DNA from: Arthrobacter gandavensis
GTDB taxonomy: Bacteria > Actinomycetota > Actinomycetes > Actinomycetales > Micrococcaceae
DNA: 64,000 nt
Assembly (NCBI RefSeq): GCF_009192735.1
Contig: NZ_VTFU01000004.1
Location: forward strand, 434,001 to 498,000
Reading direction: 5' to 3'
How positions within the stretch are numbered: the stretch's first letter is position 1; each line of letters starts with the position of its first letter. The notes below the pieces were generated by a model. The model was not told the origin of the DNA, ran no database searches, and saw nothing but the letters and a program-made list of their open reading frames with translations. Shown here in pieces: positions 1 to 64,000 of the stretch. The position numbers and the translations under genes are program-made.

Positions 1-126
1 GTCCGGATCCGCCGGAGGGTTCCGCCGCCGCACCGGTTTTGTCCCGCCGGTCCCGGACGCAGCCGCGCCCCCGGCGCTGTCCACCGTTGAACCGGCCTTG
101 GGGACTTTCGGGCGTCGGGTGGGCAT
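1..126 (-). CDS. Septum formation initiator (FtsB/DivIC family), N-terminal fragment
   Basis: A minus-strand reading frame starts at an ATG at 124-126 and runs open off the window edge (42 codons visible). A strong ribosome-binding site, AAGGAG, lies 4 nt before the ATG. The visible peptide begins MPTRRPKVPKAGS and continues as a disordered Gly/Ala/Pro/Arg stretch. Actinobacterial FtsB/DivIC proteins have such a cytoplasmic tail before their single membrane helix and coiled coil, and this gene usually follows eno, as here. The diagnostic helix is outside the window, so the name rests on position and N-terminal style. Confidence 0.7.
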   Translation of the reverse strand, partial: MPTRRPKVPKAGSTVDSAGGAAASGTGGTKPVRRRNPPADPD

Positions 127-169
127 GGAACTCCTTGGTATGGCTAAACGAAAACAGTGGTTAAACAGG

Positions 170-207
170 GCCGGCGGGCACCCCCGTTAACGAGGGTACC
201 CACCGGC
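170..207 (-). terminator. Hairpin terminator after eno
   Basis: Two 17-nt arms (170-186 and 191-207) flank a TTAA loop. Read as minus-strand RNA every position pairs, three of them as G-U wobbles. On the plus strand those same positions are A-C mismatches, so the structure suits the eno transcript. A short T-containing stretch (TGTTTAACC) follows. It lies between eno and the downstream cell-division gene. Confidence 0.7.
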
Positions 208-214
208 AGCATGC

Positions 215-1657
<1,443 letters not shown>

Positions 1658-2392
1658 CTAGGGGCGGCCGGTGAAACGGCGGACGGCGGCACGGAGCGCC
1701 GCTTCGGCGTCGAGTCCCTGGGCCTGCGCCCGGCGCACCACGTCAAAGAGGTGCTCCCCCAATTCGGCCTCGCTGGTCCATGGCTGCGGGTCCTGGCCGT
1801 CCGGCTCCCGCGGGGGCACGGGCACCCCGGCGCGCCGGGCCCGGTCCTGGACCTTGGCGGCCAGCAGGAGGGCCGGAAGCCCGGCGGGAATTCCGTCGAA
1901 CGGTGACGTCCGCTCCGGCTTTTCGTGTTTCTTGATGTTGTCCCACGCACGCTCGATCTCGGCCGGATCGTCGGTCGTATCCGCCCTAAGCGTGCCGTCG
2001 GGAGCAAAAACGTGGGGGTTGCGGCGGATCATTTTGGCTGTGAGCGACTCCACAACGTCACCGATGCCAAAATGGCCCGCTTCTTCCTGCAGACGGGCGT
2101 GCAGTAGGACCTGGAACAGCACGTCGCCCAGCTCCCCCGCCAGTTCCGGTGCGTGTTCGGCTCCGGTGTGGCCGGCTTCAACGGCCTCCACCACCTCGTA
2201 GGACTCTTCAATGAGGTACTCGAGCAAAGACTGGTGGGTCAGGGCAGCTGTCCAGGGACAGCGCTCCCGCAGGGCGGCGATGACCCCGGCCAGACGGACA
2301 AACCGCTGGCCGAGGTCATCGCCGCCCGCCCCGGAAACCGCATCAGCCCCGGGCCTGGTTGAAGCCTTCCGTAACGTAGGCGGCAAGCGCAT
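1658..2392 (-). CDS. mazG: MazG-family nucleoside triphosphate pyrophosphohydrolase
   Basis: An all-alpha NTP pyrophosphatase that hydrolyses (d)NTPs to monophosphates and limits aberrant nucleotides. The metal-binding helices are visible as EESYEVVEAVEAG and ELAGELGDVLFQVLLH. The conserved core starts near the CPW motif; before it the frame has few start codons. I chose the ATG at 2392 because GGAAGAG lies just upstream. It starts about 50 nt inside the 3' end of add. An ATG at 2425 has no good ribosome-binding site. The start is uncertain, the family is not. Roughly 240 residues is on the short side for MazG. Confidence 0.88.
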   Translation of the reverse strand: MRLPPTLRKASTRPGADAVSGAGGDDLGQRFVRLAGVIAALRERCPWTAALTHQSLLEYLIEESYEVVEAVEAGHTGAEHAPELAGELGDVLFQVLLHARLQEEAGHFGIGDVVESLTAKMIRRNPHVFAPDGTLRADTTDDPAEIERAWDNIKKHEKPERTSPFDGIPAGLPALLLAAKVQDRARRAGVPVPPREPDGQDPQPWTSEAELGEHLFDVVRRAQAQGLDAEAALRAAVRRFTGRP

Positions 2393-3500
2393 CGCGCTCT
2401 TCCAGCGGAAGGAACGCGGCGTCAACCGCGTTCATGGTGAATTCGAGGATGTCGTCGAGGTCATAGTCGAACGTCTCCGCCAGCAGTTCAAACTCACCGG
2501 TGAGAGTGACCCCGCTCATCAGGCGGTTATCGGTGTTCACCGTGACCTGGAACCCCGTCTGGTAGAGCAGGTCGATCGGGTGGGACTCAATGTCCTCGCC
2601 GAAGGACGCAACGGCTCCCGTCTGCAGGTTCGAGGACGGGCAGATCTCCAGCGGAATCCCACGGTCCCGAACCCAGCCGGCCACCTGCCCGATGCTCACC
2701 ATGCCCACCTCGGTGTCGCTTCCGCCGTCGGCGGCCTGGCTGTCCTCAGCCTCGAACTCCACGTCGATGTCCTCGGCAATGCGCACGCCGTGTCCCAGCC
2801 GCAGCGCCCGGCCATGCACCAGCGCGTCGCGGATGCTGTCGACGCCGGCGGCTTCGCCGGCATGCACCGTGACGGGGAACTGGTTCTCCGCCAGATAGGT
2901 GAAAACGTCGGCAAGCCGGGCGGGAGAAAAACCGTCCTCGGCACCGGCGATGTCGAATCCAACGGCACCGCTGGTGCGGTGCCGGACTGCGAGCTCGGCC
3001 ACTTCCATGCCCCGGTCCGCATGGCGCATGGCGGTAATGAGCTGCCCAACCTGGATCAGGCGGCCGCCGGCTTCCACCGCGTCCACGCCCTCATCAAGCC
3101 CGGCCTGGACCGCTTCAACGGCTTCGTCCAGGGTCAGTCCGCCCTGAAGGTGCTGCTCCGGAGCCCAGCGGATCTCGGCGTACACCACGCCGTCGTCCGC
3201 CAGGTCCTCCACGAATTCCCGGGCGACGCGGACGAGGTTTTCACGGGTCTGCATCACGGCAATGGTGTGGTCAAAGGTTTCCAGGTAGCGCGGCAGGGAC
3301 CCCGAGTCCGCGGACTCGCGGAACCACTCGCCGAGGGCCACCGGATCGGTGGACGGCAGCTCATGGCCGGCCGCCTCGGCGAGTTCGATGATGGTGGCCG
3401 GCCGCAGCCCGCCGTCCAGGTGGTCGTGCAGCGAAACCTTGGGCAGGTTGCGGATGTCGAGGTGCGGGTCGGTTGCAGGAAGCAGAATAGGCTCAGTCAC
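2343..3500 (-). CDS. add: Adenosine deaminase
   Basis: Zinc-dependent TIM-barrel deaminase converting (deoxy)adenosine to (deoxy)inosine. The zinc and catalytic motifs are visible in order: HDHLDGG near the N-terminus, VHAGEA, LGHGVRI and the late NTDN aspartate. About 385 residues from a GTG at 3500; an ATG nine codons upstream (3527) is also possible. It lies between dedA and mazG on the same strand. It complements the separate nucleoside uptake and pyrimidine salvage operon at 4.4-11.5 kb. Confidence 0.93.
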   Translation of the reverse strand: MTEPILLPATDPHLDIRNLPKVSLHDHLDGGLRPATIIELAEAAGHELPSTDPVALGEWFRESADSGSLPRYLETFDHTIAVMQTRENLVRVAREFVEDLADDGVVYAEIRWAPEQHLQGGLTLDEAVEAVQAGLDEGVDAVEAGGRLIQVGQLITAMRHADRGMEVAELAVRHRTSGAVGFDIAGAEDGFSPARLADVFTYLAENQFPVTVHAGEAAGVDSIRDALVHGRALRLGHGVRIAEDIDVEFEAEDSQAADGGSDTEVGMVSIGQVAGWVRDRGIPLEICPSSNLQTGAVASFGEDIESHPIDLLYQTGFQVTVNTDNRLMSGVTLTGEFELLAETFDYDLDDILEFTMNAVDAAFLPLEERDALAAYVTEGFNQARG

Positions 3501-3546
3501 CCTGCCACTGTACGTGAGCTGCGGCACTGCCCGCTGGCGCGTGGAC

Positions 3547-4254
3547 TCAGGGTGTCTCGGGAGCCTTGCCGGCGGAGGCTGCCTCTGCGGCGGCGTCCGG
3601 CTCTTCAGCGGGGCTGGTTGCAGCCGGCTTGGGGGTTTTCAGGGGCGTCGGGCCGCGCAGCTTGGTGATGATCCGGTCGAGGATCAGCCCCAGGACCATG
3701 GCGACCGCGATGGCCACGACAACGCCCAGCAGGTGGTTGTCCTTGAACCAGGCACCGGCCAGGGCTCCGATGGCGACGCTGTAGCCGGCCCAGACCAGGG
3801 CCGACATGGTGGTGAGGATGACAAAGATGCGGCGGGGAAAGGCAGTGGCACCGGCCGTGAGGTTCACGACGACCCGGCCGATGGGAATGAAGCGGGCAAT
3901 CAGGATCAGCGACACTGCCCGTTTGTCCAGTTCCTTGCGTGCCCAGACAAAGCCGCGCTGCATCCGCGGTCCGCGCATCCAGCGGTAGCGTTCGGTGCCG
4001 ATCTTCCGGCCCATCAGGTACGCCAAATTATCGCCCAGGAACGCTCCGCCGGCCGCTGCGGCGCCAACCAGCCACAGGTTGGGTCCGGCTCCCGTACCGA
4101 CCAGGGCTGACATGCCGACCACGAGCGATTCGCTGGGCACCGGCGGGAAAAACCCGTCAATGAGGCAAAACGCGAACAGGGCCGCATAAACCCACCAGGC
4201 GTCGGCGGAGGTAAGGATGAAGTTATTGATGCTGTCCACTGCGGCGCTCAGCAC
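3547..4254 (-). CDS. DedA family (VTT/SNARE-associated domain) membrane protein
   Basis: A 235-residue polytopic membrane protein of the DedA family, members of which act in lipid flipping and membrane homeostasis. The hallmark segments are FPPVPSESLVVG and ARFIPIGRVVVNLTAG, the second carrying the conserved arginine of the re-entrant loop region. Hydrophobic segments precede and follow these. The C-terminal ~30 residues are a Pro/Ala/Glu-rich tail (PKPAATSPAEEPDA), probably cytoplasmic and disordered. It is transcribed towards add with a 46-nt gap and may share its transcript. The lipid substrate cannot be inferred. Confidence 0.9.
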   Translation of the reverse strand: MLSAAVDSINNFILTSADAWWVYAALFAFCLIDGFFPPVPSESLVVGMSALVGTGAGPNLWLVGAAAAGGAFLGDNLAYLMGRKIGTERYRWMRGPRMQRGFVWARKELDKRAVSLILIARFIPIGRVVVNLTAGATAFPRRIFVILTTMSALVWAGYSVAIGALAGAWFKDNHLLGVVVAIAVAMVLGLILDRIITKLRGPTPLKTPKPAATSPAEEPDAAAEAASAGKAPETP

Positions 4255-4315
4255 GTCCAGTCGGCTCCCTAGGATTGGTCTCTGGTATCTACAACGATGC
4301 CACCAATGATTAGGT

Positions 4316-4379
4316 GCCCGCCAACCGCGCCGGCCCCGGGACTCCGCGGAACGGAGCCGGAACGGCGGGGTTGGCGGGC
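4316..4379 (-). terminator. Terminator of the nucleoside operon after deoA
   Basis: Complementary 16-nt arms at 4316-4331 and 4364-4379 (one mismatch) enclose a GC-rich inner segment that can also fold. It begins a few bases after the deoA stop, in the gap before dedA. It separates the salvage operon from dedA-add. Confidence 0.65.
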
Positions 4380-4384
4380 AGGAC

Positions 4385-5692
4385 TTATCCGATGCGGTCG
4401 ATGATCAGCTTCTGCGCCGGCCGGGACCCTTCAGGGGCAATAACGACGGCGTGTTCCAGGGCCTCGCGGGCGCGGTCAAACTTCTCCGGCGTATCCGTGA
4501 GCAGTGTCATCAGCGGCTGCCCGGCCCGGACCGGAGCTCCGGGCTTGGCGTGCAGCCGGACACCGGCTCCCGCCTGGACCTGGTCTTCCTTGCGGGCGCG
4601 GCCCGCTCCCAGCCGCCATGCGGCCACACCGACGGACAGCGCGTCCAGTTCCACGAGCACGCCGTCGGCGGGTGCGTAGATGGTTTCGGATTCCCGCGCC
4701 TGCGGCAGCGGAGCGTCCGGGTCTCCGCCCTGGGCCGAAATCATGCGGCGCCATACGTCCATGGCACGGCCGTCCCGGAGCGCAGCCGCCGGGTCGGCGT
4801 CATGGATTCCGGCCGCGGCCAGCATTTCTTCAGCCAGGCGCACCGTCAGCTCCACGACGTCGGCGGGGCCGCCGCCGGCGAGGACCTCAACGGATTCCTC
4901 CACCTCAATGGAGTTGCCGGCGGTGAGGCCCAGCGGCGTGGACATGTTGGTCAGCAGCGCGACGGTGTTGACGCCGGCGTCCTGGCCCAGGGCGACCATG
5001 GTTTCGGCCAGCTCGCGGGCGTTGGCTTCATCCTTCATAAAGGCGCCGGAGCCCACCTTCACGTCCAGCACCAGCGAACCGGTGCCTTCGGCGATCTTTT
5101 TGCTCATGATGGAGGAAGCAATCAGCGGAATGGCTTCCACCGTGCCGGTGACGTCGCGCAGCGCGTACAGCTTCTTATCCGCCGGAGCGAGACCGGTGCC
5201 GGCGGCGCAGATGACGGCACCGACGTCGGCCAGCTGGGCCATGATTTCCTCGTTGGACAGGTTGGCCCGCCACCCCGGAATCGCCTCCAGCTTGTCCAGG
5301 GTGCCGCCGGTGTGGCCGAGGCCGCGGCCGGAAAGCTGCGGAACGGCCACTCCGTACACGGCAACCAGGGGCGCCAGCGGCAGGGTGATCTTGTCCCCCA
5401 CGCCTCCGGTGGAGTGCTTGTCGGTGGTGGGTTTGCCCAGCGAGGAGAAGTCCATGCGGACTCCCGAGTTGATCATGGCAGTGGTCCAGCGGGAGATTTC
5501 CTGCCGGCTCATGCCGTTGAGCAGGATCGCCATGTTCAGCGCCGCCATTTGCTCATCGGCGATGGCACCGCGGGTGTAGGCGTCGATGGTCCAGTCGATC
5601 TGCTCCGGCGACAGGGTGCCGCGGTCCCGCTTGATGCCGATGATGTCGACGGCGTCGAACTGTTCACTGCTGGTTGTACGTCCACTGCTCAT
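4385..5692 (-). CDS. deoA: Thymidine (pyrimidine-nucleoside) phosphorylase
   Basis: Phosphorolyses thymidine or deoxyuridine to base plus deoxyribose-1-phosphate. It has the phosphate-binding KHSTGGVGDK motif and the family signature SGRGLGHTGGTLDKLE; the C-terminal domain begins near TIYAPADG. From the ATG at 5692 it is 435 residues, typical for the family. The frame extends 13 codons upstream, but that part overlaps cdd. It starts 4 nt after the cdd stop and is the last gene of the uptake operon. Specificity (thymidine versus broader pyrimidine nucleoside) cannot be settled by eye. Confidence 0.93.
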   Translation of the reverse strand: MSSGRTTSSEQFDAVDIIGIKRDRGTLSPEQIDWTIDAYTRGAIADEQMAALNMAILLNGMSRQEISRWTTAMINSGVRMDFSSLGKPTTDKHSTGGVGDKITLPLAPLVAVYGVAVPQLSGRGLGHTGGTLDKLEAIPGWRANLSNEEIMAQLADVGAVICAAGTGLAPADKKLYALRDVTGTVEAIPLIASSIMSKKIAEGTGSLVLDVKVGSGAFMKDEANARELAETMVALGQDAGVNTVALLTNMSTPLGLTAGNSIEVEESVEVLAGGGPADVVELTVRLAEEMLAAAGIHDADPAAALRDGRAMDVWRRMISAQGGDPDAPLPQARESETIYAPADGVLVELDALSVGVAAWRLGAGRARKEDQVQAGAGVRLHAKPGAPVRAGQPLMTLLTDTPEKFDRAREALEHAVVIAPEGSRPAQKLIIDRIG

Positions 5693-5696
5693 GTGG

Positions 5697-6104
5697 TTAC
5701 TGCCCTTCCAAGTGCTGCGGTCCAAAGGCATCCGGCAGGACCTGGTCCATCGTCCGGATGCCGCTTACGGTCATCAGCTGCATCCCGGGAGCCCGGAATT
5801 CGTACAACAGCTGGCGGCACCGGCCGCACGGCATCAGGATTTCCCCGGCGCCGTCCACGCAGACAAAGGCCGCCAGGAGGCCCCCGCCGGACATGTGCAG
5901 CGAGCTTACCAAAGCGCACTCGGCGCACAGCGTCAGCCCGTAGGAGGCGTTTTCCACGTTGCAGCCGGAAATGATCCGGCCGTCGTCGGTCAGGGCCGCC
6001 GCCCCCACCGGATACTTCGAGTAGGGGACGTAGGCGTGTGAGAGGGCGGCACGGGCATGCTCCAGGAGCAGGTCCCAGTTCACTGCGGAGGTTGGTGTGG
6101 TCAT
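5697..6104 (-). CDS. cdd: Cytidine deaminase
   Basis: Small tetrameric zinc deaminase converting (deoxy)cytidine to (deoxy)uridine, 135 residues as usual for the T-CDA type. The active-site motifs are NVENASYGLTLCAE (Cys ligand and catalytic Glu) and PCGRCRQ (two further Cys ligands). It lies 6 nt after the permease gene and 4 nt before deoA. Imported cytidine can therefore be turned to uridine and then phosphorolysed by products of one operon. Confidence 0.96.
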   Translation of the reverse strand: MTTPTSAVNWDLLLEHARAALSHAYVPYSKYPVGAAALTDDGRIISGCNVENASYGLTLCAECALVSSLHMSGGGLLAAFVCVDGAGEILMPCGRCRQLLYEFRAPGMQLMTVSGIRTMDQVLPDAFGPQHLEGQ

Positions 6105-6110
6105 GTGCGC

Positions 6111-7400
6111 TTATCCCTTGATGTACGGCACGCCGCTGGCGGCCGGTCCACGGGAGCGTCCCACCACGCCGGCCACGGCGAAGATGGTCACCACATACGG
6201 CAGCATGGACAGGAACTGGCTGGGCACCGGTGTTCCCAGCAGGCCCAGCACGTACTGCAGGTTGGTGGCGAAGCCGAACAGCAGAGCTGCCGCGGCGGCG
6301 CCCAACGGGTTCCAGCGGCCCAGGATGAGGGCTGCCAGGGCAATGTAGCCCTGCCCGCCGGTCATGTCCTGGCCGAAGCTGGAGACGGAGACCAGGGTGA
6401 AGAAGGATCCGCCGATGCCTGCCACCGCGCCGGCCAGCAGCACGTTGGTGAAGCGGGTGCGGTTGACGTTGACGCCCAGGGTGTCAGCTGCCTTCGGGTG
6501 TTCACCGACGGCACGGGTGCGCAGGCCCCAGCGGGTCCGGAACAGCCCGAAGTAGACGGCGGCCACGGCAAAGTACATCAGGTAGCCGATCAGGGACTGG
6601 TCAAAGAGGATCGGACCAATGATCGGGATGTCTGCCAGGAACGGGATCCTGATGTTGGGCAGCCGGGGTGCCGTGTTCAGTTGCTCGGCATTGCTGCTCA
6701 GGACCGTGGAGAACAGGAACCCGGTGAGTCCGGAGACCAAAACGTTCAGCACCACGCCGACAATCACCTGGTTGACGATGTACTTGATGCTGAACACCGC
6801 CAGGACCAGGGAAACGAGCACACCGGCGATGGCTGCCGCGAGCAGGCCAATGAAGGCGTTGCCCGAGAGGGAACCGGCCACCGCGGCGGCGAAGGCGCCG
6901 AAGAGCAGCTGGCCCTCAATGGCAATGTTGACCACGCCGGAGCGTTCGCAGAGCACACCGGAAAGGGAACCGAAGACCAGCGGGACGGCAAGCGTCACGC
7001 TGCCGGCCAACAGCCCGTACAGGGCAACATTCGGGTTGCCGGTGCTGCCGACGGACCAGGCAAGGAAGCCTGATACGAAAACGATGCCGAAAATGACCGG
7101 CAGCCACAGGGGCAGACGCCGGCCTGAGCGGACCAGGACAAAGGACCAGGCGGCAAGCAGGACAAGCGCGATAGCACCGGCCCAGCCGAAGGCCCGGGCA
7201 GAGAAGACCAGGTCCGGCAGGGTGATGGCCGCTTCCGGGTCGGTGAGGCGGAACGTGACCTCGGTGTCCGGCGAGAGGAACGCAAAGAAAACCAGTCCGA
7301 GCGTGGCCAGCACGCCCAGCAGAATCGGTGTTTTCCAGCTGCGCACAATTGCATCCGGGGCCGGGGACGGCGCGGGGGCTGTGGTGGTTGCGGTGCTCAT
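6111..7400 (-). CDS. Nucleoside ABC transporter permease (NupQ/YufQ-like)
   Basis: Integral membrane permease of the BPD_transp_2 type, 429 residues with about ten hydrophobic segments. It contains the cytoplasmic-loop coupling region GLRTRAVGEHPKAADTLGVNV that this family presents to the ATPase. An ~80-residue N-terminal part precedes the conserved core. Its start overlaps the stop of the upstream permease by 4 nt, so the two are translationally coupled. With the BMP lipoprotein and the fused double ATPase it forms a complete purine/pyrimidine nucleoside importer, by analogy with B. subtilis NupNOPQ. Confidence 0.9.
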   Translation of the reverse strand: MSTATTTAPAPSPAPDAIVRSWKTPILLGVLATLGLVFFAFLSPDTEVTFRLTDPEAAITLPDLVFSARAFGWAGAIALVLLAAWSFVLVRSGRRLPLWLPVIFGIVFVSGFLAWSVGSTGNPNVALYGLLAGSVTLAVPLVFGSLSGVLCERSGVVNIAIEGQLLFGAFAAAVAGSLSGNAFIGLLAAAIAGVLVSLVLAVFSIKYIVNQVIVGVVLNVLVSGLTGFLFSTVLSSNAEQLNTAPRLPNIRIPFLADIPIIGPILFDQSLIGYLMYFAVAAVYFGLFRTRWGLRTRAVGEHPKAADTLGVNVNRTRFTNVLLAGAVAGIGGSFFTLVSVSSFGQDMTGGQGYIALAALILGRWNPLGAAAAALLFGFATNLQYVLGLLGTPVPSQFLSMLPYVVTIFAVAGVVGRSRGPAASGVPYIKG

Positions 7401-8746
7401 GCTGCTCCTCCGGCGGCTTCGGCGCTCTTGCGGGTGGTGCGGAAGGCTCCGGGTGGCGGGATCCTGAACAGCGAACGCACCAGGGGCGGGGCGGCAATGA
7501 ACAGGACGATCAGGGACTGGACCACCAGGACGATGTCAATGCTGGTCCCGGTGTTGGTCTGCATGGCCACGCCTCCGGCGCGGAAGGCGCCGAACAGCAG
7601 GCCGGCTGCGAAGGTTCCCCACGGCGTCGAACGCCCCAGCAGCGCCACGGTGATGGCATCGAAGCCGAAGCTCGCGGCGACGTCGGCGGTCAGCACGCGT
7701 TCGGTGCCGGAGACCTGCGAGACGCCGGCCAGGCCGGAGAGCGCACCGGCGATCACCATGACCACCACGTAGCCCTTGGTGGTGCTGATGCCTGCGTTGC
7801 GGGCGGCGTCGGGGTTGGCGCCGACTGCGCGGAGCTCGAAGCCGACCGTGGAGCGGTTCAGCAGCCACCAGACAAATACGGTGGCAGCGATGGCCAGCAC
7901 AAAGCCCCAGTGCAGACGGAAGCTGTCACCCAGGAGTTTGGGGAACATGGCGCTTTCGTTCAGCTGGGGGCTGATGGGGTTATTGGATCCCTCGCGCTGG
8001 AACCCGGGGGTGGTGAGCAGGTACGCCACCAGCTGGATGGCCACGTAGTTGAGCATGATGGTGACAATGACTTCGTGCGCACCGGTCCGGGCCTTCAGCA
8101 GGCCGGCGATGCCGCCCCAGATGGCGCCGCCGAGCAGGCCGGCGATGATCACCAGCAGCAGGTGCAGTGCCATCGGCAGCTGCCAGGTGAACCCGACCCA
8201 CGCGGCCAGTGCGGCACCGATGATGATCTGGCCCTGGGCGCCGATGTTGAACAGGCCGGCGCGGAACGCCAGAGCGACGCCGAGGCCGGCGCAGATCAGC
8301 GGAGTGGCAGTGGTCAGTGTCTGGGTCAGGGGGTAGATCGCGCGGGTGAAGCTCTCCGCCTCAAAGTTCACGATCGAGCCCTGGAAGAGTGAATAGTAGG
8401 CGCCGGCTGCCGCGTCCCAGGCGGCGGCGAAGAAGTCGCCGGGCCGGTTGAAGAGGTAGCCGGCCGCAGCGGTGGTGTCCTCATCGGTCAGTGCGATCAG
8501 GATCCCGCCGACCACCAGTGCCATCAGGACAGCCAGTAGGGAGACCAGGCCGCTTCCGGTCACGATGCGTTCCAGCACCCCGGGTGAGGCGTCCGGGCTG
8601 GGCGCTACCGTGGTGCCGACGGCCGCGGCGGGCGGCGGCAGCTGCCCGCCGGCGGTTTCGGCGGCAGCTTCCAGGCGGAGCTCATCGGCTTCCGATGTCG
8701 CGCGGTCTGGTGTCTGCCCACCTGTGGTGGACTTTTCCGGGCTCAA
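7397..8746 (-). CDS. Nucleoside ABC transporter permease (NupP/YufP-like)
   Basis: Second membrane subunit of the nucleoside importer, 449 residues. A ~60-residue Ala/Thr/Pro-rich cytoplasmic N-terminus precedes the first hydrophobic helix. The coupling loop reads FELRAVGANPDAARNAGIS, parallel to that of the partner permease. Start and stop each overlap the neighbouring genes by 4 nt (ATPase upstream, permease downstream). A heterodimer with the other permease is expected for this family. Confidence 0.9.
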   Translation of the reverse strand: MSPEKSTTGGQTPDRATSEADELRLEAAAETAGGQLPPPAAAVGTTVAPSPDASPGVLERIVTGSGLVSLLAVLMALVVGGILIALTDEDTTAAAGYLFNRPGDFFAAAWDAAAGAYYSLFQGSIVNFEAESFTRAIYPLTQTLTTATPLICAGLGVALAFRAGLFNIGAQGQIIIGAALAAWVGFTWQLPMALHLLLVIIAGLLGGAIWGGIAGLLKARTGAHEVIVTIMLNYVAIQLVAYLLTTPGFQREGSNNPISPQLNESAMFPKLLGDSFRLHWGFVLAIAATVFVWWLLNRSTVGFELRAVGANPDAARNAGISTTKGYVVVMVIAGALSGLAGVSQVSGTERVLTADVAASFGFDAITVALLGRSTPWGTFAAGLLFGAFRAGGVAMQTNTGTSIDIVLVVQSLIVLFIAAPPLVRSLFRIPPPGAFRTTRKSAEAAGGAA

Positions 8747-10302
8747 AGGGCCCCTCCCTCGGTTTGGGTGTCTTCCGGCGCGGCTTCGTGGGCCAGTGCC
8801 TCTTCGGCGGTCATGCCGGCCATCATCAGGCCCAGCACGTTCCGCGGCGTTCCGCCGGGCACGATGCCCATCAGGCGGCCGCTGTACAGCACTGCAATGC
8901 GGTCACCGAGTTCCAGGACCTCGTCCAGTTCGGTGGATACGATCATGACCGGCGTTCCGGCGTCCCGTTCGGCAATAATCCGGCGGTGCAGGAACTCGAT
9001 GGATCCGACGTCGACGCCGCGGGTGGGCTGGCTGGCGATAAACAGGGCGAGCGGACGGGACAGCTCCCGCGCCATGACCACCTTCTGCTGGTTGCCGCCG
9101 GAGAGCGTGCCGGCCAGAGCCGCCGCTGACTGGGTGCGGACATCGAATTCGGCAATTTTCGTGTCGGCGTTCGCCGCCACAACGGCGGGCTGCATCGACA
9201 GGCCCCGGGCAAAAGGCGCCTCGTTGTACTGATTCAGAACCAGGTTTTCCGCAACCGAGAACGTTCCGACCAGCCCATCCACGGAGCGGTCTTCGGGAAC
9301 GAAGCCGACGCCTGCGTCAATGATGCTGCTGGTCTTCTTGCCCACCAGTTCGCGGCCGTCCAGCCTGATGGAACCCGTGACGTGTTCCTGCAGACCCATG
9401 ATGGCTTCGGTAAGCTCCGTCTGGCCGTTGCCCTGGACTCCGGCGACGGCCAGGATTTCACCCTTGGCTATCCCGAAGCTGAGCCCGTTGACCACGGGCT
9501 GCCCGCTGCCGGAGACCACGGTGAGGTCCTTCACTTGGAAGGTTTCCTCACCGGGAGCGGCGGGTTCCTTGCCCAGGCTCAGGCTGACGGAACGGCCGAC
9601 CATCATGGCGGCCAGTTCAGTGGTGCTGGCGGAGGGTTCCGCGGAGCCGACCACCTTGCCGCGCCGGATCACGGTGATCACGTCGGATACGGCTTTGACC
9701 TCGCGCAGCTTGTGCGAGATGAAAACCACGCCCTTGCCGTCATTGGTCAACTGGCGCATGATCGCCAGCAGTTCGTCGGTCTCACGAGGGGTGAGGACGG
9801 CCGTTGGCTCGTCGAGGATCAGCACCTCGGCATCCCTGATCAGCGCCTTGATGATCTCCACGCGCTGCTGGACGCCCACCGGAAGATCCTCGACCACGGC
9901 ATCGGGATCAACGTCGAACCCGTACTGGTCGGAGATTTTGCGGATACGTTCGCGGGTGGCCTGCAGGTCCAGCGCTCCGGCCAGGCGGGTGGACTCATTG
10001 CCGAGGGCAACGTTCTCCGCGACGGTGAACACCGGCACCAGCATGAAGTGCTGGTGCACCATTCCGATGCCGGCCGCCATGGCGTCTGAGGGTCCGTTGA
10101 AGACTACCGGCTTGTCGTCGAGGAGGATCTGCCCCTCGGTCGGTTCGTAGAGTCCGTAGAGAACGTTCATGAGCGTCGATTTTCCGGCGCCGTTTTCACC
10201 CAACAGGCTGTGTACCTGTCCGGGCTCGACCACGAGGTCGATGTGGTCGTTGGCCACCAGCGAACCGAATCGCTTGGTGATGCCCTTGAGTTCGAGTTTC
10301 AC
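8743..10302 (-). CDS. Nucleoside ABC transporter ATP-binding protein, two fused ABC domains
   Basis: Energising subunit of the importer, 519 residues with two nucleotide-binding domains, like NupO/YufO and the RbsA group. The first domain has Walker A LLGENGAGKST, a signature region near LPVGVQQRVE and Walker B LILDEPTAVLTP. The second has a degenerate Walker A (VQGNGQTEL), a canonical LSGGNQQK signature and a Walker B region reading LFIASQPTRGVD without the usual Asp-Glu. Such asymmetry is normal for this family. A 19-bp hairpin lies between it and the lipoprotein gene upstream. Confidence 0.94.
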   Translation of the reverse strand: MKLELKGITKRFGSLVANDHIDLVVEPGQVHSLLGENGAGKSTLMNVLYGLYEPTEGQILLDDKPVVFNGPSDAMAAGIGMVHQHFMLVPVFTVAENVALGNESTRLAGALDLQATRERIRKISDQYGFDVDPDAVVEDLPVGVQQRVEIIKALIRDAEVLILDEPTAVLTPRETDELLAIMRQLTNDGKGVVFISHKLREVKAVSDVITVIRRGKVVGSAEPSASTTELAAMMVGRSVSLSLGKEPAAPGEETFQVKDLTVVSGSGQPVVNGLSFGIAKGEILAVAGVQGNGQTELTEAIMGLQEHVTGSIRLDGRELVGKKTSSIIDAGVGFVPEDRSVDGLVGTFSVAENLVLNQYNEAPFARGLSMQPAVVAANADTKIAEFDVRTQSAAALAGTLSGGNQQKVVMARELSRPLALFIASQPTRGVDVGSIEFLHRRIIAERDAGTPVMIVSTELDEVLELGDRIAVLYSGRLMGIVPGGTPRNVLGLMMAGMTAEEALAHEAAPEDTQTEGGAL

Positions 10303-10363
10303 AAAACCCCAACCAATCTGTTCGAAAGTGCCGTGTGGGAGGAAAAGCCGCTACGCACAGACA

Positions 10364-10404
10364 AACCGCCATGTCCCGCAGCGAGGCTGCGGGACATGGC
10401 GGTT
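10364..10404 (-). terminator. Perfect 19-bp hairpin between the BMP lipoprotein and ATPase genes (attenuator)
   Basis: Arms 10364-10382 and 10386-10404 are perfectly complementary over 19 nt around a GAG triloop. It lies 22 nt after the lipoprotein stop and about 60 nt before the ATPase start. No strong U-tract follows (TTTGTCTG), so partial termination or RNA stabilisation is more likely than a full stop. This would give more binding protein than transporter. Confidence 0.75.
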
Positions 10405-10426
10405 GCCTGCGGGCAGTCCGGGCCTG

Positions 10427-11518
10427 CTACTGCTTGGGGCTGGACTTTGAATCGACCGTGATTTCACCGGAGATGATCTTGGCCTTGAGGTCATCGATGG
10501 CTGACTTGACCTCGTCCGGAACGGTGGCTTCCTGGTCGTGGAACGGAGCCAGGTCCACTCCGCCGTTCTCCAGGGTGCCAACGTACGGCTCGGAGCTGAA
10601 GTTGTCGTCAGCGGTTTCCGTGACGACTTCCTCAACGGCCTCGCCCATGAGCTTCATGACGGAGGTCAGGATGTACTCCTGGCCGATGCCGGCGGTCAAG
10701 TAGCCGTCCGAGTCAACCCATACGGCCTTGACGTCCTTGCCGCCGTCGTTGGCTTCCACGACGGCTTCCATGGTGCCCAGGCCCACGGGTCCGGCAACCG
10801 GCATGATGATGTCCGCGCCTTCGTTGATGAAGTTCTGGGTCAGCGTCTTACCGGCGGCACGGTTGTCGAAGCTGTCCACGAAGGAATCGCTGCCGAGAAG
10901 CTTGACGTCGGTGCCGTTCTCCTCGTTGTAGTACTTGATGCCGTCGGCGAAGCCCTCCATGAAGATCGTCACGGTGGGGATGTTCATGCCGCCGTAGGTC
11001 GCTACGGTGCCAGTCTCAGTGGAACCCGCTGCGACATATCCGGCCAGGAACGCGGCCTGGGCCGTGTCATAGATGATCGGCTTGACGTTCTCGAGCTCGA
11101 TGGCGTTGTCATCGACGATGGCGAACTTGGTATCCGGGTTCGCTTCGGCGGCATCCTTGGTGGCGTCGGACAGCAGGTAGCCGACGGTTACCGTCAGGTT
11201 GCAGCCGGCATCCACGGTGCTGTTCACGTTGTTGGTGTAGTCGGATGAATCCTTGGACTCGACTTCACGGGTCTCGATGCCCAGCTTGTCCTTGGCCGCC
11301 ATCAGGCCCTCGTACGTGGACTGGTTGAACGAGCGGTCATCCCAGCCACCGGCGTCGGAGACGATGCAGCCGGTGAAGTCGCTCTTTGCCGCAGCCTCAG
11401 AGCCGCCGTCGTTCTCCTCGGGTGCGGCACCGCAGCCCGAAAGCAGGAGCGCCGAGACGCCGAGCATGGCGGCGGAAACGCCTGCGTTGCGCTTGAAGCT
11501 GCGCGGGAAGTTCTTCAA
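10427..11518 (-). CDS. BMP-family nucleoside-binding lipoprotein
   Basis: Extracytoplasmic substrate-binding lipoprotein (PnrA/Bmp family) of the nucleoside importer. After a basic n-region and hydrophobic core comes the lipobox LLLSGC with the lipidated Cys at residue 29. The mature protein starts with a Glu/Ala/Gly linker and then the BMP fold motif SDAGGWDDRSFNQ. The start is a TTG at 11516-11518 preceded by GGAGGAACA. The frame is open to 11719, but that would place 67 non-signal residues before the lipobox. 363 residues fits the family. First gene of the operon. Confidence 0.93.
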   Translation of the reverse strand: MKNFPRSFKRNAGVSAAMLGVSALLLSGCGAAPEENDGGSEAAAKSDFTGCIVSDAGGWDDRSFNQSTYEGLMAAKDKLGIETREVESKDSSDYTNNVNSTVDAGCNLTVTVGYLLSDATKDAAEANPDTKFAIVDDNAIELENVKPIIYDTAQAAFLAGYVAAGSTETGTVATYGGMNIPTVTIFMEGFADGIKYYNEENGTDVKLLGSDSFVDSFDNRAAGKTLTQNFINEGADIIMPVAGPVGLGTMEAVVEANDGGKDVKAVWVDSDGYLTAGIGQEYILTSVMKLMGEAVEEVVTETADDNFSSEPYVGTLENGGVDLAPFHDQEATVPDEVKSAIDDLKAKIISGEITVDSKSSPKQ

Positions 11519-11711
11519 TGTTCCTCCAGGAATGAAATGGGAGCCACGCGCAGGATGCTTCTTTCGAGCGCTCGGGAGTGAGCGTTGCGGAGTCGCGCGT
11601 GGTGCAGCGTTCCGTCCATCGTTGGACCGCGGCATGCCTATCCTATGGGTAACGCCGGTCACTGTGAGACACATAACCCTTATGGGCGGACATTGTTTAC
11701 ATGTTGTTATT

Positions 11712-11725
11712 ATTTGCAAGCAAAT
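11712..11725 (-). promoter_or_regulatory. Palindrome in the promoter region of the nucleoside operon
   Basis: ATTTGC-AA-GCAAAT is a perfect 6-bp palindrome with a 2-bp centre. It lies in an AT-rich stretch (about 11680-11730) upstream of the lipoprotein gene that is the best place for its promoter. A repressor operator is plausible; no regulator gene is adjacent. Confidence 0.4.
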
Positions 11726-11770
11726 GACGCAGATTGTCTCGCCGTGACGTGCTCATCAACCGGTGCCGGA

Positions 11771-12994
11771 CTAGTGGCGCAGGCCCCGGGCCGCACGCAC
11801 TGCGGCCGCCGCCATCACGCTGACCCCGCAGCTGATGGCCAGTTCATCCGGGTTGTAGTCACCGCGGTGCAGGTCATAGGTTTCGCCGCCGGGCGTGCGC
11901 GTGCCCAGCCGCATCAGGGCACCGGGGACCGCCTGCGTCATCCAGGCGAAATCCTCGCCTCCCATCGACTGCGGGGCCAGCACTATTGAGTCCTCCCCCA
12001 GTTCGGCGCGGGCGGCGGCTTCGATCAGGCTGGTTTCAGCGTCGGTGTTGATCACCGGCGGCACGCCCCTGGTGTGCTCCAGCGTGACGTCGACGCCGAA
12101 GGGAGCGGCAATCTGCCGCACGACGTCGTCGAGCAGTTCGCCCGCTGCGTACCATGCCTCGGCATCCAGGCAGCGCATGGTGCCGGACATGAACCCGTGG
12201 CCGGGGATGGCGTTGGGTGCGGAACCGGCGTGCATCTGGCCCCAGACCACTGAAACGCCGCTGCGTACGTCGATCCGCCGGGAAAGAACCGCTGGGACGC
12301 TGACCGCAATCTCCGCGAGGGCAAAAACGAGGTCCTCGGTCAGGTGCGGCCGGGAAGTGTGCCCGCCCCTGCCGGAGAGTTCAATCCGAATGGTGTCCGA
12401 TGCCGAGGTGATGGCGCCGATGCGTGTTCCCACGTTGCCGGCATCAATGCGCGGATCGCAGTGCAGCGCCACGATCCGGGGTAGCCCCTCCAGCACGCCC
12501 TGCCGAATGACCCCCAGCGCACCGCCGGGCATGACTTCCTCCGCGGGCTGGAAGATGATCCGGACGCGCCCGCCCAAGCCTCCTGCGGCATGCAGTTTGG
12601 CGAGGACCTGCGCAACACCCACCATGACCGTGGTGTGGATGTCATGCCCGCAGGCATGGGTGATGCCGGTATTAACAGAGGCGTACGGAAGGTTTGTTTC
12701 CTCCAGCACAGGCAGGGCGTCAATATCGGCACGCAGGCCGATCAGGAGCGGGCCGTCACCGATATCCACGTACGCACCGGTGCCGTCCAGCCGGACCGGT
12801 GCCAGTCCAGCGGCTTCGAGGGTCTCGACAATTTTGTCAGTGGTGCGGAATTCCTTCGTGGACAGCTCAGGGTGCCGGTGAAGGTCCCGCCGGAACGCGA
12901 TCAGATCTCCCAGCAGCGGAGCGACGCTTCCGCGCATCGACGGTACCGGGGAGCTGTTCAGTGGGATAGTAGGCACAACTTCAAGATTAGCCAC
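11771..12994 (-). CDS. M20-family amidohydrolase (carboxypeptidase / N-acyl amino acid hydrolase type)
   Basis: Metal-dependent amidohydrolase of the M20D peptidase group, 407 residues, GTG start. Motifs are LHRHPELSTKEF, the metal site HACGHDIHT, the catalytic FQPAEEVMPGG and the late GGEDFAW. The dimerisation domain is expected between about residues 190 and 300. Relatives hydrolyse N-acetyl or N-acyl amino acids, hippurate or indole-acetyl conjugates; the substrate here is not predictable. It follows manC on the same strand after 51 nt. Confidence 0.88.
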   Translation of the reverse strand: MANLEVVPTIPLNSSPVPSMRGSVAPLLGDLIAFRRDLHRHPELSTKEFRTTDKIVETLEAAGLAPVRLDGTGAYVDIGDGPLLIGLRADIDALPVLEETNLPYASVNTGITHACGHDIHTTVMVGVAQVLAKLHAAGGLGGRVRIIFQPAEEVMPGGALGVIRQGVLEGLPRIVALHCDPRIDAGNVGTRIGAITSASDTIRIELSGRGGHTSRPHLTEDLVFALAEIAVSVPAVLSRRIDVRSGVSVVWGQMHAGSAPNAIPGHGFMSGTMRCLDAEAWYAAGELLDDVVRQIAAPFGVDVTLEHTRGVPPVINTDAETSLIEAAARAELGEDSIVLAPQSMGGEDFAWMTQAVPGALMRLGTRTPGGETYDLHRGDYNPDELAISCGVSVMAAAAVRAARGLRH

Positions 12995-13045
12995 TGAGGC
13001 TGCTGTTACGGGAACCGTGTGACGATAACGGCGGACCCGGGAGGC

Positions 13046-14185
13046 CTAGAGCACGTCCGTGTCCCCGCTGGCCTTAAGATGCTCCACAGCTTTCTTGACC
13101 TCCTGCGCATGCTCCTTGGTGGTAACCAGCAGCGCATCCAGGGTGTCCACAATCACGACATCCTCGATGCCGATCAGCGCAATGACCCGCTTAGTGTCGG
13201 ACACGACAATCCCGGAGGCGTTTTCGGAATAGACCCGGGCGCCGTCGCCCATGACAGTGAGGTCGCTGTTCTCGGCGGCCGGGTTAAGCCGCCCGATGGC
13301 CGCAAAGTCGCCAACGTCATCCCAGTTAAAGATGCCCGGGATCATGGCAACGTCTCCGGCCGCCGCGGCCGGCTCGGCCACCGCATAGTCAATGGCGGTC
13401 TTGGGCAGCGTGGGCCATACCCGGCGCACCACTTCCCGGCGGGCGGGAGTGTCCCAGGCATCCGCAATCTCCATCAGGCCCGTGTGCAGTTCGGGTTCGT
13501 TTGCCAACAGGTGCTTGAGCATCAGCTCCACCGGGGCAACGAACATTCCGGCGTTCCAGCTGTAGCGGCCGTTCGCCAGGTAGGTGCGTGCCACGTCCTC
13601 GGATGGCTTCTCCACGAACTCGACGACGGCGTGCGCGGTGGGTGCGCCGGCAATCTCAAGCTTGTCCCCGGCCCGGATGTACCCAAAACCGGTGGCTGCA
13701 TGCGTTGGATGGATGCCGATGGTCACGATGTACCCCTGGGCAGCCGTGTGGATGGCCTCGCGCACGGCATCCTGGAACACCTCCACCGGAGTGATCACCT
13801 GGTCCGCGGCGAAGGACCCCATGATGATGGTCGGATCCCGCTTATAGAGGATGGCTGCGGCCAGGCCGATGGCGGCAGCGGAGTCTTTGGGCTCGAGCTC
13901 GAGGACAAGGTTTTCATTCGTGATTTCCGGCAGCTGCTTCCGCACAGCCTGCCGGTGGAGGGTCCCCGTGACCACCATGACGCGGTCTCCGCTGAGCGGA
14001 CGCAGCCGGTCATAGGTCGCCCTGATGAGCGTTGAGCCGGAGCCCGTGAGGTCATGCAGGAATTTGGGGGCGGCGGCACGGGACAGCGGCCACAGCCGTG
14101 TTCCCACACCGCCTGCCGGGATCACACCGTAAAAGCGGTCGAAGTCCACGGAGGATAAATTGGGTTCTACCGGTTCTGTACTCAT
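13046..14185 (-). CDS. manC: Mannose-1-phosphate guanylyltransferase
   Basis: Makes GDP-mannose from GTP and mannose-1-phosphate, supplying mannosylation of lipids, glycans and proteins. The nucleotidyltransferase signature GGVGTRLWPLSR followed by PKFL lies near the N-terminus, and VEFVEKPSED marks the sugar-binding part. From the ATG at 14185 it has 379 residues and lacks the phosphomannose isomerase domain of bifunctional versions. There is no clear ribosome-binding site, and a TTG three codons upstream is possible. It diverges from sdhCDAB. Confidence 0.9.
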   Translation of the reverse strand: MSTEPVEPNLSSVDFDRFYGVIPAGGVGTRLWPLSRAAAPKFLHDLTGSGSTLIRATYDRLRPLSGDRVMVVTGTLHRQAVRKQLPEITNENLVLELEPKDSAAAIGLAAAILYKRDPTIIMGSFAADQVITPVEVFQDAVREAIHTAAQGYIVTIGIHPTHAATGFGYIRAGDKLEIAGAPTAHAVVEFVEKPSEDVARTYLANGRYSWNAGMFVAPVELMLKHLLANEPELHTGLMEIADAWDTPARREVVRRVWPTLPKTAIDYAVAEPAAAAGDVAMIPGIFNWDDVGDFAAIGRLNPAAENSDLTVMGDGARVYSENASGIVVSDTKRVIALIGIEDVVIVDTLDALLVTTKEHAQEVKKAVEHLKASGDTDVL

Positions 14186-14250
14186 CAGAGCCAAGATTAG
14201 CCGACGGAACCGGGGGCGGACCTGAGGCGGACCCGCGGGCCCCCTGCGGA

Positions 14251-14266
14251 TGTAACGAGCGTCACA
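14251..14266 (+). promoter_or_regulatory. CRP/GlxR-type site upstream of sdhCDAB
   Basis: TGTAA-CGAGCG-TCACA differs by one base from the TGTGA-N6-TCACA consensus of CRP-family regulators. It is centred about 61 bp before the transcription start predicted from the promoter at 14284-14312, a standard activator position. GlxR, the actinobacterial CRP homologue, is known to act on sdh in corynebacteria. Confidence 0.6.
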
Positions 14267-14283
14267 TGATAGGGCCGCCTAAA

Positions 14284-14312
14284 TTGAAAGCGCTCGGCCG
14301 GGCACCTAGATT
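14284..14312 (+). promoter_or_regulatory. Promoter of sdhCDAB
   Basis: TTGAAA (14284-14289), a 17-bp spacer and TAGATT (14307-14312) make a good sigma-70-type promoter. It would start transcription near 14319 and give an ~80-nt leader before the GTG start of sdhC. Confidence 0.65.
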
Positions 14313-14399
14313 ATGCTTGAGCTTATATTGCTGTCGCACCGGCGTCATCACTGCGTGGAAGACACGCCAGCGCCGCTGCGCCGCAGGGAGGAAAATTCA

Positions 14400-14780
14400 G
14401 TGTCGAAGTTACCAGCAGGCACTCTTTACCGCGGCCGCGAAGGCCAGTGGTCTTGGGTTGCACACCGTATTACCGGCGTGGTGATTTTCTTCTTCCTTTT
14501 GGTCCACGTGTTGGATACCTCACTGGTGCGAGTATCGCCGGAGGCCTACAACGTCGTGATCGGCGCATACAAGAACCCCGTCATGGGCCTCGGCGAGCTC
14601 GGCCTCGTCGCCGCCATCGTGTTCCACGCCTTCAACGGCGTGCGTGTGATCCTGATCGATTTCTGGAAGAAGGGCCCCAAGTACCAGCGCCAGATGCTGT
14701 GGAGCGTTGTCGGGCTTTGGGTTATCACCATGATCGGCTTCTCCATTCGCCACCTTCCCATCGTTTTCGGGGGTCACTAA
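14400..14780 (+). CDS. sdhC: Succinate dehydrogenase cytochrome b556 subunit
   Basis: Membrane anchor subunit of succinate:quinone oxidoreductase (complex II), 126 residues with three transmembrane helices. The motif SWVAHRITGVVIFF and the HVLD histidine in the first helix fit the family's quinone- and haem-binding positions. The start is a GTG at 14400 preceded by AGGGAGG; an ATG at 14313 in the same frame lies in the leader and is rejected. The sdhD start follows 3 nt after the stop. Confidence 0.93.
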   Translation: MSKLPAGTLYRGREGQWSWVAHRITGVVIFFFLLVHVLDTSLVRVSPEAYNVVIGAYKNPVMGLGELGLVAAIVFHAFNGVRVILIDFWKKGPKYQRQMLWSVVGLWVITMIGFSIRHLPIVFGGH

Positions 14781-14783
14781 GCC

Positions 14784-15263
14784 ATGAGCACCACAACAAA
14801 CGACGCCGCTTCCATCGAGGCTCCCCGCTCCGGCCGCATTGCCCCGAAGTACGCCCGCACGCCGGGCGGCAAAGGCAACTTCGAGATGCTGGCATGGCTG
14901 TTCATGCGCATCTCCGGTGCCATTCTGATCGTGCTCATCTTCACCCACCTCTTCGTCAACCTGATGGTGGGCGACGGCATCCACGCCGTGGACTTCGGTT
15001 TTGTCGCCGGCAAGTGGGCCAGCCCGCTGTGGCAGGTCTGGGACCTGGTCATGCTGTGGCTCGCCATGTTGCACGGCACCAACGGCGTCCGCGTCATCAT
15101 CAACGATTACGCGGATAAGAACTCCACGCGGATGACGCTGAAGAGCATTCTCTACATTGCTTCGCTCGTGATTATCGTGCTCGGCACCCTGGTGATCTTC
15201 ACCTTTGATCCCTGCCCCGCCGGAGCTCCCGCGGACCTCCTCGCGGACTTCTGCAAGGCGTAA
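14784..15263 (+). CDS. sdhD: Succinate dehydrogenase hydrophobic membrane anchor subunit
   Basis: Second membrane subunit of complex II, 159 residues. A cytoplasmic ~45-residue N-terminus (with a PKYARTPGGKGNFE region) precedes three hydrophobic helices. The first contains LIFTHLFVNLM, whose histidine is a likely haem b ligand. It lies between sdhC and sdhA; a 75-nt gap containing a hairpin separates it from sdhA. Confidence 0.92.
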   Translation: MSTTTNDAASIEAPRSGRIAPKYARTPGGKGNFEMLAWLFMRISGAILIVLIFTHLFVNLMVGDGIHAVDFGFVAGKWASPLWQVWDLVMLWLAMLHGTNGVRVIINDYADKNSTRMTLKSILYIASLVIIVLGTLVIFTFDPCPAGAPADLLADFCKA

Positions 15264-15270
15264 CCGCAGC

Positions 15271-15296
15271 GTCCGCTCCCCTGAAGGGGCGCGGAC
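15271..15296 (+). promoter_or_regulatory. Hairpin between sdhD and sdhA
   Basis: Arms 15271-15281 and 15286-15296 pair over 11 positions (one mismatch) around a TGAA tetraloop. It has no U-tract. An RNA-processing or stabilising element that sets different levels of anchor and catalytic subunits is the likeliest role. Confidence 0.5.
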
Positions 15297-15338
15297 ATCC
15301 ACGAACGTTTCCAAGTTTCAACAGAAAGAGCATCTGGT

Positions 15339-17105
15339 ATGCAGGTCCATAAGTACGACGTCGTAATTGTCGGCGCCGGCGGCGCCGGTATGCGTGCCGC
15401 CATTGAATCCGGCCAGCGCGCACGTACGGCGGTACTGACCAAGCTGTACCCCACCCGCTCGCACACTGGTGCGGCTCAGGGCGGCATGTGCGCAGCACTG
15501 GCCAACGTCGAAGAAGACAACTGGGAATGGCACACCTTTGACACCGTCAAGGGCGGTGACTACCTGGTGGACCAGGACGCAGCGGAGGTCATGGCCAAAG
15601 AGGCCATCGACGCCGTGCTGGACCTGGAAAAGATGGGCCTGCCGTTCAACCGCACGCCCGAAGGCCGCATTGACCAGCGCCGTTTCGGCGGTCACACCCG
15701 TGACCATGGCAAGGCCCCGGTCCGCCGTGCCTGCTACGCCGCCGACCGCACCGGCCACATGATCCTGCAGACGCTGTACCAAAACTGCGTCAAGCACAAT
15801 GTGGAGTTCTACAACGAGTACTACGTGCTCGACCTTCTGACCGTCACCGACAGCTTCGGCCAGAAGCGCGTTGCCGGCGTCGTGTCCTACGACCTCGCCA
15901 GCGGTGAGCTGCACGTCTTCCAGGCCAAGTCAGTGGTCTTCGCCTCCGGCGGTGCCGGCAAGGTCTTCAAGACCACCTCGAATGCCCACACCCTCACCGG
16001 TGACGGCATGGGCATCGCGTTCCGCCGGGGCATCCCCCTGGAGGACATGGAGTTCTTCCAGTTCCACCCGACAGGCCTCGCCGGCCTGGGCATCCTGCTC
16101 TCCGAAGCAGCCCGCGGAGAAGGCGCCATCCTGCGCAACTCCGAGGGTGAGCGCTTCATGGAGCGTTACGCCCCGACCATCAAGGACCTGGCGCCGCGTG
16201 ACATCGTGGCACGCTCCATGGCCAACGAAGTCCGTGAAGGCCGCGGCTGCGGTCCGAACAAGGACTACGTCCTCCTGGACCTCACGCACCTGGAACCGGC
16301 GCACATCGACGCCAAGCTCCCGGACATCACCGAGTTCGCCCGCACCTACCTGGGCGTGGAGCCGTACACGGAGCCGGTGCCGGTCTTCCCGACCGCGCAC
16401 TACGCGATGGGCGGCATCCCGACCAACATCAAGGCCGAGGTCCTCCAGGACAACGACACCGTGATTCCGGGCCTGTACGCCGCCGGTGAAGTGGCCTGCG
16501 TCTCGGTGCACGGTTCCAACCGCCTGGGCACCAACTCCCTGCTGGACATCAACGTCTTCGGCAAGCGCGCCGGCATCCATGCCGCCGAGTACGCGCTGAC
16601 CGCCGACTTCGTGGACCTGCCGGAGAACCCGGAAGCCGCCACCATCGAGCTGCTGGACCTGGTCCGCAACTCCGAGGGAACCGAGCGGGTTGCCGAGATC
16701 CGCCGCGACCTGCAGAACACCATGGATGCCAACATGCAGGTGTTCCGCAGCGCGGATACCCTCAACCAGGTGCTGACCGACATTGCATCGCTCGAAGAGC
16801 GGTACAAGAAGATCAGCGTCCAGGACAAGGGCAAGCGCTTCAACCTGGACCTGCTGGAAGCCGTGGAACTGGGCTTCCTGCTGGAACTGGCCAAGGTGAT
16901 GACCGTGGCTGCCCTGCACCGCGAAGAATCACGCGGCGGGCACTTCCGCGAGGACTTCCCCGAGCGTGACGACGAGAATTTCATGAAGCATTCAATGGCG
17001 TACAAGGTTGACGAAGCCGCCAATGCCGAGCACACCGCGGGCATTCGACTGGACACCAAGCCGGTCATCTTCACGCGCTACGAGCCGATGGTGAGGAAGT
17101 ACTAA
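15339..17105 (+). CDS. sdhA: Succinate dehydrogenase flavoprotein subunit
   Basis: Catalytic subunit that oxidises succinate to fumarate with covalently bound FAD, 588 residues. The dinucleotide fold VIVGAGGAGMRAA opens the protein, followed by TRSHTGAAQGG, whose histidine is the site of covalent flavin attachment. The active-site regions FQFHPTG and RLGTNSLLD are intact. The ATG at 15339 follows an AGAAAGAG ribosome-binding site. The stop TAA overlaps the ATG of sdhB by one base. Confidence 0.97.
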   Translation: MQVHKYDVVIVGAGGAGMRAAIESGQRARTAVLTKLYPTRSHTGAAQGGMCAALANVEEDNWEWHTFDTVKGGDYLVDQDAAEVMAKEAIDAVLDLEKMGLPFNRTPEGRIDQRRFGGHTRDHGKAPVRRACYAADRTGHMILQTLYQNCVKHNVEFYNEYYVLDLLTVTDSFGQKRVAGVVSYDLASGELHVFQAKSVVFASGGAGKVFKTTSNAHTLTGDGMGIAFRRGIPLEDMEFFQFHPTGLAGLGILLSEAARGEGAILRNSEGERFMERYAPTIKDLAPRDIVARSMANEVREGRGCGPNKDYVLLDLTHLEPAHIDAKLPDITEFARTYLGVEPYTEPVPVFPTAHYAMGGIPTNIKAEVLQDNDTVIPGLYAAGEVACVSVHGSNRLGTNSLLDINVFGKRAGIHAAEYALTADFVDLPENPEAATIELLDLVRNSEGTERVAEIRRDLQNTMDANMQVFRSADTLNQVLTDIASLEERYKKISVQDKGKRFNLDLLEAVELGFLLELAKVMTVAALHREESRGGHFREDFPERDDENFMKHSMAYKVDEAANAEHTAGIRLDTKPVIFTRYEPMVRKY

Positions 17106-17881
17106 TGACAACGGAAACAGCGGAGCCGGCCTCCAAGATCGATCTGCCGGAATCTGTGGGCGGGGAGATTCCCTCGTTCGAGATCACTCTCAAGGTCCGC
17201 CGCTACAACCCCGAGGTATCCGACGAAGGATACTGGGACGAGTGGAAGCTGACCATGTACGGCACGGACCGCGTGCTGGACGCCCTGCACAAGGTCAAGT
17301 GGGAGCATGACGGATCCGTCACCTTCCGCCGCTCCTGCGCCCACGGCGTCTGCGGCTCCGATGCCATGCGCATCAACGGCCGCAACCGCCTGGCCTGCAA
17401 GACGCTGCTGAAGGACCTGGACACGTCCAAGCCCATCACGGTGGAGCCCATCAAGGGCCTGCCGGTGGAAAAGGACCTGATCGTGGACATGGAGCCGTTC
17501 TTCCAGTCCTTCCGCGAAGTCATGCCCTTCCTCGTCAACAAGGGCCACGAGCCCACGAAGGAGCGGCTGCAGTCTCCCGAGGACCGCGAGCGTTTCGACG
17601 ACACCACCAAGTGCATCCTGTGTGCCGCATGCACGTCCTCGTGCCCGGTGTTCTGGACCGACGGCCAGTACTTCGGCCCGGCGGCAATCGTCAACGCGCA
17701 CCGTTTCATCTTTGATTCGCGTGACGACGCCGGCGACATGCGCCTGGAAATCCTGAACGACAAGGAAGGCGTGTGGCGCTGCCGCACCACCTTCAACTGC
17801 TCCGAAGCATGCCCCCGCGGCATCCAGGTCACCAAGGCCATCGCCGAGGTCAAGCAGGCCATCCTGAGCCGCTCGGTCTAA
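17105..17881 (+). CDS. sdhB: Succinate dehydrogenase iron-sulfur subunit
   Basis: Electron-transfer subunit of complex II, 258 residues. The [2Fe-2S] region reads SCAHGVCGSD, with Asp in place of the third Cys as in E. coli SdhB, and ends with LACK. The [4Fe-4S]/[3Fe-4S] region has CILCAACTSSCP and CSEACPRGI. Last gene of the operon, followed by a clear terminator. Confidence 0.97.
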   Translation: MTTETAEPASKIDLPESVGGEIPSFEITLKVRRYNPEVSDEGYWDEWKLTMYGTDRVLDALHKVKWEHDGSVTFRRSCAHGVCGSDAMRINGRNRLACKTLLKDLDTSKPITVEPIKGLPVEKDLIVDMEPFFQSFREVMPFLVNKGHEPTKERLQSPEDRERFDDTTKCILCAACTSSCPVFWTDGQYFGPAAIVNAHRFIFDSRDDAGDMRLEILNDKEGVWRCRTTFNCSEACPRGIQVTKAIAEVKQAILSRSV

Positions 17882-17915
17882 GCACGCACCGGCCAGGCTC
17901 CCCGGGAGACCTGGG

Positions 17916-17958
17916 AAAGGCGGTGTCAGCAGTCCACAGGGCTGCGGACACCGCCTTT
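17916..17958 (+). terminator. Terminator of sdhCDAB
   Basis: AAAGGCGGTGTC (17916-17927) and its exact complement (17947-17958) enclose a loop with a further GCAG/CTGC pairing. The stem ends in TTT followed by a T-containing stretch (TTTCGCGTGTTTCCCC). It starts about 35 nt after the sdhB stop. Confidence 0.85.
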
Positions 17959-18020
17959 CGCGTGTTTCCCCCTCAACTTGGTTTCCCCCTACAACGGGCC
18001 CACTCCCGTGGGCACCCCTC

Positions 18021-18026
18021 TAAGGT
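18021..18026 (+). promoter_or_regulatory. -10 element of a leaderless start (hydrolase)
   Basis: TAAGGT lies exactly 6 nt before the ATG at 18033, and no ribosome-binding site is present. Transcription would begin at or next to the start codon. Confidence 0.55.
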
Positions 18027-18032
18027 AACTCC

Positions 18033-18824
18033 ATGCCCACGTTTGAATCCGTTTCCTTTCCCGGCGTCAACAACACCACGCTGGCCGGCACCATCGACGT
18101 GCCCGACGGCGAGGTGCGGGGGTGGGCGGTGTTTTGCCACGGCTTCACGCTGGGCAAGAACAGTGCCGCCGCGTCCAGGATCTCCAAGGCCCTGGCCGGG
18201 CACGGCATTGGCGTCCTCCGCTACGACGCGGCCGGTCTCGGCGGATCCAGCGGAGCCTGGGAAGACGGCACTTTCAGCACCAAGGTGGCGGATGTCGAAA
18301 GTGCCGTAAGCTTCCTGCGCGGACAGGGACGCAGCACCTCCCTGCTGATCGGCCACTCCCTGGGCGGCGCCGCCGTCCTGGCGGCCGCCGGCAGGATTCC
18401 GGAGCTCGACGCCGTGGTGACCATAGCCGCACCTTTCCGCCCGTCCCATGTCCTCCACCTTTTCGAGGAGGAGATGGACACGATCCGGCAGCAGGGCTCA
18501 GCACAGGTGGACCTGGGCGGGCGAAGCCTGGAGATCCGGGATGAGCTCCTCAGCGACCTTTCCGATCATGACTTGACCGGATGCATCGCCGATCTGCATC
18601 TGCCTCTGCTCGTAATGCACTCCCCCACCGACAATACCGTGGGCATTGACAACGCCAGCGAGATCTTCTCAGTGGCCCGGCATCCGAGGAATTTCATTTC
18701 ACTCGAGGGCAGCGACCACCTCATGGTCGACCGCGCACAGACCAGCCGGGCCGCTGACATCATCGCCGCCTGGGCTGGCGTGTACCTGGAGCCGGATAAC
18801 GACAGCGCATCCTCGGCGGGCTGA
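18033..18824 (+). CDS. Alpha/beta hydrolase
   Basis: A serine hydrolase of 263 residues with the nucleophile elbow GHSLGG and an acid/base end seen as MHSPTDNTV and GSDHLM. It resembles the hydrolase domain of the YpfH/OsmC-linked group (bifunctional alpha/beta hydrolase/OsmC proteins) but has no OsmC domain attached. The likely class is esterase or peptidase; the substrate is unknown. Apparently leaderless. It converges on the 2H phosphoesterase gene with a 6-nt gap. Confidence 0.85.
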   Translation: MPTFESVSFPGVNNTTLAGTIDVPDGEVRGWAVFCHGFTLGKNSAAASRISKALAGHGIGVLRYDAAGLGGSSGAWEDGTFSTKVADVESAVSFLRGQGRSTSLLIGHSLGGAAVLAAAGRIPELDAVVTIAAPFRPSHVLHLFEEEMDTIRQQGSAQVDLGGRSLEIRDELLSDLSDHDLTGCIADLHLPLLVMHSPTDNTVGIDNASEIFSVARHPRNFISLEGSDHLMVDRAQTSRAADIIAAWAGVYLEPDNDSASSAG

Positions 18825-18830
18825 CCCGGG

Positions 18831-19409
18831 CTAACCCCGGAGAGCCACTTCCTCGCGCGGCTTCCACAGCCCGGTGGAGTCATGCTCAAACAGTCCAATG
18901 CTGCGCACGGTGAAGCGGGCTTCATAGTCGCGCAGGGTGTGCATGGCATTGTCCATGCCGACCTCGCTGACGTCGTGGGCCACCGTGACGTGCGGATGGT
19001 AGGGAAACGGCAGGTCCCGGGCCAGTGGTCCGCTCTGCATTTCCTTGTGCAGGGCAGTGCACTCGTCATAGCCTTCGTCGAGCTGCAGGTACACCACCGG
19101 CGACACCGGACGGAAGGTTCCGGTGCCCCGCAGCGAGACGTCGAAGGGTGCGTGGTTCCCCGCCACCCTGCGGACATGCTCGGCGGTGGCTTCCCAGTCG
19201 TCGGTCTCCGTGGTGGTCACGATCGTGATGTGGGCGGGAATGACGGCAGCCATGGGATCACCAAAGGATGCCCTGGCCCGGCGCAGTTCCGTCGCCATCG
19301 GCTCCGGCACTCCAATAACAATCCCCACGCAGGTGCAATCGGGCGCGCTCGCCCCACCACCGACGCCCTCGGCGGCATCTGCAAGGATCATTGGATTCCA
19401 AGAACTCAT
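18831..19409 (-). CDS. 2'-5' RNA ligase / 2H phosphoesterase family protein
   Basis: A 192-residue member of the 2H phosphoesterase superfamily (LigT-like). The two H-x-T/S-x motifs are visible as AHITIVT and HPHVTVAHD, spaced as in the family. Relatives ligate or hydrolyse 2',3'-cyclic or 2'-5' RNA ends; the natural substrate in bacteria is usually unknown. It starts 3 nt after the trpS stop, so it probably shares the xthA-trpS transcript. Confidence 0.85.
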   Translation of the reverse strand: MSSWNPMILADAAEGVGGGASAPDCTCVGIVIGVPEPMATELRRARASFGDPMAAVIPAHITIVTTTETDDWEATAEHVRRVAGNHAPFDVSLRGTGTFRPVSPVVYLQLDEGYDECTALHKEMQSGPLARDLPFPYHPHVTVAHDVSEVGMDNAMHTLRDYEARFTVRSIGLFEHDSTGLWKPREEVALRG

Positions 19410-19412
19410 CGG

Positions 19413-20450
<1,038 letters not shown>

Positions 20451-20457
20451 TTAATCC

Positions 20458-21318
20458 TCAGAACTGGTAGTCGACCACTACGGGGGCGTGGTCCGAAAAG
20501 CGGCTGTCGTAGGTGGCGGCCCGGTCAACGACGGCGGAAATGGCACGTTCTGCCAGTCCGGGGGTTGCGAGCTGGTAGTCGATGCGCCAACCGCTGTCAT
20601 TGTCAAAGGCCTGTCCGCGCCAGGACCACCAGGTGTACGGACCGGGAACATCGCCGGCCAGTTTGCGGGCCACGTCGGTGTAGCCGATTTCCTCGCTGAA
20701 GAACCGGTCGAAGTATGCGCGTTCCTCGGGCAGGAAGCCGGCACGCTTGACGTTGCCCTTCCAGTTTTTGATGTCCAGGGTGGTGTGGCCAACATTGAGG
20801 TCCCCGACCACCAGGACAAAGTCGCTCTGCTGCTTCAGTGCCGGCAGGCGTTCGGTCATGACGTCCAGGAAGCGGTACTTGTCCACCTGCTTGGGGGTGT
20901 CGACCTCACCGGAGTGGACGTAGGCGCTGACCACGGTCAGCAGTTTCTCGGCACCGTCAACCGGAACCTTGAAGTCAGCCTCCACCCAGCGTCCGGAGAG
21001 GGCAAAGTACTCATCGCCGATGTGTTCGCGGGTTGCTGCCGGGGCGATCCGTGAAGCAATCGCCACACCGGCCCGGCCTTTCGCCTCGGCTTCGGCATGC
21101 AGGATATGCCAGTCCGTGCCAAGAAGTTCGCGCACCACGGCATCGGGTGCGCGCACCTCCTGGAGGCAGAGGATGTCGATGTCCCGCTCCGCCAGCCAGT
21201 CGGCCATGCCGCGCTTGTAGGCAGCTCGGATGCCGTTCACATTCACCGTCGCAATGCGCAGTGCCTTTGTCGGACGGGCGGATTCTTCTGCTGATGCCAA
21301 ACTCACGCGAATAACCAT
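20458..21318 (-). CDS. xthA: Exodeoxyribonuclease III / AP endonuclease
   Basis: Mg-dependent DNA repair nuclease acting on abasic sites and 3' blocks. The EEP fold motifs are visible: VNVNGIRAAY, LQEVRAPD (catalytic Glu), GDLNVGHT, and the C-terminal SDHAPVVVDY with catalytic Asp-His. Start codons at 21342, 21318 and a GTG at 21306 are all in frame. GAGGAG sits directly before the middle one, which I have used, so the start is uncertain by up to 12 residues. Probably co-transcribed with trpS. Confidence 0.92.
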   Translation of the reverse strand: MVIRVSLASAEESARPTKALRIATVNVNGIRAAYKRGMADWLAERDIDILCLQEVRAPDAVVRELLGTDWHILHAEAEAKGRAGVAIASRIAPAATREHIGDEYFALSGRWVEADFKVPVDGAEKLLTVVSAYVHSGEVDTPKQVDKYRFLDVMTERLPALKQQSDFVLVVGDLNVGHTTLDIKNWKGNVKRAGFLPEERAYFDRFFSEEIGYTDVARKLAGDVPGPYTWWSWRGQAFDNDSGWRIDYQLATPGLAERAISAVVDRAATYDSRFSDHAPVVVDYQF

Positions 21319-21403
21319 ACTCCTCAGTAGCATGCGGTTCATCTTTGACCGCGCGGGCCGCAGCCCTGCCGGGCAGTCGGTTTCGGAAAAGCGGCTGGGC
21401 CTT

Positions 21404-21919
21404 CTAGTCGACCAGGGTGCCCTCGACGGTGCCGCCGTCGTTCTTCTTGATCATGGAGCGCGCATTGTGCGATGTGATCTCGATGGTTTCCAGTGCGCGG
21501 CTGACCTGGTCCTCGTCCTTGCCGAGATTCTCCCGGATGACCCGGGACTGCACCTGGATGATTTTGAAGCTGTGGTCCAGTTTCTGGTCCCGGATGGTCG
21601 TGGACTCATCGACCACCTGCACGCTGGGGGCTCCCCCGGCGGCACGGGTCAAAGTGTCCTGCGCCTCAGCCAGTTTCGCTCCGGCCTTGCGGGCGGCACC
21701 GCGCACGCTGAAGACCACAAACGCGAACAGGCACAGCCACCCCAGGGAGATGATGACAACCAGCCAACCGACGACGTCGTTCTCATTTGCCGCAAACACC
21801 ACGGCAACCAGGAATACGAGCAGCATCAGGGTCATGCCGAAGGTTGCCATTTTTTGGCTTACTCCACGGCGGGCTTTGGACGAGGACTGCGGCATCTTGC
21901 CGTTCGGGAGCGACTGCAT
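21404..21919 (-). CDS. Hypothetical membrane protein with a coiled cytoplasmic domain
   Basis: Not recognised as a named family. The 171 residues start with a charged, Gln/Ser-rich ~25-residue segment. Two hydrophobic helices follow (about residues 27-45 and 50-72) separated by a short ANENDVVG turn. The remaining ~100 residues are soluble and charged and end in the acidic GTVEGTLVD. Upstream, GACAAT lies 6 nt before the ATG, suggesting a leaderless start. High-GC third positions throughout support that it is expressed. Confidence 0.7.
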   Translation of the reverse strand: MQSLPNGKMPQSSSKARRGVSQKMATFGMTLMLLVFLVAVVFAANENDVVGWLVVIISLGWLCLFAFVVFSVRGAARKAGAKLAEAQDTLTRAAGGAPSVQVVDESTTIRDQKLDHSFKIIQVQSRVIRENLGKDEDQVSRALETIEITSHNARSMIKKNDGGTVEGTLVD

Positions 21920-21989
21920 GGCTTCATTGTCTCAAACTCTCAGCCCGGTCCGCTAAACCGTCCACCCGGGGCGAAATCGCGCGTTGCGT

Positions 21990-22352
21990 TCACCACGCCA
22001 CGAGGCAGAACGGATGACCGGCGGGGTCCAGGAAAACCCTGAAGGACTCAGTGCCGCTGTCCATGCTGGTGGCGCCGCGCGCGAGCACCTGCGTCTCGGC
22101 GAGGTCCAGATCCGCCACCTTCACATCCAAGTGCAGCTGCTGCGGGATGTCCTGGCCCGGCCACTGCGGCGGCGTGTAGCCGGAAACCTTCTGGAAGGCG
22201 ATGGCGGGCCGGTCCGGCGCGTCACCTATGGTGATCCAGGATCCGTCCTCGTCGTGTTCCACCCGGATCATGCCCAGCAGGTCCTCGTAGAAGGACGCGA
22301 GGGCATCCGGGTCGGGGCAGTCTATGACCGTGGCGTGCCAGGATCCGATCAT
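21990..22352 (-). CDS. VOC-superfamily (glyoxalase-like) protein
   Basis: A small 120-residue protein of the vicinal oxygen chelate fold. The beta-alpha-beta pattern is visible: an N-terminal DCPDPDALASFYEDLLGM, then LHLDVKVADL and the C-terminal FLDPAGHPFCLVAW. The likely metal positions (His in LHLD, Glu/His near the end) are present. Relatives include lyases, dioxygenases and antibiotic-binding proteins; no specific function can be assigned. AAGGAGAAC precedes the ATG. Confidence 0.82.
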   Translation of the reverse strand: MIGSWHATVIDCPDPDALASFYEDLLGMIRVEHDEDGSWITIGDAPDRPAIAFQKVSGYTPPQWPGQDIPQQLHLDVKVADLDLAETQVLARGATSMDSGTESFRVFLDPAGHPFCLVAW

Positions 22353-22400
22353 CAGCGTTCTCCTTGCGTGGCGGTGGGCGGGGTTCCGTGCAGCCGCAGC

Positions 22401-23153
22401 CTACTGCGTGGTGTAGGCCCCGTCCACGGCGTACTGCGCCCCGGTCACGAAGGCTGCACGGTCGGAGAGCAGGAACAGGACAACCTGGGCCACCTCATCC
22501 GCGGTGCCCAGCCGTCCCGCCGGATGCATTCCCACCAGCGATGCATACGTCTCCTCGGGAAGGGCTTCGAGCAGCGGGGTGTCGATGTAGCCCGGATGCA
22601 CCGAGTTGATGCGGATGCCCTGGTTGGCGTACCCCAGGGCCGCCGCGCGCGTCATCCCGGTCACTCCATGTTTGGCTGTCACGTAAGGAACCGCGGTGGC
22701 GGAGCCGACGAGCCCAAGGATGGAGGACATGTTCACGATCGAGCCCCCGCCTGCCTTCTGCATTTCGGGGATTTGGTAGTACATCCCGTAGAACACCGAA
22801 TTCAGGTTCACGTCAATGACCCGCCGGTAGCCCTCCAGGTCGATTTCCGTCACCAGACCCAGCGGCCCGCTGATGCCGGCATTATTAAAGGCCAGGTGCA
22901 GGCCGCCGAATTCGCTGACCGCGGTGTTCACGGCGCCTTTGACATCGTCTGCGCTGCCAACGTCTCCAACCGACGGCACGGCCGTTCCGCCGGCCTCCGA
23001 AATCTGCCGGACAACCGCCTGTGCAGCTTCCAGGTCAAGGTCATTGACGACGACGGCGGCGCCTTCCGCTGCCAAGGCGACCGCCGTGGCCTTGCCGATT
23101 CCCGAGCCTGCTCCGGTCACAAGGGCGGTCTTTCCCGCGAACTGATCAGCCAT
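22401..23153 (-). CDS. SDR-family NAD(P)-dependent oxidoreductase
   Basis: Classical short-chain dehydrogenase of 250 residues. The cofactor loop TGAGSGIGKA, the NNAG motif, the catalytic Ser in MSSILG and the YVTAKHG (Tyr-x3-Lys) motif are all intact. The start is the ATG at 23153 with GGAGGAG upstream, although the frame is open 45 codons further. An aspartate after the second strand (VVNDLD) favours NAD over NADP. The substrate is not predictable. Confidence 0.92.
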   Translation of the reverse strand: MADQFAGKTALVTGAGSGIGKATAVALAAEGAAVVVNDLDLEAAQAVVRQISEAGGTAVPSVGDVGSADDVKGAVNTAVSEFGGLHLAFNNAGISGPLGLVTEIDLEGYRRVIDVNLNSVFYGMYYQIPEMQKAGGGSIVNMSSILGLVGSATAVPYVTAKHGVTGMTRAAALGYANQGIRINSVHPGYIDTPLLEALPEETYASLVGMHPAGRLGTADEVAQVVLFLLSDRAAFVTGAQYAVDGAYTTQ

Positions 23154-23314
23154 GGTTTCTCCTCCGGTTTCCGCCCGGGTGATGCCGGCGTTAGGGATGT
23201 TTGCTTTCGTCCCATAATCCGGTCCCCCTTCCGGTTTCGGAAGATTGGGAGCTGTGTCCGTCCGCTTTTCCGTCCAACTGGCAGGCACCGCCGGCCGGGT
23301 GGAAGACTGGCCGC

Positions 23315-23869
23315 ATGCAGATTCACATCAGCAACGGAGACATCACCGCCAGCACCGCCGACGCCATAGTGAACGCCGCCAATTCATCGCTGCTGGGCGG
23401 CGGAGGCGTGGACGGAGCGATCCACCGCGCAGCGGGCCCGGATTTGCTGGCGGCATGCCGGGAACTGCGCGCGGGAGACTGGGCAGGCGGCCTGCCGGTT
23501 GGAGAGGCGGTGGCCACTCCCGGGTACAACCTTCCCGCCCGCTGGGTGATTCACACCGTTGGCCCGAATGCCCGGGCCGGGGAAACCGACCCGGAGCTGT
23601 TGGCCTCCTGCTTCCGCCGCTCCCTGGATGTCGCCGAAGAACTCGGCGCCGAAACGGTGGCCTTCCCCGCGGTCAGCGCCGGCGTGTACGGCTGGAACCC
23701 GGCAACCGTGGCCGAGGTGGCCCTGCAGACGGTCCGGGATTACCCGGCCCGTTCGGTCCGGTCCGTTGAGTTCGTGCTTTTCGGCAAACCCATGGAGCAG
23801 GTGTTCCGCACCGCGTGGGCGGACCTGTCGGCTACTTCAGGAACAGGGACCGAAGACGGCCCGTCGTGA
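23315..23869 (+). CDS. Macrodomain protein (O-acetyl-ADP-ribose deacetylase type)
   Basis: A 184-residue single macrodomain of the YmdB/MacroD class. The ligand-binding motif VNAANSSLLGGGGVDGAIHRAAG-type sequence begins about residue 18, and GVYGWNP forms the second phosphate loop. Such enzymes remove acetyl or ADP-ribosyl groups from O-acetyl-ADP-ribose or proteins. The start is the ATG at 23315; the frame extends upstream only through sequence without coding character. Its last 38 nt overlap the convergent ABC permease gene. Confidence 0.9.
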   Translation: MQIHISNGDITASTADAIVNAANSSLLGGGGVDGAIHRAAGPDLLAACRELRAGDWAGGLPVGEAVATPGYNLPARWVIHTVGPNARAGETDPELLASCFRRSLDVAEELGAETVAFPAVSAGVYGWNPATVAEVALQTVRDYPARSVRSVEFVLFGKPMEQVFRTAWADLSATSGTGTEDGPS

Positions 23870-24680
23870 CCACCAGGCCCAAACCAATCATGACCACGAA
23901 GTACAGCAGGTGTCCGGCGGTTGCCCAGGTCAGCATGCCCACGCTGAGCTGGCGCATCATTTCCACTCCGTGCCACAGCGGCATCGCCTGAATGACCCAT
24001 TGGAGACCCTGGGGGTACACGCTCAGCGGATAGAACGTTGCGGAGAACAGGAACATGGGCAGCATGACGAAATTCACCCAGTCCAACTGCTGAAAGGTCT
24101 TCATGTAACTGGTGATGGCCATGCCGAAGGAGGCAAACCCGAAGGCCACCACCACGGCCGCGGGAATCATGAGCAGCGCCCAGGGAGAGGTGACCAGCCC
24201 CATGGCCGCCATGACGGCCGTGAATCCCGTTGCGTACATGGCACCGCGCAGCAGGGCCAGCAGGATTTCACCAAGTGCGACGTCGAGCGGCCCCAGCGAG
24301 GTGGCAAGCATGCCTTCGTAGAGCTTGGCGTAATTGAGCTTGAAGAAGACGTTCATAGTGGAGTCGTACACCGCTCCGTTCATGGCTGAAACGGCCAGCA
24401 GCGCGGGGGCAATGTAGTTGGCGTACCCGATTTCCTCACCGCCTGGGCCGGCAACGGTGCCAATCAGGGAACCCAGGCCAATACCCATGGCCACCAGGTA
24501 CAGCACCGGTTCCACGAACCCGCTGATCATGATGGACCAGTTGCTGCCCCACGTGGCCTTCAGCCCGCGGGCGAACACTGATCGGATGTTTCGGGCATAG
24601 AGAGATCCCAGCAAACGACCCTCCGGGTCCAGCTGGGCGGGCGCCAGGCGTGGCGGCGCCGTCGTGTTATCTGTGATCAT
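23832..24680 (-). CDS. ABC-2 type transporter permease (NodJ-like), second copy
   Basis: A 282-residue permease with six hydrophobic segments and the ABC-2 pattern FFKLNYAKLYEGMLATSL ... LPMFLFSATFYPLSVYP. That last motif is characteristic of NodJ-type lipooligosaccharide exporters. The start is the ATG at 24680, overlapping the previous stop by 4 nt; the frame continues upstream but over that gene. Two related permeases plus one ATPase suggest a heterodimeric exporter. The cargo is unknown. Confidence 0.86.
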   Translation of the reverse strand: MITDNTTAPPRLAPAQLDPEGRLLGSLYARNIRSVFARGLKATWGSNWSIMISGFVEPVLYLVAMGIGLGSLIGTVAGPGGEEIGYANYIAPALLAVSAMNGAVYDSTMNVFFKLNYAKLYEGMLATSLGPLDVALGEILLALLRGAMYATGFTAVMAAMGLVTSPWALLMIPAAVVVAFGFASFGMAITSYMKTFQQLDWVNFVMLPMFLFSATFYPLSVYPQGLQWVIQAMPLWHGVEMMRQLSVGMLTWATAGHLLYFVVMIGLGLVVTTGRLRSLFLK

Positions 24681-25582
24681 TTTCCCAGCCTTCGGGTGAA
24701 GTTCCGGCGTGCCAGCACCCAGCCGACAAAGCCGAGGAGCAGCAAATAGCCCACGTGGACAGCCGTGAGTGCCGGCGGTTCGGCGTAGCCGTAGCTGAGG
24801 ATTCGGCCGAGCTCGGTGGAGTGCCACAGGGGAGAAATCCAGCCGATCCAGCGGATGGCCCCGGGCAGGGACTCCAGCGGGAAGAAGGTACCGGAGAACA
24901 GGAACAGCGGCATCACGATGAATCGCTGCACCATCGCGAACTGCCCCTTGTCTTCCACCAATGACGCACTGAAAGCCATGAGCGGCAGCCCGAAGGCCAC
25001 ACCGCCGAGAATCGCGGTGAAAATCATCAGCCACGCAGTGGCGGGCTGTTCCACTGCGCCGAAGAGCAGCAGGAACAGGAAGTACGTGCCGGTAGTGATC
25101 AGCAGCCGGACCGAGAAACCGATCAGGTGCCCGTCCACCAGCTGGTTGCTGGACAGCGGCGACGCGTTGGGGCCGTAATATGTGCGGTGCCATTTGAAGC
25201 CGCCCATTACCGTATAGGTATTTTCTTCGCTGGCCACCATGATGGCGGCTGTGGCCAGCAGCGCAGGTGCCACGAAGACGAGGTAGGAGACTGTGGCGCC
25301 GTTGCCGGCGTCGAACGCCGCGTCACCGGTGTCCACCAGGGATGCCAGGCCCACGCCCATTCCGAAGAGGTAAACCAGCGGGGTCCCCACCGCCGTCATG
25401 AGCACAGTCCACCCGTAGCCGCGCATCCGCCGGATCCACATTTCGGCGTAGTAGAAGGCGCCGAAGCGCCTCGCCCGGGACGCCGTCTGCTCCGGTGTCA
25501 GCGGAGAACGCAACCCCAGCACAGCGTGCCGGTTTGCTCCCGCTTCCCCCGCCGGAGGACCTGAAAGCTGCTGCTCAGTCAA
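24677..25582 (-). CDS. ABC-2 type transporter permease (NodJ-like), first copy
   Basis: A 301-residue permease, related to but clearly diverged from its downstream neighbour. It has a ~50-residue N-terminal cytoplasmic segment and six hydrophobic helices, with FIVMPLFLFSGTFFPLESLPG as the shared ABC-2 motif. It overlaps the ATPase gene by 8 nt and the second permease by 4 nt, so all three are translationally coupled. Confidence 0.87.
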   Translation of the reverse strand: MTEQQLSGPPAGEAGANRHAVLGLRSPLTPEQTASRARRFGAFYYAEMWIRRMRGYGWTVLMTAVGTPLVYLFGMGVGLASLVDTGDAAFDAGNGATVSYLVFVAPALLATAAIMVASEENTYTVMGGFKWHRTYYGPNASPLSSNQLVDGHLIGFSVRLLITTGTYFLFLLLFGAVEQPATAWLMIFTAILGGVAFGLPLMAFSASLVEDKGQFAMVQRFIVMPLFLFSGTFFPLESLPGAIRWIGWISPLWHSTELGRILSYGYAEPPALTAVHVGYLLLLGFVGWVLARRNFTRRLGK

Positions 25583-26540
25583 TGAGGCTCCTACCGGTCA
25601 GCCGAAGGAACACGTCTTCCAGGGATGAGCGGCGCACCAGCGACGTGATGGGACGCAACCCGCGTGAGCTGACCGCTTCCAGGGCTGCCTCGCCGTCGTC
25701 GGCGTAAATCAGGACGCGGTCCGGGAGGGTTTCGATCCGGCTCCCAATTCCTTCCAGTTCGCCCGCCACCGTGGTGTTCCGTTCGGACCCAAAGCGCAGT
25801 TCCAGCACTTCCCGGGTGGAGTGCTCACGGATCAGGGCGGCAGGCGATCCTTCGGCCATGATCTTTCCCTTGTCCACCACCACCAGGCGGTCGCACAGCT
25901 GCTCCGCTTCGTCCATGTAGTGGGTGGTCAGGATCAGCGTGACTCCGGCTTCCTTGAGCCGGAACAGCCGGTCCCAGAGGATATGGCGCGCCTGCGGGTC
26001 CAGTCCCGTAGTGGGTTCATCCAGCAGCAGGATCTTGGGGTCGTTAATGAGCGACCGGGCGATGGTCAGCCGCCGCTTCATCCCGCCGGAGAGCGAATCT
26101 ACCCGGGCCCTGGCCTTGTCCGTCAGCTGGGCAAATTCCAGCAGCTCATCAGCCTTCGGTCCCAGATAGCTCTTGGGGAGGCCGAAGTACCGGCCGTAGG
26201 CCAGGAGGTTGTCGCGCACGCGCAGGTCTTCATCCAGGTTGTCCTGCTGCGGCACCACCCCCAGGTGGGCACGCACCTCGGGCCCGTACCGGTCCGGGTC
26301 AAGGCCCATGATGGTGAGGTCCCCGGAGGTGCGCGATGACACGCCGCCGATCATTTTCATGGTGGTGGATTTGCCGGCGCCGTTGGGGCCGAGGAGCCCA
26401 AAGGACTCCCCCGCCGGGACGTCGAAGCTGATGCCGTCAACGGCGTGGAAATCGCCGTAGGTCTTGCGGAGGTTCCGGGCCGAAATGACGGTGGAGGAGG
26501 CGGTCTTGGGGACAGTCGGGGCTGATGTGATCTGCGGCAC
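25575..26540 (-). CDS. ABC transporter ATP-binding protein (NodI-like)
   Basis: Nucleotide-binding subunit of the exporter, 321 residues. Walker A is GLLGPNGAGKST (about residue 50), the Q-loop is VVPQQDNLDEDLRVRDNLL, the signature is LSGGMKRR and Walker B is LLLDEPTTGLDP, followed by the switch TTHYMDEAE. The Q-loop and LAYGRYFG wording are typical of NodI. A C-terminal ~90-residue extension follows the ATPase core. The GTG start at 26540 has TAGGCT 6 nt upstream, suggesting a leaderless mRNA. Confidence 0.9.
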   Translation of the reverse strand: MPQITSAPTVPKTASSTVISARNLRKTYGDFHAVDGISFDVPAGESFGLLGPNGAGKSTTMKMIGGVSSRTSGDLTIMGLDPDRYGPEVRAHLGVVPQQDNLDEDLRVRDNLLAYGRYFGLPKSYLGPKADELLEFAQLTDKARARVDSLSGGMKRRLTIARSLINDPKILLLDEPTTGLDPQARHILWDRLFRLKEAGVTLILTTHYMDEAEQLCDRLVVVDKGKIMAEGSPAALIREHSTREVLELRFGSERNTTVAGELEGIGSRIETLPDRVLIYADDGEAALEAVSSRGLRPITSLVRRSSLEDVFLRLTGRSLID

Positions 26541-26546
26541 TGAAAC

Positions 26547-26552
26547 AGCCTA
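26547..26552 (-). promoter_or_regulatory. -10 element of a leaderless start (NodI-like ATPase)
   Basis: Minus-strand TAGGCT lies 6 nt before the GTG start at 26540, without a ribosome-binding site. Confidence 0.55.
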
Positions 26553-26579
26553 GTGCACCAGCCCCGACCTGAGGAACAG

Positions 26580-27581
26580 TTAGGCGAGGATGCCCGCTGC
26601 GCGCTCGGCTGCCTCCACAACGTTGGACAGCAGCATGGCCCGGGTCATGGGACCCACTCCGCCGGGGTTCGGCGAAATCCAGGATGCGACGTCGGCCGCT
26701 GCCTTCTCCACATCGCCCGTGAGGGTGGTCTTGCCGGTCTCGGGGTCGGTGACGCGCGTAACCCCCACGTCCAGGACGATCGCCCCGGGCTTGAGGTCCT
26801 CGGCCTTGATCATTTCAGGGAACCCTGCGGCTGCCACCACCACGTCGGCGTCCCGCAGGTGAGTGAAGAGGTCAACGGTGCCCGTGTGTGCCAGCGTGAC
26901 CGTCGCGTTGATCGGACGCCGGGTCAGCAGCAAACCCAGCGGACGGCCAACGGTGACGCCGCGGCCCACCACCAGCACCTTCTTGCCGGTCAGTGCGATT
27001 CCGTTGCGGACCAGCAGCTGGACGATCCCGTGCGGGGTGCAGGGCAGCGGCGATGTCATGGGCTCGCTGACGTTCAGCACGAGCCGTCCCAAGTTCACGG
27101 GGTGAAGGCCGTCGGCGTCCTTCTCCGGAGCGATGCGCTCCAGGATGGCGTTGGTGTCAATGTGCGCCGGCAGCGGCAGCTGCACAATGTAGCCGGTGGT
27201 GGCCGGATCCGCGTTCAGCTCATCGATGACCTTTTCCAGGTCCGCCTGGCTGATGTCCGCCGGCAGGTCGCGGCGGATGGAGTTGATTCCAACCTGCGCG
27301 CAGTCCTTGTGCTTGCCGCCGACGTAGGAGTGCGATGCGGGGTCGTCCCCCACCAGCACGGTTCCCAGCCCCGGGGTGATTCCGTGTTCTTCCTTCAGGA
27401 CCGCCACGCGCTGGGCCAGTTCATCCTTGATGTCCTTGGCCGCCTTGCGGCCGTCCAGGATCCGTGCTGCCACCGGAGTGCCGTACTCGGTCCTGTCCTT
27501 CTTCTCCCAGCCCAGGTTGACGCCGGTTTCCTCGGGGCTTTCCGGGGTGGCGGGGCTCTCCGCCGTGATGGAGCCTTCCAT
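26580..27581 (-). CDS. folD: Methylenetetrahydrofolate dehydrogenase / methenyltetrahydrofolate cyclohydrolase with N-terminal extension
   Basis: Bifunctional FolD, interconverting 5,10-methylene-THF and 10-formyl-THF. The catalytic motif YVGGKHKDC with its Lys, the QLPLPAHID loop, and the nucleotide fold [15 protein letters not shown] are intact. From the ATG at 27581 (AAGGGAAG upstream) it has 333 residues. The core begins at ARILDG, leaving about 36 extra residues of charged, Pro/Glu-rich sequence. A GTG at 27473 would give a standard 297 residues. The extension has the GC-rich third positions of real coding DNA. It follows glyA after 23 nt and shares its riboswitch. Confidence 0.92.
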
Positions 27582-27604
27582 GTTGCTTCCCTTTTCCATG
27601 CTCG

Positions 27605-28888
27605 TTACCACTCTTCCTGTCCCGGATACAGCGGGAAATCTTCGGCGAGCGCTGTGACACGCGCCCGCAGTGCGTCGACGTCGGGGGACGGTTTCAGGGC
27701 AGCTGCGATGATCTCCGCCACCTCAGTGAACTCCCGGGCACCGAAACCGCGGGTGGCCAGGGCGGGCGTGCCGATGCGGAGCCCGGAGGTGACCATCGGC
27801 GGGCGGGGATCAAACGGAACCGAATTGCGGTTCACGGTGATTCCCACTGAGTGCAGCAGATCCTCGGCCTGCTTCCCGTCCAGGGCGCTGTGGCGCAGGT
27901 CCACCAGGATCAGGTGCACGTCGGTTCCGCCGGTCAGGACCGACACGCCGTGTTCGGCGACGTCCGGGGCAGTAAGCCGGTCGGCAACAATCCGGGCACC
28001 TTCCAGGACGCGTTCCTGCCGTTCCCGGAACTCTTCGGATCCGGCGATCTTGAAGGCCACAGCCTTGGCGGCAATGACATGCATCAGCGGACCGCCCTGC
28101 TGGCCCGGGAACACGCTGGAGTTCAGCTTCTTGCCGTACTGTTCCTTCGCCAGGATGATGCCGGAGCGCGGACCCGCCAGGGTCTTGTGGACAGTGGACG
28201 TAACGACGTCGGAGGCGGGAACCGGGTTGGGGTGCAGGCCAGCGGCAACGAGACCGGCGAAGTGCGCCATGTCCGTCCACAGGTAGGCGCCAACCTCATC
28301 GGCGATGGAGCGGAATGCCTCGAAGTCGAGGTGGCGGGGATAGGCGGACCAGCCGGCCACAATAACCTGCGGACGTTCCGCGAGCGCCTGCTCCCGGACC
28401 TTGTCCATGTCCACCCGGTGCGTCTGCTCGTCCACGCCGTAGGCGGCAACTTCATAGAGCTTGCCGGAAAAGTTGAGTTTCATGCCGTGGGTCAGATGCC
28501 CGCCGTGTGCCAGGTTCAGGCCCATCAGCTTTTCGCCCGGCTTGATCATCGCAGCCAGCGCGGCAGCGTTGGCCGATGCTCCGGAGTGCGGCTGGACGTT
28601 GGCGAACTCGGCGCCGAACAGGGACTTCACCCGATCGATCGCGAGGTTCTCGGCAACATCCACATGTTCACAGCCGCCGTAATAGCGCCGGCCGGGATAG
28701 CCCTCGGCATATTTGTTCGTCAGGACGGATCCCTGGACTTCCAGGACCGATCTCGGGGCGAAATTCTCCGACGCGATCATTTCCAGGGTATTGCGCTGGC
28801 GTGCCAGCTCATCATTCAGGACGGCGGCGATTTCCGGGTCGACGTCGGATAGCTTCGCGTCGGTCACGGGTTGGGTTGACAGTCTCAC
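27605..28888 (-). CDS. glyA: Serine hydroxymethyltransferase
   Basis: PLP enzyme converting serine plus THF to glycine plus 5,10-methylene-THF, 427 residues. The family features are [20 protein letters not shown] near the N-terminus and the PLP-lysine region [17 protein letters not shown]. The GTG start follows AGGAGATCCTC. It is the first gene of a glyA-folD operon with a ZTP riboswitch in its leader. Confidence 0.97.
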
Positions 28889-28989
28889 GAGGATCTCCTG
28901 GGAAGGGGTTCTATGGGTCAGGCTACCTGCCGGCGCACTCCCGCACTCTGAAACAACAAAGCGTCCGGGTGAACAGACAGATGGTGGCT

Positions 28990-29078
28990 TGACCTCCGGC
29001 CCAGGCGTGCGATCCGTGGTCTGTCATGCTTGGCCGCTCCCTGGTGGTGGCCCACCTAACGCCAGTTGCGACTTTTTC
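28990..29078 (-). promoter_or_regulatory. ZTP (pfl-motif) riboswitch in the glyA-folD leader
   Basis: The minus strand carries the conserved pfl-motif blocks in order. TCGCAACTGGCG (29061-29072) comes first, then GGTGGGCCACCACC with AGGGAGCG (about 29035-29056). A variable segment follows, and GCACGCCTGGGCC (28998-29010) closes the domain and its pseudoknot. ZTP/ZMP accumulates when 10-formyl-THF is short, and the class is known upstream of glyA, folD and purH. The 338-nt gene-free stretch 28889-29226 holds this element, its expression platform towards glyA (not resolved by eye), and a TACGAT hexamer just upstream that may be the -10 box. Confidence 0.88.
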
Positions 29079-29226
29079 ATCGTACCGGATCACATCCGGC
29101 GGGCACCCAAATGCGTCCAAGAGGGTCCCGCGGAAGTCACACGGAATAGGCGCCGGGGGTTTGCGGGTTGAAGCCTGCAGGTAAAGACGTGCCTGGAGGA
29201 CAGGCATCTTGATGAAGGACGGGCGC

Positions 29227-30363
29227 ATGATGCAGGACCAAACGGTGGACGCGGCGGTAATCGGCGCGGGCCAGGCAGGGCTCAGCGCGGCGTATTATCT
29301 GCAGCGCCGCGGGCTGGCGGCCGGAACCGGGTTCGTGGTGATCGACGCCAACGAAGGACCCGGAGGGGCATGGCGGCACCGCTGGGATTCGCTGACACTC
29401 GGTGCCGCCCACGGCATCCATGACCTTCCGCGCTCGCCCCTGGGCACTCCCGACCCCCGGGAGCCGGCGTCGTCCGTTGTCAGCCGCTACTACGGCGGAT
29501 ACGAGGCCGAGTTCGAGTTGCAGGTACAGCGCCCGGTCCGGGTGCTGAAAGTCAGTACCGCGGAGGACGGGCTGCTGCGGATCGACACCGACCGCGGCTC
29601 GTGGCGGGCTCGGACCGTTATCAACGCCACCGGAACGTGGGACAAACCGTACTGGCCGCACTACCCCGGACGGGAAGACTTCCGCGGCGTCCAACTGCAC
29701 ACCCATGACTTCCGCAGCGCCGCGGACTTTGCCGGCCGGCGCGTCCTGGTGGTCGGCGGCGGAACGTCCGCGGTCCAGTTCCTGCTTCAGCTGAACGACG
29801 CCGGCGCGCAGACGGTGTGGTCCACCCGCCGCCCGCCTGAGTTCACCCGCACGCCTTTCGACGCGGAGTGGGGCAGGGACGTGGAACAGCGTGTCAGCGA
29901 GCGCACCCGCGCCGGGCTGCCCCCGCTCAGCGTTGTTGCGGCCACCAAATTGCCGCTGACTCCCCAGTACCAGGCGGGGATCGACGACGGCGTCCTCATC
30001 TCCCGCGGCCCGCTCGCCCGGGTTACCGCGGACGGGGCGGTCTTCACCGACGGCAGCGCCGTGAAGGCCGACGTCATTCTGTGGGCCACGGGCTTTCGTG
30101 CGGCGCTGGACCATCTTGCGCCCCTGAAGCTGCGCGAATCCGGAGGCGGCATCCGCATGGACGGACCGCAGGTGAAGAAGTTGCCGCAGCTGTTCCTGGT
30201 GGGCTACGGCGAGTCCGCCTCGACGCTTGGCGCCACGCGGGCCGGGCGGGCGGCAGCCCTGGGGGCATTGGAGCTGCTCGGGCTGCCTGCTACTCCAAAT
30301 CCTCCCAGGAGAATTCCGTCCGGGTCCCCTGTTCCCAGTCGCGGCGCAGCACTGCGTAGGTAA
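29227..30363 (+). CDS. Flavin-dependent monooxygenase-like NAD(P)/FAD oxidoreductase
   Basis: A two-dinucleotide-binding flavoprotein of about 378 residues. The FAD motif AVIGAGQAGLSAAYYLQ lies at the N-terminus and the NADPH motif VLVVGGGTSAVQFLL near residue 175. An ATG-motif-like ILWATGFR precedes the C-terminal third. Such CzcO/FMO-like proteins oxidise small molecules or reduce disulfides; the substrate is unknown. Starts at 29212 and 29227 are both plausible; AAGGAC sits 7 nt before the second. The 3' end overlaps the convergent GNAT gene by 74 nt. Confidence 0.86.
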   Translation: MMQDQTVDAAVIGAGQAGLSAAYYLQRRGLAAGTGFVVIDANEGPGGAWRHRWDSLTLGAAHGIHDLPRSPLGTPDPREPASSVVSRYYGGYEAEFELQVQRPVRVLKVSTAEDGLLRIDTDRGSWRARTVINATGTWDKPYWPHYPGREDFRGVQLHTHDFRSAADFAGRRVLVVGGGTSAVQFLLQLNDAGAQTVWSTRRPPEFTRTPFDAEWGRDVEQRVSERTRAGLPPLSVVAATKLPLTPQYQAGIDDGVLISRGPLARVTADGAVFTDGSAVKADVILWATGFRAALDHLAPLKLRESGGGIRMDGPQVKKLPQLFLVGYGESASTLGATRAGRAAALGALELLGLPATPNPPRRIPSGSPVPSRGAALRR

Positions 30364-30826
30364 CCGACGCAATCCGGGTTCCGTCGTCCAGCAGCCAGTC
30401 CTCCCGGTAATGGGCTTCCTTGAGGAAGCCAGCGCGCAGAAAGGTCTTGCGCATCGCGACGTTGTCCTCGCGGGTCCGGCCGGCAAACCGGTGCGCCTGC
30501 GGCTTACTGCCGAAAACCAGCCCGGTAAGGGCCCGGAGCACCGGGACACCTGCTCCCTGCCCCCGGGCTTCCTCCACCAGCCGGAGGTCAAAGGTGGGGC
30601 ACTGGCTCTGCAGGCGTTCCACGATGACCAGGCCCAGCCGGTGGTTGTCTCCGTACACCCAATAGGTGCGGACGTCGTCGGCTTCGAACCGGCCGTCCAT
30701 GACCAGCTGACGCACCAGCTCCTCAGACGGCGCTGTGATCCGGTGGTAAGGAAAACTGTTGGTGGTGAGGAACTTGACCAGCTCTTCGACATCCTTATCG
30801 GAGAGCGGCATGAAAGTTACGTCCAT
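30290..30826 (-). CDS. GNAT-family N-acetyltransferase
   Basis: A 178-residue acetyltransferase resembling RimJ/RimL-type proteins. The acetyl-CoA-binding region appears as LRLVEEARGQGAGVPVLRALT (about residues 80-100), followed by TREDNVAMRKTFLRAGFLKEAHYRE, the usual C-terminal half. The acceptor is unknown. TAGGCT lies 6 nt before the ATG. It diverges from purU and overlaps the 3' end of the monooxygenase gene. Confidence 0.85.
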   Translation of the reverse strand: MDVTFMPLSDKDVEELVKFLTTNSFPYHRITAPSEELVRQLVMDGRFEADDVRTYWVYGDNHRLGLVIVERLQSQCPTFDLRLVEEARGQGAGVPVLRALTGLVFGSKPQAHRFAGRTREDNVAMRKTFLRAGFLKEAHYREDWLLDDGTRIASVTYAVLRRDWEQGTRTEFSWEDLE

Positions 30827-30832
30827 TTCCTT

Positions 30833-30838
30833 AGCCTA
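30833..30838 (-). promoter_or_regulatory. -10 element of a leaderless start (GNAT)
   Basis: Minus-strand TAGGCT lies 6 nt before the ATG at 30826. A purine-rich AAGGAA sits in the spacer but too close to the start codon to act as a normal ribosome-binding site. Confidence 0.45.
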
Positions 30839-30859
30839 AGGGAGGTGCTCCACGGCGGG

Positions 30860-30865
30860 TAACCT
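30860..30865 (+). promoter_or_regulatory. -10 element of a leaderless start (purU)
   Basis: TAACCT lies 6 nt before a GTG at 30872, one codon after the nominal ATG. This favours the GTG as the true start. Confidence 0.5.
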
Positions 30866-30871
30866 TGGATG

Positions 30872-31762
30872 GTGACCGACATTCCCGCTTCCCCGGCAGC
30901 CGAAGCCGCAGCATCCAAAGCTCCCGCCTACACCCTGACCTTGTCCTGCCCGGACCAGGCAGGAATAGTCCATGCCGTATCCGGCGGTCTCGTGGCCGCA
31001 CAGGGAAACATCACCGAATCCCAGCAATACGGCAGCCCCGAATCGGGAACGTTCTTCATGCGCGTCGATTTCACGGCTCCCGGGACCCACTCCGAAGTTC
31101 GGGAAACCCTGGCTCCGGTGGCGCAGGCCTTTGGCATGGACTGGCAGCTGCACGTGGCCGGAGCGCCGGTGCGCACGCTGATCATGGCGTCCAAGTCCGG
31201 ACACTGCCTCAACGACCTCCTCTTCCGGCAGCGCGCCGGGACGCTGCCCATCGAGATCCCGGCCATCGTGTCCAACCATCAGGACCTCGCCGGACTGGCC
31301 GCGTTTTACGGGGTTCCGTTCCACCACATCCCGGTGGTCCCCGGTGGCAAGGAAGCCGCGGAAGACCAGCTGCGCGGGCTGATGCGGGACCTGGACATCG
31401 AGCTGGTGGTGCTGGCCCGTTACATGCAGATCCTCAGCAACGAGCTGTGCCAGGATCTCTCCGGCCGGGCCATCAACATCCATCATTCGTTCCTGCCCTC
31501 GTTCAAGGGCGCCCGCCCCTACCACCAGGCCCACGCACGCGGCGTGAAGCTCATCGGGGCCACGGCCCACTATGTGACCTCGGACCTCGATGAGGGACCG
31601 ATCATCGAGCAGGAGGTCATCCGCGTTGACCACGCCCGGTCCGCTTCGCAGCTGGTTGCGCTGGGCAGCGACGTTGAAGGCCGGACACTGTCAAAGGCCG
31701 TCCAGTGGCACGCCGAGCACCGCGTCCTGCTGGACGGGAAGCGGACCATCGTCTTCAACTAA
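30872..31762 (+). CDS. purU: Formyltetrahydrofolate deformylase
   Basis: Hydrolyses 10-formyl-THF to formate and THF, balancing one-carbon pools. An N-terminal ACT-like domain (LTLSCPDQAGIVHAV, about residues 15-90) is followed by the formyltransferase fold. Catalytic residues appear in NIHHSFLPSFKGA and AHYVTSDLDEGPIIEQ. 296 residues from the GTG; the ATG at 30869 adds one codon. It lies 3 kb from glyA-folD, so one-carbon production and drain are encoded close together. Confidence 0.94.
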   Translation: MTDIPASPAAEAAASKAPAYTLTLSCPDQAGIVHAVSGGLVAAQGNITESQQYGSPESGTFFMRVDFTAPGTHSEVRETLAPVAQAFGMDWQLHVAGAPVRTLIMASKSGHCLNDLLFRQRAGTLPIEIPAIVSNHQDLAGLAAFYGVPFHHIPVVPGGKEAAEDQLRGLMRDLDIELVVLARYMQILSNELCQDLSGRAINIHHSFLPSFKGARPYHQAHARGVKLIGATAHYVTSDLDEGPIIEQEVIRVDHARSASQLVALGSDVEGRTLSKAVQWHAEHRVLLDGKRTIVFN

Positions 31763-31787
31763 CGCGGTCCGCTCCGCGGCATCCGGC

Positions 31788-31793
31788 TAGGCT
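31788..31793 (+). promoter_or_regulatory. -10 element of a leaderless start (gamma carbonic anhydrase)
   Basis: TAGGCT lies 6 nt before the ATG at 31800. There is no ribosome-binding site in the GGCCCC spacer. Confidence 0.55.
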
Positions 31794-31799
31794 GGCCCC

Positions 31800-32342
31800 A
31801 TGGCATACGTTATTCCGCTCCGGGGCCGGACCCCGGACATCGATCCGTCCGTTTTCCTTGCTCCCACGGCATCGCTTATTGGTGACGTCCACATGGCACC
31901 CGGTTCCAGCGCCTTTTACGGTGTCTGTGTCCGCGGCGACTCCAATTCCATCCGCGTCGGGACCGGCAGCAACCTGCAGGACAACGTGGTGCTCCACGCG
32001 GATCCCGGATTCCCCACAACTGTGGGCGAGCGGGTCAGCATCGGCCACAACGCGGTTGTCCACGGATGCACCATTGAGGATGACTGCCTGATCGGCATGA
32101 GCGCGACCGTCATGAACGGCGCAGTGGTGGGCACGGGTTCCCTGGTCGCTGCCGGCGCCGTCGTTCTGGAAGGCACTGTCATTCCGCCCCGGTCCCTGGT
32201 GGCTGGAGTGCCGGCGAAAGTACGGCGTCAGCTTACCGATGAGGAGTTTGCCGGGGTGCAGGCCAATGCCGCCAATTACCTCGCAACGGCCGCGGCTCAC
32301 CGCGATGCCATGGAAGTTGAGCAGCAGGCCAGCAGCCAATAA
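31800..32342 (+). CDS. Gamma-class carbonic anhydrase family protein
   Basis: A 180-residue left-handed beta-helix protein of the gamma-CA/YrdA/PaaY group. Hexapeptide turns run from about residue 25 to 140. The metal-ligand histidines are visible in VVLHADPG and SIGHNAVVHGC. A C-terminal helix with RDAMEVEQQ follows. Members hydrate CO2 or have uncertain function, so the activity is not certain. Apparently leaderless. Confidence 0.88.
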   Translation: MAYVIPLRGRTPDIDPSVFLAPTASLIGDVHMAPGSSAFYGVCVRGDSNSIRVGTGSNLQDNVVLHADPGFPTTVGERVSIGHNAVVHGCTIEDDCLIGMSATVMNGAVVGTGSLVAAGAVVLEGTVIPPRSLVAGVPAKVRRQLTDEEFAGVQANAANYLATAAAHRDAMEVEQQASSQ

Positions 32343-32493
32343 CACGGGCGCAGACCACTGGCGGGGATCGTCTGTTGACGCCTGCAGCGGGAGGGGTTTA
32401 GCTGTAGCCAGAAGCTCTGACAAGGAAGTCCCCGGGCAGCTGCACCGGCAGGAAGTGAGACCCACCTGCGCGTGTTTCTCAGAGAAGAGGACC

Positions 32494-33579
32494 ATGAACG
32501 CTCCGCACATTCCCCTCCCGCCGTGCGCAGCTCCGGGGGCACCCAGCCCGGTAAGAAAAACCGGACGAACGCTCAGATGGGGCGTGGTCGGGACGGGCAA
32601 CATTGCCGCCAAAGTCACTGAGGACATCGCCCGGCTGGAGGATGCGGTCCTGCAGTGTGTCAGTTCCCGAAACGAAGCTTCCGCGGTCGAGTTTGCCGAT
32701 CAGTTCGGAGTGGCGAGCGCCGTCTTCGACAAGCCAAGGGCCCCGGGGTACACCCAGCTGGTCGAGGATCCCGAAGTGGACGTCGTTTACGTCGCTGCCC
32801 CGCAGGCCCAGCACTACGAGATCTCCAGGGCTGCCTTGCTGGCCGGGAAAAACGTGCTTTGCGAGAAGTCGCTCACCACTAATGCCCGGGAAGCGGAGGA
32901 CCTCATAGGGATTGCATCCACGCGGGGACTCTTTCTGATGGAGGGGGTGTGGACACGGTTCCTGCCCTGCGTTAACCGGATTTGGGAGATTCTGGCCAGC
33001 GGCGAGCTCGGCGACATCCAATGGGTGCAGGCGGATCTGGGGCTCCCAAACGGGCCCGGAACCGGGAGCCGTCGTTCGGGTGCCGAGACCGGGGCCGGGG
33101 CGCTGCTGGACCTCACGGTTTATCCCCTGACCCTGGCTGTGGGGGCCCTGGGGTTTCCGGAAGGCGTGACCGCCGTCGGCGCTGGTATTGACCAGCAGAA
33201 CGCCCTGCTCCTGACCTATCCTTCCGGCGCCGCGGCCCAGCTCATGTCGTCGCTCCTCTCTCTGGGCACCCGGACCGCTACTTTTTCCGGGACGAAAGGC
33301 TGGCTGCGGACCGGAGCACCGCTTCACAATCCGGTGGAGCTAACCGTTGCCCCATTGCTGGGCGACCAGCGGGTGGAACGGTTTCCGCAGGTCGGCAACG
33401 GATACACGTATGAGCTGCGCGAAGCGACCCGCTGCATCCAATCCGGGCTCCCGGAGTCCCCCACCATGAGCTGGGACCATTCCCTGCAGACCATGCGGCT
33501 GTTTGATGACGCCCGCTCCCAGATGGGCGTGCGCTACGCGAACGACGGCGTCGCTGTCCGTCCGGCTGCCCACCACTAG
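32494..33579 (+). CDS. Gfo/Idh/MocA-family oxidoreductase
   Basis: A 361-residue NAD(P)-dependent oxidoreductase. The Rossmann motif GVVGTGNIAAKV lies near residue 30, and the characteristic EKSLTTN (EKP-type) motif with its lysine near residue 128. The C-terminal domain supplies the substrate site. The closest resemblance is to trans-dihydrodiol or sugar dehydrogenases of this superfamily. The start is the ATG at 32494 with AGAAGAGG upstream. The frame runs open back into the preceding gene, which is coincidental. Confidence 0.88.
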   Translation: MNAPHIPLPPCAAPGAPSPVRKTGRTLRWGVVGTGNIAAKVTEDIARLEDAVLQCVSSRNEASAVEFADQFGVASAVFDKPRAPGYTQLVEDPEVDVVYVAAPQAQHYEISRAALLAGKNVLCEKSLTTNAREAEDLIGIASTRGLFLMEGVWTRFLPCVNRIWEILASGELGDIQWVQADLGLPNGPGTGSRRSGAETGAGALLDLTVYPLTLAVGALGFPEGVTAVGAGIDQQNALLLTYPSGAAAQLMSSLLSLGTRTATFSGTKGWLRTGAPLHNPVELTVAPLLGDQRVERFPQVGNGYTYELREATRCIQSGLPESPTMSWDHSLQTMRLFDDARSQMGVRYANDGVAVRPAAHH

Positions 33580-33647
33580 ACTCTTCCGCTTCACTGCCTC
33601 CCGTTTGCACGCTCTCGGGTTTGCCCCTTTCCGGGTGGGGGCACGGA

Positions 33648-33680
33648 GAAAGCGGCCCCGCAAGCAGCAGGACCGCTTTC
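33648..33680 (-). terminator. Terminator after the DUF3618 gene
   Basis: Arms 33648-33658 and 33670-33680 pair over 11 positions in the minus-strand RNA with one G-U wobble. The hairpin starts 12 nt after the DUF3618 stop and can also act on the plus-strand oxidoreductase transcript. Confidence 0.6.
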
Positions 33681-33691
33681 GGCGTTTCGGG

Positions 33692-34288
33692 TTATGCGTT
33701 GCGCACGTTGTCCTGGGCATCAGTGGCTTTGCTCTTTACATCGCCGGCAGCGCCCTGGCCCTCCTGTTTGACGTTCTGTGCTGCCTCGGTGGCAGTCGCC
33801 TTGACGTTTTCCATGGCTTCCTGCGCGGGTTCCTTGAGGCCCTGGGCCATTTCCTTCGCCGTATCGGTGACCTGCGTCGTCAGTGGCTCCGCCGCTGTTT
33901 TGATGTTGTCCGCGGCAACACATTCCTTCTCACTGGCGGGAATCAGCGAAGCCGCCAGCAGCCCCGCGCCGAAGGCAATAAGGCCGGCGGCGATGGGGTT
34001 GCCCTGCGCCTTGGCCGTAAGTTTCTGCGGCGCCTCGCCGACTGCCGAACCGGCGCGCGAAACGCCGTCGGACGCTGAACCTGTGCCGGACTGAACCTTG
34101 TCGGTCATGGAATCCGCAGCTCCCATCACTTTGTCCTTGACGCCGGATACGGCGTCCTTCAACTTGTCGGTCTGCCGCTGAACAATATGCGACGGAGTGA
34201 CCTTGTCCGCCACGGCGTCCACATTGCTTCCCAGCCGGCGGCGGGTCTCTTCAATGTCTGCCCGTATTGCATCGGGATTTTCGCTCAT
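33692..34288 (-). CDS. DUF3618 domain protein (membrane/stress-associated)
   Basis: A 198-residue protein starting with the DUF3618 motif IRADIEETRRRLGSNVDAVADKV. An amphipathic KLKDAVSGVKDKVMGAADSM-type region follows, then a hydrophobic helix near residues 103-119 (AAGLIAFGAGLLAASL). The C-terminal third is an Ala/Glu/Lys-rich helical repeat resembling LEA-like or apolipoprotein-like segments. Its start overlaps the holin-like gene by 4 nt. Together with the next two genes it forms a set common in actinobacterial envelope or desiccation responses. Confidence 0.85.
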   Translation of the reverse strand: MSENPDAIRADIEETRRRLGSNVDAVADKVTPSHIVQRQTDKLKDAVSGVKDKVMGAADSMTDKVQSGTGSASDGVSRAGSAVGEAPQKLTAKAQGNPIAAGLIAFGAGLLAASLIPASEKECVAADNIKTAAEPLTTQVTDTAKEMAQGLKEPAQEAMENVKATATEAAQNVKQEGQGAAGDVKSKATDAQDNVRNA

Positions 34289-34704
34289 CGTAGGTCCTCA
34301 TTCGGTTTAAGGGTTCCGGGAATTTCCTGCAGGGTTTCCGACGTCTGGGGCATGCCCTTGATTTTCCGCATTTCAGTGCGTCCGCGCATGGCAAGGACCG
34401 CGGCAATGACTGCCCAGATCACGGCCACCACCAGCCCCGACCAGCCCAACCCGATCAGGCTTCCGAGCGCCTGCCATAGGGCGATGGAAAGAAACAGGAG
34501 GACAAAGTAGCCGGCCACAGCGGCGCCGGCGTACATGCCGCCGCCTTTACCCGCACGGGTGGCGGACTGCTTCAGCTCAACCTTCGCCAGCTCCACTTCC
34601 TGGCGCATGAGCGTGGACATATCCTGCGTCACTTGTCCCAGCAGGTCTCCCAGAGACGTACTCTCAGCCCTTGTGGGCGGCGGTTCAGGGATTTCGGTAC
34701 TCAT
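34285..34704 (-). CDS. Phage holin-superfamily (DUF1469/Phage_holin_3_6) membrane protein
   Basis: A 139-residue protein with an N-terminal SLGDLLGQVTQDMSTLMRQEVELAK region that identifies the family and two transmembrane helices. The charged C-terminus is cytoplasmic. Despite the name, chromosomal members are not lysis proteins. They occur with DUF3618 and YtxH-like proteins, exactly as here. It overlaps the genes on both sides (4 nt downstream, 1 nt upstream). Confidence 0.87.
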   Translation of the reverse strand: MSTEIPEPPPTRAESTSLGDLLGQVTQDMSTLMRQEVELAKVELKQSATRAGKGGGMYAGAAVAGYFVLLFLSIALWQALGSLIGLGWSGLVVAVIWAVIAAVLAMRGRTEMRKIKGMPQTSETLQEIPGTLKPNEDLR

Positions 34705-35552
34705 CAGTGCCGACCGCCGCTAAACGGATCGCTGGCGCGGGTCCCCGACGCCGGCAGCTGATCGTCAGACACCGGTGGCCGTCCTGCAGCGTGCGTGGGT
34801 TCAGTGGCGAACGGATCGTCCATCGCTCCCCCTGCATTAACGGTTCCCGTCCCGGCGTAGGTGGGCTGGACCGGAGGCTCGGGAGGATAGATCGTTTCGG
34901 GGGTTGTCACTGTTCCGGCACCTGGCGCCTGTCCGCCTGTCACCTGTCCGGTCTCTGGCGCCTGTCCGGTGCCTGTCGCTTGTCCGGTGCCTGTCGCGGC
35001 CGGGCCTTCCGGCACGCCGGCGCTGAGGCCCTTGTTCAGCCTGCCGGCCAGGAAGCCCGCACCGGCAGCAATGGCAAGGAACGCGACCGGCCGCTGCCGG
35101 GCAAAGGACTTGACCTCGTCGACCAGCGAGCCGGGGTTGCGGTTGTCGAGCCAGGATGCAACTGAGGATGAACGTTCAGCTGCCTGCCGGACCAGATCCG
35201 AAGCAACACCGGGCTGATCGGAATTCTCGGCCATGGAATGCAGCTCGCCGGCCATGGACCGAAGACCTTCAGCAACTTTCTGTTGCTGAACACCCGCCTG
35301 ATGGGTGAGGTCGGTCCGCGCCTGGTCAAGCAGGTCCCTGGCGTTGGCCGTCACTTCAGAGGCAACGCCCGCGGCCTCGGACTTGACTGTTTCAGCGACG
35401 TGCTGAGCGCTTCCCGCCGCATCCTGAGCGAGACCAGCAGACTGTTCCTTGGCAGCGCCCGCTTTGGCGGACTTTGCCTCGGATGATTGGTCCTGCGCCG
35501 TGGTTGCGGCATGACTTCCGTCTCTGGGCCACTCGTTTTCCGTCATCATCAT
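34704..35552 (-). CDS. Ala/Gln-rich membrane-anchored protein with TGQ repeats
   Basis: First gene of the three-gene cluster, 282 residues; no named family recognised. Residues 20-135 are a highly helical Ala/Gln/Glu/Ser region (AQDAAGSAQHVAETVKSEAA style), like LEA or apolipoprotein-type amphipathic repeats. A hydrophobic helix lies at about 156-170. A low-complexity linker built on TGQ units (about 187-214) and a Pro-rich acidic tail follow. It probably spans or lines the membrane as an envelope or stress protein. Confidence 0.72.
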   Translation of the reverse strand: MMMTENEWPRDGSHAATTAQDQSSEAKSAKAGAAKEQSAGLAQDAAGSAQHVAETVKSEAAGVASEVTANARDLLDQARTDLTHQAGVQQQKVAEGLRSMAGELHSMAENSDQPGVASDLVRQAAERSSSVASWLDNRNPGSLVDEVKSFARQRPVAFLAIAAGAGFLAGRLNKGLSAGVPEGPAATGTGQATGTGQAPETGQVTGGQAPGAGTVTTPETIYPPEPPVQPTYAGTGTVNAGGAMDDPFATEPTHAAGRPPVSDDQLPASGTRASDPFSGGRH

Positions 35553-35625
35553 TCTCTTTCCTGGATCGTTACGGATGAAGAATCAGAATCAGCGCCGATG
35601 AAGCAGAGCCACCGGCTCAACCGAT

Positions 35626-35675
35626 GATAAGCACACTTACTACCATCCCGTAAAGAGGTAGTAAGTACACTTATC
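35626..35675. promoter_or_regulatory. Long inverted repeat between divergent envelope genes
   Basis: Arms 35626-35644 and 35657-35675 match as inverted repeats at 16 of 19 positions, spaced by 12 nt. The sequence is AT-rich (ACTTACTACC core) and lies between the divergent start codons at 35552 and 35831. It could be a regulator-binding site for both units. Confidence 0.5.
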
Positions 35676-35830
35676 AACAGACTTTCCGGGCTGCCGGCAG
35701 GTGATCGCAGGGTGGCCCCTTTCTCACCTCCACGCCCTTGTGCAGGTTCAGGCCTGCGTGGTTTGCTGGCGACCACGATTCCCCGCCCGTCAGGAGAACC
35801 GATTCCCATTCGAAGTCAGAGGAGATTCCA

Positions 35831-36370
35831 GTGGCAGGAAACCTGCTTGCCCGATCCGTGCATGACCTCACTGCGGCAGCATGGTTCGGAGGTTCATTGA
35901 TGGGCGCCATAGGCCTGAACGGCGCGGCCGCCGAGGCCAAGGACCCGGCGGAGCGTACGCGCCTTTCCAGCCTGGGATGGAAGAAATGGGCCCCGGTCCA
36001 GTCGGCCGCGATCCTCTCCCATTTCGTAGCCGGCCTGGCGCTCATCGGCGACAACAAGGGCCGGGTGGCAAAGCAGGAGGGCGTTGGATCCTCAACCGTC
36101 TACAAAACCGGTGTCACCGTGGTGGGCGCACTGGTGACTCTCTATGCAGGCATAGTGGGGCGAAAGGTGGAGAAGTACTCCGAGGAGGGGGCCGTTGGCG
36201 CCACGGAACCGCATCCGGCCGCGTCCAAGGAGCTGAAATCGGCGCAGCGCCAGCTGAAGCTTCTGCAGTGGTCCATCCCGGTATTTTCAGGCGCCGTAAT
36301 CGTCATGGGCGCGCAGCAGGGTGAGATGCAGCGGGCCACCAATGTCCTCCAGGGCCTCCTGCGCTCCTAG
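35831..36370 (+). CDS. Conserved hypothetical membrane protein
   Basis: 179 residues from a GTG at 35831 with GAGGAG 6 nt upstream; the frame also runs upstream without such support. Not a family I can name. It has a DLTAAAWFGGSLMGAIGLNGAA N-terminal helix, a hydrophobic segment around residues 55-67 (QSAAILSHFVAGLALIG), one at about 85-106 (KTGVTVVGALVTLYAGIVG) and one near the C-terminus. Divergent from the TGQ-repeat gene and probably sharing its control region. Confidence 0.75.
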   Translation: MAGNLLARSVHDLTAAAWFGGSLMGAIGLNGAAAEAKDPAERTRLSSLGWKKWAPVQSAAILSHFVAGLALIGDNKGRVAKQEGVGSSTVYKTGVTVVGALVTLYAGIVGRKVEKYSEEGAVGATEPHPAASKELKSAQRQLKLLQWSIPVFSGAVIVMGAQQGEMQRATNVLQGLLRS

Positions 36371-36501
36371 GCCAGCAGCGCTTCCCGGCCGGTTTCCCCC
36401 CATCCCGGCCGGGGCGCCCCTCCCCCAGTGCGCCCGTCATTTTCGAGTTTGACCGCGTCGAAAGCTATACATCCTTCGGCGGCCATGGTTATCTTCAGAC
36501 G

Positions 36502-37971
36502 ATGGGTGCCGAAGTGAACAGCAAAACGTACAGCCGCGAGCAGCGCACGCGTTACCGCCAGCGGCTGCTGGAAAACCTGGACCGCTTTGCCGGTTATCTT
36601 TCCACCGCCAAATTTGCCGACACCTGCAGCATCGGCCTCGAACTTGAGCTGAATCTGACGACCCAGGACTTCGCTCCCGCTCTGAGGAACGCCGCCGTCC
36701 TGGAGGAGATCGCGGATCCCGCCTTCCAGACCGAGATCGGTGCCTTCAACATCGAGATGAACCATCCCGCTCTTTCCATCAAGGGCTCCGGGCTCAGGGA
36801 CCTCGAAGACTCTCTCCGGCACCAGCTGAACCGTGCCGACACACGGGCAGCCGATGTTAAAACCGAGATCCTCATGGTCGGGATCCTGCCGACACTTCAG
36901 CCGGCGGTGCTGGAGGACAAGGAATGGCTCAGCGCGGGCAAGCGCTACGCCGCACTGAACACGTCCGTTTTGCAGGCACGCGGCGAAGACGTGCTGGTGG
37001 ACCTGCCGGGCGCTGAACCATTGTCCTTCTACGCCAAGAACATAGCTCCGGAGGCGGCGTGCACCTCGGTGCAGCTTCACCTTGAGGTTAGCCCGGAGGA
37101 CTTTGCGCCGGCATGGAACGCCGCCCAGATCATCGCCGCCCCACAGGTTGCCCTGGCGGCCAACTCCCCGGTTTTCCTGGAGCACATCCTTTGGCATGAG
37201 ACCCGCATCGAACTCTTCAAGCAGGCCATCGACACCCGCCCTCCCGAGATGAGGAATCAGGGTGTGCGGCCGCGGGTATGGTTCGGGGAACGGTGGATCA
37301 CCTCAATTTTTGACTTGTTCGAGGAGAATGTCCGCTACTTCCCTGCGCTTCTGCCCGAGTTGTCGCGCAGCAGCGGAGGATCCACGGGAGCCGGGGCTCC
37401 CCTGCTCCCGGAGCTGCGCCTGCACAACGGAACGGTCTACCGATGGAACCGCCCCATCTATGATCCCGGGGAGCACACCCCAAACCTGCGTCTGGAGAAC
37501 CGGATCCTTCCGGCGGGCCCCACCGTGCTTGACGTTGTTTCCAACGCAGCCTTCTTTTACGGACTTGTCCACCATCTGCGCACCGCCGACCGCCCCCTCT
37601 GGAGCCGCCTGGCCTTCAAGAGTGCGGCTGATAATTTCCTCGCCTGCGCCCGTTCAGGCTTGGAAGCGACCGTCTACTGGCCCGGCATTGGGGAGACTCC
37701 TGTGGCGGAACTGATTATCCGCCACCTGATTCCACAAGCCGCGGAGGGGCTCCGCGAGCTTGGCGTGGACGACCATCTCATTGGGCGGTACTTGGATGTG
37801 ATCCGGGAACGAGCCCGCACGGAGCAGAACGGCGCCTCCTGGCAAATTGCCTATCTGCGCCGGCTTGAGAGCCAGGGCATGGAACGCAGGCCCGCTCTCG
37901 CGGAAATGACGCGGCGGTACTGGGAAAACATGCACACGAACGCCCCCGTGCATGAGTGGCCGGTCGACTGA
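36502..37971 (+). CDS. Glutamate-cysteine ligase family protein
   Basis: A 489-residue protein of the GCS2/carboxylate-amine ligase superfamily. The IGLELELNL motif supplies metal- and substrate-binding glutamates, and EIGAFNIEMNHP carries the second set. A basic region (RVWFGERW) and RLENRILPAGPT lie in the C-terminal half. Possible reactions are gamma-glutamylcysteine formation or ligation of glutamate to another amine. Actinobacteria usually rely on mycothiol or ergothioneine, whose pathway starts with EgtA, a relative. It is monocistronic with a 130-nt upstream gap. Confidence 0.8.
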   Translation: MGAEVNSKTYSREQRTRYRQRLLENLDRFAGYLSTAKFADTCSIGLELELNLTTQDFAPALRNAAVLEEIADPAFQTEIGAFNIEMNHPALSIKGSGLRDLEDSLRHQLNRADTRAADVKTEILMVGILPTLQPAVLEDKEWLSAGKRYAALNTSVLQARGEDVLVDLPGAEPLSFYAKNIAPEAACTSVQLHLEVSPEDFAPAWNAAQIIAAPQVALAANSPVFLEHILWHETRIELFKQAIDTRPPEMRNQGVRPRVWFGERWITSIFDLFEENVRYFPALLPELSRSSGGSTGAGAPLLPELRLHNGTVYRWNRPIYDPGEHTPNLRLENRILPAGPTVLDVVSNAAFFYGLVHHLRTADRPLWSRLAFKSAADNFLACARSGLEATVYWPGIGETPVAELIIRHLIPQAAEGLRELGVDDHLIGRYLDVIRERARTEQNGASWQIAYLRRLESQGMERRPALAEMTRRYWENMHTNAPVHEWPVD

Positions 37972-38024
37972 TCCGCGCCCGCGAAAAAATCTTGCCTGTT
38001 TGGGCGTCAAAACCACTTCCGGTT

Positions 38025-38051
38025 CTGGCACTCGCATATGTCGAGTGCTAA
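38025..38051 (+). promoter_or_regulatory. CIRCE element (HrcA operator) upstream of hsp20
   Basis: CTGGCACTC-N9-GAGTGCTAA matches the CIRCE consensus TTAGCACTC-N9-GAGTGCTAA at 16 of 18 arm positions with the exact 9-bp spacer. HrcA repression of the hsp20 gene is therefore expected. Confidence 0.9.
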
Positions 38052-38063
38052 TCTAATTTCATT

Positions 38064-38084
38064 CTTGAGCCGATGTGACTCAAG
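38064..38084 (+). promoter_or_regulatory. HAIR element (HspR operator) upstream of hsp20
   Basis: CTTGAGC-N7-ACTCAAG matches the HspR-associated inverted repeat CTTGAGT-N7-ACTCAAG at 13 of 14 arm positions. It lies 12 bp downstream of the CIRCE element, so HspR and HrcA could both bind here. Confidence 0.9.
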
Positions 38085-38155
38085 TTATCGACCCTTCTGA
38101 AGTTCCGAATATCGATTCGCCTGCCGAGCAGGTGGGCGTTAGGAGTTGATGACAG

Positions 38156-38755
38156 ATGGCCATGAAGTTTGATCCATTCCGCGAGCTCGACCGTATGGCA
38201 GGAGCCCTGCTGGACCCGCGGCAGCGGCTGCGGTTGATGCCGATTGATCTGTACCGCGAGGGCGACCATTACATCCTGAATGCCGATTTGCCCGGCATCG
38301 ATCCCGGTTCAGTCGACGTGGATGTGGACGGCCAGTTGCTGACCATCCGTGCAGAACGCACGATCCAAGCCGGCGACACCGTTACCTGGCTGACCCGGGA
38401 ACGTGAGTCCGGTTCCTTCCTGCGCCAGCTGAACCTCGGCCAGGGAATCAATATTGAGGGCATCTCCGCGAAGTACGAGAACGGAGTCCTCAGCGTTCTG
38501 ATTCCCGTCAGCGAACGGGCGAAGCCGCGCAAGATCGAGGTGTCTTCCTCCTACAAGGATTCAAACACCATCAGCGGTGAGTCCAGTTCGGAATCGGTCA
38601 CCTCGTCGGCTAGTGGCTCAGGATCCTCCGGCTCAATGTCGGGTTCGGGCTCTGGCTCCGGGTCTGATTCCTGGTCCTCCGGCTCCGGGTCGTCAGGGTC
38701 GGGGTCCGGGTCTTCCGGAGCGGGCTCTTCGGGTGACCAGGGCTCCGGCATCTAG
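38156..38755 (+). CDS. Small heat-shock protein (Hsp20/alpha-crystallin) with long Ser/Gly tail
   Basis: An ATP-independent chaperone that binds unfolding proteins. The alpha-crystallin domain spans about residues 29-118: ADLPGIDPGSVDVDVDG, FLRQLNLGQGI and the A-x-x-x-NGVLSVLIP motif. The usual IxI-type tail is replaced by about 70 residues that are nearly all Ser and Gly with scattered Asp/Glu. At 199 residues it is longer than typical (~145). AGGAG lies 10 nt before the ATG at 38156; a second in-frame ATG is at 38162. CIRCE and HAIR operators precede it and a terminator follows. Confidence 0.93.
   Translation: MAMKFDPFRELDRMAGALLDPRQRLRLMPIDLYREGDHYILNADLPGIDPGSVDVDVDGQLLTIRAERTIQAGDTVTWLTRERESGSFLRQLNLGQGINIEGISAKYENGVLSVLIPVSERAKPRKIEVSSSYKDSNTISGESSSESVTSSASGSGSSGSMSGSGSGSGSDSWSSGSGSSGSGSGSSGAGSSGDQGSGI
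38580..38745 (+). repeat. Low-complexity Ser/Gly codon repeats in hsp20
   Basis: Repeating TCN/GGN/AGY codons encode SGSG-type units in the hsp20 3' end. Synonymous codons vary between units, so the repeat is kept at the protein level and is not a recent exact DNA expansion. Confidence 0.7.
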
Positions 38756-38772
38756 GAACCCACTTAACCAGC

Positions 38773-38805
38773 GGCGGCGCCCCACCCGAAAGGTGAGGCG
38801 CCGCC
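38773..38805. terminator. Bidirectional terminator between hsp20 and icd
   Basis: 14-nt arms (38773-38786 and 38792-38805, one mismatch) around a CGAAA loop lie between the convergent hsp20 and icd stops. Confidence 0.75.
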
Positions 38806-38829
38806 GTCGTGCGCTGAAGCGTCCGGACT

Positions 38830-40050
38830 TTAGCCCAGGCGGGTCTTCAGGTTGGCGTCAAGCTCAGCGAGGAATTCCTCGGTGGTCAGGTACGGCTGGT
38901 CCGGTCCGACCAACAGTGCCAGGTCCTTGGTCATCTTGCCGGATTCGACCGTCTTGATGACAACGTCTTCAAGGGTCTGGGCGAAGTTGGTGACCTCGGG
39001 GGTGTTGTCCAGCTTGCCGCGGTGCATCAGGCCGCGGGTCCACGCGAAGATCGAAGCGATCGGGTTCGTGGAGGTGGGCTTGCCCTGCTGGTGCTGGCGG
39101 TAGTGGCGCGTGACCGTACCGTGAGCTGCTTCGGCCTCGACGGTCTGGCCGTCCGGGGTCATCAGCACGGAGGTCATCAGGCCCAGCGAGCCGAAGCCCT
39201 GTGCCACGGTGTCGGACTGGACGTCGCCGTCGTAGTTCTTGCAGGCCCAGACGTAGCCGCCTTCCCACTTCATCGCGGAGGCAACCATGTCATCGATCAG
39301 GCGGTGCTCGTAGGTGAGGCCGGCTGCTTCGAACTGGTCCTTGAACTCGGCGTCGAAGACTTCCTGGAACAGGTCCTTGAACTGGCCGTCATAGGCCTTC
39401 AGGATCGTGTTCTTGGTGGAGAGGTACACCGGGTAGTTCCGCTGCAGGCCGTAGGCGAAGGACGCCCGGGCGAAGTCGCGGATCGAGTCGTTGAAGTTGT
39501 ACATGCCCATGGCCACGCCGCCGTCGTCACCGTAGGTGACAACCTGGGTCTTGATTTCTTCCCCGCCGTCCTTGGGGGTGTACGTCAGCGTCAGGGTGCC
39601 GGCGCCCGGAACCTTGAAGTTGGTGGCCTTGTACTGGTCGCCGTGTGCGTGGCGGCCAATGATGATCGGCTTGTTCCAGCCCGGGACCAGGCGCGGGATG
39701 TTGGAAATGATGATCGGTTCACGGAAAACGACGCCGCCGAGGATGTTGCGGATGGTTCCGTTCGGGGAAACCCACATCTTCTTCAGGCCGAATTCTTCGA
39801 CACGTGCCTCGTCCGGAGTGATGGTTGCGCACTTAACGCCCACGCCGTGTTCCTTGATGGCGTTGGCAGCGTCGATGGTGACCTGGTCGTCAGTGGCATC
39901 ACGGTTCTGGATGGAGAGGTCGTAGTACTTCAGGTCTACGTCCAGGTACGGGTTGATCAGACGGTCCTTGATGAACTGCCAGATGATGCGGGTCATCTCG
40001 TCGCCGTCGAGTTCTACAACAGAACCCACAACCTTGATTTTCTCAGCCAC
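38830..40050 (-). CDS. icd: NADP-dependent isocitrate dehydrogenase (homodimeric type)
   Basis: TCA-cycle enzyme oxidising isocitrate to 2-oxoglutarate. The 406-residue length and wording ([50 protein letters not shown]) place it in the eukaryote-like homodimeric class and not the ~740-residue monomeric type found in many actinobacteria. The start is the GTG at 40050 with AAGGAG upstream; the frame extends 28 codons further but without a better site. It lies between hsp20 and purH. Confidence 0.96.
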
Positions 40051-40165
40051 ACGATCTCCTTGTGTGTTGGTGGGCACCGGAGCATGACTTGTGGCATGAC
40101 GGAGCCCGTCTTTTTGGTCTGTATTTGTGTCCAACTATGCCACAGCCCACTCGGGCCGCCCTAAA

Positions 40166-40200
40166 CCCCGGGACCGCAGATTACTCGTGCGGTCCCGGGG
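40166..40200 (-). terminator. Terminator of purH
   Basis: Perfect 13-nt arms (40166-40178 and 40188-40200) around a 9-nt loop lie 24 nt after the purH stop. GTTTAG follows the stem in the minus-strand transcript. Confidence 0.8.
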
Positions 40201-40224
40201 CGTAACGGCGGACGGGCGGCGTTC

Positions 40225-41838
40225 CTAGTGGAAGAAGTGCCGGGCGCCGGTGAAGTACATGGTCACGCCCGCGGCGTTGGCCGCTTCAATGACTTCGTTG
40301 TCACGGATGGATCCGCCGGGCTGGACGACGGCACGGATGCCGGCGTCAAGAAGGATCTGCAGTCCGTCAGCGAACGGGAAGAACGCATCAGATGCAGCGA
40401 CGGAACCGCGTGCACGTTCGTCGTCCGGCCCGCCAAGGGTGTTGGCGCGCTCGACGGCGAGGCGGCAGGAATCCACCCGGTTGACCTGGCCCATGCCCAC
40501 GCCGACGGATGCACCGTTGTGCGCCAGCAGAATGGCGTTGGACTTGGCGGCACGCACTGCGGTCCAGGCAAAAGCCAGATCAGCAAGGGTTGCTTCATCC
40601 GCGGCGGCGCCGGACACGAGGGTCCAGTTCTCGGGGCTGTCACCCTCCGCCTGCATCTTGTCCGTCTTTTGGATCAGCATGCCCCCGGAGACCTGCCGGA
40701 ATTCGGCCACGTTGCGGCCGTACCCGTCAGGCAGGGTCAGCAGGCGGATGTTCTTCTTTGCGGAGAGGATTTCCACTGCTTCCGGCTCGAAGTCCGGGGC
40801 GATGACAACCTCGGTGAAGATGTCCTTCACTGTGGCGGCCATGCCGGCAGTGACGGTCCGGTTTGCTGCGATGACACCGCCAAAAGCGGATACCGGGTCG
40901 CAGGCGTGCGCCTTTGCGTGAGCATCCGCGATGGGGTCGGCCGCGTCCGGAGAAGCAACTGCGACACCGCAGGGATTTGCGTGCTTGACGACGGCGACCG
41001 CCGGCTCGTCAAAGTCGAAGGCTGCGCGCAGTGCGGCGTCGGCGTCCACGTAGTTGTTGTAGGACATCGCCTTTCCGTGCAGCTGGTCAGCCTGGGCGAC
41101 GCCGGGCAGGGCGCTCTTATCCACGTACAGAGCAGCGTCCTGGTGCGGGTTTTCCCCGTAACGCAGCACTTCCGAACGTTCCAGGGCCAGGCCGGTGTAG
41201 GCGGGCCAGGTGGCGCCTTCGGCGGTGCCGTCACCAAACTGTTCCGCGGTCCACGCAGCTACGGCAGTGTCATAAGCAGCGGTGGAGGCGAAGGCTTCGG
41301 CGGCCAGCCGGCGTCGCTGGTTCAGGTCAAAACCGCCCTCAGCGGCTGCCGCAACAACGTCCGAGTACTTATCGGGGTCCACCACGACGGCAACGGAAGG
41401 GTGGTTCTTTGCAGCGGCGCGGACCATGGACGGTCCGCCAATGTCGATCTGCTCGACAACCTCGTCCTGGCTTGCTCCGGACTTCACGGTCTCCACGAAC
41501 GGGTAGAGGTTCACGACCACCAGGTCAAAAGGCTCTATTTCCATGTCTTCCAGCTGGGCGACATGGTCTTCGCGGCGGCGGTCAGCCAGGATCCCGGCAT
41601 GGATTCGGGGGTGCAGTGTCTTGACCCGGCCGTCGAGGCATTCCGCAAATCCGGTGACGTCAGCAACTTCAGTGACTTCAACCCCTGCCGCGGCGATCTG
41701 CTTCGCGGTGGAACCCGTGGAAACGATGCTCACTCCGGCGGCGGCGAGACCCTGAGCGAGTTCGGTCAGCCCCGTCTTGTCGTAGACCGAGATCAGGGCC
41801 CGGCGGATAGGAATACGGTTCAGCGGCTGTGAGCTCAC
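40225..41838 (-). CDS. purH: Bifunctional AICAR formyltransferase / IMP cyclohydrolase
   Basis: Catalyses the last two steps of IMP synthesis using 10-formyl-THF. The N-terminal MGS-like cyclohydrolase domain starts at [13 protein letters not shown] with STGSTAK. The formyltransferase domain has [23 protein letters not shown] and [19 protein letters not shown]. 537 residues; GTG start with GGAGAA upstream. Only 44 nt separate it from an HNH endonuclease gene on the same strand, so it must use a promoter in or before that gene. No ZTP riboswitch is present here. Confidence 0.96.
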
Positions 41839-41882
41839 TCAAATTCTCCAAAAGTGGGGGGTGTCGGTGGCACCAGTTTAGG

Positions 41883-43709
41883 TCACACGACCTTGCGGGA
41901 CGGAGTGTGAAGCGCGGGTGGATGCTGCTGCCGGATTCTCCCTCTGCCTCCCGGTGCAGCCGCGGCCTCTGCTGCCGTTGCCGGCAGGGGCGGCGCTGAG
42001 GACAGATATCGGTGACCGGTGGGAGTCGAGGTGACCACCAAGTGCCGGCTTGAGCCGGTAAACCGACCGCGGTCAGCGGCAAGTTCGACCGGGCGTGCCT
42101 CCCAGCCGGGTGCTTCCTTGGCTTGGTTGCAGGCCTGGCACAGGCCCTGGATGTTCTCGGCGTTGGTGGTGCCGCCGGCGTGGACGGGTTTGATGTGGTC
42201 GTAGTGCCGGATCGGTGCCCCGCACCAGGGTGTGCGGCAGACCTGGTCCCTGGCTGCGATCAGCCGGGCCAAACCGTGCGGCACCAACCGCGCCCTGGAA
42301 TCCATGGCGGTGAGCTGCCCACTGGTTGGGGACGTGTAGAGGCGGCGGAGCCAGACTTCGGTGTGCGGGTCCGGGCGCGGGGGTGGTGTTCCCCAGCTGC
42401 TCCAACCAGTTCTGCCGTTCCGGGCGCCACTGCTTTTAGCGGCATCTTTAGTCTCGGCCTCAGCCTGGTCCGGCTGGGATCCGCGAATCAGGTCCCTGGC
42501 CCACTGCGCCGCAACCATTCCATAACCGGCCAGCACCGCCGGCTCCGCCCCGTCGGGAACAAACGGGGCCTCCTGCCCGGCGGCGGCCGATTCCGCAGAA
42601 ACCAGAGGCTCTGGTTGTGTAGCGGGTGTGAGGCCAGACGCGGTTCCGGGAATGACACCGGCCCCGGCCCGGTGGGTGTTCCGGTTCCCGCTCCAGCCGC
42701 TCCCCGCTGTCGGAACCAGAACAGCATCAGTGTCGTCCGAAGCGCCGTCCGGAGCGTCGTGCGGACCGGGGCCAGCTGCGGGACGGGTGTTTGTTGGGTC
42801 TGCGGGCAGGATTCCGTGCAGCAGGGCCTGGTCGGTCATGATCAGCTGCACCTCGATCCGGGCATCCTCAGCCCTGGCCTGTCCGGTGGCCCGTTCCACG
42901 AACGTGTCGGCCATGATCTGGCCCTTCGTGCGCGGATCCCCGGCCGCCCGCAACCGGTCCGCTTCCCGGGTCAGCGCCGCATACACTCCCACCCCCTGGG
43001 CCACCGGCAGCAGCGCGGTCAGATACGTCATGGTGTCCGGTGCCGGACGGCAGGACACAAACCGCTCCGCAACAGCATGCGCGGCACGGTTGACCACCGC
43101 GTGCGGATCCAGGCCGTAGGACAGGGACTTGATCCTGGCGATCAGCTTCCGGTCTCCGAGCTGCTCGAGCTCGGCCAGGTTCCCGGCGACCTGCCGGTCC
43201 ACTTCCTGCCGGTCCGCCAGGGACAGGCACGCGGCCTCCCGAACCAACAAGGTAGCCCGCCACTCACTGATCACCCCGGCCGAGAGCGCGGTCAGGGTGT
43301 GAGGCATTTCCGTGGTCAGGATCCGGGCCAAGCCCAGCAGTTTGCCTCCGTGATGCGGGGACTCCCGGCGGGCCAAAGCGATCTCGGCGGCCACACCCTT
43401 GCCCAGCTGCCCGGCTTTCAGTCCCGCGGCGGCCTGGGCACGGCGGGTGGATGTGTCAAAGGCCGCAGCGGCGCGGGCCTGGGCGGCAGCAATAGCCCCT
43501 TTGAGGTCTTCGAGGGCACGGATTTCCTCGATCAACCGGACGCGTTCCGCAGCCTCCAACTCCACGAGCATCCCGGCACCCGGAGCGACACTTGGGACGG
43601 GACCCGGGACTGCGCCCGTGCCGTCAACCGGCACGGCGCCCGGGACGGCACCCGGCACGGCAACCGGGCCGGCCGTTCCGCCGTCGTCGCTTCCTGTGGA
43701 GTAGTACAT
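41883..43709 (-). CDS. DUF222 / HNH endonuclease domain protein
   Basis: A 608-residue member of the multicopy actinobacterial DUF222-HNH family (similar to the mycobacterial 13E12 repeat family). The N-terminal ~45 residues are Pro/Val/Gly/Ala repeats built on VPGAVPG. DUF222 spans about residues 50-290 (LEDLKGAIAAAQARAAAAF, then RTKGQIMADTFVERATGQ). An Ala/Gly/Pro-rich linker follows. The C-terminal nuclease reads CRTPWCGAPIRHYDHIKPVHAGG ... NIQGLCQACNQAKEAPGW, with intact zinc Cys pairs and the catalytic His. Biological role unknown; it sits between purN and purH. TAAAAT lies 7 nt before the ATG. Confidence 0.93.
   Translation of the reverse strand: MYYSTGSDDGGTAGPVAVPGAVPGAVPVDGTGAVPGPVPSVAPGAGMLVELEAAERVRLIEEIRALEDLKGAIAAAQARAAAAFDTSTRRAQAAAGLKAGQLGKGVAAEIALARRESPHHGGKLLGLARILTTEMPHTLTALSAGVISEWRATLLVREAACLSLADRQEVDRQVAGNLAELEQLGDRKLIARIKSLSYGLDPHAVVNRAAHAVAERFVSCRPAPDTMTYLTALLPVAQGVGVYAALTREADRLRAAGDPRTKGQIMADTFVERATGQARAEDARIEVQLIMTDQALLHGILPADPTNTRPAAGPGPHDAPDGASDDTDAVLVPTAGSGWSGNRNTHRAGAGVIPGTASGLTPATQPEPLVSAESAAAGQEAPFVPDGAEPAVLAGYGMVAAQWARDLIRGSQPDQAEAETKDAAKSSGARNGRTGWSSWGTPPPRPDPHTEVWLRRLYTSPTSGQLTAMDSRARLVPHGLARLIAARDQVCRTPWCGAPIRHYDHIKPVHAGGTTNAENIQGLCQACNQAKEAPGWEARPVELAADRGRFTGSSRHLVVTSTPTGHRYLSSAPPLPATAAEAAAAPGGRGRIRQQHPPALHTPSRKVV
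43560..43690 (-). repeat. Short GC-rich repeats encoding VPGAVPG units
   Basis: Repeated CCCGG/GGCAC/CGGCAC blocks in the 5' end of the HNH gene encode Pro-Gly-Ala-Val units. Their near identity at DNA level suggests recent expansion and length polymorphism. Confidence 0.6.
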
Positions 43710-43716
43710 GTCTTCT

Positions 43717-43722
43717 ATTTTA
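43717..43722 (-). promoter_or_regulatory. -10 element of a near-leaderless start (HNH gene)
   Basis: Minus-strand TAAAAT lies 7 nt before the ATG at 43709. Confidence 0.45.
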
Positions 43723-43874
43723 GTGATCCAGGCCCTATTTTCCGGGAGTTATGCATACTGGTCTCATACTCGAAAACTCCACAGCAGTTACCCGAGACCC
43801 GCTTCCAGGGAATGTCTTCCATCCCCACGACGGTCCGTATGCGCGGCCTCCCATTCAATCCTCTTTTTGCTGTC

Positions 43875-43897
43875 CGATACGGTGCTTTGCCGTATCG
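43875..43897 (+). promoter_or_regulatory. Operator-like palindrome upstream of the MFS gene
   Basis: CGATACGG-TGCTTTG-CCGTATCG has perfect 8-bp arms and a 7-bp spacer. It overlaps a possible -35 box (TTGCCG, 43888-43893) of the MFS promoter and lies about 87 bp before the start codon. A dimeric repressor or activator of the transporter is likely; no regulator gene is adjacent. Confidence 0.55.
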
Positions 43898-43983
43898 TCC
43901 GGCCGGCGTTGTACAGTTTCCTCGGACCAGCCAAGAGGGCCGGCCCTCCCCGCCCGCCAGCCTCACGGAAGGCCACCCCACTC

Positions 43984-45336
43984 ATGACAACCACTGACAC
44001 CCTGCCCACCGGCGATCAGGTGGTCCAGGACCTGCCCTGGAAGTGGAAGGTGCAGGGGCGTATCTTCATCATTGGCGGTCTGGGTTTCATGTTCGATGCC
44101 TGGGATGTCACGCTCAACGGCGTCCTGATTCCACTCCTGTCCAAGCACTGGGCCTTGGAACCGGCACAGGCAGCCTGGATCGGCACGGCAAACCTGCTGG
44201 GCATGGCCATTGGAGCGTTTGTGTGGGGCTCCATCGCCGATGCCATCGGCCGCAAGAAGGCTTTCACCGCCACACTCCTCGTGTTCTCCCTCTTTACCGT
44301 TTTGGGTGCCTTCTCCCCCGACATCGTCTGGTTCTGCATCTTCCGGTTTATGGCCGGGTTCGGCTTGGGTGGCTGCGTGCCGGTGGATTACGCGCTGGTG
44401 GGCGAGTTCACTCCCCGTAAGCAGCGCGGCCGGGTCCTCACGGCAATGGACGGCTGGTGGCCCGTGGGCGCTGCACTCTGCGGAGCGACGTCGGCCCTGA
44501 TCATGGCCACATTCGCTGACTGGCGGTACACCATGCTGATCATGGTGCTCCCTGCGCTGCTCGTGTTCTGGGTCCGCCGGTCGGTCCCCGAATCACCTCT
44601 TTTCCTGGTCCGCAAGGGACGCACAGCGGAGGCAGAGACCGTCATAAATGACTTGATCGCAAGCACCGGATCCGACGTAAAACAGTGGCGTCTTCCCGCA
44701 CCCGAAGCGGCAGCCAAGTTCTCCATGGGATCTGTTGTCACCCAGCTGTCAGACCTTTGGCGGTACAGCTGGAAAATCACGGTTGCGGCGTGGTCGCTCT
44801 TCTTCACCATCCTGCTGGTCTACTACCTGGCCCTGACCTGGATGCCGAAAATCCTCGTGGATGCGGGCTTCAAGGAATACGCGGCCTTCCTCACCACGTC
44901 AGGCATGGCCGCCGTCGGACTCTTGGGAGTTATTGCGGCCGCGCTGCTGGTTGAACGAGTTGGACGCAAGTGGATCCTGGCCGTGACGGGGCCGCTTTCA
45001 GCGGCCATCCTGGTCATCGTTGCCCTGGTCCTGGATGTTCCCGCCGCTGCCACGGCGTGGCTACTCGCCTACGGTTTTGTTGTTCAGGTAGCCATTCCGG
45101 TGCTTTACGCCTACATTTCCGAGCTTTACCCCACTGAACTGCGCGGGAGCGGATTCGGATGGGCATCGACGGTTTCCCGGATTGGCGCGGGACTGGGTCC
45201 GCTCATCTTTGTGTCCGTGATGTGGCCCTACCTCGGACTGCCGCTTTCCTTCGCGTTGGCTGGTGTCCTGGTGATTCTGGCCGTGGCCTGGATGCTGCGT
45301 TTTGCGCCCGAGACCAAGGGCGCCGCACTGGACTAA
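43984..45336 (+). CDS. MFS transporter (metabolite:H+ symporter type)
   Basis: A 450-residue major facilitator with 12 hydrophobic segments. The loop 2-3 motif is GSIADAIGRKKAF, repeated as ERVGRKW in the second half, and the protein ends with FAPETKGA. WDVTLNGVLIPLL in helix 1 and its Asp fit proton-coupled aromatic acid or organic acid symporters of the SV2/AAHS-like branch. Substrate unknown. The frame is open 92 codons upstream, but the ATG at 43984 begins the family-like N-terminus. The stop interlocks with the purN stop (shared CTAA). Confidence 0.88.
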   Translation: MTTTDTLPTGDQVVQDLPWKWKVQGRIFIIGGLGFMFDAWDVTLNGVLIPLLSKHWALEPAQAAWIGTANLLGMAIGAFVWGSIADAIGRKKAFTATLLVFSLFTVLGAFSPDIVWFCIFRFMAGFGLGGCVPVDYALVGEFTPRKQRGRVLTAMDGWWPVGAALCGATSALIMATFADWRYTMLIMVLPALLVFWVRRSVPESPLFLVRKGRTAEAETVINDLIASTGSDVKQWRLPAPEAAAKFSMGSVVTQLSDLWRYSWKITVAAWSLFFTILLVYYLALTWMPKILVDAGFKEYAAFLTTSGMAAVGLLGVIAAALLVERVGRKWILAVTGPLSAAILVIVALVLDVPAAATAWLLAYGFVVQVAIPVLYAYISELYPTELRGSGFGWASTVSRIGAGLGPLIFVSVMWPYLGLPLSFALAGVLVILAVAWMLRFAPETKGAALD

Positions 45337-45920
45337 GGCGTCCGCGAAACCGGAAGGCCCTCGGCGCTGATCCGCCGCAGGGTCTCCAAGAGGAGCCTGC
45401 GCTCCTGGATCTTGATCCGCTCGTGCAGGGTCTCTTCGGTGTCGCCGTCGAGCACCTCCACCGCGGCCTGGGCCAGGATCGGCCCGGTGTCCACGCCGGT
45501 GTCGGCGATATGCACGGTGCAGCCGGTGACTTTGACCCCGTAGGCCAGGGCATCACGGACGCCGTGTGCGCCGGGGAAGGAAGGCAGCAGGGCAGGGTGG
45601 GTGTTGATGTAGCGGCCTTCAAACGTATTGATGAAGTGCTCGTTGACGATGCGCATGAAACCGGACGACAACACGATGTCAGGATCGTAAGACGCCACCT
45701 TTTCCGTCAGTGCAAGGTTCCAGTCGGAACGCTGGTGGTAATCGCGGAAGTTCACGACGAAGGTGTCACAGCCTGCGTCAGCAGCGCGCTGCACTCCAAA
45801 GGTGCCGGGACGATCCGCTCCCACGGCGGCAATTTCGACGTCCAGGGCCCCTTCCGAGACAGCGTCCAAGACGGCTTGAAGGTTGGAACCGGTACCGGAC
45901 ACGAGAACAACGATGCGCAT
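45333..45920 (-). CDS. purN: Phosphoribosylglycinamide formyltransferase
   Basis: Third step of purine synthesis, formylating GAR with 10-formyl-THF, 195 residues. The phosphate loop VSGTGSNLQAVLDA and catalytic region INTHPALLPSFPGAHGV with VHIADTGVDTGPI are intact. In most actinobacteria it lies directly before purH; here two other genes intervene. A TAAGGT hexamer 6 nt before the ATG suggests a leaderless mRNA. It diverges from a small membrane protein gene. Confidence 0.96.
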   Translation of the reverse strand: MRIVVLVSGTGSNLQAVLDAVSEGALDVEIAAVGADRPGTFGVQRAADAGCDTFVVNFRDYHQRSDWNLALTEKVASYDPDIVLSSGFMRIVNEHFINTFEGRYINTHPALLPSFPGAHGVRDALAYGVKVTGCTVHIADTGVDTGPILAQAAVEVLDGDTEETLHERIKIQERRLLLETLRRISAEGLPVSRTP

Positions 45921-45926
45921 GCGTCA

Positions 45927-45932
45927 ACCTTA
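45927..45932 (-). promoter_or_regulatory. -10 element of a leaderless start (purN)
   Basis: Minus-strand TAAGGT lies exactly 6 nt before the purN ATG. The opposing promoter's hexamer is only 15 bp away. Confidence 0.55.
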
Positions 45933-45947
45933 GGCTCAGGCGTCCCC

Positions 45948-45953
45948 TAGGGT
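45948..45953 (+). promoter_or_regulatory. -10 element of a leaderless start (small membrane protein)
   Basis: TAGGGT lies 6 nt before the ATG at 45960. It faces away from the purN promoter. Confidence 0.5.
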
Positions 45954-45959
45954 TAAACC

Positions 45960-46397
45960 ATGAACAACGACGGCCGTACCCCTGATCAGACTCCCTCGCC
46001 GTTGCAGCCGGCACCGCAGAAGACGCCGGCAACGGACGAGCAGAAGCAGGACACCCGCGGGTATCTGCGGATCTTCCTGGCCCTCGTTGTTGCCGTGCTG
46101 CTCACCTCCGGGCTGGCGCTGCCATGGAAGCTCGTGCCCCTCGCCCTGGCCCTTGCCGCCGTCGTCGTCGGTGTCCTCACCCTCATCAAGGTGGTGCGCT
46201 TCGGCATGGGCCCGGCCCAGATGTTCATCACGGCCCTGGGCCTGGCGGCATCAGTGGTGATGACTCTCGGTCTCGGTCTGGCCGTTGCAACGTGGGACAG
46301 CACCCAGAAACTGGAAACCTGCATGAGCAAGGCACTGACCATGCAGGCCAAGCAGGAGTGCCAGTCGGAGTTCGCCAACGGCATCCTGCCGGGCTAA
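45960..46397 (+). CDS. Hypothetical membrane protein
   Basis: 145 residues, no named family recognised. A Pro/Gln/Asp-rich ~35-residue N-terminus is followed by three hydrophobic segments (about residues 37-50, 56-76 and 82-106). A C-terminal extracytoplasmic segment contains two cysteines (LETCMSKAL and KQECQSEF) that could form a disulfide. It separates perM from purN and is transcribed in the opposite direction. Confidence 0.7.
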   Translation: MNNDGRTPDQTPSPLQPAPQKTPATDEQKQDTRGYLRIFLALVVAVLLTSGLALPWKLVPLALALAAVVVGVLTLIKVVRFGMGPAQMFITALGLAASVVMTLGLGLAVATWDSTQKLETCMSKALTMQAKQECQSEFANGILPG

Positions 46398-46405
46398 GTC
46401 CGCGC

Positions 46406-46434
46406 GGCCGGGTCTGGCCAGGCTAAGCCCGGCC
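46406..46434. terminator. Hairpin between convergent genes
   Basis: GGCCGGG (46406-46412) pairs with CCCGGCC (46428-46434) and a shorter inner pairing is possible. It lies between the stops at 46397 and 46449. Confidence 0.45.
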
Positions 46435-46448
46435 AGCCGCCGTCGTCC

Positions 46449-47732
46449 TCAGCGCTCCTCGCGTTCGAGCCAGGGCCCGACGGCGTAACCAACGACGACG
46501 CCCACGGCCACTTCGGCCGCGATCCACAAGCCCGTCCACAGCGGATCTGCGCCAACCTCGACAAAGCGGCCAACCCCGGCTGAGCCCCCGGTGATCAGTA
46601 CCACTCCCGCGGCCAGGATTCCCGAGACCAGCCCGACAAAGGCGCCCAGCAGGATCGTGGATACCGGTGCCGTGAACCAGCGCGCCCTGATCTTCAGGGA
46701 CAGCCACTCATCAAAGTGGTTCTCACCCTCGCGCAGGAACCACCAGCCGGCCAGAATGCCTGCGACAACGGGCAGCATGAGCGCTGCTGCTCCGTATTCC
46801 ATTCCACCAGTGGGCAGGGCTGCCAGCAAGGGAATCCCCGGCAGCGGTCCCACCGTGGTTTCGAGTGGGCTGATGACGCTGCCCGTACCGATGGCGAACC
46901 CCGCGCCAGAGGTCCAGCCCAGTGCCCAGCCCGCAAAGTTGGGCATCAAACCGAGCTCGACGACGGTCAGGACGGTGCCGCCGATGATGCCCGCGTCCAG
47001 ATGCTGATAGACCGACACAATGTCCGCCCAGCTCATGACCAGGGCAGCGGTGAGAAGCAGGGCGGAAAGCCCCAGGGCAGCGGTGATGCCGACGGCGCCG
47101 GCCCGGATGACAGCCCACACGTAGGATCCGGCCCAGCGCGAGTGCTGGCTTGTGCGGGAGATCCAGTCGGTCAGGTCCACGCCGATGAGACGCACCCAGG
47201 AACCCGACTCTCGCCGCGCACCGATAACCAGTCCCAGCCCCGCAGCGATGAGCGGCACCAGGGCTCCTGCCGTCACCGAGATGGAGACGTCGTCGTTGGC
47301 GGAGAAATAAGCCGCCGCCCAGCCCAGGAGGGCGTAGGTTCCGAGCGCGCCCAGCAGCGCCTGCCACAGCTGATCCGTGTAAGAGGCCTTCGCTAAACGC
47401 CGCCCCGCCCGCCAGGACAGGAAAAACGGAATGAGGGTCAGGCCCAGGGGAATCAGGGACAACACTCCCGTGGTTTCATCTGCGGCCAGTGTTCCAGCTG
47501 GGAAGGTCAGGTTCAGCGGTACGCCGTGGATCAGGAGCCAGCCTTGCCCGCCCAACCTGGCCAGCGATGCGAAGTCGCGGTCGGTAAAGCCGTCGGCAAA
47601 CCAGACGCCGATCAGCGGCAGGAATATCAGCAGGGCGGAGAGGACTGCAGCTTGGCCAAGTTCGACCACTCCCTGCAGCCACAAGGGCATGGGTAGGACA
47701 CCCGAGGATTTCGGGCGGGTAAAGAGTTTCAT
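46449..47732 (-). CDS. DUF6350 membrane protein (PerM-like)
   Basis: A 427-residue polytopic protein with about ten hydrophobic segments and few charged loops. Position next to purN matches the mycobacterial Rv0955 (PerM) - purN - purH order. PerM supports cell division and persistence in mycobacteria; whether that role holds here is inference. GGAGAG lies directly upstream of the ATG. Confidence 0.82.
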   Translation of the reverse strand: MKLFTRPKSSGVLPMPLWLQGVVELGQAAVLSALLIFLPLIGVWFADGFTDRDFASLARLGGQGWLLIHGVPLNLTFPAGTLAADETTGVLSLIPLGLTLIPFFLSWRAGRRLAKASYTDQLWQALLGALGTYALLGWAAAYFSANDDVSISVTAGALVPLIAAGLGLVIGARRESGSWVRLIGVDLTDWISRTSQHSRWAGSYVWAVIRAGAVGITAALGLSALLLTAALVMSWADIVSVYQHLDAGIIGGTVLTVVELGLMPNFAGWALGWTSGAGFAIGTGSVISPLETTVGPLPGIPLLAALPTGGMEYGAAALMLPVVAGILAGWWFLREGENHFDEWLSLKIRARWFTAPVSTILLGAFVGLVSGILAAGVVLITGGSAGVGRFVEVGADPLWTGLWIAAEVAVGVVVGYAVGPWLEREER

Positions 47733-47793
47733 CTCTCCTATCGTCCCATTCAGCGCACGGCGGGCGGCTCAGGAGCGGCCGTGTCGGCGCCGC

Positions 47794-48546
47794 TTAGGCC
47801 GCGAGGTCGAGAATGCCCTTGGCCAGCGCGGCCGCGGCACCGAAGAACGCAAAGATGACGACGGCGGCACGCGCCTGGTCATCGCGGATGAAGCGCTGCA
47901 GCTTCTCTCCCGCATAGATGCCGCCGATAATCATCAACGCGATCAGCGCCCAGGCCCATGGTTCGAACGGTGGCATCTGCCCGGGGTCCAGAGACAGCTT
48001 GGCGGTCAGCGTGACAACGGCAATGGTGACGAAGAATGGCTGGAGGGTGGCGGCGAACGAGCGCTGCGGCCAGCGGGCCATGAGGGCGTAGGCGCTCACC
48101 GAGGGACCGCCCACGCCCGCCACCGCGTTGGTGATCCCGGCGATAAAGCCCGCTACGGCCTTGGGCGCATTTCCGGTCACCGTCACCGAGGTGCGCTGCA
48201 TCAGCAGCGAAGCCGTCAACGCCACCAGGACGACTGCGCCAACAACGACTGCCATCGGCGCCGAGGGCAGATACACCGCTGCCACTGAGGCTGGAATACT
48301 GCCGCACACCGCCGGGATGGCCAACCACCGGTACATGTTCCAATCAATGTCTTTCCGGACCCGGAGCATGATCAGGGACGAGGAGACCAGCCCGCAGACG
48401 TTGACCATCAGGACGCCGCCGTGTGAGCCGAGGATGATCACCAGAAACGGGGAAATCAGCAGGGCAAAGCCAAGACCTGCAATCCGCTGGGCAATGGCGC
48501 CTATAAAAACGGCTACGAGTACGACGATGAGGAGTCCGATAGTCAC
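47794..48546 (-). CDS. TauE/SafE-family (sulfite exporter) membrane protein
   Basis: About 250 residues with eight hydrophobic segments in two related halves, as in the TauE/SafE family. The half-repeats read AGLGFALLISPF and GFIAGITNAVAGVGGPS, the latter being the family's diagnostic motif. Family members export sulfite, sulfoacetate or other organosulfur anions; the substrate here is unknown. I chose the GTG at 48546, which has TAGTGT 7 nt upstream; a GTG at 48555 is also in frame. Confidence 0.86.
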   Translation of the reverse strand: MTIGLLIVVLVAVFIGAIAQRIAGLGFALLISPFLVIILGSHGGVLMVNVCGLVSSSLIMLRVRKDIDWNMYRWLAIPAVCGSIPASVAAVYLPSAPMAVVVGAVVLVALTASLLMQRTSVTVTGNAPKAVAGFIAGITNAVAGVGGPSVSAYALMARWPQRSFAATLQPFFVTIAVVTLTAKLSLDPGQMPPFEPWAWALIALMIIGGIYAGEKLQRFIRDDQARAAVVIFAFFGAAAALAKGILDLAA

Positions 48547-48553
48547 CCCGAAC

Positions 48554-48559
48554 ACACTA
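48554..48559 (-). promoter_or_regulatory. -10 element of a leaderless start (TauE/SafE gene)
   Basis: Minus-strand TAGTGT lies 7 nt before the GTG at 48546. It overlaps by two bases the opposing TACGCT of the DUF1684 gene. Confidence 0.45.
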
Positions 48560-48563
48560 CGCT
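48558..48563 (+). promoter_or_regulatory. -10 element of a leaderless start (DUF1684 gene)
   Basis: TACGCT lies 6 nt before the ATG at 48570. Confidence 0.5.
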
Positions 48564-48569
48564 GAACCC

Positions 48570-49205
48570 ATGGTCTCCCCCGTCAAGGTCCTTCAGACAG
48601 CGGACTGGCGCCGTCGCGTCTTCAACCTGTACGCCCAGGTGCGGCTCACCTCCCAGGAGGTGTCGCCGTCGTACGCCCATGGTTTGTGGCGCGCTGAACG
48701 GGACAGGCTCTTCGCTGAACACCCGGCGTCCCCTTTGAAGGCGCACGCCAAGGAGCGTTTCCGGGGCCTGGAGATCGGCGGCTACGATCCCGACCTGCGC
48801 TGCGACGCCGTGATCGACAACGACGGCGCGGGCCAGGAAATGAACGTCCAGACGGGAACGGACGGAGTGGTGCCGTTTGTCCGGCTCGGCACGGTGGACG
48901 CCGACGGCGTGGGCCGGCTCGCCGTGTGGCGGTTGGCATCCTACGGGGGCGGGATTTTCCTTCCCCTGCGCGACGGCCTTTCCGGAACGGACGGAGGAAG
49001 CTACGGCGGCGGCCGGTACCTGCTGGACACGATCAAGGGTGCGGACCTCGGCCCCGGTGCGGCCCCCGGGAGCCTCATTCTGGATTTCAACTTTCTGTAC
49101 AACCCGTCGTGCGCCTATGACGAGGCCTGGGCGTGTCCGCTTCCCGGCCCGGACAACCGGACGGATGCGCAGCTGCGGGTTGGCGAAATGTACGCGGAGT
49201 ACTAG
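48570..49205 (+). CDS. DUF1684 domain-containing protein
   Basis: 211 residues covering the whole DUF1684 family. Visible family features are LWRAERDRLFAEHPASPL at the N-terminus, the Gly-rich GGIFLPLRDGLSGTDGGSYGGGRYLLD and the C-terminal DFNFLYNPSCAYDEAWACPLPGP, a conserved metal-binding-like Cys/Asp/Pro cluster. Biochemical function is not established for the family. Apparently leaderless. Confidence 0.88.
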   Translation: MVSPVKVLQTADWRRRVFNLYAQVRLTSQEVSPSYAHGLWRAERDRLFAEHPASPLKAHAKERFRGLEIGGYDPDLRCDAVIDNDGAGQEMNVQTGTDGVVPFVRLGTVDADGVGRLAVWRLASYGGGIFLPLRDGLSGTDGGSYGGGRYLLDTIKGADLGPGAAPGSLILDFNFLYNPSCAYDEAWACPLPGPDNRTDAQLRVGEMYAEY

Positions 49206-49233
49206 CAGTGGCTCGTCATGGCGGCTGAATGCC

Positions 49234-49239
49234 TAAGCT
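49234..49239 (+). promoter_or_regulatory. -10 element of a leaderless start (second GNAT)
   Basis: TAAGCT lies 7 nt before a GTG at 49247. This favours the GTG over the ATG at 49229, which overlaps the hexamer region. Confidence 0.5.
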
Positions 49240-49246
49240 GGGACCC

Positions 49247-49804
49247 GTGACCGTTTCCGTTTCTGCCGCACATCCAGACGACGCAGCTGAGCTGGCGGCG
49301 CTCGCAGCCCTGACCTTCCCTCTGGCCTGTCCCCCGGCGGTTAGCCAGGAGGACAGCGCTGCCTTTGTTGCGGCCAATTTGTCGGAGGAGCGCTTTCGGG
49401 ACTATCTGGCCGATCCCGCCAAACGGGTTTTGGTGGTCCGGGAACGCGGCCACATCCGCGGATATGCACTCCTGGTTCTTGCCCCGCCCGCCGACCCTGA
49501 AGTTACTGAAGTCCTGCAGCATGTTCCCGGACCCGCGGCGGAACTCTCCAAGTGCTATGTCCACCCGGCAGCGCACGGTTCCGGTCTGGCTGCTGCACTG
49601 ATGCAGGCGGCGAAGGACGCGGCAGCAGCGGCTGGGTACCGATCACTGTGGCTGGGGGTGAATGACCTGAACGTCCGCGCCCAGGCTTTCTACCGCAAGA
49701 GCGGATTTGCCGAGGCGGGACGGCGAAGCTTCGGCGTCGGGCCCCACATCTTCCGCGATTTCATTCTCACTGCGTCCCTGACCGCCGACGGCCCCGGAAA
49801 ATGA
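49247..49804 (+). CDS. GNAT-family N-acetyltransferase
   Basis: 185 residues from the GTG at 49247. The acetyl-CoA site is LSKCYVHPAAHGSGLAAALMQAA, followed by LWLGVNDLNVRAQAFYRKSGFAEAG, both standard GNAT motifs. An AAxTFPLACPP stretch near the N-terminus belongs to the acceptor side. The acceptor is unknown. Confidence 0.88.
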   Translation: MTVSVSAAHPDDAAELAALAALTFPLACPPAVSQEDSAAFVAANLSEERFRDYLADPAKRVLVVRERGHIRGYALLVLAPPADPEVTEVLQHVPGPAAELSKCYVHPAAHGSGLAAALMQAAKDAAAAAGYRSLWLGVNDLNVRAQAFYRKSGFAEAGRRSFGVGPHIFRDFILTASLTADGPGK

Positions 49805-49816
49805 CACACTGATTCC

Positions 49817-50614
49817 GTGCAAACGTTCCTGCCGTATGACAGCTTCAGCCGCAGTGCCGGCGTCCTTGACCAGGCACGGCTGGGCAAACAGCGGGTGGAG
49901 ACACTTCAGGTGCTGCGCGCCCTGGTCATCCCGGATTACGGCTGGCAGAGCCATCCCGCCATGAAGATGTGGATGGGGCATGTTCCGGCGTTGACGGCTT
50001 ATGGGCTCGCGATGACCCGGGAATGGACTGCCCGAGGGCACGCCGACACCGTCTTTGATCAGATTCTGGAGTTTGCTCCCGAAGCCGGGGACGATGACGT
50101 CGATATGCCTCCGTGGTTCGGCGACCCGGCGTTTCATGAGAGCCACCGGTCCAACTTGATCATCAAGTCCCCTGATATTTACGGGCCGCTGTTTCCGGAC
50201 ACCCGGGGCGGCCTGCCGTACGTGTGGCCCGAGCCGAAGCGTCCCGAGCTGCCTGCGGAGCCCGACGGCGATACGGTCTGGGTTGCCCGGCCCGCCCCGG
50301 GCACATCCGATCAGCCAACCATTGTGCTGCCGATGCTGTCAGCGAAAGGTACCCCGATTTCCGGCAAGAAGGGCCGGCAGCTGGTTCGTTTCCTGGAGGA
50401 CATGGACGACGGCGACGACGTGGTTCTGCTGGGCGCCGACCGCTCGGTGCTGCTTACCGGGACCGTGGGGCCGGTGCGGTTGACGAACGACACCGCATCT
50501 CGCTCGGTGACCGTTACCGGGCAGGTTCCCCGATCCGATTTTGATTACCCTGCGCGGTTACAGGATCCGCGGACGCTTTTCCGGGTGCCGCGGCCCGGTG
50601 TCTCGGGCAGCTAA
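49817..50614 (+). CDS. MSMEG_6728-family protein (pyrimidine-dimer-glycosylase-like domain)
   Basis: 265 residues, GTG start. The N-terminal ~150 residues match the MSMEG_6728 family, which has a pyrimidine dimer DNA glycosylase-like fold: MQTFLPYDSF, LGKQRVETLQVLRAL, WQSHPAMKMW and HRSNLIIKSPDIYG. A second, C-terminal domain of ~100 residues (after WVARPAPG) is a small beta-rich unit. DNA repair is possible but untested. CACACT lies 6 nt before the start, so it may be leaderless. Confidence 0.82.
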   Translation: MQTFLPYDSFSRSAGVLDQARLGKQRVETLQVLRALVIPDYGWQSHPAMKMWMGHVPALTAYGLAMTREWTARGHADTVFDQILEFAPEAGDDDVDMPPWFGDPAFHESHRSNLIIKSPDIYGPLFPDTRGGLPYVWPEPKRPELPAEPDGDTVWVARPAPGTSDQPTIVLPMLSAKGTPISGKKGRQLVRFLEDMDDGDDVVLLGADRSVLLTGTVGPVRLTNDTASRSVTVTGQVPRSDFDYPARLQDPRTLFRVPRPGVSGS

Positions 50615-51501
50615 CAGCCGAAGCCGGCAGGGTTTACCAGGCAATTGTCAGCCACGCTGCGCGATTCTGCTTTCCAGACGCTAACGGTTTGCGTTGGAGG
50701 GAAGGCCAGTGCACGCCCGTCAATGGGTATCATCGGTCCGCCGTTGACCGAATATTTGCCGGAGAAGTAAACGGCGACGGATACAAAATAGTCACCGGGC
50801 TCCTCGTAAATATGGCTTGTTTCCGTTTCGTCCCCCATTAGGTCCTCCGGAAGCGGGCCCCCTGGCTGCGATGACGGCCCATATATGGTTCCGTCTCCGT
50901 AATTCCACTCATACTCGGTAGGCCGCACTTCGATACGGATGGTTTGCCCCAACAATGTCATGTCGAATGTCTGAGACCAAGCCTCGGCATAAAGATTTGT
51001 GGGCATGTTTACCAACGAAAAAGGGCTCGGCTGCAAGGTAAACCGGCCAGGATCAATTGGTGCCGTCTGAAACTCGGTGAGGACCAGTCCGACGAGCTCG
51101 GCGGCGACTTCGTCAGGATCCGAGGTATAGATGCAGGTAGGGGTGTCACCGTATCTGGGCCAGGTCTCGCGGGGAGTTGCCTTCAAACCGCTGTGCCACC
51201 ATACATACTGGCCATCTGGGGCAGCGTCGCATTCCACGGGCTGGCCCGCCAAGCAGTCGATGTCGCCGTTTTCCTCATCGAAACAGACCGGGCGGTAGTA
51301 GAATCCCTGCAAACTGTCTGGTGTTCCCACGTTTACAGGGACGATGTTCCCTGTCTTTGGGTCTTTCTGGCGGACGACGCCCTCGACTCCCCCTGGAGCC
51401 CAACCGCCTTCTCCGTCCGCAGCGCTGACCGGAAGAACTGAGGTGCCGTTGACCACGATCCATATGAGGGCAACGACTGTTATTCGCCAATAATGTTTCA
51501 A
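50611..51501 (-). CDS. Secreted protein with a PKD-like domain
   Basis: 296 residues. The N-terminus is a signal peptide (KHYWRITVVALIWIVV..., cleavage near PVSAAD). Acidic, Cys-containing sequence follows. A PKD-type beta-sandwich is indicated by EWNYGDGT and TSHIYEEPGDYFVSVAVYF near the C-terminus. No catalytic motif is visible; surface binding or adhesion is the likeliest role. The DNA is visibly less GC-rich than its neighbours. It follows the DUF6318 lipoprotein gene after 12 nt. Confidence 0.8.
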   Translation of the reverse strand: MKHYWRITVVALIWIVVNGTSVLPVSAADGEGGWAPGGVEGVVRQKDPKTGNIVPVNVGTPDSLQGFYYRPVCFDEENGDIDCLAGQPVECDAAPDGQYVWWHSGLKATPRETWPRYGDTPTCIYTSDPDEVAAELVGLVLTEFQTAPIDPGRFTLQPSPFSLVNMPTNLYAEAWSQTFDMTLLGQTIRIEVRPTEYEWNYGDGTIYGPSSQPGGPLPEDLMGDETETSHIYEEPGDYFVSVAVYFSGKYSVNGGPMIPIDGRALAFPPTQTVSVWKAESRSVADNCLVNPAGFGC

Positions 51502-51513
51502 CAGTATGGCTCC

Positions 51514-52224
51514 TCACATTTCAATAGTTACGAGGGTTACGACGTACCATCCATTCGAGGTATAAACAGCTTCCATCAACTGAACGGCAGGTAAAGCGTT
51601 TCCCGGATCTGATCCGACATATCCCGTCGGACTGTAGTATTGCAAGTCATCTTGAATGATAAGCGTTGTCGCTTGGAAGGCTCCTTTGTCGGTTTCAACA
51701 AAGTTTGAACTTACATCCTGCAGGTGTAATCTTGCTCCGGACATCCAATCCTCATTTGCATATCCACTTTCAAGAACTCGGTAATAACTCTGACAATTGA
51801 AACAACTATCATCGCTAACGGCACGAACCGGACCTGGATCACCGGTCTCATACCCGTAATTGACCAGCGAGTACCAGTACTCGGCGAAAGCCTCGAGACC
51901 TTCCTTGGACTCCTGCTTCGCAAGCTCCGGCATGACCGGCAAGGGAACGTTCTCGGCAGGGCCCTCAGCAGAAGCGGGCTTGTAAGCAGCAGTCTGGGTA
52001 GGCGTCGGGGTTGGAGAAGCCGACTCGCTCGCATCGTCGTCAGCGCCGGCAGTGCTGCTGGGAGTCGCACTGCTGGAACTGCCTTCAGCCGCCTCAGCAC
52101 CGGGATCGTCGTTAGCCCCTGAGCACCCGCCCAACAACAAAACAGCAGCAAGTCCGAGCACACCCATTCGGGCGGCAGGTCTGGTGACGGAAAAGTCAAC
52201 ATGACGAACACCGGTACGGAACAT
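51514..52224 (-). CDS. DUF6318 family lipoprotein
   Basis: 236 residues from the ATG at 52224. A basic n-region and the lipobox LLLGGC (Cys34) precede an Asp/Ser/Ala/Thr-rich linker. The conserved DUF6318 domain then begins near TAAYKPASAEGPAENVPLP and contains CFNCQSYYRV. The frame is open 29 codons upstream, but no second signal is present there. Function unknown; secreted-side location is clear. It pairs with the PKD protein gene. Confidence 0.88.
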   Translation of the reverse strand: MFRTGVRHVDFSVTRPAARMGVLGLAAVLLLGGCSGANDDPGAEAAEGSSSSATPSSTAGADDDASESASPTPTPTQTAAYKPASAEGPAENVPLPVMPELAKQESKEGLEAFAEYWYSLVNYGYETGDPGPVRAVSDDSCFNCQSYYRVLESGYANEDWMSGARLHLQDVSSNFVETDKGAFQATTLIIQDDLQYYSPTGYVGSDPGNALPAVQLMEAVYTSNGWYVVTLVTIEM

Positions 52225-52354
52225 TTCGAGAACCCCCAGGGCAAAATGGTGCGGGACTGTGAGTGACGCCAATAGTACGCAGGATGAGCCACAGCATACG
52301 GAGTTATCCACAGGGCACCAGAGGAATCCGAAAACTCGCTCTCCTAAAGGGAAC

Positions 52355-53002
52355 TCAATCCGTATCCCGCAAGGACACCAGCATCCGCTTCACATCGCGG
52401 AATTCGGCAGAATCAACATAGGCGGCAGCACCATCAAGATAGGACTGCCCCGGCGCTAATTCGTCCGAGGGGTATGCTCCGGCAAAACGGCCGCCGCTGG
52501 ATTCGGTGAAGGTGAAGAAATCAAAAAGGCCGCACTGGCCTCGGTCGCCTGTTTCACTGATGACGGCATAAGTGGCCACCGGTTCGCCGCGGTCCGGAGA
52601 TGACGGGGCAATGGAACGGTAAACAAACCGCTGCTCAGTGCCCTGTATGGACTCCAATTCCGGCATGGGCTCGGTGTCGTATTCGGTGTATTGGACGTCC
52701 ACATCCGGGTCCGAACAAATCAAATCGGCAATGAGTCCGGTGTCCAGACGCGCAACCATGTCTCCCCCGGCGTCTTTCACCTGCACGGAAATCCCGCCGG
52801 CCGGGTCATTGGCGAGGGCAGGTTCCTCCTGCACCTTCCAGTCCGCCCGATGCTCGAACACGAGGGAACCGTCCGGAGTTGTGTAGGAAACCCAGGCCGC
52901 CGGGGCACTGGATGGTTGACCGGTGTCAGATGGACCGGCACAGGATGACATACTGAGCACAAGCAGCGTCGCCGCCGCCAGCGTGGTGTTACGGTATCTC
53001 AC
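52355..53002 (-). CDS. Hypothetical lipoprotein
   Basis: 215 residues from a GTG at 53002 with GGGAGC upstream. The signal ends in the lipobox-like VLSMSSC (Cys21). The mature domain has a beta-rich pattern with YTTPDGSLVFEHRADWKVQEEPAL, resembling small secreted PsbP/LpqN-like proteins, but I do not recognise a specific family. One Cys pair (DLICSDPD and GQCGLFDF) may form a disulfide. Confidence 0.75.
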   Translation of the reverse strand: MRYRNTTLAAATLLVLSMSSCAGPSDTGQPSSAPAAWVSYTTPDGSLVFEHRADWKVQEEPALANDPAGGISVQVKDAGGDMVARLDTGLIADLICSDPDVDVQYTEYDTEPMPELESIQGTEQRFVYRSIAPSSPDRGEPVATYAVISETGDRGQCGLFDFFTFTESSGGRFAGAYPSDELAPGQSYLDGAAAYVDSAEFRDVKRMLVSLRDTD

Positions 53003-53173
53003 ATCAGCTCCCGGAGATGTCCGCGCTAGCACTCAATGCTACCCAGCTGCGGCACCCGCGCCCAGAGCATCCGGTCCAACCGGGATGCGCCCGGCCTATC
53101 CGGTCCGCACCCGAGGGAAGACCAGCACCACCATTGTGCAGAGCCGCACGAGCCGCGCCCCTAAACCGCGGCC

Positions 53174-54805
53174 ATGCAGCCCCGCACCAGCAACTTATTG
53201 GAGGTTCCGATTACAGATATAGCCGCAGAACACGATGTGTATTTCGGTACCCCCGAGCCGGTGCATGAGAGCGAAGACCTGCAGACGGCTTCATTGGCCG
53301 TCATTCAGCGGGTGGAACACCGGCCCGACGTCGTCAAGGTCAAGGGCCGCCTGACCCTGATGGACACCGGCCTGACCCCGAACCAGGCCATGGTCGAAGA
53401 CCTGTTGTTTGTCAGGAAAGTCCTGGACAACGCCGGGATCACGTATCTTCTCGTCCGCGGCAACGACCAGCGTCCGGTAATCGCCGTTGACCTGGCCCAC
53501 CGCGATGAACTGCGCCGCGCGATGATTGAAGCCTGCCGCGAAGAGCCTTTCTATTCGCGCAGCGTGGACACCAAGAAGACACGGACCCTGCTGATTGCAG
53601 ACGGGGAGCTCGCGTTGGGAACCACATCGCGGATTTACCGGGTTTTCCGCCCGCGTGCCGTCAGCGGCACAAACCTGGTCTTCGGTCCTTCCGCCGGGGT
53701 ACAGCTGGAACTGTGGGACCTCACCGGCCCCGAAATAACGCTCCCGGTGGAAAACTCCCTGACCAGGCGCACCCTGCCGGCCAACGAAGTGGTCCGGGGA
53801 ACCGTGGAAAAGCACGGGCTTACTTGGCCGACCATCGAGAACATGTTCGCGGACCACGCCACCGACATCGACTTCGACGTCGACCTCGTCTTCTCCTGGG
53901 TGGACGGCAGCTCCGCTGAATACCAGGCTGCACGCGCCGAGCGGATGAAGGGTGCCGTAGTCGGCGAAGGGGATGACAACGAAGCCCGCTTCCGCCACAT
54001 CAACGAACTCAAGTACGCCCTGCGCTCGGTCTATATGTTTGCGCCGTGGATCCGCCGCATTTTCATTGCCACCGATTCGGACCGCCCGGCATGGCTGGCG
54101 GACCACCCATCGGTGACCTTTGTCCCGGCGGAAGAACACTTCAGGGACCCCTCGGTGCTGCCCACGCACAACTCGCAGGCCGTCGAGGCGCAGCTGCAGC
54201 ACATTCCCGGGCTGGCCGAGCACTTCCTGTACTCGAACGACGACATGTTCTTTGGCCGCCCGGTGGGCCCGGACCTGTTCTTCTCCCCCGGCGGCATCAC
54301 CAAGTTCATTGAGGCAAGCACCCGCATCGGTCTCGGAGCAAACGACCCGGAACGCAGCGGTTTCGAAAACGCGGCACGGGTAAACCGGCGCCTGCTCTGG
54401 GAACGCTTTGGCCGCATCACCACCCGGCACTTGGAACATACGGCGGCGCCCCTGCGCAAAAGCGTGCTTCTGGAAATGGAAAACGAGTTCCCGAACGAAT
54501 TCGCCGCAACCGCTGCCAGCAGGTTCCGCGCGAAGGACAACATCTCGGTGACCAATTCGCTGTACCACTACTACGCGCTGCTCACCGGCCGCGCCGTCAC
54601 CCAGGAAACCGCAAAGGTAAAGTACGTGGACACCACGTCCTACTCCGGGCTGAAATCCATGGACAAGCTGCTGGCCAAACGCAACATGGACCTGTTCTGC
54701 CTCAATGACGGCAGCTTCCCCGAAGTCCCGTCGGACGAACGGGCCGAGCGCGTCACCGATTTCCTCGAGAAGTTCTTCCCGATCAAGGCCCCCTGGGAGA
54801 ACTAG
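53174..54805 (+). CDS. Stealth family protein (capsular polysaccharide hexose-1-phosphotransferase)
   Basis: A 543-residue sugar-phosphate transferase. Stealth CR1 appears as FDVDLVFSWVDGSS (about residue 240), CR2 as RHINELKYALRSVYMFAPWIRRIFIATDS with HFLYSNDDMFFGRP, then CR3 (SVTNSLYHYYAL) and CR4 near the end. Relatives link hexose-1-phosphate units in capsules or teichoic-acid-like glycans. The N-terminal 230 residues are extra to the core. The start is uncertain: the ATG at 53174 has TAAACC 6 nt upstream, while a clear GGAGG sits 5 nt before an in-frame ATT at 53210. The stop interlocks with the next gene. Confidence 0.9.
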   Translation: MQPRTSNLLEVPITDIAAEHDVYFGTPEPVHESEDLQTASLAVIQRVEHRPDVVKVKGRLTLMDTGLTPNQAMVEDLLFVRKVLDNAGITYLLVRGNDQRPVIAVDLAHRDELRRAMIEACREEPFYSRSVDTKKTRTLLIADGELALGTTSRIYRVFRPRAVSGTNLVFGPSAGVQLELWDLTGPEITLPVENSLTRRTLPANEVVRGTVEKHGLTWPTIENMFADHATDIDFDVDLVFSWVDGSSAEYQAARAERMKGAVVGEGDDNEARFRHINELKYALRSVYMFAPWIRRIFIATDSDRPAWLADHPSVTFVPAEEHFRDPSVLPTHNSQAVEAQLQHIPGLAEHFLYSNDDMFFGRPVGPDLFFSPGGITKFIEASTRIGLGANDPERSGFENAARVNRRLLWERFGRITTRHLEHTAAPLRKSVLLEMENEFPNEFAATAASRFRAKDNISVTNSLYHYYALLTGRAVTQETAKVKYVDTTSYSGLKSMDKLLAKRNMDLFCLNDGSFPEVPSDERAERVTDFLEKFFPIKAPWEN

Positions 54806-55593
54806 GCGCCGGCTGGATTCCTTTCTGGCTGCCGTGCGGCAGCCAGAAAGGAATCCAGCAGAGCACGCAGCTGCCCGGGTTCCGTCCCCGGCGCCTCCGG
54901 GTGCCACTGCACCCCCAGCAGCCATCCCGGCTGCCCGTCCTCCCTTTCCACTGCTTCGATGACGCCGTCGGCCGCGGCGGCGCTGATGCGAAGTCCCCTG
55001 CCCAGCTTCCGCACCGCCTGGTGGTGGCCGGACTGGACCGGCAGCGTCGGAACGGCCATCGGGCCGAGCGCGTCCGCCAAAAGCGTTCCGGAACGGACGA
55101 CGACGGCGTGGGCCGCCATCCCGGTCCCGGCCGGTGCGGGAGGCGCGTAAGGTGCGGGAGGCGCGGCCAGCAGCCGGTGAACCGACCCGGCGCCAAGGTC
55201 TTCGCGCAGGCTGCCGCCGAAGGCCACGTTGATCAGCTGCATGCCGCGGCAAATGCCAAGCACCGGAATCCCGCGGCCGGCGGCGCCTTGGATCACCTCC
55301 AGCTCGGCGGCATCGGCTTCCGGGCACACGTTGTCCAACGTCGGCTCGCCGGAGTTGCCGCCGTACCGGCGGGGATCAATGTCGCCGCCGCCGAGCACCA
55401 GGACACCGGCATACCCGGCGGCGTCGATCGGCCCGGCGGCGCTGTCCACCGGCACCGGCGTTCCGCCGGCGTCGAGGACTGCGGCCAGCGCTGAGTCGGC
55501 CAGCAGCTGCAGCTTGGCTGAGAAGCCGGCACTGTGGGAAGCCGCGGACCGCGCCCAAATGACCGCGATCCGCGGCGGTGATTTGTCGGCCAT
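54802..55593 (-). CDS. Class I glutamine amidotransferase-like hydrolase (gamma-Glu-GABA hydrolase family)
   Basis: 263 residues of the peptidase C26 / PuuD family. The nucleophile is in VLGICRGMQLINVAFGG and the catalytic His-Glu pair in LLGVQWHPEAPG; the substrate loop GDIDPRRYGG is present. Such enzymes cleave gamma-glutamyl-GABA or related gamma-glutamyl amides. No puuA-like ligase is adjacent. Its final 60 nt contain a 22-bp perfect hairpin, and its stop overlaps the Stealth gene's stop by 4 nt. Confidence 0.88.
   Translation of the reverse strand: MADKSPPRIAVIWARSAASHSAGFSAKLQLLADSALAAVLDAGGTPVPVDSAAGPIDAAGYAGVLVLGGGDIDPRRYGGNSGEPTLDNVCPEADAAELEVIQGAAGRGIPVLGICRGMQLINVAFGGSLREDLGAGSVHRLLAAPPAPYAPPAPAGTGMAAHAVVVRSGTLLADALGPMAVPTLPVQSGHHQAVRKLGRGLRISAAAADGVIEAVEREDGQPGWLLGVQWHPEAPGTEPGQLRALLDSFLAAARQPERNPAGA
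54812..54859. terminator. 22-bp perfect hairpin inside the amidotransferase 3' coding end
   Basis: Arms 54812-54833 and 54838-54859 are exact reverse complements around a GTGC loop. The hairpin begins 6 nt after the Stealth stop and lies wholly within the last codons of the convergent amidotransferase gene. It is a probable bidirectional terminator or transcript-end stabiliser. Confidence 0.75.
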
Positions 55594-55629
55594 AGGGTGC
55601 CTGCCGCCGTCGTCGTCCGCGAAACGAAA

Positions 55630-57297
55630 CTACCGGGTGACCACCACGTGCTCGTCCGGCACACAGTGCGTCATGGTCAGGCCCTCGACATCGCGCGGTC
55701 CGTTGGAACCCAGGTTCTTCATCCAGGCCTTTTCCGCCTCGGACAGGGTTTGGGTTGCCAGCGGGCCCAGGTCCCGGACCTCTTCCAGCCCGATGCCCAG
55801 GCCCTCGCCCACGCGCGAGCCGAGTTCGTCGTCGCACATGTAGAAGTGCCAGAGCATGCGCTCCTGGACCGGGCGGACCGCTTCGCCGATGTTGGCCACA
55901 AAGTTGGCCACCAGGTCATCCTTCTCCCACTGCTCCATCAGCTGGTAGCGCTGACCGGCCTGGATGTAGTCATTGGTGCGCGGAATCCGGGCGCGCGTCA
56001 GTCTGCCTGTGAGGTCCGGCCCCTGCTCATCGTGCGCCGGCTTCGGAGCCTCGGGGATGCCTCCGGTGATGGAAGGTTCGTAGTTCACATGCGGATTCTG
56101 CCCCGGAGCCAGGTCAGTGAAGTACGACATCTGGCCGCCGCGCTGGTTGGTGGCCGCCGGCGCGTGCTTGGGTGAATTCACCGGAAGCTGCAGGTAGTTC
56201 GGGCCCACCCGGTAGCGCTGCGTGTCCGAGTAGCTGAAGGTGCGGCCCACCAGCATCTTGTCGTCCGAGAAGTCCAGGCCGTCCACCAGGACACCGGTGC
56301 CAAAGGAAATCTGCTCGGCCTCGTTGTGGTGGTCCGTGATGTTCCGGTTCAGGGTCATGGTGCCGACGTACTTGGGCTCAAAATCCTGCTCCGGCCAGGT
56401 CTTGGTGTCATCGAGCGGATCCCAGTCCAGCTCCGGATGGTCATGGTCATCCATCATCTGCACGTAGAGATCCCATTTGGGATAGTTGCCGGACTCGATG
56501 GCCTCGTACAGGTCCTTGGAGGCATGGCCCAAGTCGTTGGCCTGGATGTTGGCGGCGTCCTCCTCGGTCATCGACTTCACGCCCTGCTGCGGCAGCCAGT
56601 GGTACTTCACCAGTTTGGTGTCGCCCTGCTCGTTCACCCACTTGTAGGTGTTCACGCCAAAACCCTGCATGTGCCGGTAATCCGCCGGTATGCCCCTTGG
56701 GCTGAACAGGTTCACCAGCATGTGCATGGATTCAGGCGTCTGGGACATGAAGTCGAAAATCCGTGCCGGTTCCTGCCGGAAGGTAATCGGATCTGGTTTC
56801 AGGGAATGGATCACATCGGGGAACTTGATGGCGTCGCGGATGAAGAAGACGCCCAGGTTGTTGCCCACCAGGTCCCAGTTGCCGTCCTCGGTGTAGAACT
56901 TCACCGCGAACCCTCGCGGATCGCGGGCGGTCTCGGACGAGTCCCGGCCGCCGATCACGGTGGAGAACCGGATGGCGACATCGGTTTTCTTGCCCGGCTC
57001 AGCGAGCAGGCGTGCCCGGGTGTATCGGGCGATCGGCTCGTCACCCCACTTTCCGGAGGCCTCGAATTCACCGTAGGCAACAAACCCGCGGGCATGGACT
57101 ACGCGTTCGGGGATGCGTTCGCGGTCGAAGTGGCTGATTTTCTCCAGGAAGGGATAGTTCTCGAGGGTCGCCGGGCCACGAGGTCCCACGGTGCGGCTGT
57201 TCTGGTTGTCATACACCGGGTGGCCCTGGCGGGTGGTCAGATGCTGCTGAACGGCCTGCTCGCCGTCCGCGGGGTGCTGGTTCTCTGGCTCTGTCAT
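55630..57297 (-). CDS. katA: Catalase (monofunctional haem type)
   Basis: Dismutates hydrogen peroxide. 555 residues from the ATG at 57297 (GGAGAG upstream). The distal His lies in [14 protein letters not shown] (His68), the Asn region in [16 protein letters not shown] and the proximal haem-ligand Tyr in [18 protein letters not shown]-terminal ~70 residues extend beyond the core, within the range of small-subunit catalases. No furA or oxyR gene is adjacent. Confidence 0.95.
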
Positions 57298-57439
57298 CAC
57301 ATTCTCTCCGGTTCGGTGACTGGCTGATGAGGGTGAAGATATTCCTCTTCAACTCTTTCCGAGACGCACATCACGAGTCAACCGCTGTCCGTCGCGGACT
57401 GCAGTGGCGGTCAGCGTTCCCGCTTGGCACACTGGGGCC

Positions 57440-57862
57440 ATGACTACTGAAGATCGCCCGCCCGTTGTGGAACTTACCGCCGAGCAGAGCTGGAAATACC
57501 TGGAGAAGACGTACCACGGCCGTTTGGCGGTCAGCGTGGGCAATATGCCCAGCATTTACCCGCTGAACTACTATGCGCACGACGGCGTCATCCTCTTCCG
57601 CACCAGCCCGGGCACCAAGCTGGCCGAGTTGACGGTAAACGATCATGTGGCCTTCGAAGCGGACGGCGTTCACAGCGACCAGGCCTGGTCAGTGGTGGTC
57701 AAAGGCACCACGCGCCGGCTTGAGCTCCAAAGCGAGATCGACGCCGCGGATGAGCTTCCGCTTCAGCCGTGGGTGCGGACGCTGAAGTACCGGTACGTGG
57801 AGATCCAACCGGAAAGCATCACCGGGCGGTTCTTCAATCTGGGACCGGAACCGGAGCGGTAA
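57440..57862 (+). CDS. Pyridoxamine 5'-phosphate oxidase-like flavin-binding protein
   Basis: 140 residues with the split-barrel fold of the PNPOx-like superfamily: HGRLAVSVGNMPSIYPLNYYAHDGVILFRT followed by VAFEADGV and WSVVVKGTTRRL. F420- or FMN-dependent reductases and haem/flavin-binding proteins share this fold; the cofactor is unknown. The start is the ATG at 57440, with CACACT 6 nt upstream; 12 codons of open frame precede it. Confidence 0.85.
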   Translation: MTTEDRPPVVELTAEQSWKYLEKTYHGRLAVSVGNMPSIYPLNYYAHDGVILFRTSPGTKLAELTVNDHVAFEADGVHSDQAWSVVVKGTTRRLELQSEIDAADELPLQPWVRTLKYRYVEIQPESITGRFFNLGPEPER

Positions 57863-57864
57863 GC

Positions 57865-58761
57865 CTACGCGGAGGCCAGCTGGTGGGCGTCGAGAATGCG
57901 GACCCCCGCTGCTTTCAGCCTGCGGCTTGTCTCCGCCTCGTCCACCCGTTCCCCGACCGTCCGGTCCTCGTCCAGCGGGACCACGGAATGCACCACGGAA
58001 TCCTCGTAGACGTGCACCATGTTGTATGCCTGGCCCGCGTCCTGCCCGCGCGTTCCCCGTGTCGTCAGGTCCTGGGTGTAACAGGTGGCTGATGCCACTG
58101 AGACGGGGATCCCGGCAAAGGTTGCGAACGTGGAGTAGTGCAGGTGTCCGGCAATGATGGACCGGACGTCCGTTCCCTCCAAAACGGCCGCCAGGTCACG
58201 CTGCTGGCGCAGTTCCACCAGGACTGCCAGGTCCTGGACGCTGGGGACCGGCGGATGGTGCATGGCCAGGATGGTGCCTTCCGGCGCCGGGGTCCTCAGG
58301 ACGTCGCGCAGCCAGTTCAGCTGGGCACCGCTCAGCTCCCCGTGGTGGTAGCCGGGGACGGTGGTGTCCAGCGTGATGATCCGCAGTCCGTTGACTTCGT
58401 AGACACGGTCGACCGGCGCCATGTCCGGGGCCTCGTCCAGCAGGGAAGACTTGAAGTTCTCCCTGTTGTCGTGGTTGCCCATGGCCCAGATGACCTGCGC
58501 TCCCATGCGCTCCGCGGCGGGCAGGACGATGTCCCTGAGCTTGGCGTATGCCTGGGGTTCGCCTTTGTCCGCCAGATCGCCCGTGAACACGATGGCCTCG
58601 GGCCGCTGCCCGGAATCTTCCAGCCGGGCGAAGAGGTCGTCCAGTTTTTCCTGGCTGTCCACCGCTCCGTAAAGCGGACTGGAGCCGGCAACCAGGTGTG
58701 TGTCGCTGAGGTGAAGAATGAAATGACTCGGCCGTGGATGCTCGGCCGGGAGGAAATCCAT
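57865..58761 (-). CDS. Calcineurin-like metallophosphoesterase (CpdA-type)
   Basis: 298 residues with all five metallophosphatase motifs: [27 protein letters not shown] and AGHLHYS. The order and wording match class III cyclic-nucleotide phosphodiesterases (CpdA/Rv0805 type), which hydrolyse cAMP and other phosphodiesters. If it acts on cAMP it could affect the CRP/GlxR-type regulation proposed for sdhCDAB. GNHDNR lies near residue 96. Confidence 0.9.
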
Positions 58762-58989
58762 GAGGACCTTCTAGTGTCGACGACAGCTGCTAGTTCCTTC
58801 TCCTCCACTAAACCAGAGTTTCGGGGAGAGGGTTAACTAAAACCGGCGTGTTCCGCCTCGCACCCTTCAGGCGGCACTGGAAGCGGGTACCCGGGGCACC
58901 GGCCGCGGCAGGTGGAGGATGTGCTCTGGCGCGACGCCCTTCCCGGCCGTAGGCTCATGGATGTCAGCGATTTCACGGAAGGACCCCCC

Positions 58990-59523
58990 ATGAGAATCAG
59001 CCACATTCCGCTGCGCCTGGCCACAGGCGCGTACATCCTGAACTCCGGCCTGGGCAAGCGAAACCTCGACAAGGAAAGCGCAGCCGGTCTGCAGCAGATG
59101 GCTTCCAATGCCTTTCCCCAGGTAATGGATCTTGACTCGGAACGGTTCGGCAAGCTGCTCAGTGCAGCTGAGATTACCGTGGGACTGACCCTGCTGCTGC
59201 CGTTTGTCCCCAGCCGGCTCGCCGGACTGGTCCTGGGAGCGTTCTCCGGCGGAATGCTCACCATGTATGCCAAGACCCCGGGCCTGACCGAACCTGACGG
59301 CATCAGGCCCACCGCCCAGGGCACACCGCTGGCCAAGGACGTATGGATGGCCGGAATTGCGGCTTCGCTGATTCTGGACCGCAAGAACCGCACCAAGGTC
59401 AAGGAAGTCAAGGTGCCCGCGCCGGTTAAGGCGGGCGTTGCCGCGGCAGCGGTGAAGACAGCCAAGGACGTCGTCGAAAAGACTGGTAAAAAGGACAGCC
59501 GGAAGTCCAAGGCTTCCAAGTAG
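58990..59523 (+). CDS. Hypothetical membrane protein (DoxX-like), Lys-rich tail
   Basis: 177 residues from the ATG at 58990 with GAAGGA upstream; the open frame begins earlier without support. It contains RISHIPLRLATGAYILNSGLGK, two or three hydrophobic helices (VGLTLLLPFVPSRLAGLVLGAFSGG) and a WMAGIAASLILDRKN segment. The last ~35 residues are Ala/Val/Lys-rich and end KKDSRKSKASK. It looks like a small DoxX-type protein, but I cannot name the family with certainty. Confidence 0.7.
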   Translation: MRISHIPLRLATGAYILNSGLGKRNLDKESAAGLQQMASNAFPQVMDLDSERFGKLLSAAEITVGLTLLLPFVPSRLAGLVLGAFSGGMLTMYAKTPGLTEPDGIRPTAQGTPLAKDVWMAGIAASLILDRKNRTKVKEVKVPAPVKAGVAAAAVKTAKDVVEKTGKKDSRKSKASK

Positions 59524-59535
59524 CGCTGGTTCCTT

Positions 59536-60399
59536 TCACACGTGACTCGAAGCGCGGGTTCGGCGCGCGGACAGCCGGCGGCCGAGAACCCCGTGGTGCG
59601 GGGCAAACAGGTACACCAGCGTGAAGACCGTGCCCTGGCACAGTACGATCATTCCGCCGGGTGAGGTGTCCAGATACCAGCTGAGATAGAGCCCCGCCAC
59701 CGAGCACCCAACGGAGAGCAGCGGAGCCGCCACCAGCATGCGGGTGAACCGGTCGGTGAGCAGCTGAGCGGTGGCTCCCGGAATGATCAGCATGGCCACC
59801 ACCAGGATCACCCCCACCGCCTGCAGGGCCACGACGGAGGTCAGCGCCAGCAGCCCCAGCAGCGCGGCCCCCAGCAGGCGCGGGCTAAGCCCGACGGCGT
59901 GTGCGTGGGTCCGGTCGAAGGCGTACAGAGTGAAGTCACGCCGCTTGAGCAGCAGAGCCAACAGGGTCAGCCCGCCCAGAACGGCTACCTGGGTGAGGTC
60001 GGCGGGGCTGACCCCGAGGATGTTGCCGAAAATGATGTGGTTCAGATCGGTTTGGCTGGGAGTGACGGAAATCAGCACCAGTCCGAGCGCAAAGAGCGTG
60101 GTAAACACGATGCCCATCGCGGCATCCTCCTTGACCCTGCTGGTTCCATTGACGAGCCCGATCAGTGCCACGGCAAGGAAACCGAAAAGCACAGCGCCGA
60201 CGGCGAACGGGATCCCGGCGATGTACGCCAAGACCACTCCAGGCAGAACCGCGTGGGAAACGGCGTCCCCCATCAGCGACCAGCCGATGAGGACCAGCCA
60301 GCAGGAAAGGACTCCGCAGACCGCTGCCGCAGTGACCGCCACGGCCATGGCGCGGACCATGAAGTCGTAGCTGAGCGGCTCGAGCAGCATCTCAAGCAT
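59536..60399 (-). CDS. Metal ABC transporter permease (Mn/Zn type)
   Basis: 287 residues of the ABC-3 family with eight or nine helices. The motif GDAVSHAVLPGVVLAY with its Asp and His is diagnostic, followed by LISVTPSQTDLNHIIFGNILG. The start is the ATG at 60399, overlapping the ATPase stop by 8 nt; an open frame continues upstream within that gene. Third gene of the lipoprotein-ATPase-permease operon. Confidence 0.92.
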   Translation of the reverse strand: MLEMLLEPLSYDFMVRAMAVAVTAAAVCGVLSCWLVLIGWSLMGDAVSHAVLPGVVLAYIAGIPFAVGAVLFGFLAVALIGLVNGTSRVKEDAAMGIVFTTLFALGLVLISVTPSQTDLNHIIFGNILGVSPADLTQVAVLGGLTLLALLLKRRDFTLYAFDRTHAHAVGLSPRLLGAALLGLLALTSVVALQAVGVILVVAMLIIPGATAQLLTDRFTRMLVAAPLLSVGCSVAGLYLSWYLDTSPGGMIVLCQGTVFTLVYLFAPHHGVLGRRLSARRTRASSHV

Positions 60400-61177
60400 T
60401 GCCGCCGCCGCTCCGGGCTCCTTCGCCCCGACGGCCCGTAGCCGGCACGCCCGCCAGCACATCCATGCCGAAGGCACGGGCCAGGTGCTCGGGGCGCAAC
60501 ACCTCGCACGGATGTCCCTGCACCAGGACCCGGCGCATCAGCAGTACCGCCTGGTCGGCGAGACCGGGCAGCGCCTGCAGGTCGTGGGTGGAAACGAGAA
60601 TGCTGCATCCGCTGTCGGCCAGTGCCCGCAGCTGGGAGATGATCGTGGCTTCGGACCTCTTGTCCACTCCGGCAAACGGTTCATCCAGCAGCATCACCGA
60701 GGCCTCCTGGGCAATGCCGCGGGCCACGAACGCCCGTTTCTTCTGTCCGCCGGACAGGCGGCCAATCTGCCGATCCGCCAACCCGGTGAGTTCCACCCGT
60801 TCCAGTGCGCTGTCCACAGCTTGGTGGTCTGCCTTCCGCGGGCGGCGGGTGAACCCCATCCGCCCGTAGCGGCCCATCAGGACCACGTCGCGCACCGATA
60901 CCGGAAAGGTCCAGTCCACTTCCTCGCTCTGGGGAACGTAGGCCACCTCGCCGCTGCGGCGGGCCAGGGCCGGGGTGGTTCCGTGGATCCGCACGCCTCC
61001 GGCATCCGGCTTGACCAGTCCCATGATGGTTTTGAAGAGCGTCGACTTGCCGGAACCGTTCATCCCCACCAGCCCGCAGATGCAGCCGGAGTCCAGGGTG
61101 AGGCTGGCGCCCTCGAGTGCCGTGACGTCTCCGTACCGAACCGTCACGCCGCTGACCTCGATGGCCGGCACCCTCAC
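60392..61177 (-). CDS. Metal ABC transporter ATP-binding protein
   Basis: 261 residues. Walker A LVGMNGSGKST, Q-loop VPQSEEVDWTFPVSVRDVV, signature LSGGQKKR and Walker B VMLLDEPFAGVD are intact; the WTFPVSVRDVV wording is typical of Mn/Zn importers. A Gly/Arg-rich C-terminal tail ends RRGEGARSGGGNA. It overlaps the upstream lipoprotein stop by 4 nt. Confidence 0.93.
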   Translation of the reverse strand: MRVPAIEVSGVTVRYGDVTALEGASLTLDSGCICGLVGMNGSGKSTLFKTIMGLVKPDAGGVRIHGTTPALARRSGEVAYVPQSEEVDWTFPVSVRDVVLMGRYGRMGFTRRPRKADHQAVDSALERVELTGLADRQIGRLSGGQKKRAFVARGIAQEASVMLLDEPFAGVDKRSEATIISQLRALADSGCSILVSTHDLQALPGLADQAVLLMRRVLVQGHPCEVLRPEHLARAFGMDVLAGVPATGRRGEGARSGGGNA

Positions 61178-62133
61178 TGCGCGCCTCCGGTGAGTCCTTC
61201 AAGGATGACGCGGCTGTCATGGCGCAGCAGGTCCAGATACGTGGGAACAGGCCCCCCGGGTCCGGACAACGAATCCACGTACAGGATGCCGCCGAACTCG
61301 GTGTCACCGGCCTCGGCCACCTGCTGCATGGGCACCTCGGAAACTGTGGATTCGCAGAAGACGGCGGGCACCCCGTTCGCCCGGACAAACTCAACGGTGT
61401 CCTTAATCTGCTGGGGCGTAGCCTGCTGCTCGGAGTTGACCGCCCAGAGGTACTGTTCAGTCAGCCCGGCGTCCCGGGCCAGGTAAGAGAACGCGCCTTC
61501 GCAGGTCACCAAGGCCCGCTGGTTCGGGGGAAGGACAGCGAGTTCCTGTGTCAGCTGGTCCTGGACCTTCTGCAGCTCTGCTTTGTAGGCCGCTGCGTTG
61601 GCTTCATAGGCAGCGGCGTTGGCGGGGTCCAGGTCGCTGAAGGCATCAGCCATGTTGTCGACATAGATCTGGCCGTTTACCGGGGACATCCAGGCATGCG
61701 GATTGGGCGTGCCAGCATATGCGTCTTCTGCGATGTCGAGCGTTTGCACGCCCTCGCTGACCACCACGTGCGGCACATCGGCGTCGGCGGCGAACCGGGC
61801 AAACCAAGCCTCCAGGTTCAGGCCGTTGTCCAGGATCAGGTCTGCTGAGGCGGCTGTCCGAAGATCACTTGGCGTCGGTTCATAACCATGGATCTCGGCG
61901 CCCGGCTTTGTGATCGATTCGATCTGAAGATGGTCACCGGCCACGTTCTCGGCCATGTCAGCCAGCACGGTGAAGGTGGTCAGCACCAGCGGCCGCGCAT
62001 CCTCGGCGGGGTCAGCGCCGGCGGGACTGCTGCATCCGGCAAGGGCCAGCAGGACCGCGGCGGCGGCAATGGGGAGGTGGGAAATGGGGAGGCGTGCAGG
62101 GGGCAGGTATCTGAAGCGAGGATGGAAAGCCAT
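61174..62133 (-). CDS. Manganese-type metal-binding lipoprotein of the ABC importer
   Basis: 319-residue cluster A-I solute-binding protein. Signal with lipobox ALAGC (Cys34). The predicted metal ligands are His82 (AEIHGYEP), His146 (PNPHAWMSP), Glu212 (VTCEGAFSYLA) and Asp287 (LYVDSLSG). The Glu at the third position, where zinc proteins have His, fits the Mn/Fe subgroup (PsaA/MntC). No His-rich loop, typical of ZnuA, is present. Leaderless start with an operator over the -10. Confidence 0.92.
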   Translation of the reverse strand: MAFHPRFRYLPPARLPISHLPIAAAAVLLALAGCSSPAGADPAEDARPLVLTTFTVLADMAENVAGDHLQIESITKPGAEIHGYEPTPSDLRTAASADLILDNGLNLEAWFARFAADADVPHVVVSEGVQTLDIAEDAYAGTPNPHAWMSPVNGQIYVDNMADAFSDLDPANAAAYEANAAAYKAELQKVQDQLTQELAVLPPNQRALVTCEGAFSYLARDAGLTEQYLWAVNSEQQATPQQIKDTVEFVRANGVPAVFCESTVSEVPMQQVAEAGDTEFGGILYVDSLSGPGGPVPTYLDLLRHDSRVILEGLTGGAQ

Positions 62134-62139
62134 GGCAGG

Positions 62140-62145
62140 ACCCTA
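62140..62145 (-). promoter_or_regulatory. -10 element of a leaderless start (metal ABC operon)
   Basis: Minus-strand TAGGGT lies exactly 6 nt before the ATG at 62133. There is no ribosome-binding site. Confidence 0.55.
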
Positions 62146-62153
62146 ATATTAGG
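62142..62153 (-). promoter_or_regulatory. DtxR/MntR-type operator palindrome over the metal-uptake promoter
   Basis: CCTAATATTAGG is a perfect 12-bp palindrome built on TTAGG half-sites like those of DtxR/IdeR boxes. It overlaps the -10 hexamer, so bound repressor would block the promoter. Manganese- (or iron-) dependent repression is expected. Confidence 0.6.
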
Positions 62154-62260
62154 TCCGCCATAAATACAAGTTCGGCGTGCCTAACTCTTCATCGGTGGCG
62201 GGCGGACCGCTGCCGTGATTAGGTGGGCGCAACCATGCTCCGCTGCGGAAGGACGAACCC

Positions 62261-63178
62261 ATGAACGAGGACCTGCCCGGGTTTGAGCTTTTTGACCCCT
62301 TCGAGGTGGAGGTGAACGGCATTACGGTGACCGGCCGGATCTCCCGTCCCGATTCCTCCGGGGATAAGCCGCCGCTGCTGCTGCTGCATGGACATCCGGA
62401 AACCCACCTCATGTGGCACCGGGTGGCCGATTCCCTTGCCGAAGACTTCACCGTGGTGGCCCCGGATCTGCGCGGATACGGCGGTTCCTCCAAGCCGGCG
62501 GGTGAGCCGGACCATTCCACCTACAGCAAGCGTGAGATGGCGAAGGACGCCGTCCTGCTGATGGAGCATTTTGGTGCCGAACGGGGTTTCAGCCGGTTCG
62601 CACTGTGCGCCCATGACCGGGGCGCGCGGGTGGGGCACCGGCTGCTGGCCGACAACCCCGGCTTGGTGTCCCGGGCCATGTTTATGGACATAGCTCCCAC
62701 CCTGGACATGTACGCCGCCACGGACCGGGCCTTTGCCGAGGCCTACTTCCACTGGTTTTTCCTGATCCAGCCGGAACCGATGCCGGAATCCCTCATCGAA
62801 GCCAATCCACGCGGCTACATCGAAAACATCATGGGAACGCGCTACGCCGGGCTCGCGCCGTTTCCGGCTCCGGTGCTGGACGCCTATGTCGAAGCGCTCT
62901 CCTCCCCCGGTGCCGTCCATGCCATGTGCGAGGACTACCGGGCGGCCGCCACCATCGATCTGGAACACGACCGGACGGACCGAGACGCCGGGCTTACCCC
63001 CGAGGTGCCGCTGCGTGTGCTCTGGGGGCGGCACGGCGTCGTCGAATCCCAGTTCGATGCCCTGGCGCTCTGGGAAAAGGCAGTGCCTGGCGTCACGGGC
63101 AGGGCTGTGGAGTCAGGGCATTACCTTCCGGAGGAAGCCCCCGGCGAGGTGCTGGCTGAGATGCGGAGCTTTTTCTAG
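62261..63178 (+). CDS. Haloacetate (fluoroacetate) dehalogenase-like alpha/beta hydrolase
   Basis: 305 residues. It shows the fluoroacetate dehalogenase layout: HGHPETHLMWH oxyanion region, nucleophile Asp119 with carboxylate-binding Arg120 and Arg123 in HDRGARVGHR, the acid in MDIAPT (Asp143), the fluoride pocket His164-Trp165 (YFHWFF), Tyr226 (CEDYRA) and catalytic His287 (SGHYLP). These correspond to Asp110, Arg111/Arg114, Asp134, His155/Trp156, Tyr219 and His280 of Rhodopseudomonas RPA1163. Activity on C-F bonds is inference; other haloacids or esters are possible. The stop interlocks with the DASS gene stop. Confidence 0.82.
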   Translation: MNEDLPGFELFDPFEVEVNGITVTGRISRPDSSGDKPPLLLLHGHPETHLMWHRVADSLAEDFTVVAPDLRGYGGSSKPAGEPDHSTYSKREMAKDAVLLMEHFGAERGFSRFALCAHDRGARVGHRLLADNPGLVSRAMFMDIAPTLDMYAATDRAFAEAYFHWFFLIQPEPMPESLIEANPRGYIENIMGTRYAGLAPFPAPVLDAYVEALSSPGAVHAMCEDYRAAATIDLEHDRTDRDAGLTPEVPLRVLWGRHGVVESQFDALALWEKAVPGVTGRAVESGHYLPEEAPGEVLAEMRSFF

Positions 63179-64000
63179 TACACGATCCCGAAGACCCACA
63201 CCGCCAGGGTAAAGGTCACCAGGGTGGTCAGCACCAGGGCAATGAGGTTCAGCCACATGCCTGCCTTGACCATGTGGACGATCTCCACGTGCCCTGACGA
63301 GAAGGCAATGGCGTTGGGCGGTGTTGCGACCGGCAGCATGAATGCGCAGGTTGCGGCAATGGCCACCGGGATAACCAGGAGCATCGGGTCCACGCCGAGT
63401 CCCAGGGCGACGCCGCCGATCAGGGGCAGGAAGGTGGCTGCCGTTGCCGTGTTGCTGGTCAGTTCGGTCAGTCCCAGCACGAGAGCCGCTATGGCCAGCA
63501 CGATGAGGACGAGTGGGAGCGCCTCGAGCCCGGCGACCTTGGTGCCGATCCACTCGCTCAGGCCGGTGGCGGTAAAGCGCGAGGACAGGGCGAGTCCGCC
63601 GCCGAAGAGGATCAGGATGTCCCACGGCAGTTCCTTGGCCGTGGACCAGTCCAGCAGCGGAACGCCCTTCTTGATGTTCGCGGGGACCACGAACAAAAGC
63701 ACTGCCACCCCCATGGCAATCACGGCGTCGGCAAAGTTGGAATCCGGCCACAGCAGCGGCACCGTAATCCAGGAAGCGGCGGCCAGGACGAAGATCGCCA
63801 GGACCTGCTTTTCACCCATCGACATCCTGCCCAGCAGCTTGTATTCGCGCTGGATCATTTCCTTGCCGCCGGGAATCTCGGTGATCTCCGGTTTGAAAAT
63901 GACGCAGGTCAGCAGGTACCAGGCAACACCCATGAAGACGACGGCCAGCGGCACGCCAACGAGCATCCATTCGCCAAAGCCGATGTTCACGTCATGCGTT
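63175..64000 (-). CDS. DASS/SLC13-family anion transporter, 3' part only
   Basis: The last ~275 residues of a sodium- or proton-coupled dicarboxylate or sulfate transporter. The frame continues open past the window edge (THDVNIGFGEWM), so the GTG at 63990 is internal. Diagnostic segments are FADAVIAMGVAVLLFVVP, ELTSNTATAATFLPLIGGVALGLG and PVATPPNAIAFSSGHV, the second substrate-binding hairpin with its SNT motif. Substrate (dicarboxylate, 2-oxoglutarate, sulfate) not resolvable. Confidence 0.9.
   Translation of the reverse strand, partial: THDVNIGFGEWMLVGVPLAVVFMGVAWYLLTCVIFKPEITEIPGGKEMIQREYKLLGRMSMGEKQVLAIFVLAAASWITVPLLWPDSNFADAVIAMGVAVLLFVVPANIKKGVPLLDWSTAKELPWDILILFGGGLALSSRFTATGLSEWIGTKVAGLEALPLVLIVLAIAALVLGLTELTSNTATAATFLPLIGGVALGLGVDPMLLVIPVAIAATCAFMLPVATPPNAIAFSSGHVEIVHMVKAGMWLNLIALVLTTLVTFTLAVWVFGIVY

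Follow-up and report, generated by a model that had tools for sequence, protein, structure and literature searches.

Upstream of the small heat-shock gene hsp20 of the soil bacterium Arthrobacter gandavensis, two palindromes follow each other closely: a predicted operator for the repressor HrcA (CIRCE) and a predicted operator for the repressor HspR (HAIR). The arrangement is no oddity of a single gene, as the same pair of predicted sites is a recurrent architecture on hsp20 within one bacterial order. We read it, with a probability of roughly 0.7, as a dual-repressor heat-shock promoter at which full expression of hsp20 would require an overload of both chaperone systems. Obtained here are both sites, both repressor genes, a conserved promoter geometry and a conserved pair on hsp20.

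A predicted CIRCE-HAIR tandem precedes hsp20

The window is the whole stretch of DNA that was analysed, 64,000 nucleotides (64 kb) long. In it, the predicted CIRCE operator occupies positions 38025..38051 of the plus strand (CTGGCACTC-N9-GAGTGCTAA) and is kept in relatives. It departs from the consensus TTAGCACTC-N9-GAGTGCTAA by 2 mismatches (16/18 positions), its 6-bp core arms being exact (GCACTC-N9-GAGTGC). With up to 3 mismatches allowed, it is the single match in the 64-kb window, and 100 shuffles gave 0. Genome-wide, the exact core is found at 4 places, and a tolerance of up to 2 mismatches yields 170 matches versus 95 for the reversed control.

The predicted HAIR operator (38064..38084, plus strand; CTTGAGC-N7-ACTCAAG) is likewise kept in relatives and differs from the consensus CTTGAGT-N7-ACTCAAG by 1 mismatch (13/14 positions). 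Loose matches to HAIR are at chance level: with up to 3 mismatches, the window contains 2 versus 1.46 expected, and the genome 53, fewer than the 146 of the reversed control. The case for HAIR in the window therefore rests on its conservation and on its uniqueness, as it is the only site with at most 1 mismatch in the whole 3.72-Mb genome (12 contigs).

A gap of 12 bp (38052-38063) lies between the two sites, and 71 bp separate HAIR from the start of hsp20. The joint CIRCE-HAIR pattern occurs once in the Arthrobacter genome, at hsp20. A preliminary description of this DNA had placed near-perfect CIRCE and HAIR sites 12 bp apart on the 5' side of hsp20, and it is borne out in the match scores, in the gap and in the identity of the gene as HSP20.

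The gene itself (38156..38755, plus strand) is an ORF for a small heat-shock protein of 199 aa, matching PF00011 with an E-value of 1.6e-19. Among the named matches listed for Hsp20, the best is that of Arthrobacter sp. APC 3897, with 96% over residues 1-142; the label Arthrobacter is carried by 22 of the 25 named Hsp20 loci listed, at least 25 such loci being in existence. The protein ends in a Ser/Gly-rich, low-complexity C-terminal tail of ~60 aa (38576-38752), and ORF lengths differ among relatives. The ORF upstream of hsp20 (36502-37971, 489 aa) has a weak, sub-cut-off match to GCS2 (glutamate-cysteine ligase), with an E-value of 0.0044.

Both repressor genes and their other operators are present in the genome

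The preliminary description had proposed a genome scan for CIRCE, HAIR, hrcA and hspR; such a scan reveals both regulator genes and a tandem that is unique to hsp20. The genome has one copy of hrcA (TIGR00331, 302.7 bits versus a cut-off of 197.2), and hspR follows dnaK at a distance of 1.8 kb, in the same orientation (NF047375, 140.1 bits versus a cut-off of 105).

Full scoring of operators in this genome covered seven stretches and 30 listed places, out of the 170 loose CIRCE and 53 loose HAIR matches. Within the seven stretches, CIRCE sites of at least 14/18 precede groES (2), groEL2 (2), hrcA, a Zn-ribbon gene and hsp20, and HAIR sites scoring 14/14 on a relaxed consensus precede dnaK (2), clpB (1) and hsp20. 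Three further places in these stretches, one of them within groEL2, have lower-scoring HAIR matches (12-13 of 14). The 30 other places (L002-L031) gave no CIRCE at 16/18 and no HAIR at 14/14, the best scores being 14 and 13; the two weaker HAIR places inspected among them lie inside long reading frames. The genome thus belongs with both known systems: hrcA is accompanied by CIRCE on groE and on hrcA itself, and hspR, near dnaK, by HAIR on dnaK and clpB.

The CIRCE in front of the Zn-ribbon gene (L037:3542-3568; PF09723) brings to mind the mycobacterial HrcA target ruc. In the accessible parts of two sources, Rv0991c (ruc) of M. tuberculosis is a named HrcA target (PMC8223512, PMC13091356), and the Zn-ribbon gene appears to resemble it.

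The tandem recurs on hsp20 within one order

Relatives were searched with a strict joint pattern, GCACTC-N9-GAGTGC-N0-30-TTGAG-N9-CTCAA, in family, order and class samples that overlap in some genomes. The family sample contains it in 43/295 genomes and 4/32 genera, including 20 of the 24 genomes of the window's own genus (code g1), with 28 of the 32 genera sampled being without it. The order sample contains it in 13/248 genomes and 9/85 genera, the class sample in 5/394 genomes, and by a count of rows it occurs in 0 of the 354 class-sample genomes outside the order.

Wherever the strict tandem was found, it lies upstream of hsp20: this holds for all 57 rows of the family sample and for all new places of the class and order samples. 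The reversed control of the joint pattern gave 0 in 295, 394 and 248 genomes. A chance likeness of unrelated palindromes, for which the loose HAIR matches (up to 3 mismatches) speak by being no commoner than chance, is rejected on these zero controls and on the placement at hsp20 only; we regard it as next to impossible.

Four genomes of the own genus are without a strict match. In three of them, G146, G232 and G241, a relaxed score finds the two operators together on one hsp20 promoter or more, and in the fourth, G249 (L124), HAIR is kept and CIRCE decayed. The main hsp20 of G146 (L126) has kept CIRCE next to a weaker HAIR. Since L124 lacks CIRCE and L126 lacks a good HAIR, the pair is not indispensable; and since the operator that has not decayed stays where it was in these promoters, they fit each site working alone.

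HrcA is above cut-off in 61/61 and HspR in 60/61 of the genomes examined. In G009, the exception for HspR, both operators are absent from the two hsp20 copies that were scored (L170, L176). As both regulators are nearly everywhere, operator turnover appears to occur in cis; loss or gain of a regulator as its source is not supported by their near-universal presence in the 61 genomes.

The layout of the operators varies

In a set of 119 distinct hsp20 upstream regions, whose biased drawing (many rows picked through the tandem pattern, others in genomes selected mainly because it was absent) means that its fractions are no population frequencies, CIRCE is over threshold in 79 regions and HAIR in 84 (78 and 83 if the artefact L145 is left out). 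The reversed-sequence null of the same 119 regions gave 0 for CIRCE and 0 for HAIR. By layout, 61 regions are CIRCE-HAIR (60 once L145, with its two weak and overlapping matches, is dropped), 4 HAIR-CIRCE, 4 triple, 15 HAIR-only and 10 CIRCE-only, and 25 have neither operator; L116 is scored as HAIR-only (CIRCE 14/18), yet fits the strict pattern. The search for hsp20 was made in 76 selected genomes of several hundred, 31 of the 76 yielding none at an E-value of 1e-20. On the hsp20 tree, which is poorly resolved, rough counts give at least 14 changes for CIRCE and at least 9 for HAIR, with 50/111 inner branches open and near-copies inflating the clustering.

The swapped order HAIR-CIRCE occurs in three genera of one family (code f9; L118-L120) and in one genus of another (f49; L116, L117). 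A triple HAIR-CIRCE-HAIR precedes hsp20 in the genus coded g6 (L069-L072); L139, from the same genus, has a decayed CIRCE. A CIRCE with an N8 spacer instead of N9 was recognised by eye in L108, L128, L129, L132 and L146 (two in the pattern-based count).

A ClgR-like repeat (TTCGC-N5-GCGAA, at least 9/10; consensus from the accessible part of PMC9004370) is present in 22/119 hsp20 upstream regions versus 1/119 in the reversed null. It is found in L062, L063, L064, L065, L067, L078, L080, L081, L083, L084, L088, L104, L116-L120, L138, L142, L145, L147 and L155, often just 5' of CIRCE or overlapping HAIR. In the window promoter, the best match of this kind is 8/10.

Close to hsp20, an HspR-like MerR gene was found in 13 of the 25 regions with neither operator, versus 0/94 of the others (L135, L151, L157, L158, L160-L163, L165, L169, L170, L173, L175). 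By their coordinates, 12 of these 13 genes are divergent from hsp20. These hsp20 genes seem to be wired in a second way, each through an HspR-like regulator of its own.

Probable position of CIRCE on the core promoter and of HAIR at the start

A TAnnnT motif directly follows the GAGTGC arm in 64/64 promoters (60 CIRCE-HAIR and 4 triple), or 62/62 in the pattern-based count, so CIRCE probably lies over the core promoter and HAIR over the start. The TA of this motif is also part of the CIRCE consensus; its last T is not. In the window, the putative -10 hexamer is TAATCT (38049..38054, plus strand), which overlaps the right end of CIRCE. The putative -35 region, CTGGCA (38025..38030, plus strand), lies within the left arm of CIRCE, with an 18-bp spacing to the -10, and is assigned by its position and by the alignment of relatives, where its counterparts are TTGGCA, TTAGCA, CTAGCA and CTGGCA. 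An N8 spacer in CIRCE, as in L108 and L129, would give a -35/-10 distance of 17 bp instead of 18.

Transcription would start at 38061..38062 (plus strand), ~7 nt after the putative -10, and HAIR would then extend from ~+2 to +24; in the alignment of relatives, HAIR begins 7-11 bp after the -10. A sigma-70 consensus scan reported no promoter here at its thresholds, hence the transcription start of hsp20 is one that we infer. The CIRCE palindrome was also flagged as terminator-like (1 found versus 0.7 expected).

The motif follows CIRCE in 0/5 swapped promoters and in 5/10 CIRCE-only promoters. The placement of CIRCE on the core promoter thus applies to the CIRCE-HAIR layout only, and a universal rule of CIRCE on the -35/-10 region is rejected on the swapped promoters. 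The distance between the centres of CIRCE and HAIR is 34-38 bp among relatives, which leaves a rigid helical phasing of the two operators unsupported.

As CIRCE overlaps the putative promoter, and as 15/119 distinct regions have HAIR only, it could be argued that HspR alone regulates hsp20 and that the CIRCE-like sequence is no HrcA site but is kept for its overlap with the putative -35 and -10. We consider this highly improbable. Five of the 15 HAIR-only regions were compared by eye, and 4 of them (L124, L133, L134 and L139; not L131) keep the -10 TAnnnT next to a decayed palindrome, which argues that the promoter can do without these arms of CIRCE and makes CIRCE unlikely to be a mere promoter remnant. 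Furthermore, a threshold CIRCE is present in 79/119 regions versus 0 in the reversed null, and 10 of these are without HAIR.

The leader is not predicted to act as the main heat switch

The 5' leader of hsp20 (38085..38145, plus strand) consists of TTATCGACCCTTC (38085-38097), a GC-rich hairpin (38118-38138) and the Shine-Dalgarno sequence AGGAG (38141-38145). In the predicted fold of the window leader, TTATCGACCCTTC pairs with the Shine-Dalgarno stretch, with the hairpin in between. As judged by eye, TTATCGACCCTTC recurs with at most 2 mismatches in 15/18 own-genus leaders, and in the aligned ones (13 of 18) the place of the hairpin is taken by a GC-rich stem whose sequence differs.

Such a pairing could make the leader an RNA thermometer that acts as the main heat switch, with a secondary role left to the operators; we judge this very improbable. 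We scored 64 leaders, those of the CIRCE-HAIR class (without L145) and of the triple class, against 60 shuffles each, at 30 °C only. The Shine-Dalgarno sequence is predicted to be no more hidden than in the shuffles, its accessibility lying within the lowest 5% of them in 0/64 leaders (median 0.51). From 30 to 50 °C, the predicted accessibility in the window leader goes from 0.11 to 0.16, which amounts to little melting. Its fold is not unusually stable either (z-score -1.15, with 26/200 shuffles equally or more stable), and an Rfam search of the leader gave no match at gathering score and one chance-level match with an E-value of 0.86. On the predicted exposure of the Shine-Dalgarno sequence, the RNA thermometer as main switch is rejected.

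A model of dual repression

HrcA and HspR most likely both repress hsp20, which would couple the gene to the titration of GroE and DnaK. In the accessible parts of the literature, GroE supports HrcA and DnaK is the co-repressor of HspR (PMC6032397, PMC8223512), the latter being stated for mycobacteria (PMC8223512). HrcA, kept active by GroE, would bind CIRCE over the putative -35 and -10 elements and shut out RNA polymerase; HspR, with DnaK as its co-repressor, would bind HAIR over the putative start and block initiation or escape. Unfolded protein would titrate both GroE and DnaK, so that both repressors would lose activity, and hsp20 would be fully expressed only under overload of both chaperone systems, in an AND-like manner. 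The gene would then link the HrcA regulon (groES-groEL1, groEL2, hrcA, Zn-ribbon gene) with the HspR regulon (dnaK, clpB). Binding and the AND-like logic, like the start site, are what we infer here; the chaperone feedback is carried over by analogy from other species.

We favour a steric double repression, with each repressor sufficient alone and thus an AND-type response to their inactivation. Each repressor is taken as sufficient alone because relatives with a single operator exist. The main alternative is a cooperative co-repression on the C. jejuni model: the two proteins would assist each other in binding, both would be needed, and the loss of either would induce hsp20 (OR-type). According to the accessible part of PMC7464140, C. 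jejuni HspR and HrcA are in direct contact, bind cooperatively on Pgro and are both needed at Pgro and Phrc; their sites are 27 bp (Pgro) and 11 bp (Phrc) apart, next to 12 bp here. Given that both repressors are needed in C. jejuni, whose dual promoters are the best studied, an analogous control would give OR-like induction of hsp20. In H. pylori, however, HspR and HrcA bind independently (same part of PMC7464140), and the spacing drift of 4 bp, together with the swapped order in other families, is unlike a rigid complex; the single-operator relatives also speak against cooperation, and we hold it to be doubtful.

The preliminary description made two further points, namely that both sites on one hsp20 promoter imply dual repression and that the tight spacing would let both repressors occupy it together, possibly with graded or AND-type control. 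The first is well supported by the promoter anatomy, by the conservation of the sites and by the presence of both repressor genes. As for the second, the 12-bp gap fits joint occupancy, and the drift of centre distances over 34-38 bp goes against a rigidly phased complex.

More tentatively, the recurrence could be described as a chaperone gate with two inputs, shared by several families within a single order of actinobacteria. In all of them hsp20 would be wired to the titration of GroE (through HrcA) and of DnaK (through HspR), and this wiring would have been kept while the layout was rewired (CIRCE-HAIR, HAIR-CIRCE, HAIR-CIRCE-HAIR, some with a ClgR-like third input), with hsp20 reserved for double overload.

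Comparison with known systems

Dual HspR-HrcA promoters are already known; in the accessible parts of the literature searched, the CIRCE-HAIR tandem on hsp20 is a new variant. HspR and HrcA of C. glutamicum have reportedly been the subject of an earlier paper. No description of the tandem on hsp20 was found in the accessible parts of the open-access literature searched, most subscription papers lying outside it, and those parts of PMC7448276, PMC2448437, PMC3489674 and PMC1180825 add nothing on dual operators.

The known dual promoters are Pgro and Phrc of C. jejuni and H. pylori, as described in the part of PMC7464140 at hand. They are alike in having both repressors at one chaperone promoter; their targets are groESL and hrcA-grpE-dnaK, whereas here it is hsp20. 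In C. jejuni, the HrcA site lies on the core promoter, as CIRCE does on the putative core promoter here (PMC7464140). HspR binds there upstream of the core promoter, whereas HAIR is found here downstream of the putative -10. A HAIR on the upstream side, as in C. jejuni, is seen only in the swapped promoters L116-L120 (f9, f49) and in the extra copy of the triple promoters L069-L072.

In the same part of PMC7464140, two heat-shock repressors also meet at one chaperone promoter on groESL of Streptococcus and Staphylococcus, as they would here; the partner of HrcA is CtsR and the target groESL, in place of HspR and hsp20. M. tuberculosis offers an actinobacterial small heat-shock gene under HspR: acr2, of the Hsp20 family, is controlled by HspR with PhoP, and is named alongside groEL2 in an interplay among PhoP, HrcA and HspR (PMC7464140). 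Unlike here, that part of the source describes no tandem CIRCE-HAIR on acr2 (PMC7464140).

The HspR regulon of Streptomyces, Mycobacterium and Deinococcus shares with the present genome the HAIR consensus and the targets dnaK and clpB. In Deinococcus, HspR also targets hsp20, and the accessible part of the source describes no CIRCE partner on this gene (PMC2687793). The HspR/HrcA/ClgR network of Bifidobacterium, also an actinobacterium, has the same regulators and operators, with HAIR on dnaK, clpB and clgR and CIRCE on groEL, groES and hrcA (PMC9004370). In contrast to the promoter described here, its hsp20 promoter is reported, in the accessible part of that source, to be devoid of a consensus motif (PMC9004370).

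Implications

The CIRCE-HAIR promoters constitute a natural family in which two chaperone-sensing repressors would meet on one gene, and their swapped, tripled and single-operator relatives are ready-made controls. The logic by which GroE and DnaK sensing are combined, be it AND, OR or graded, becomes directly testable. In these bacteria, hsp20 probably responds to the two major chaperone systems simultaneously. The promoter family also suggests that small heat-shock proteins may be held back for stress beyond the capacity of both systems.
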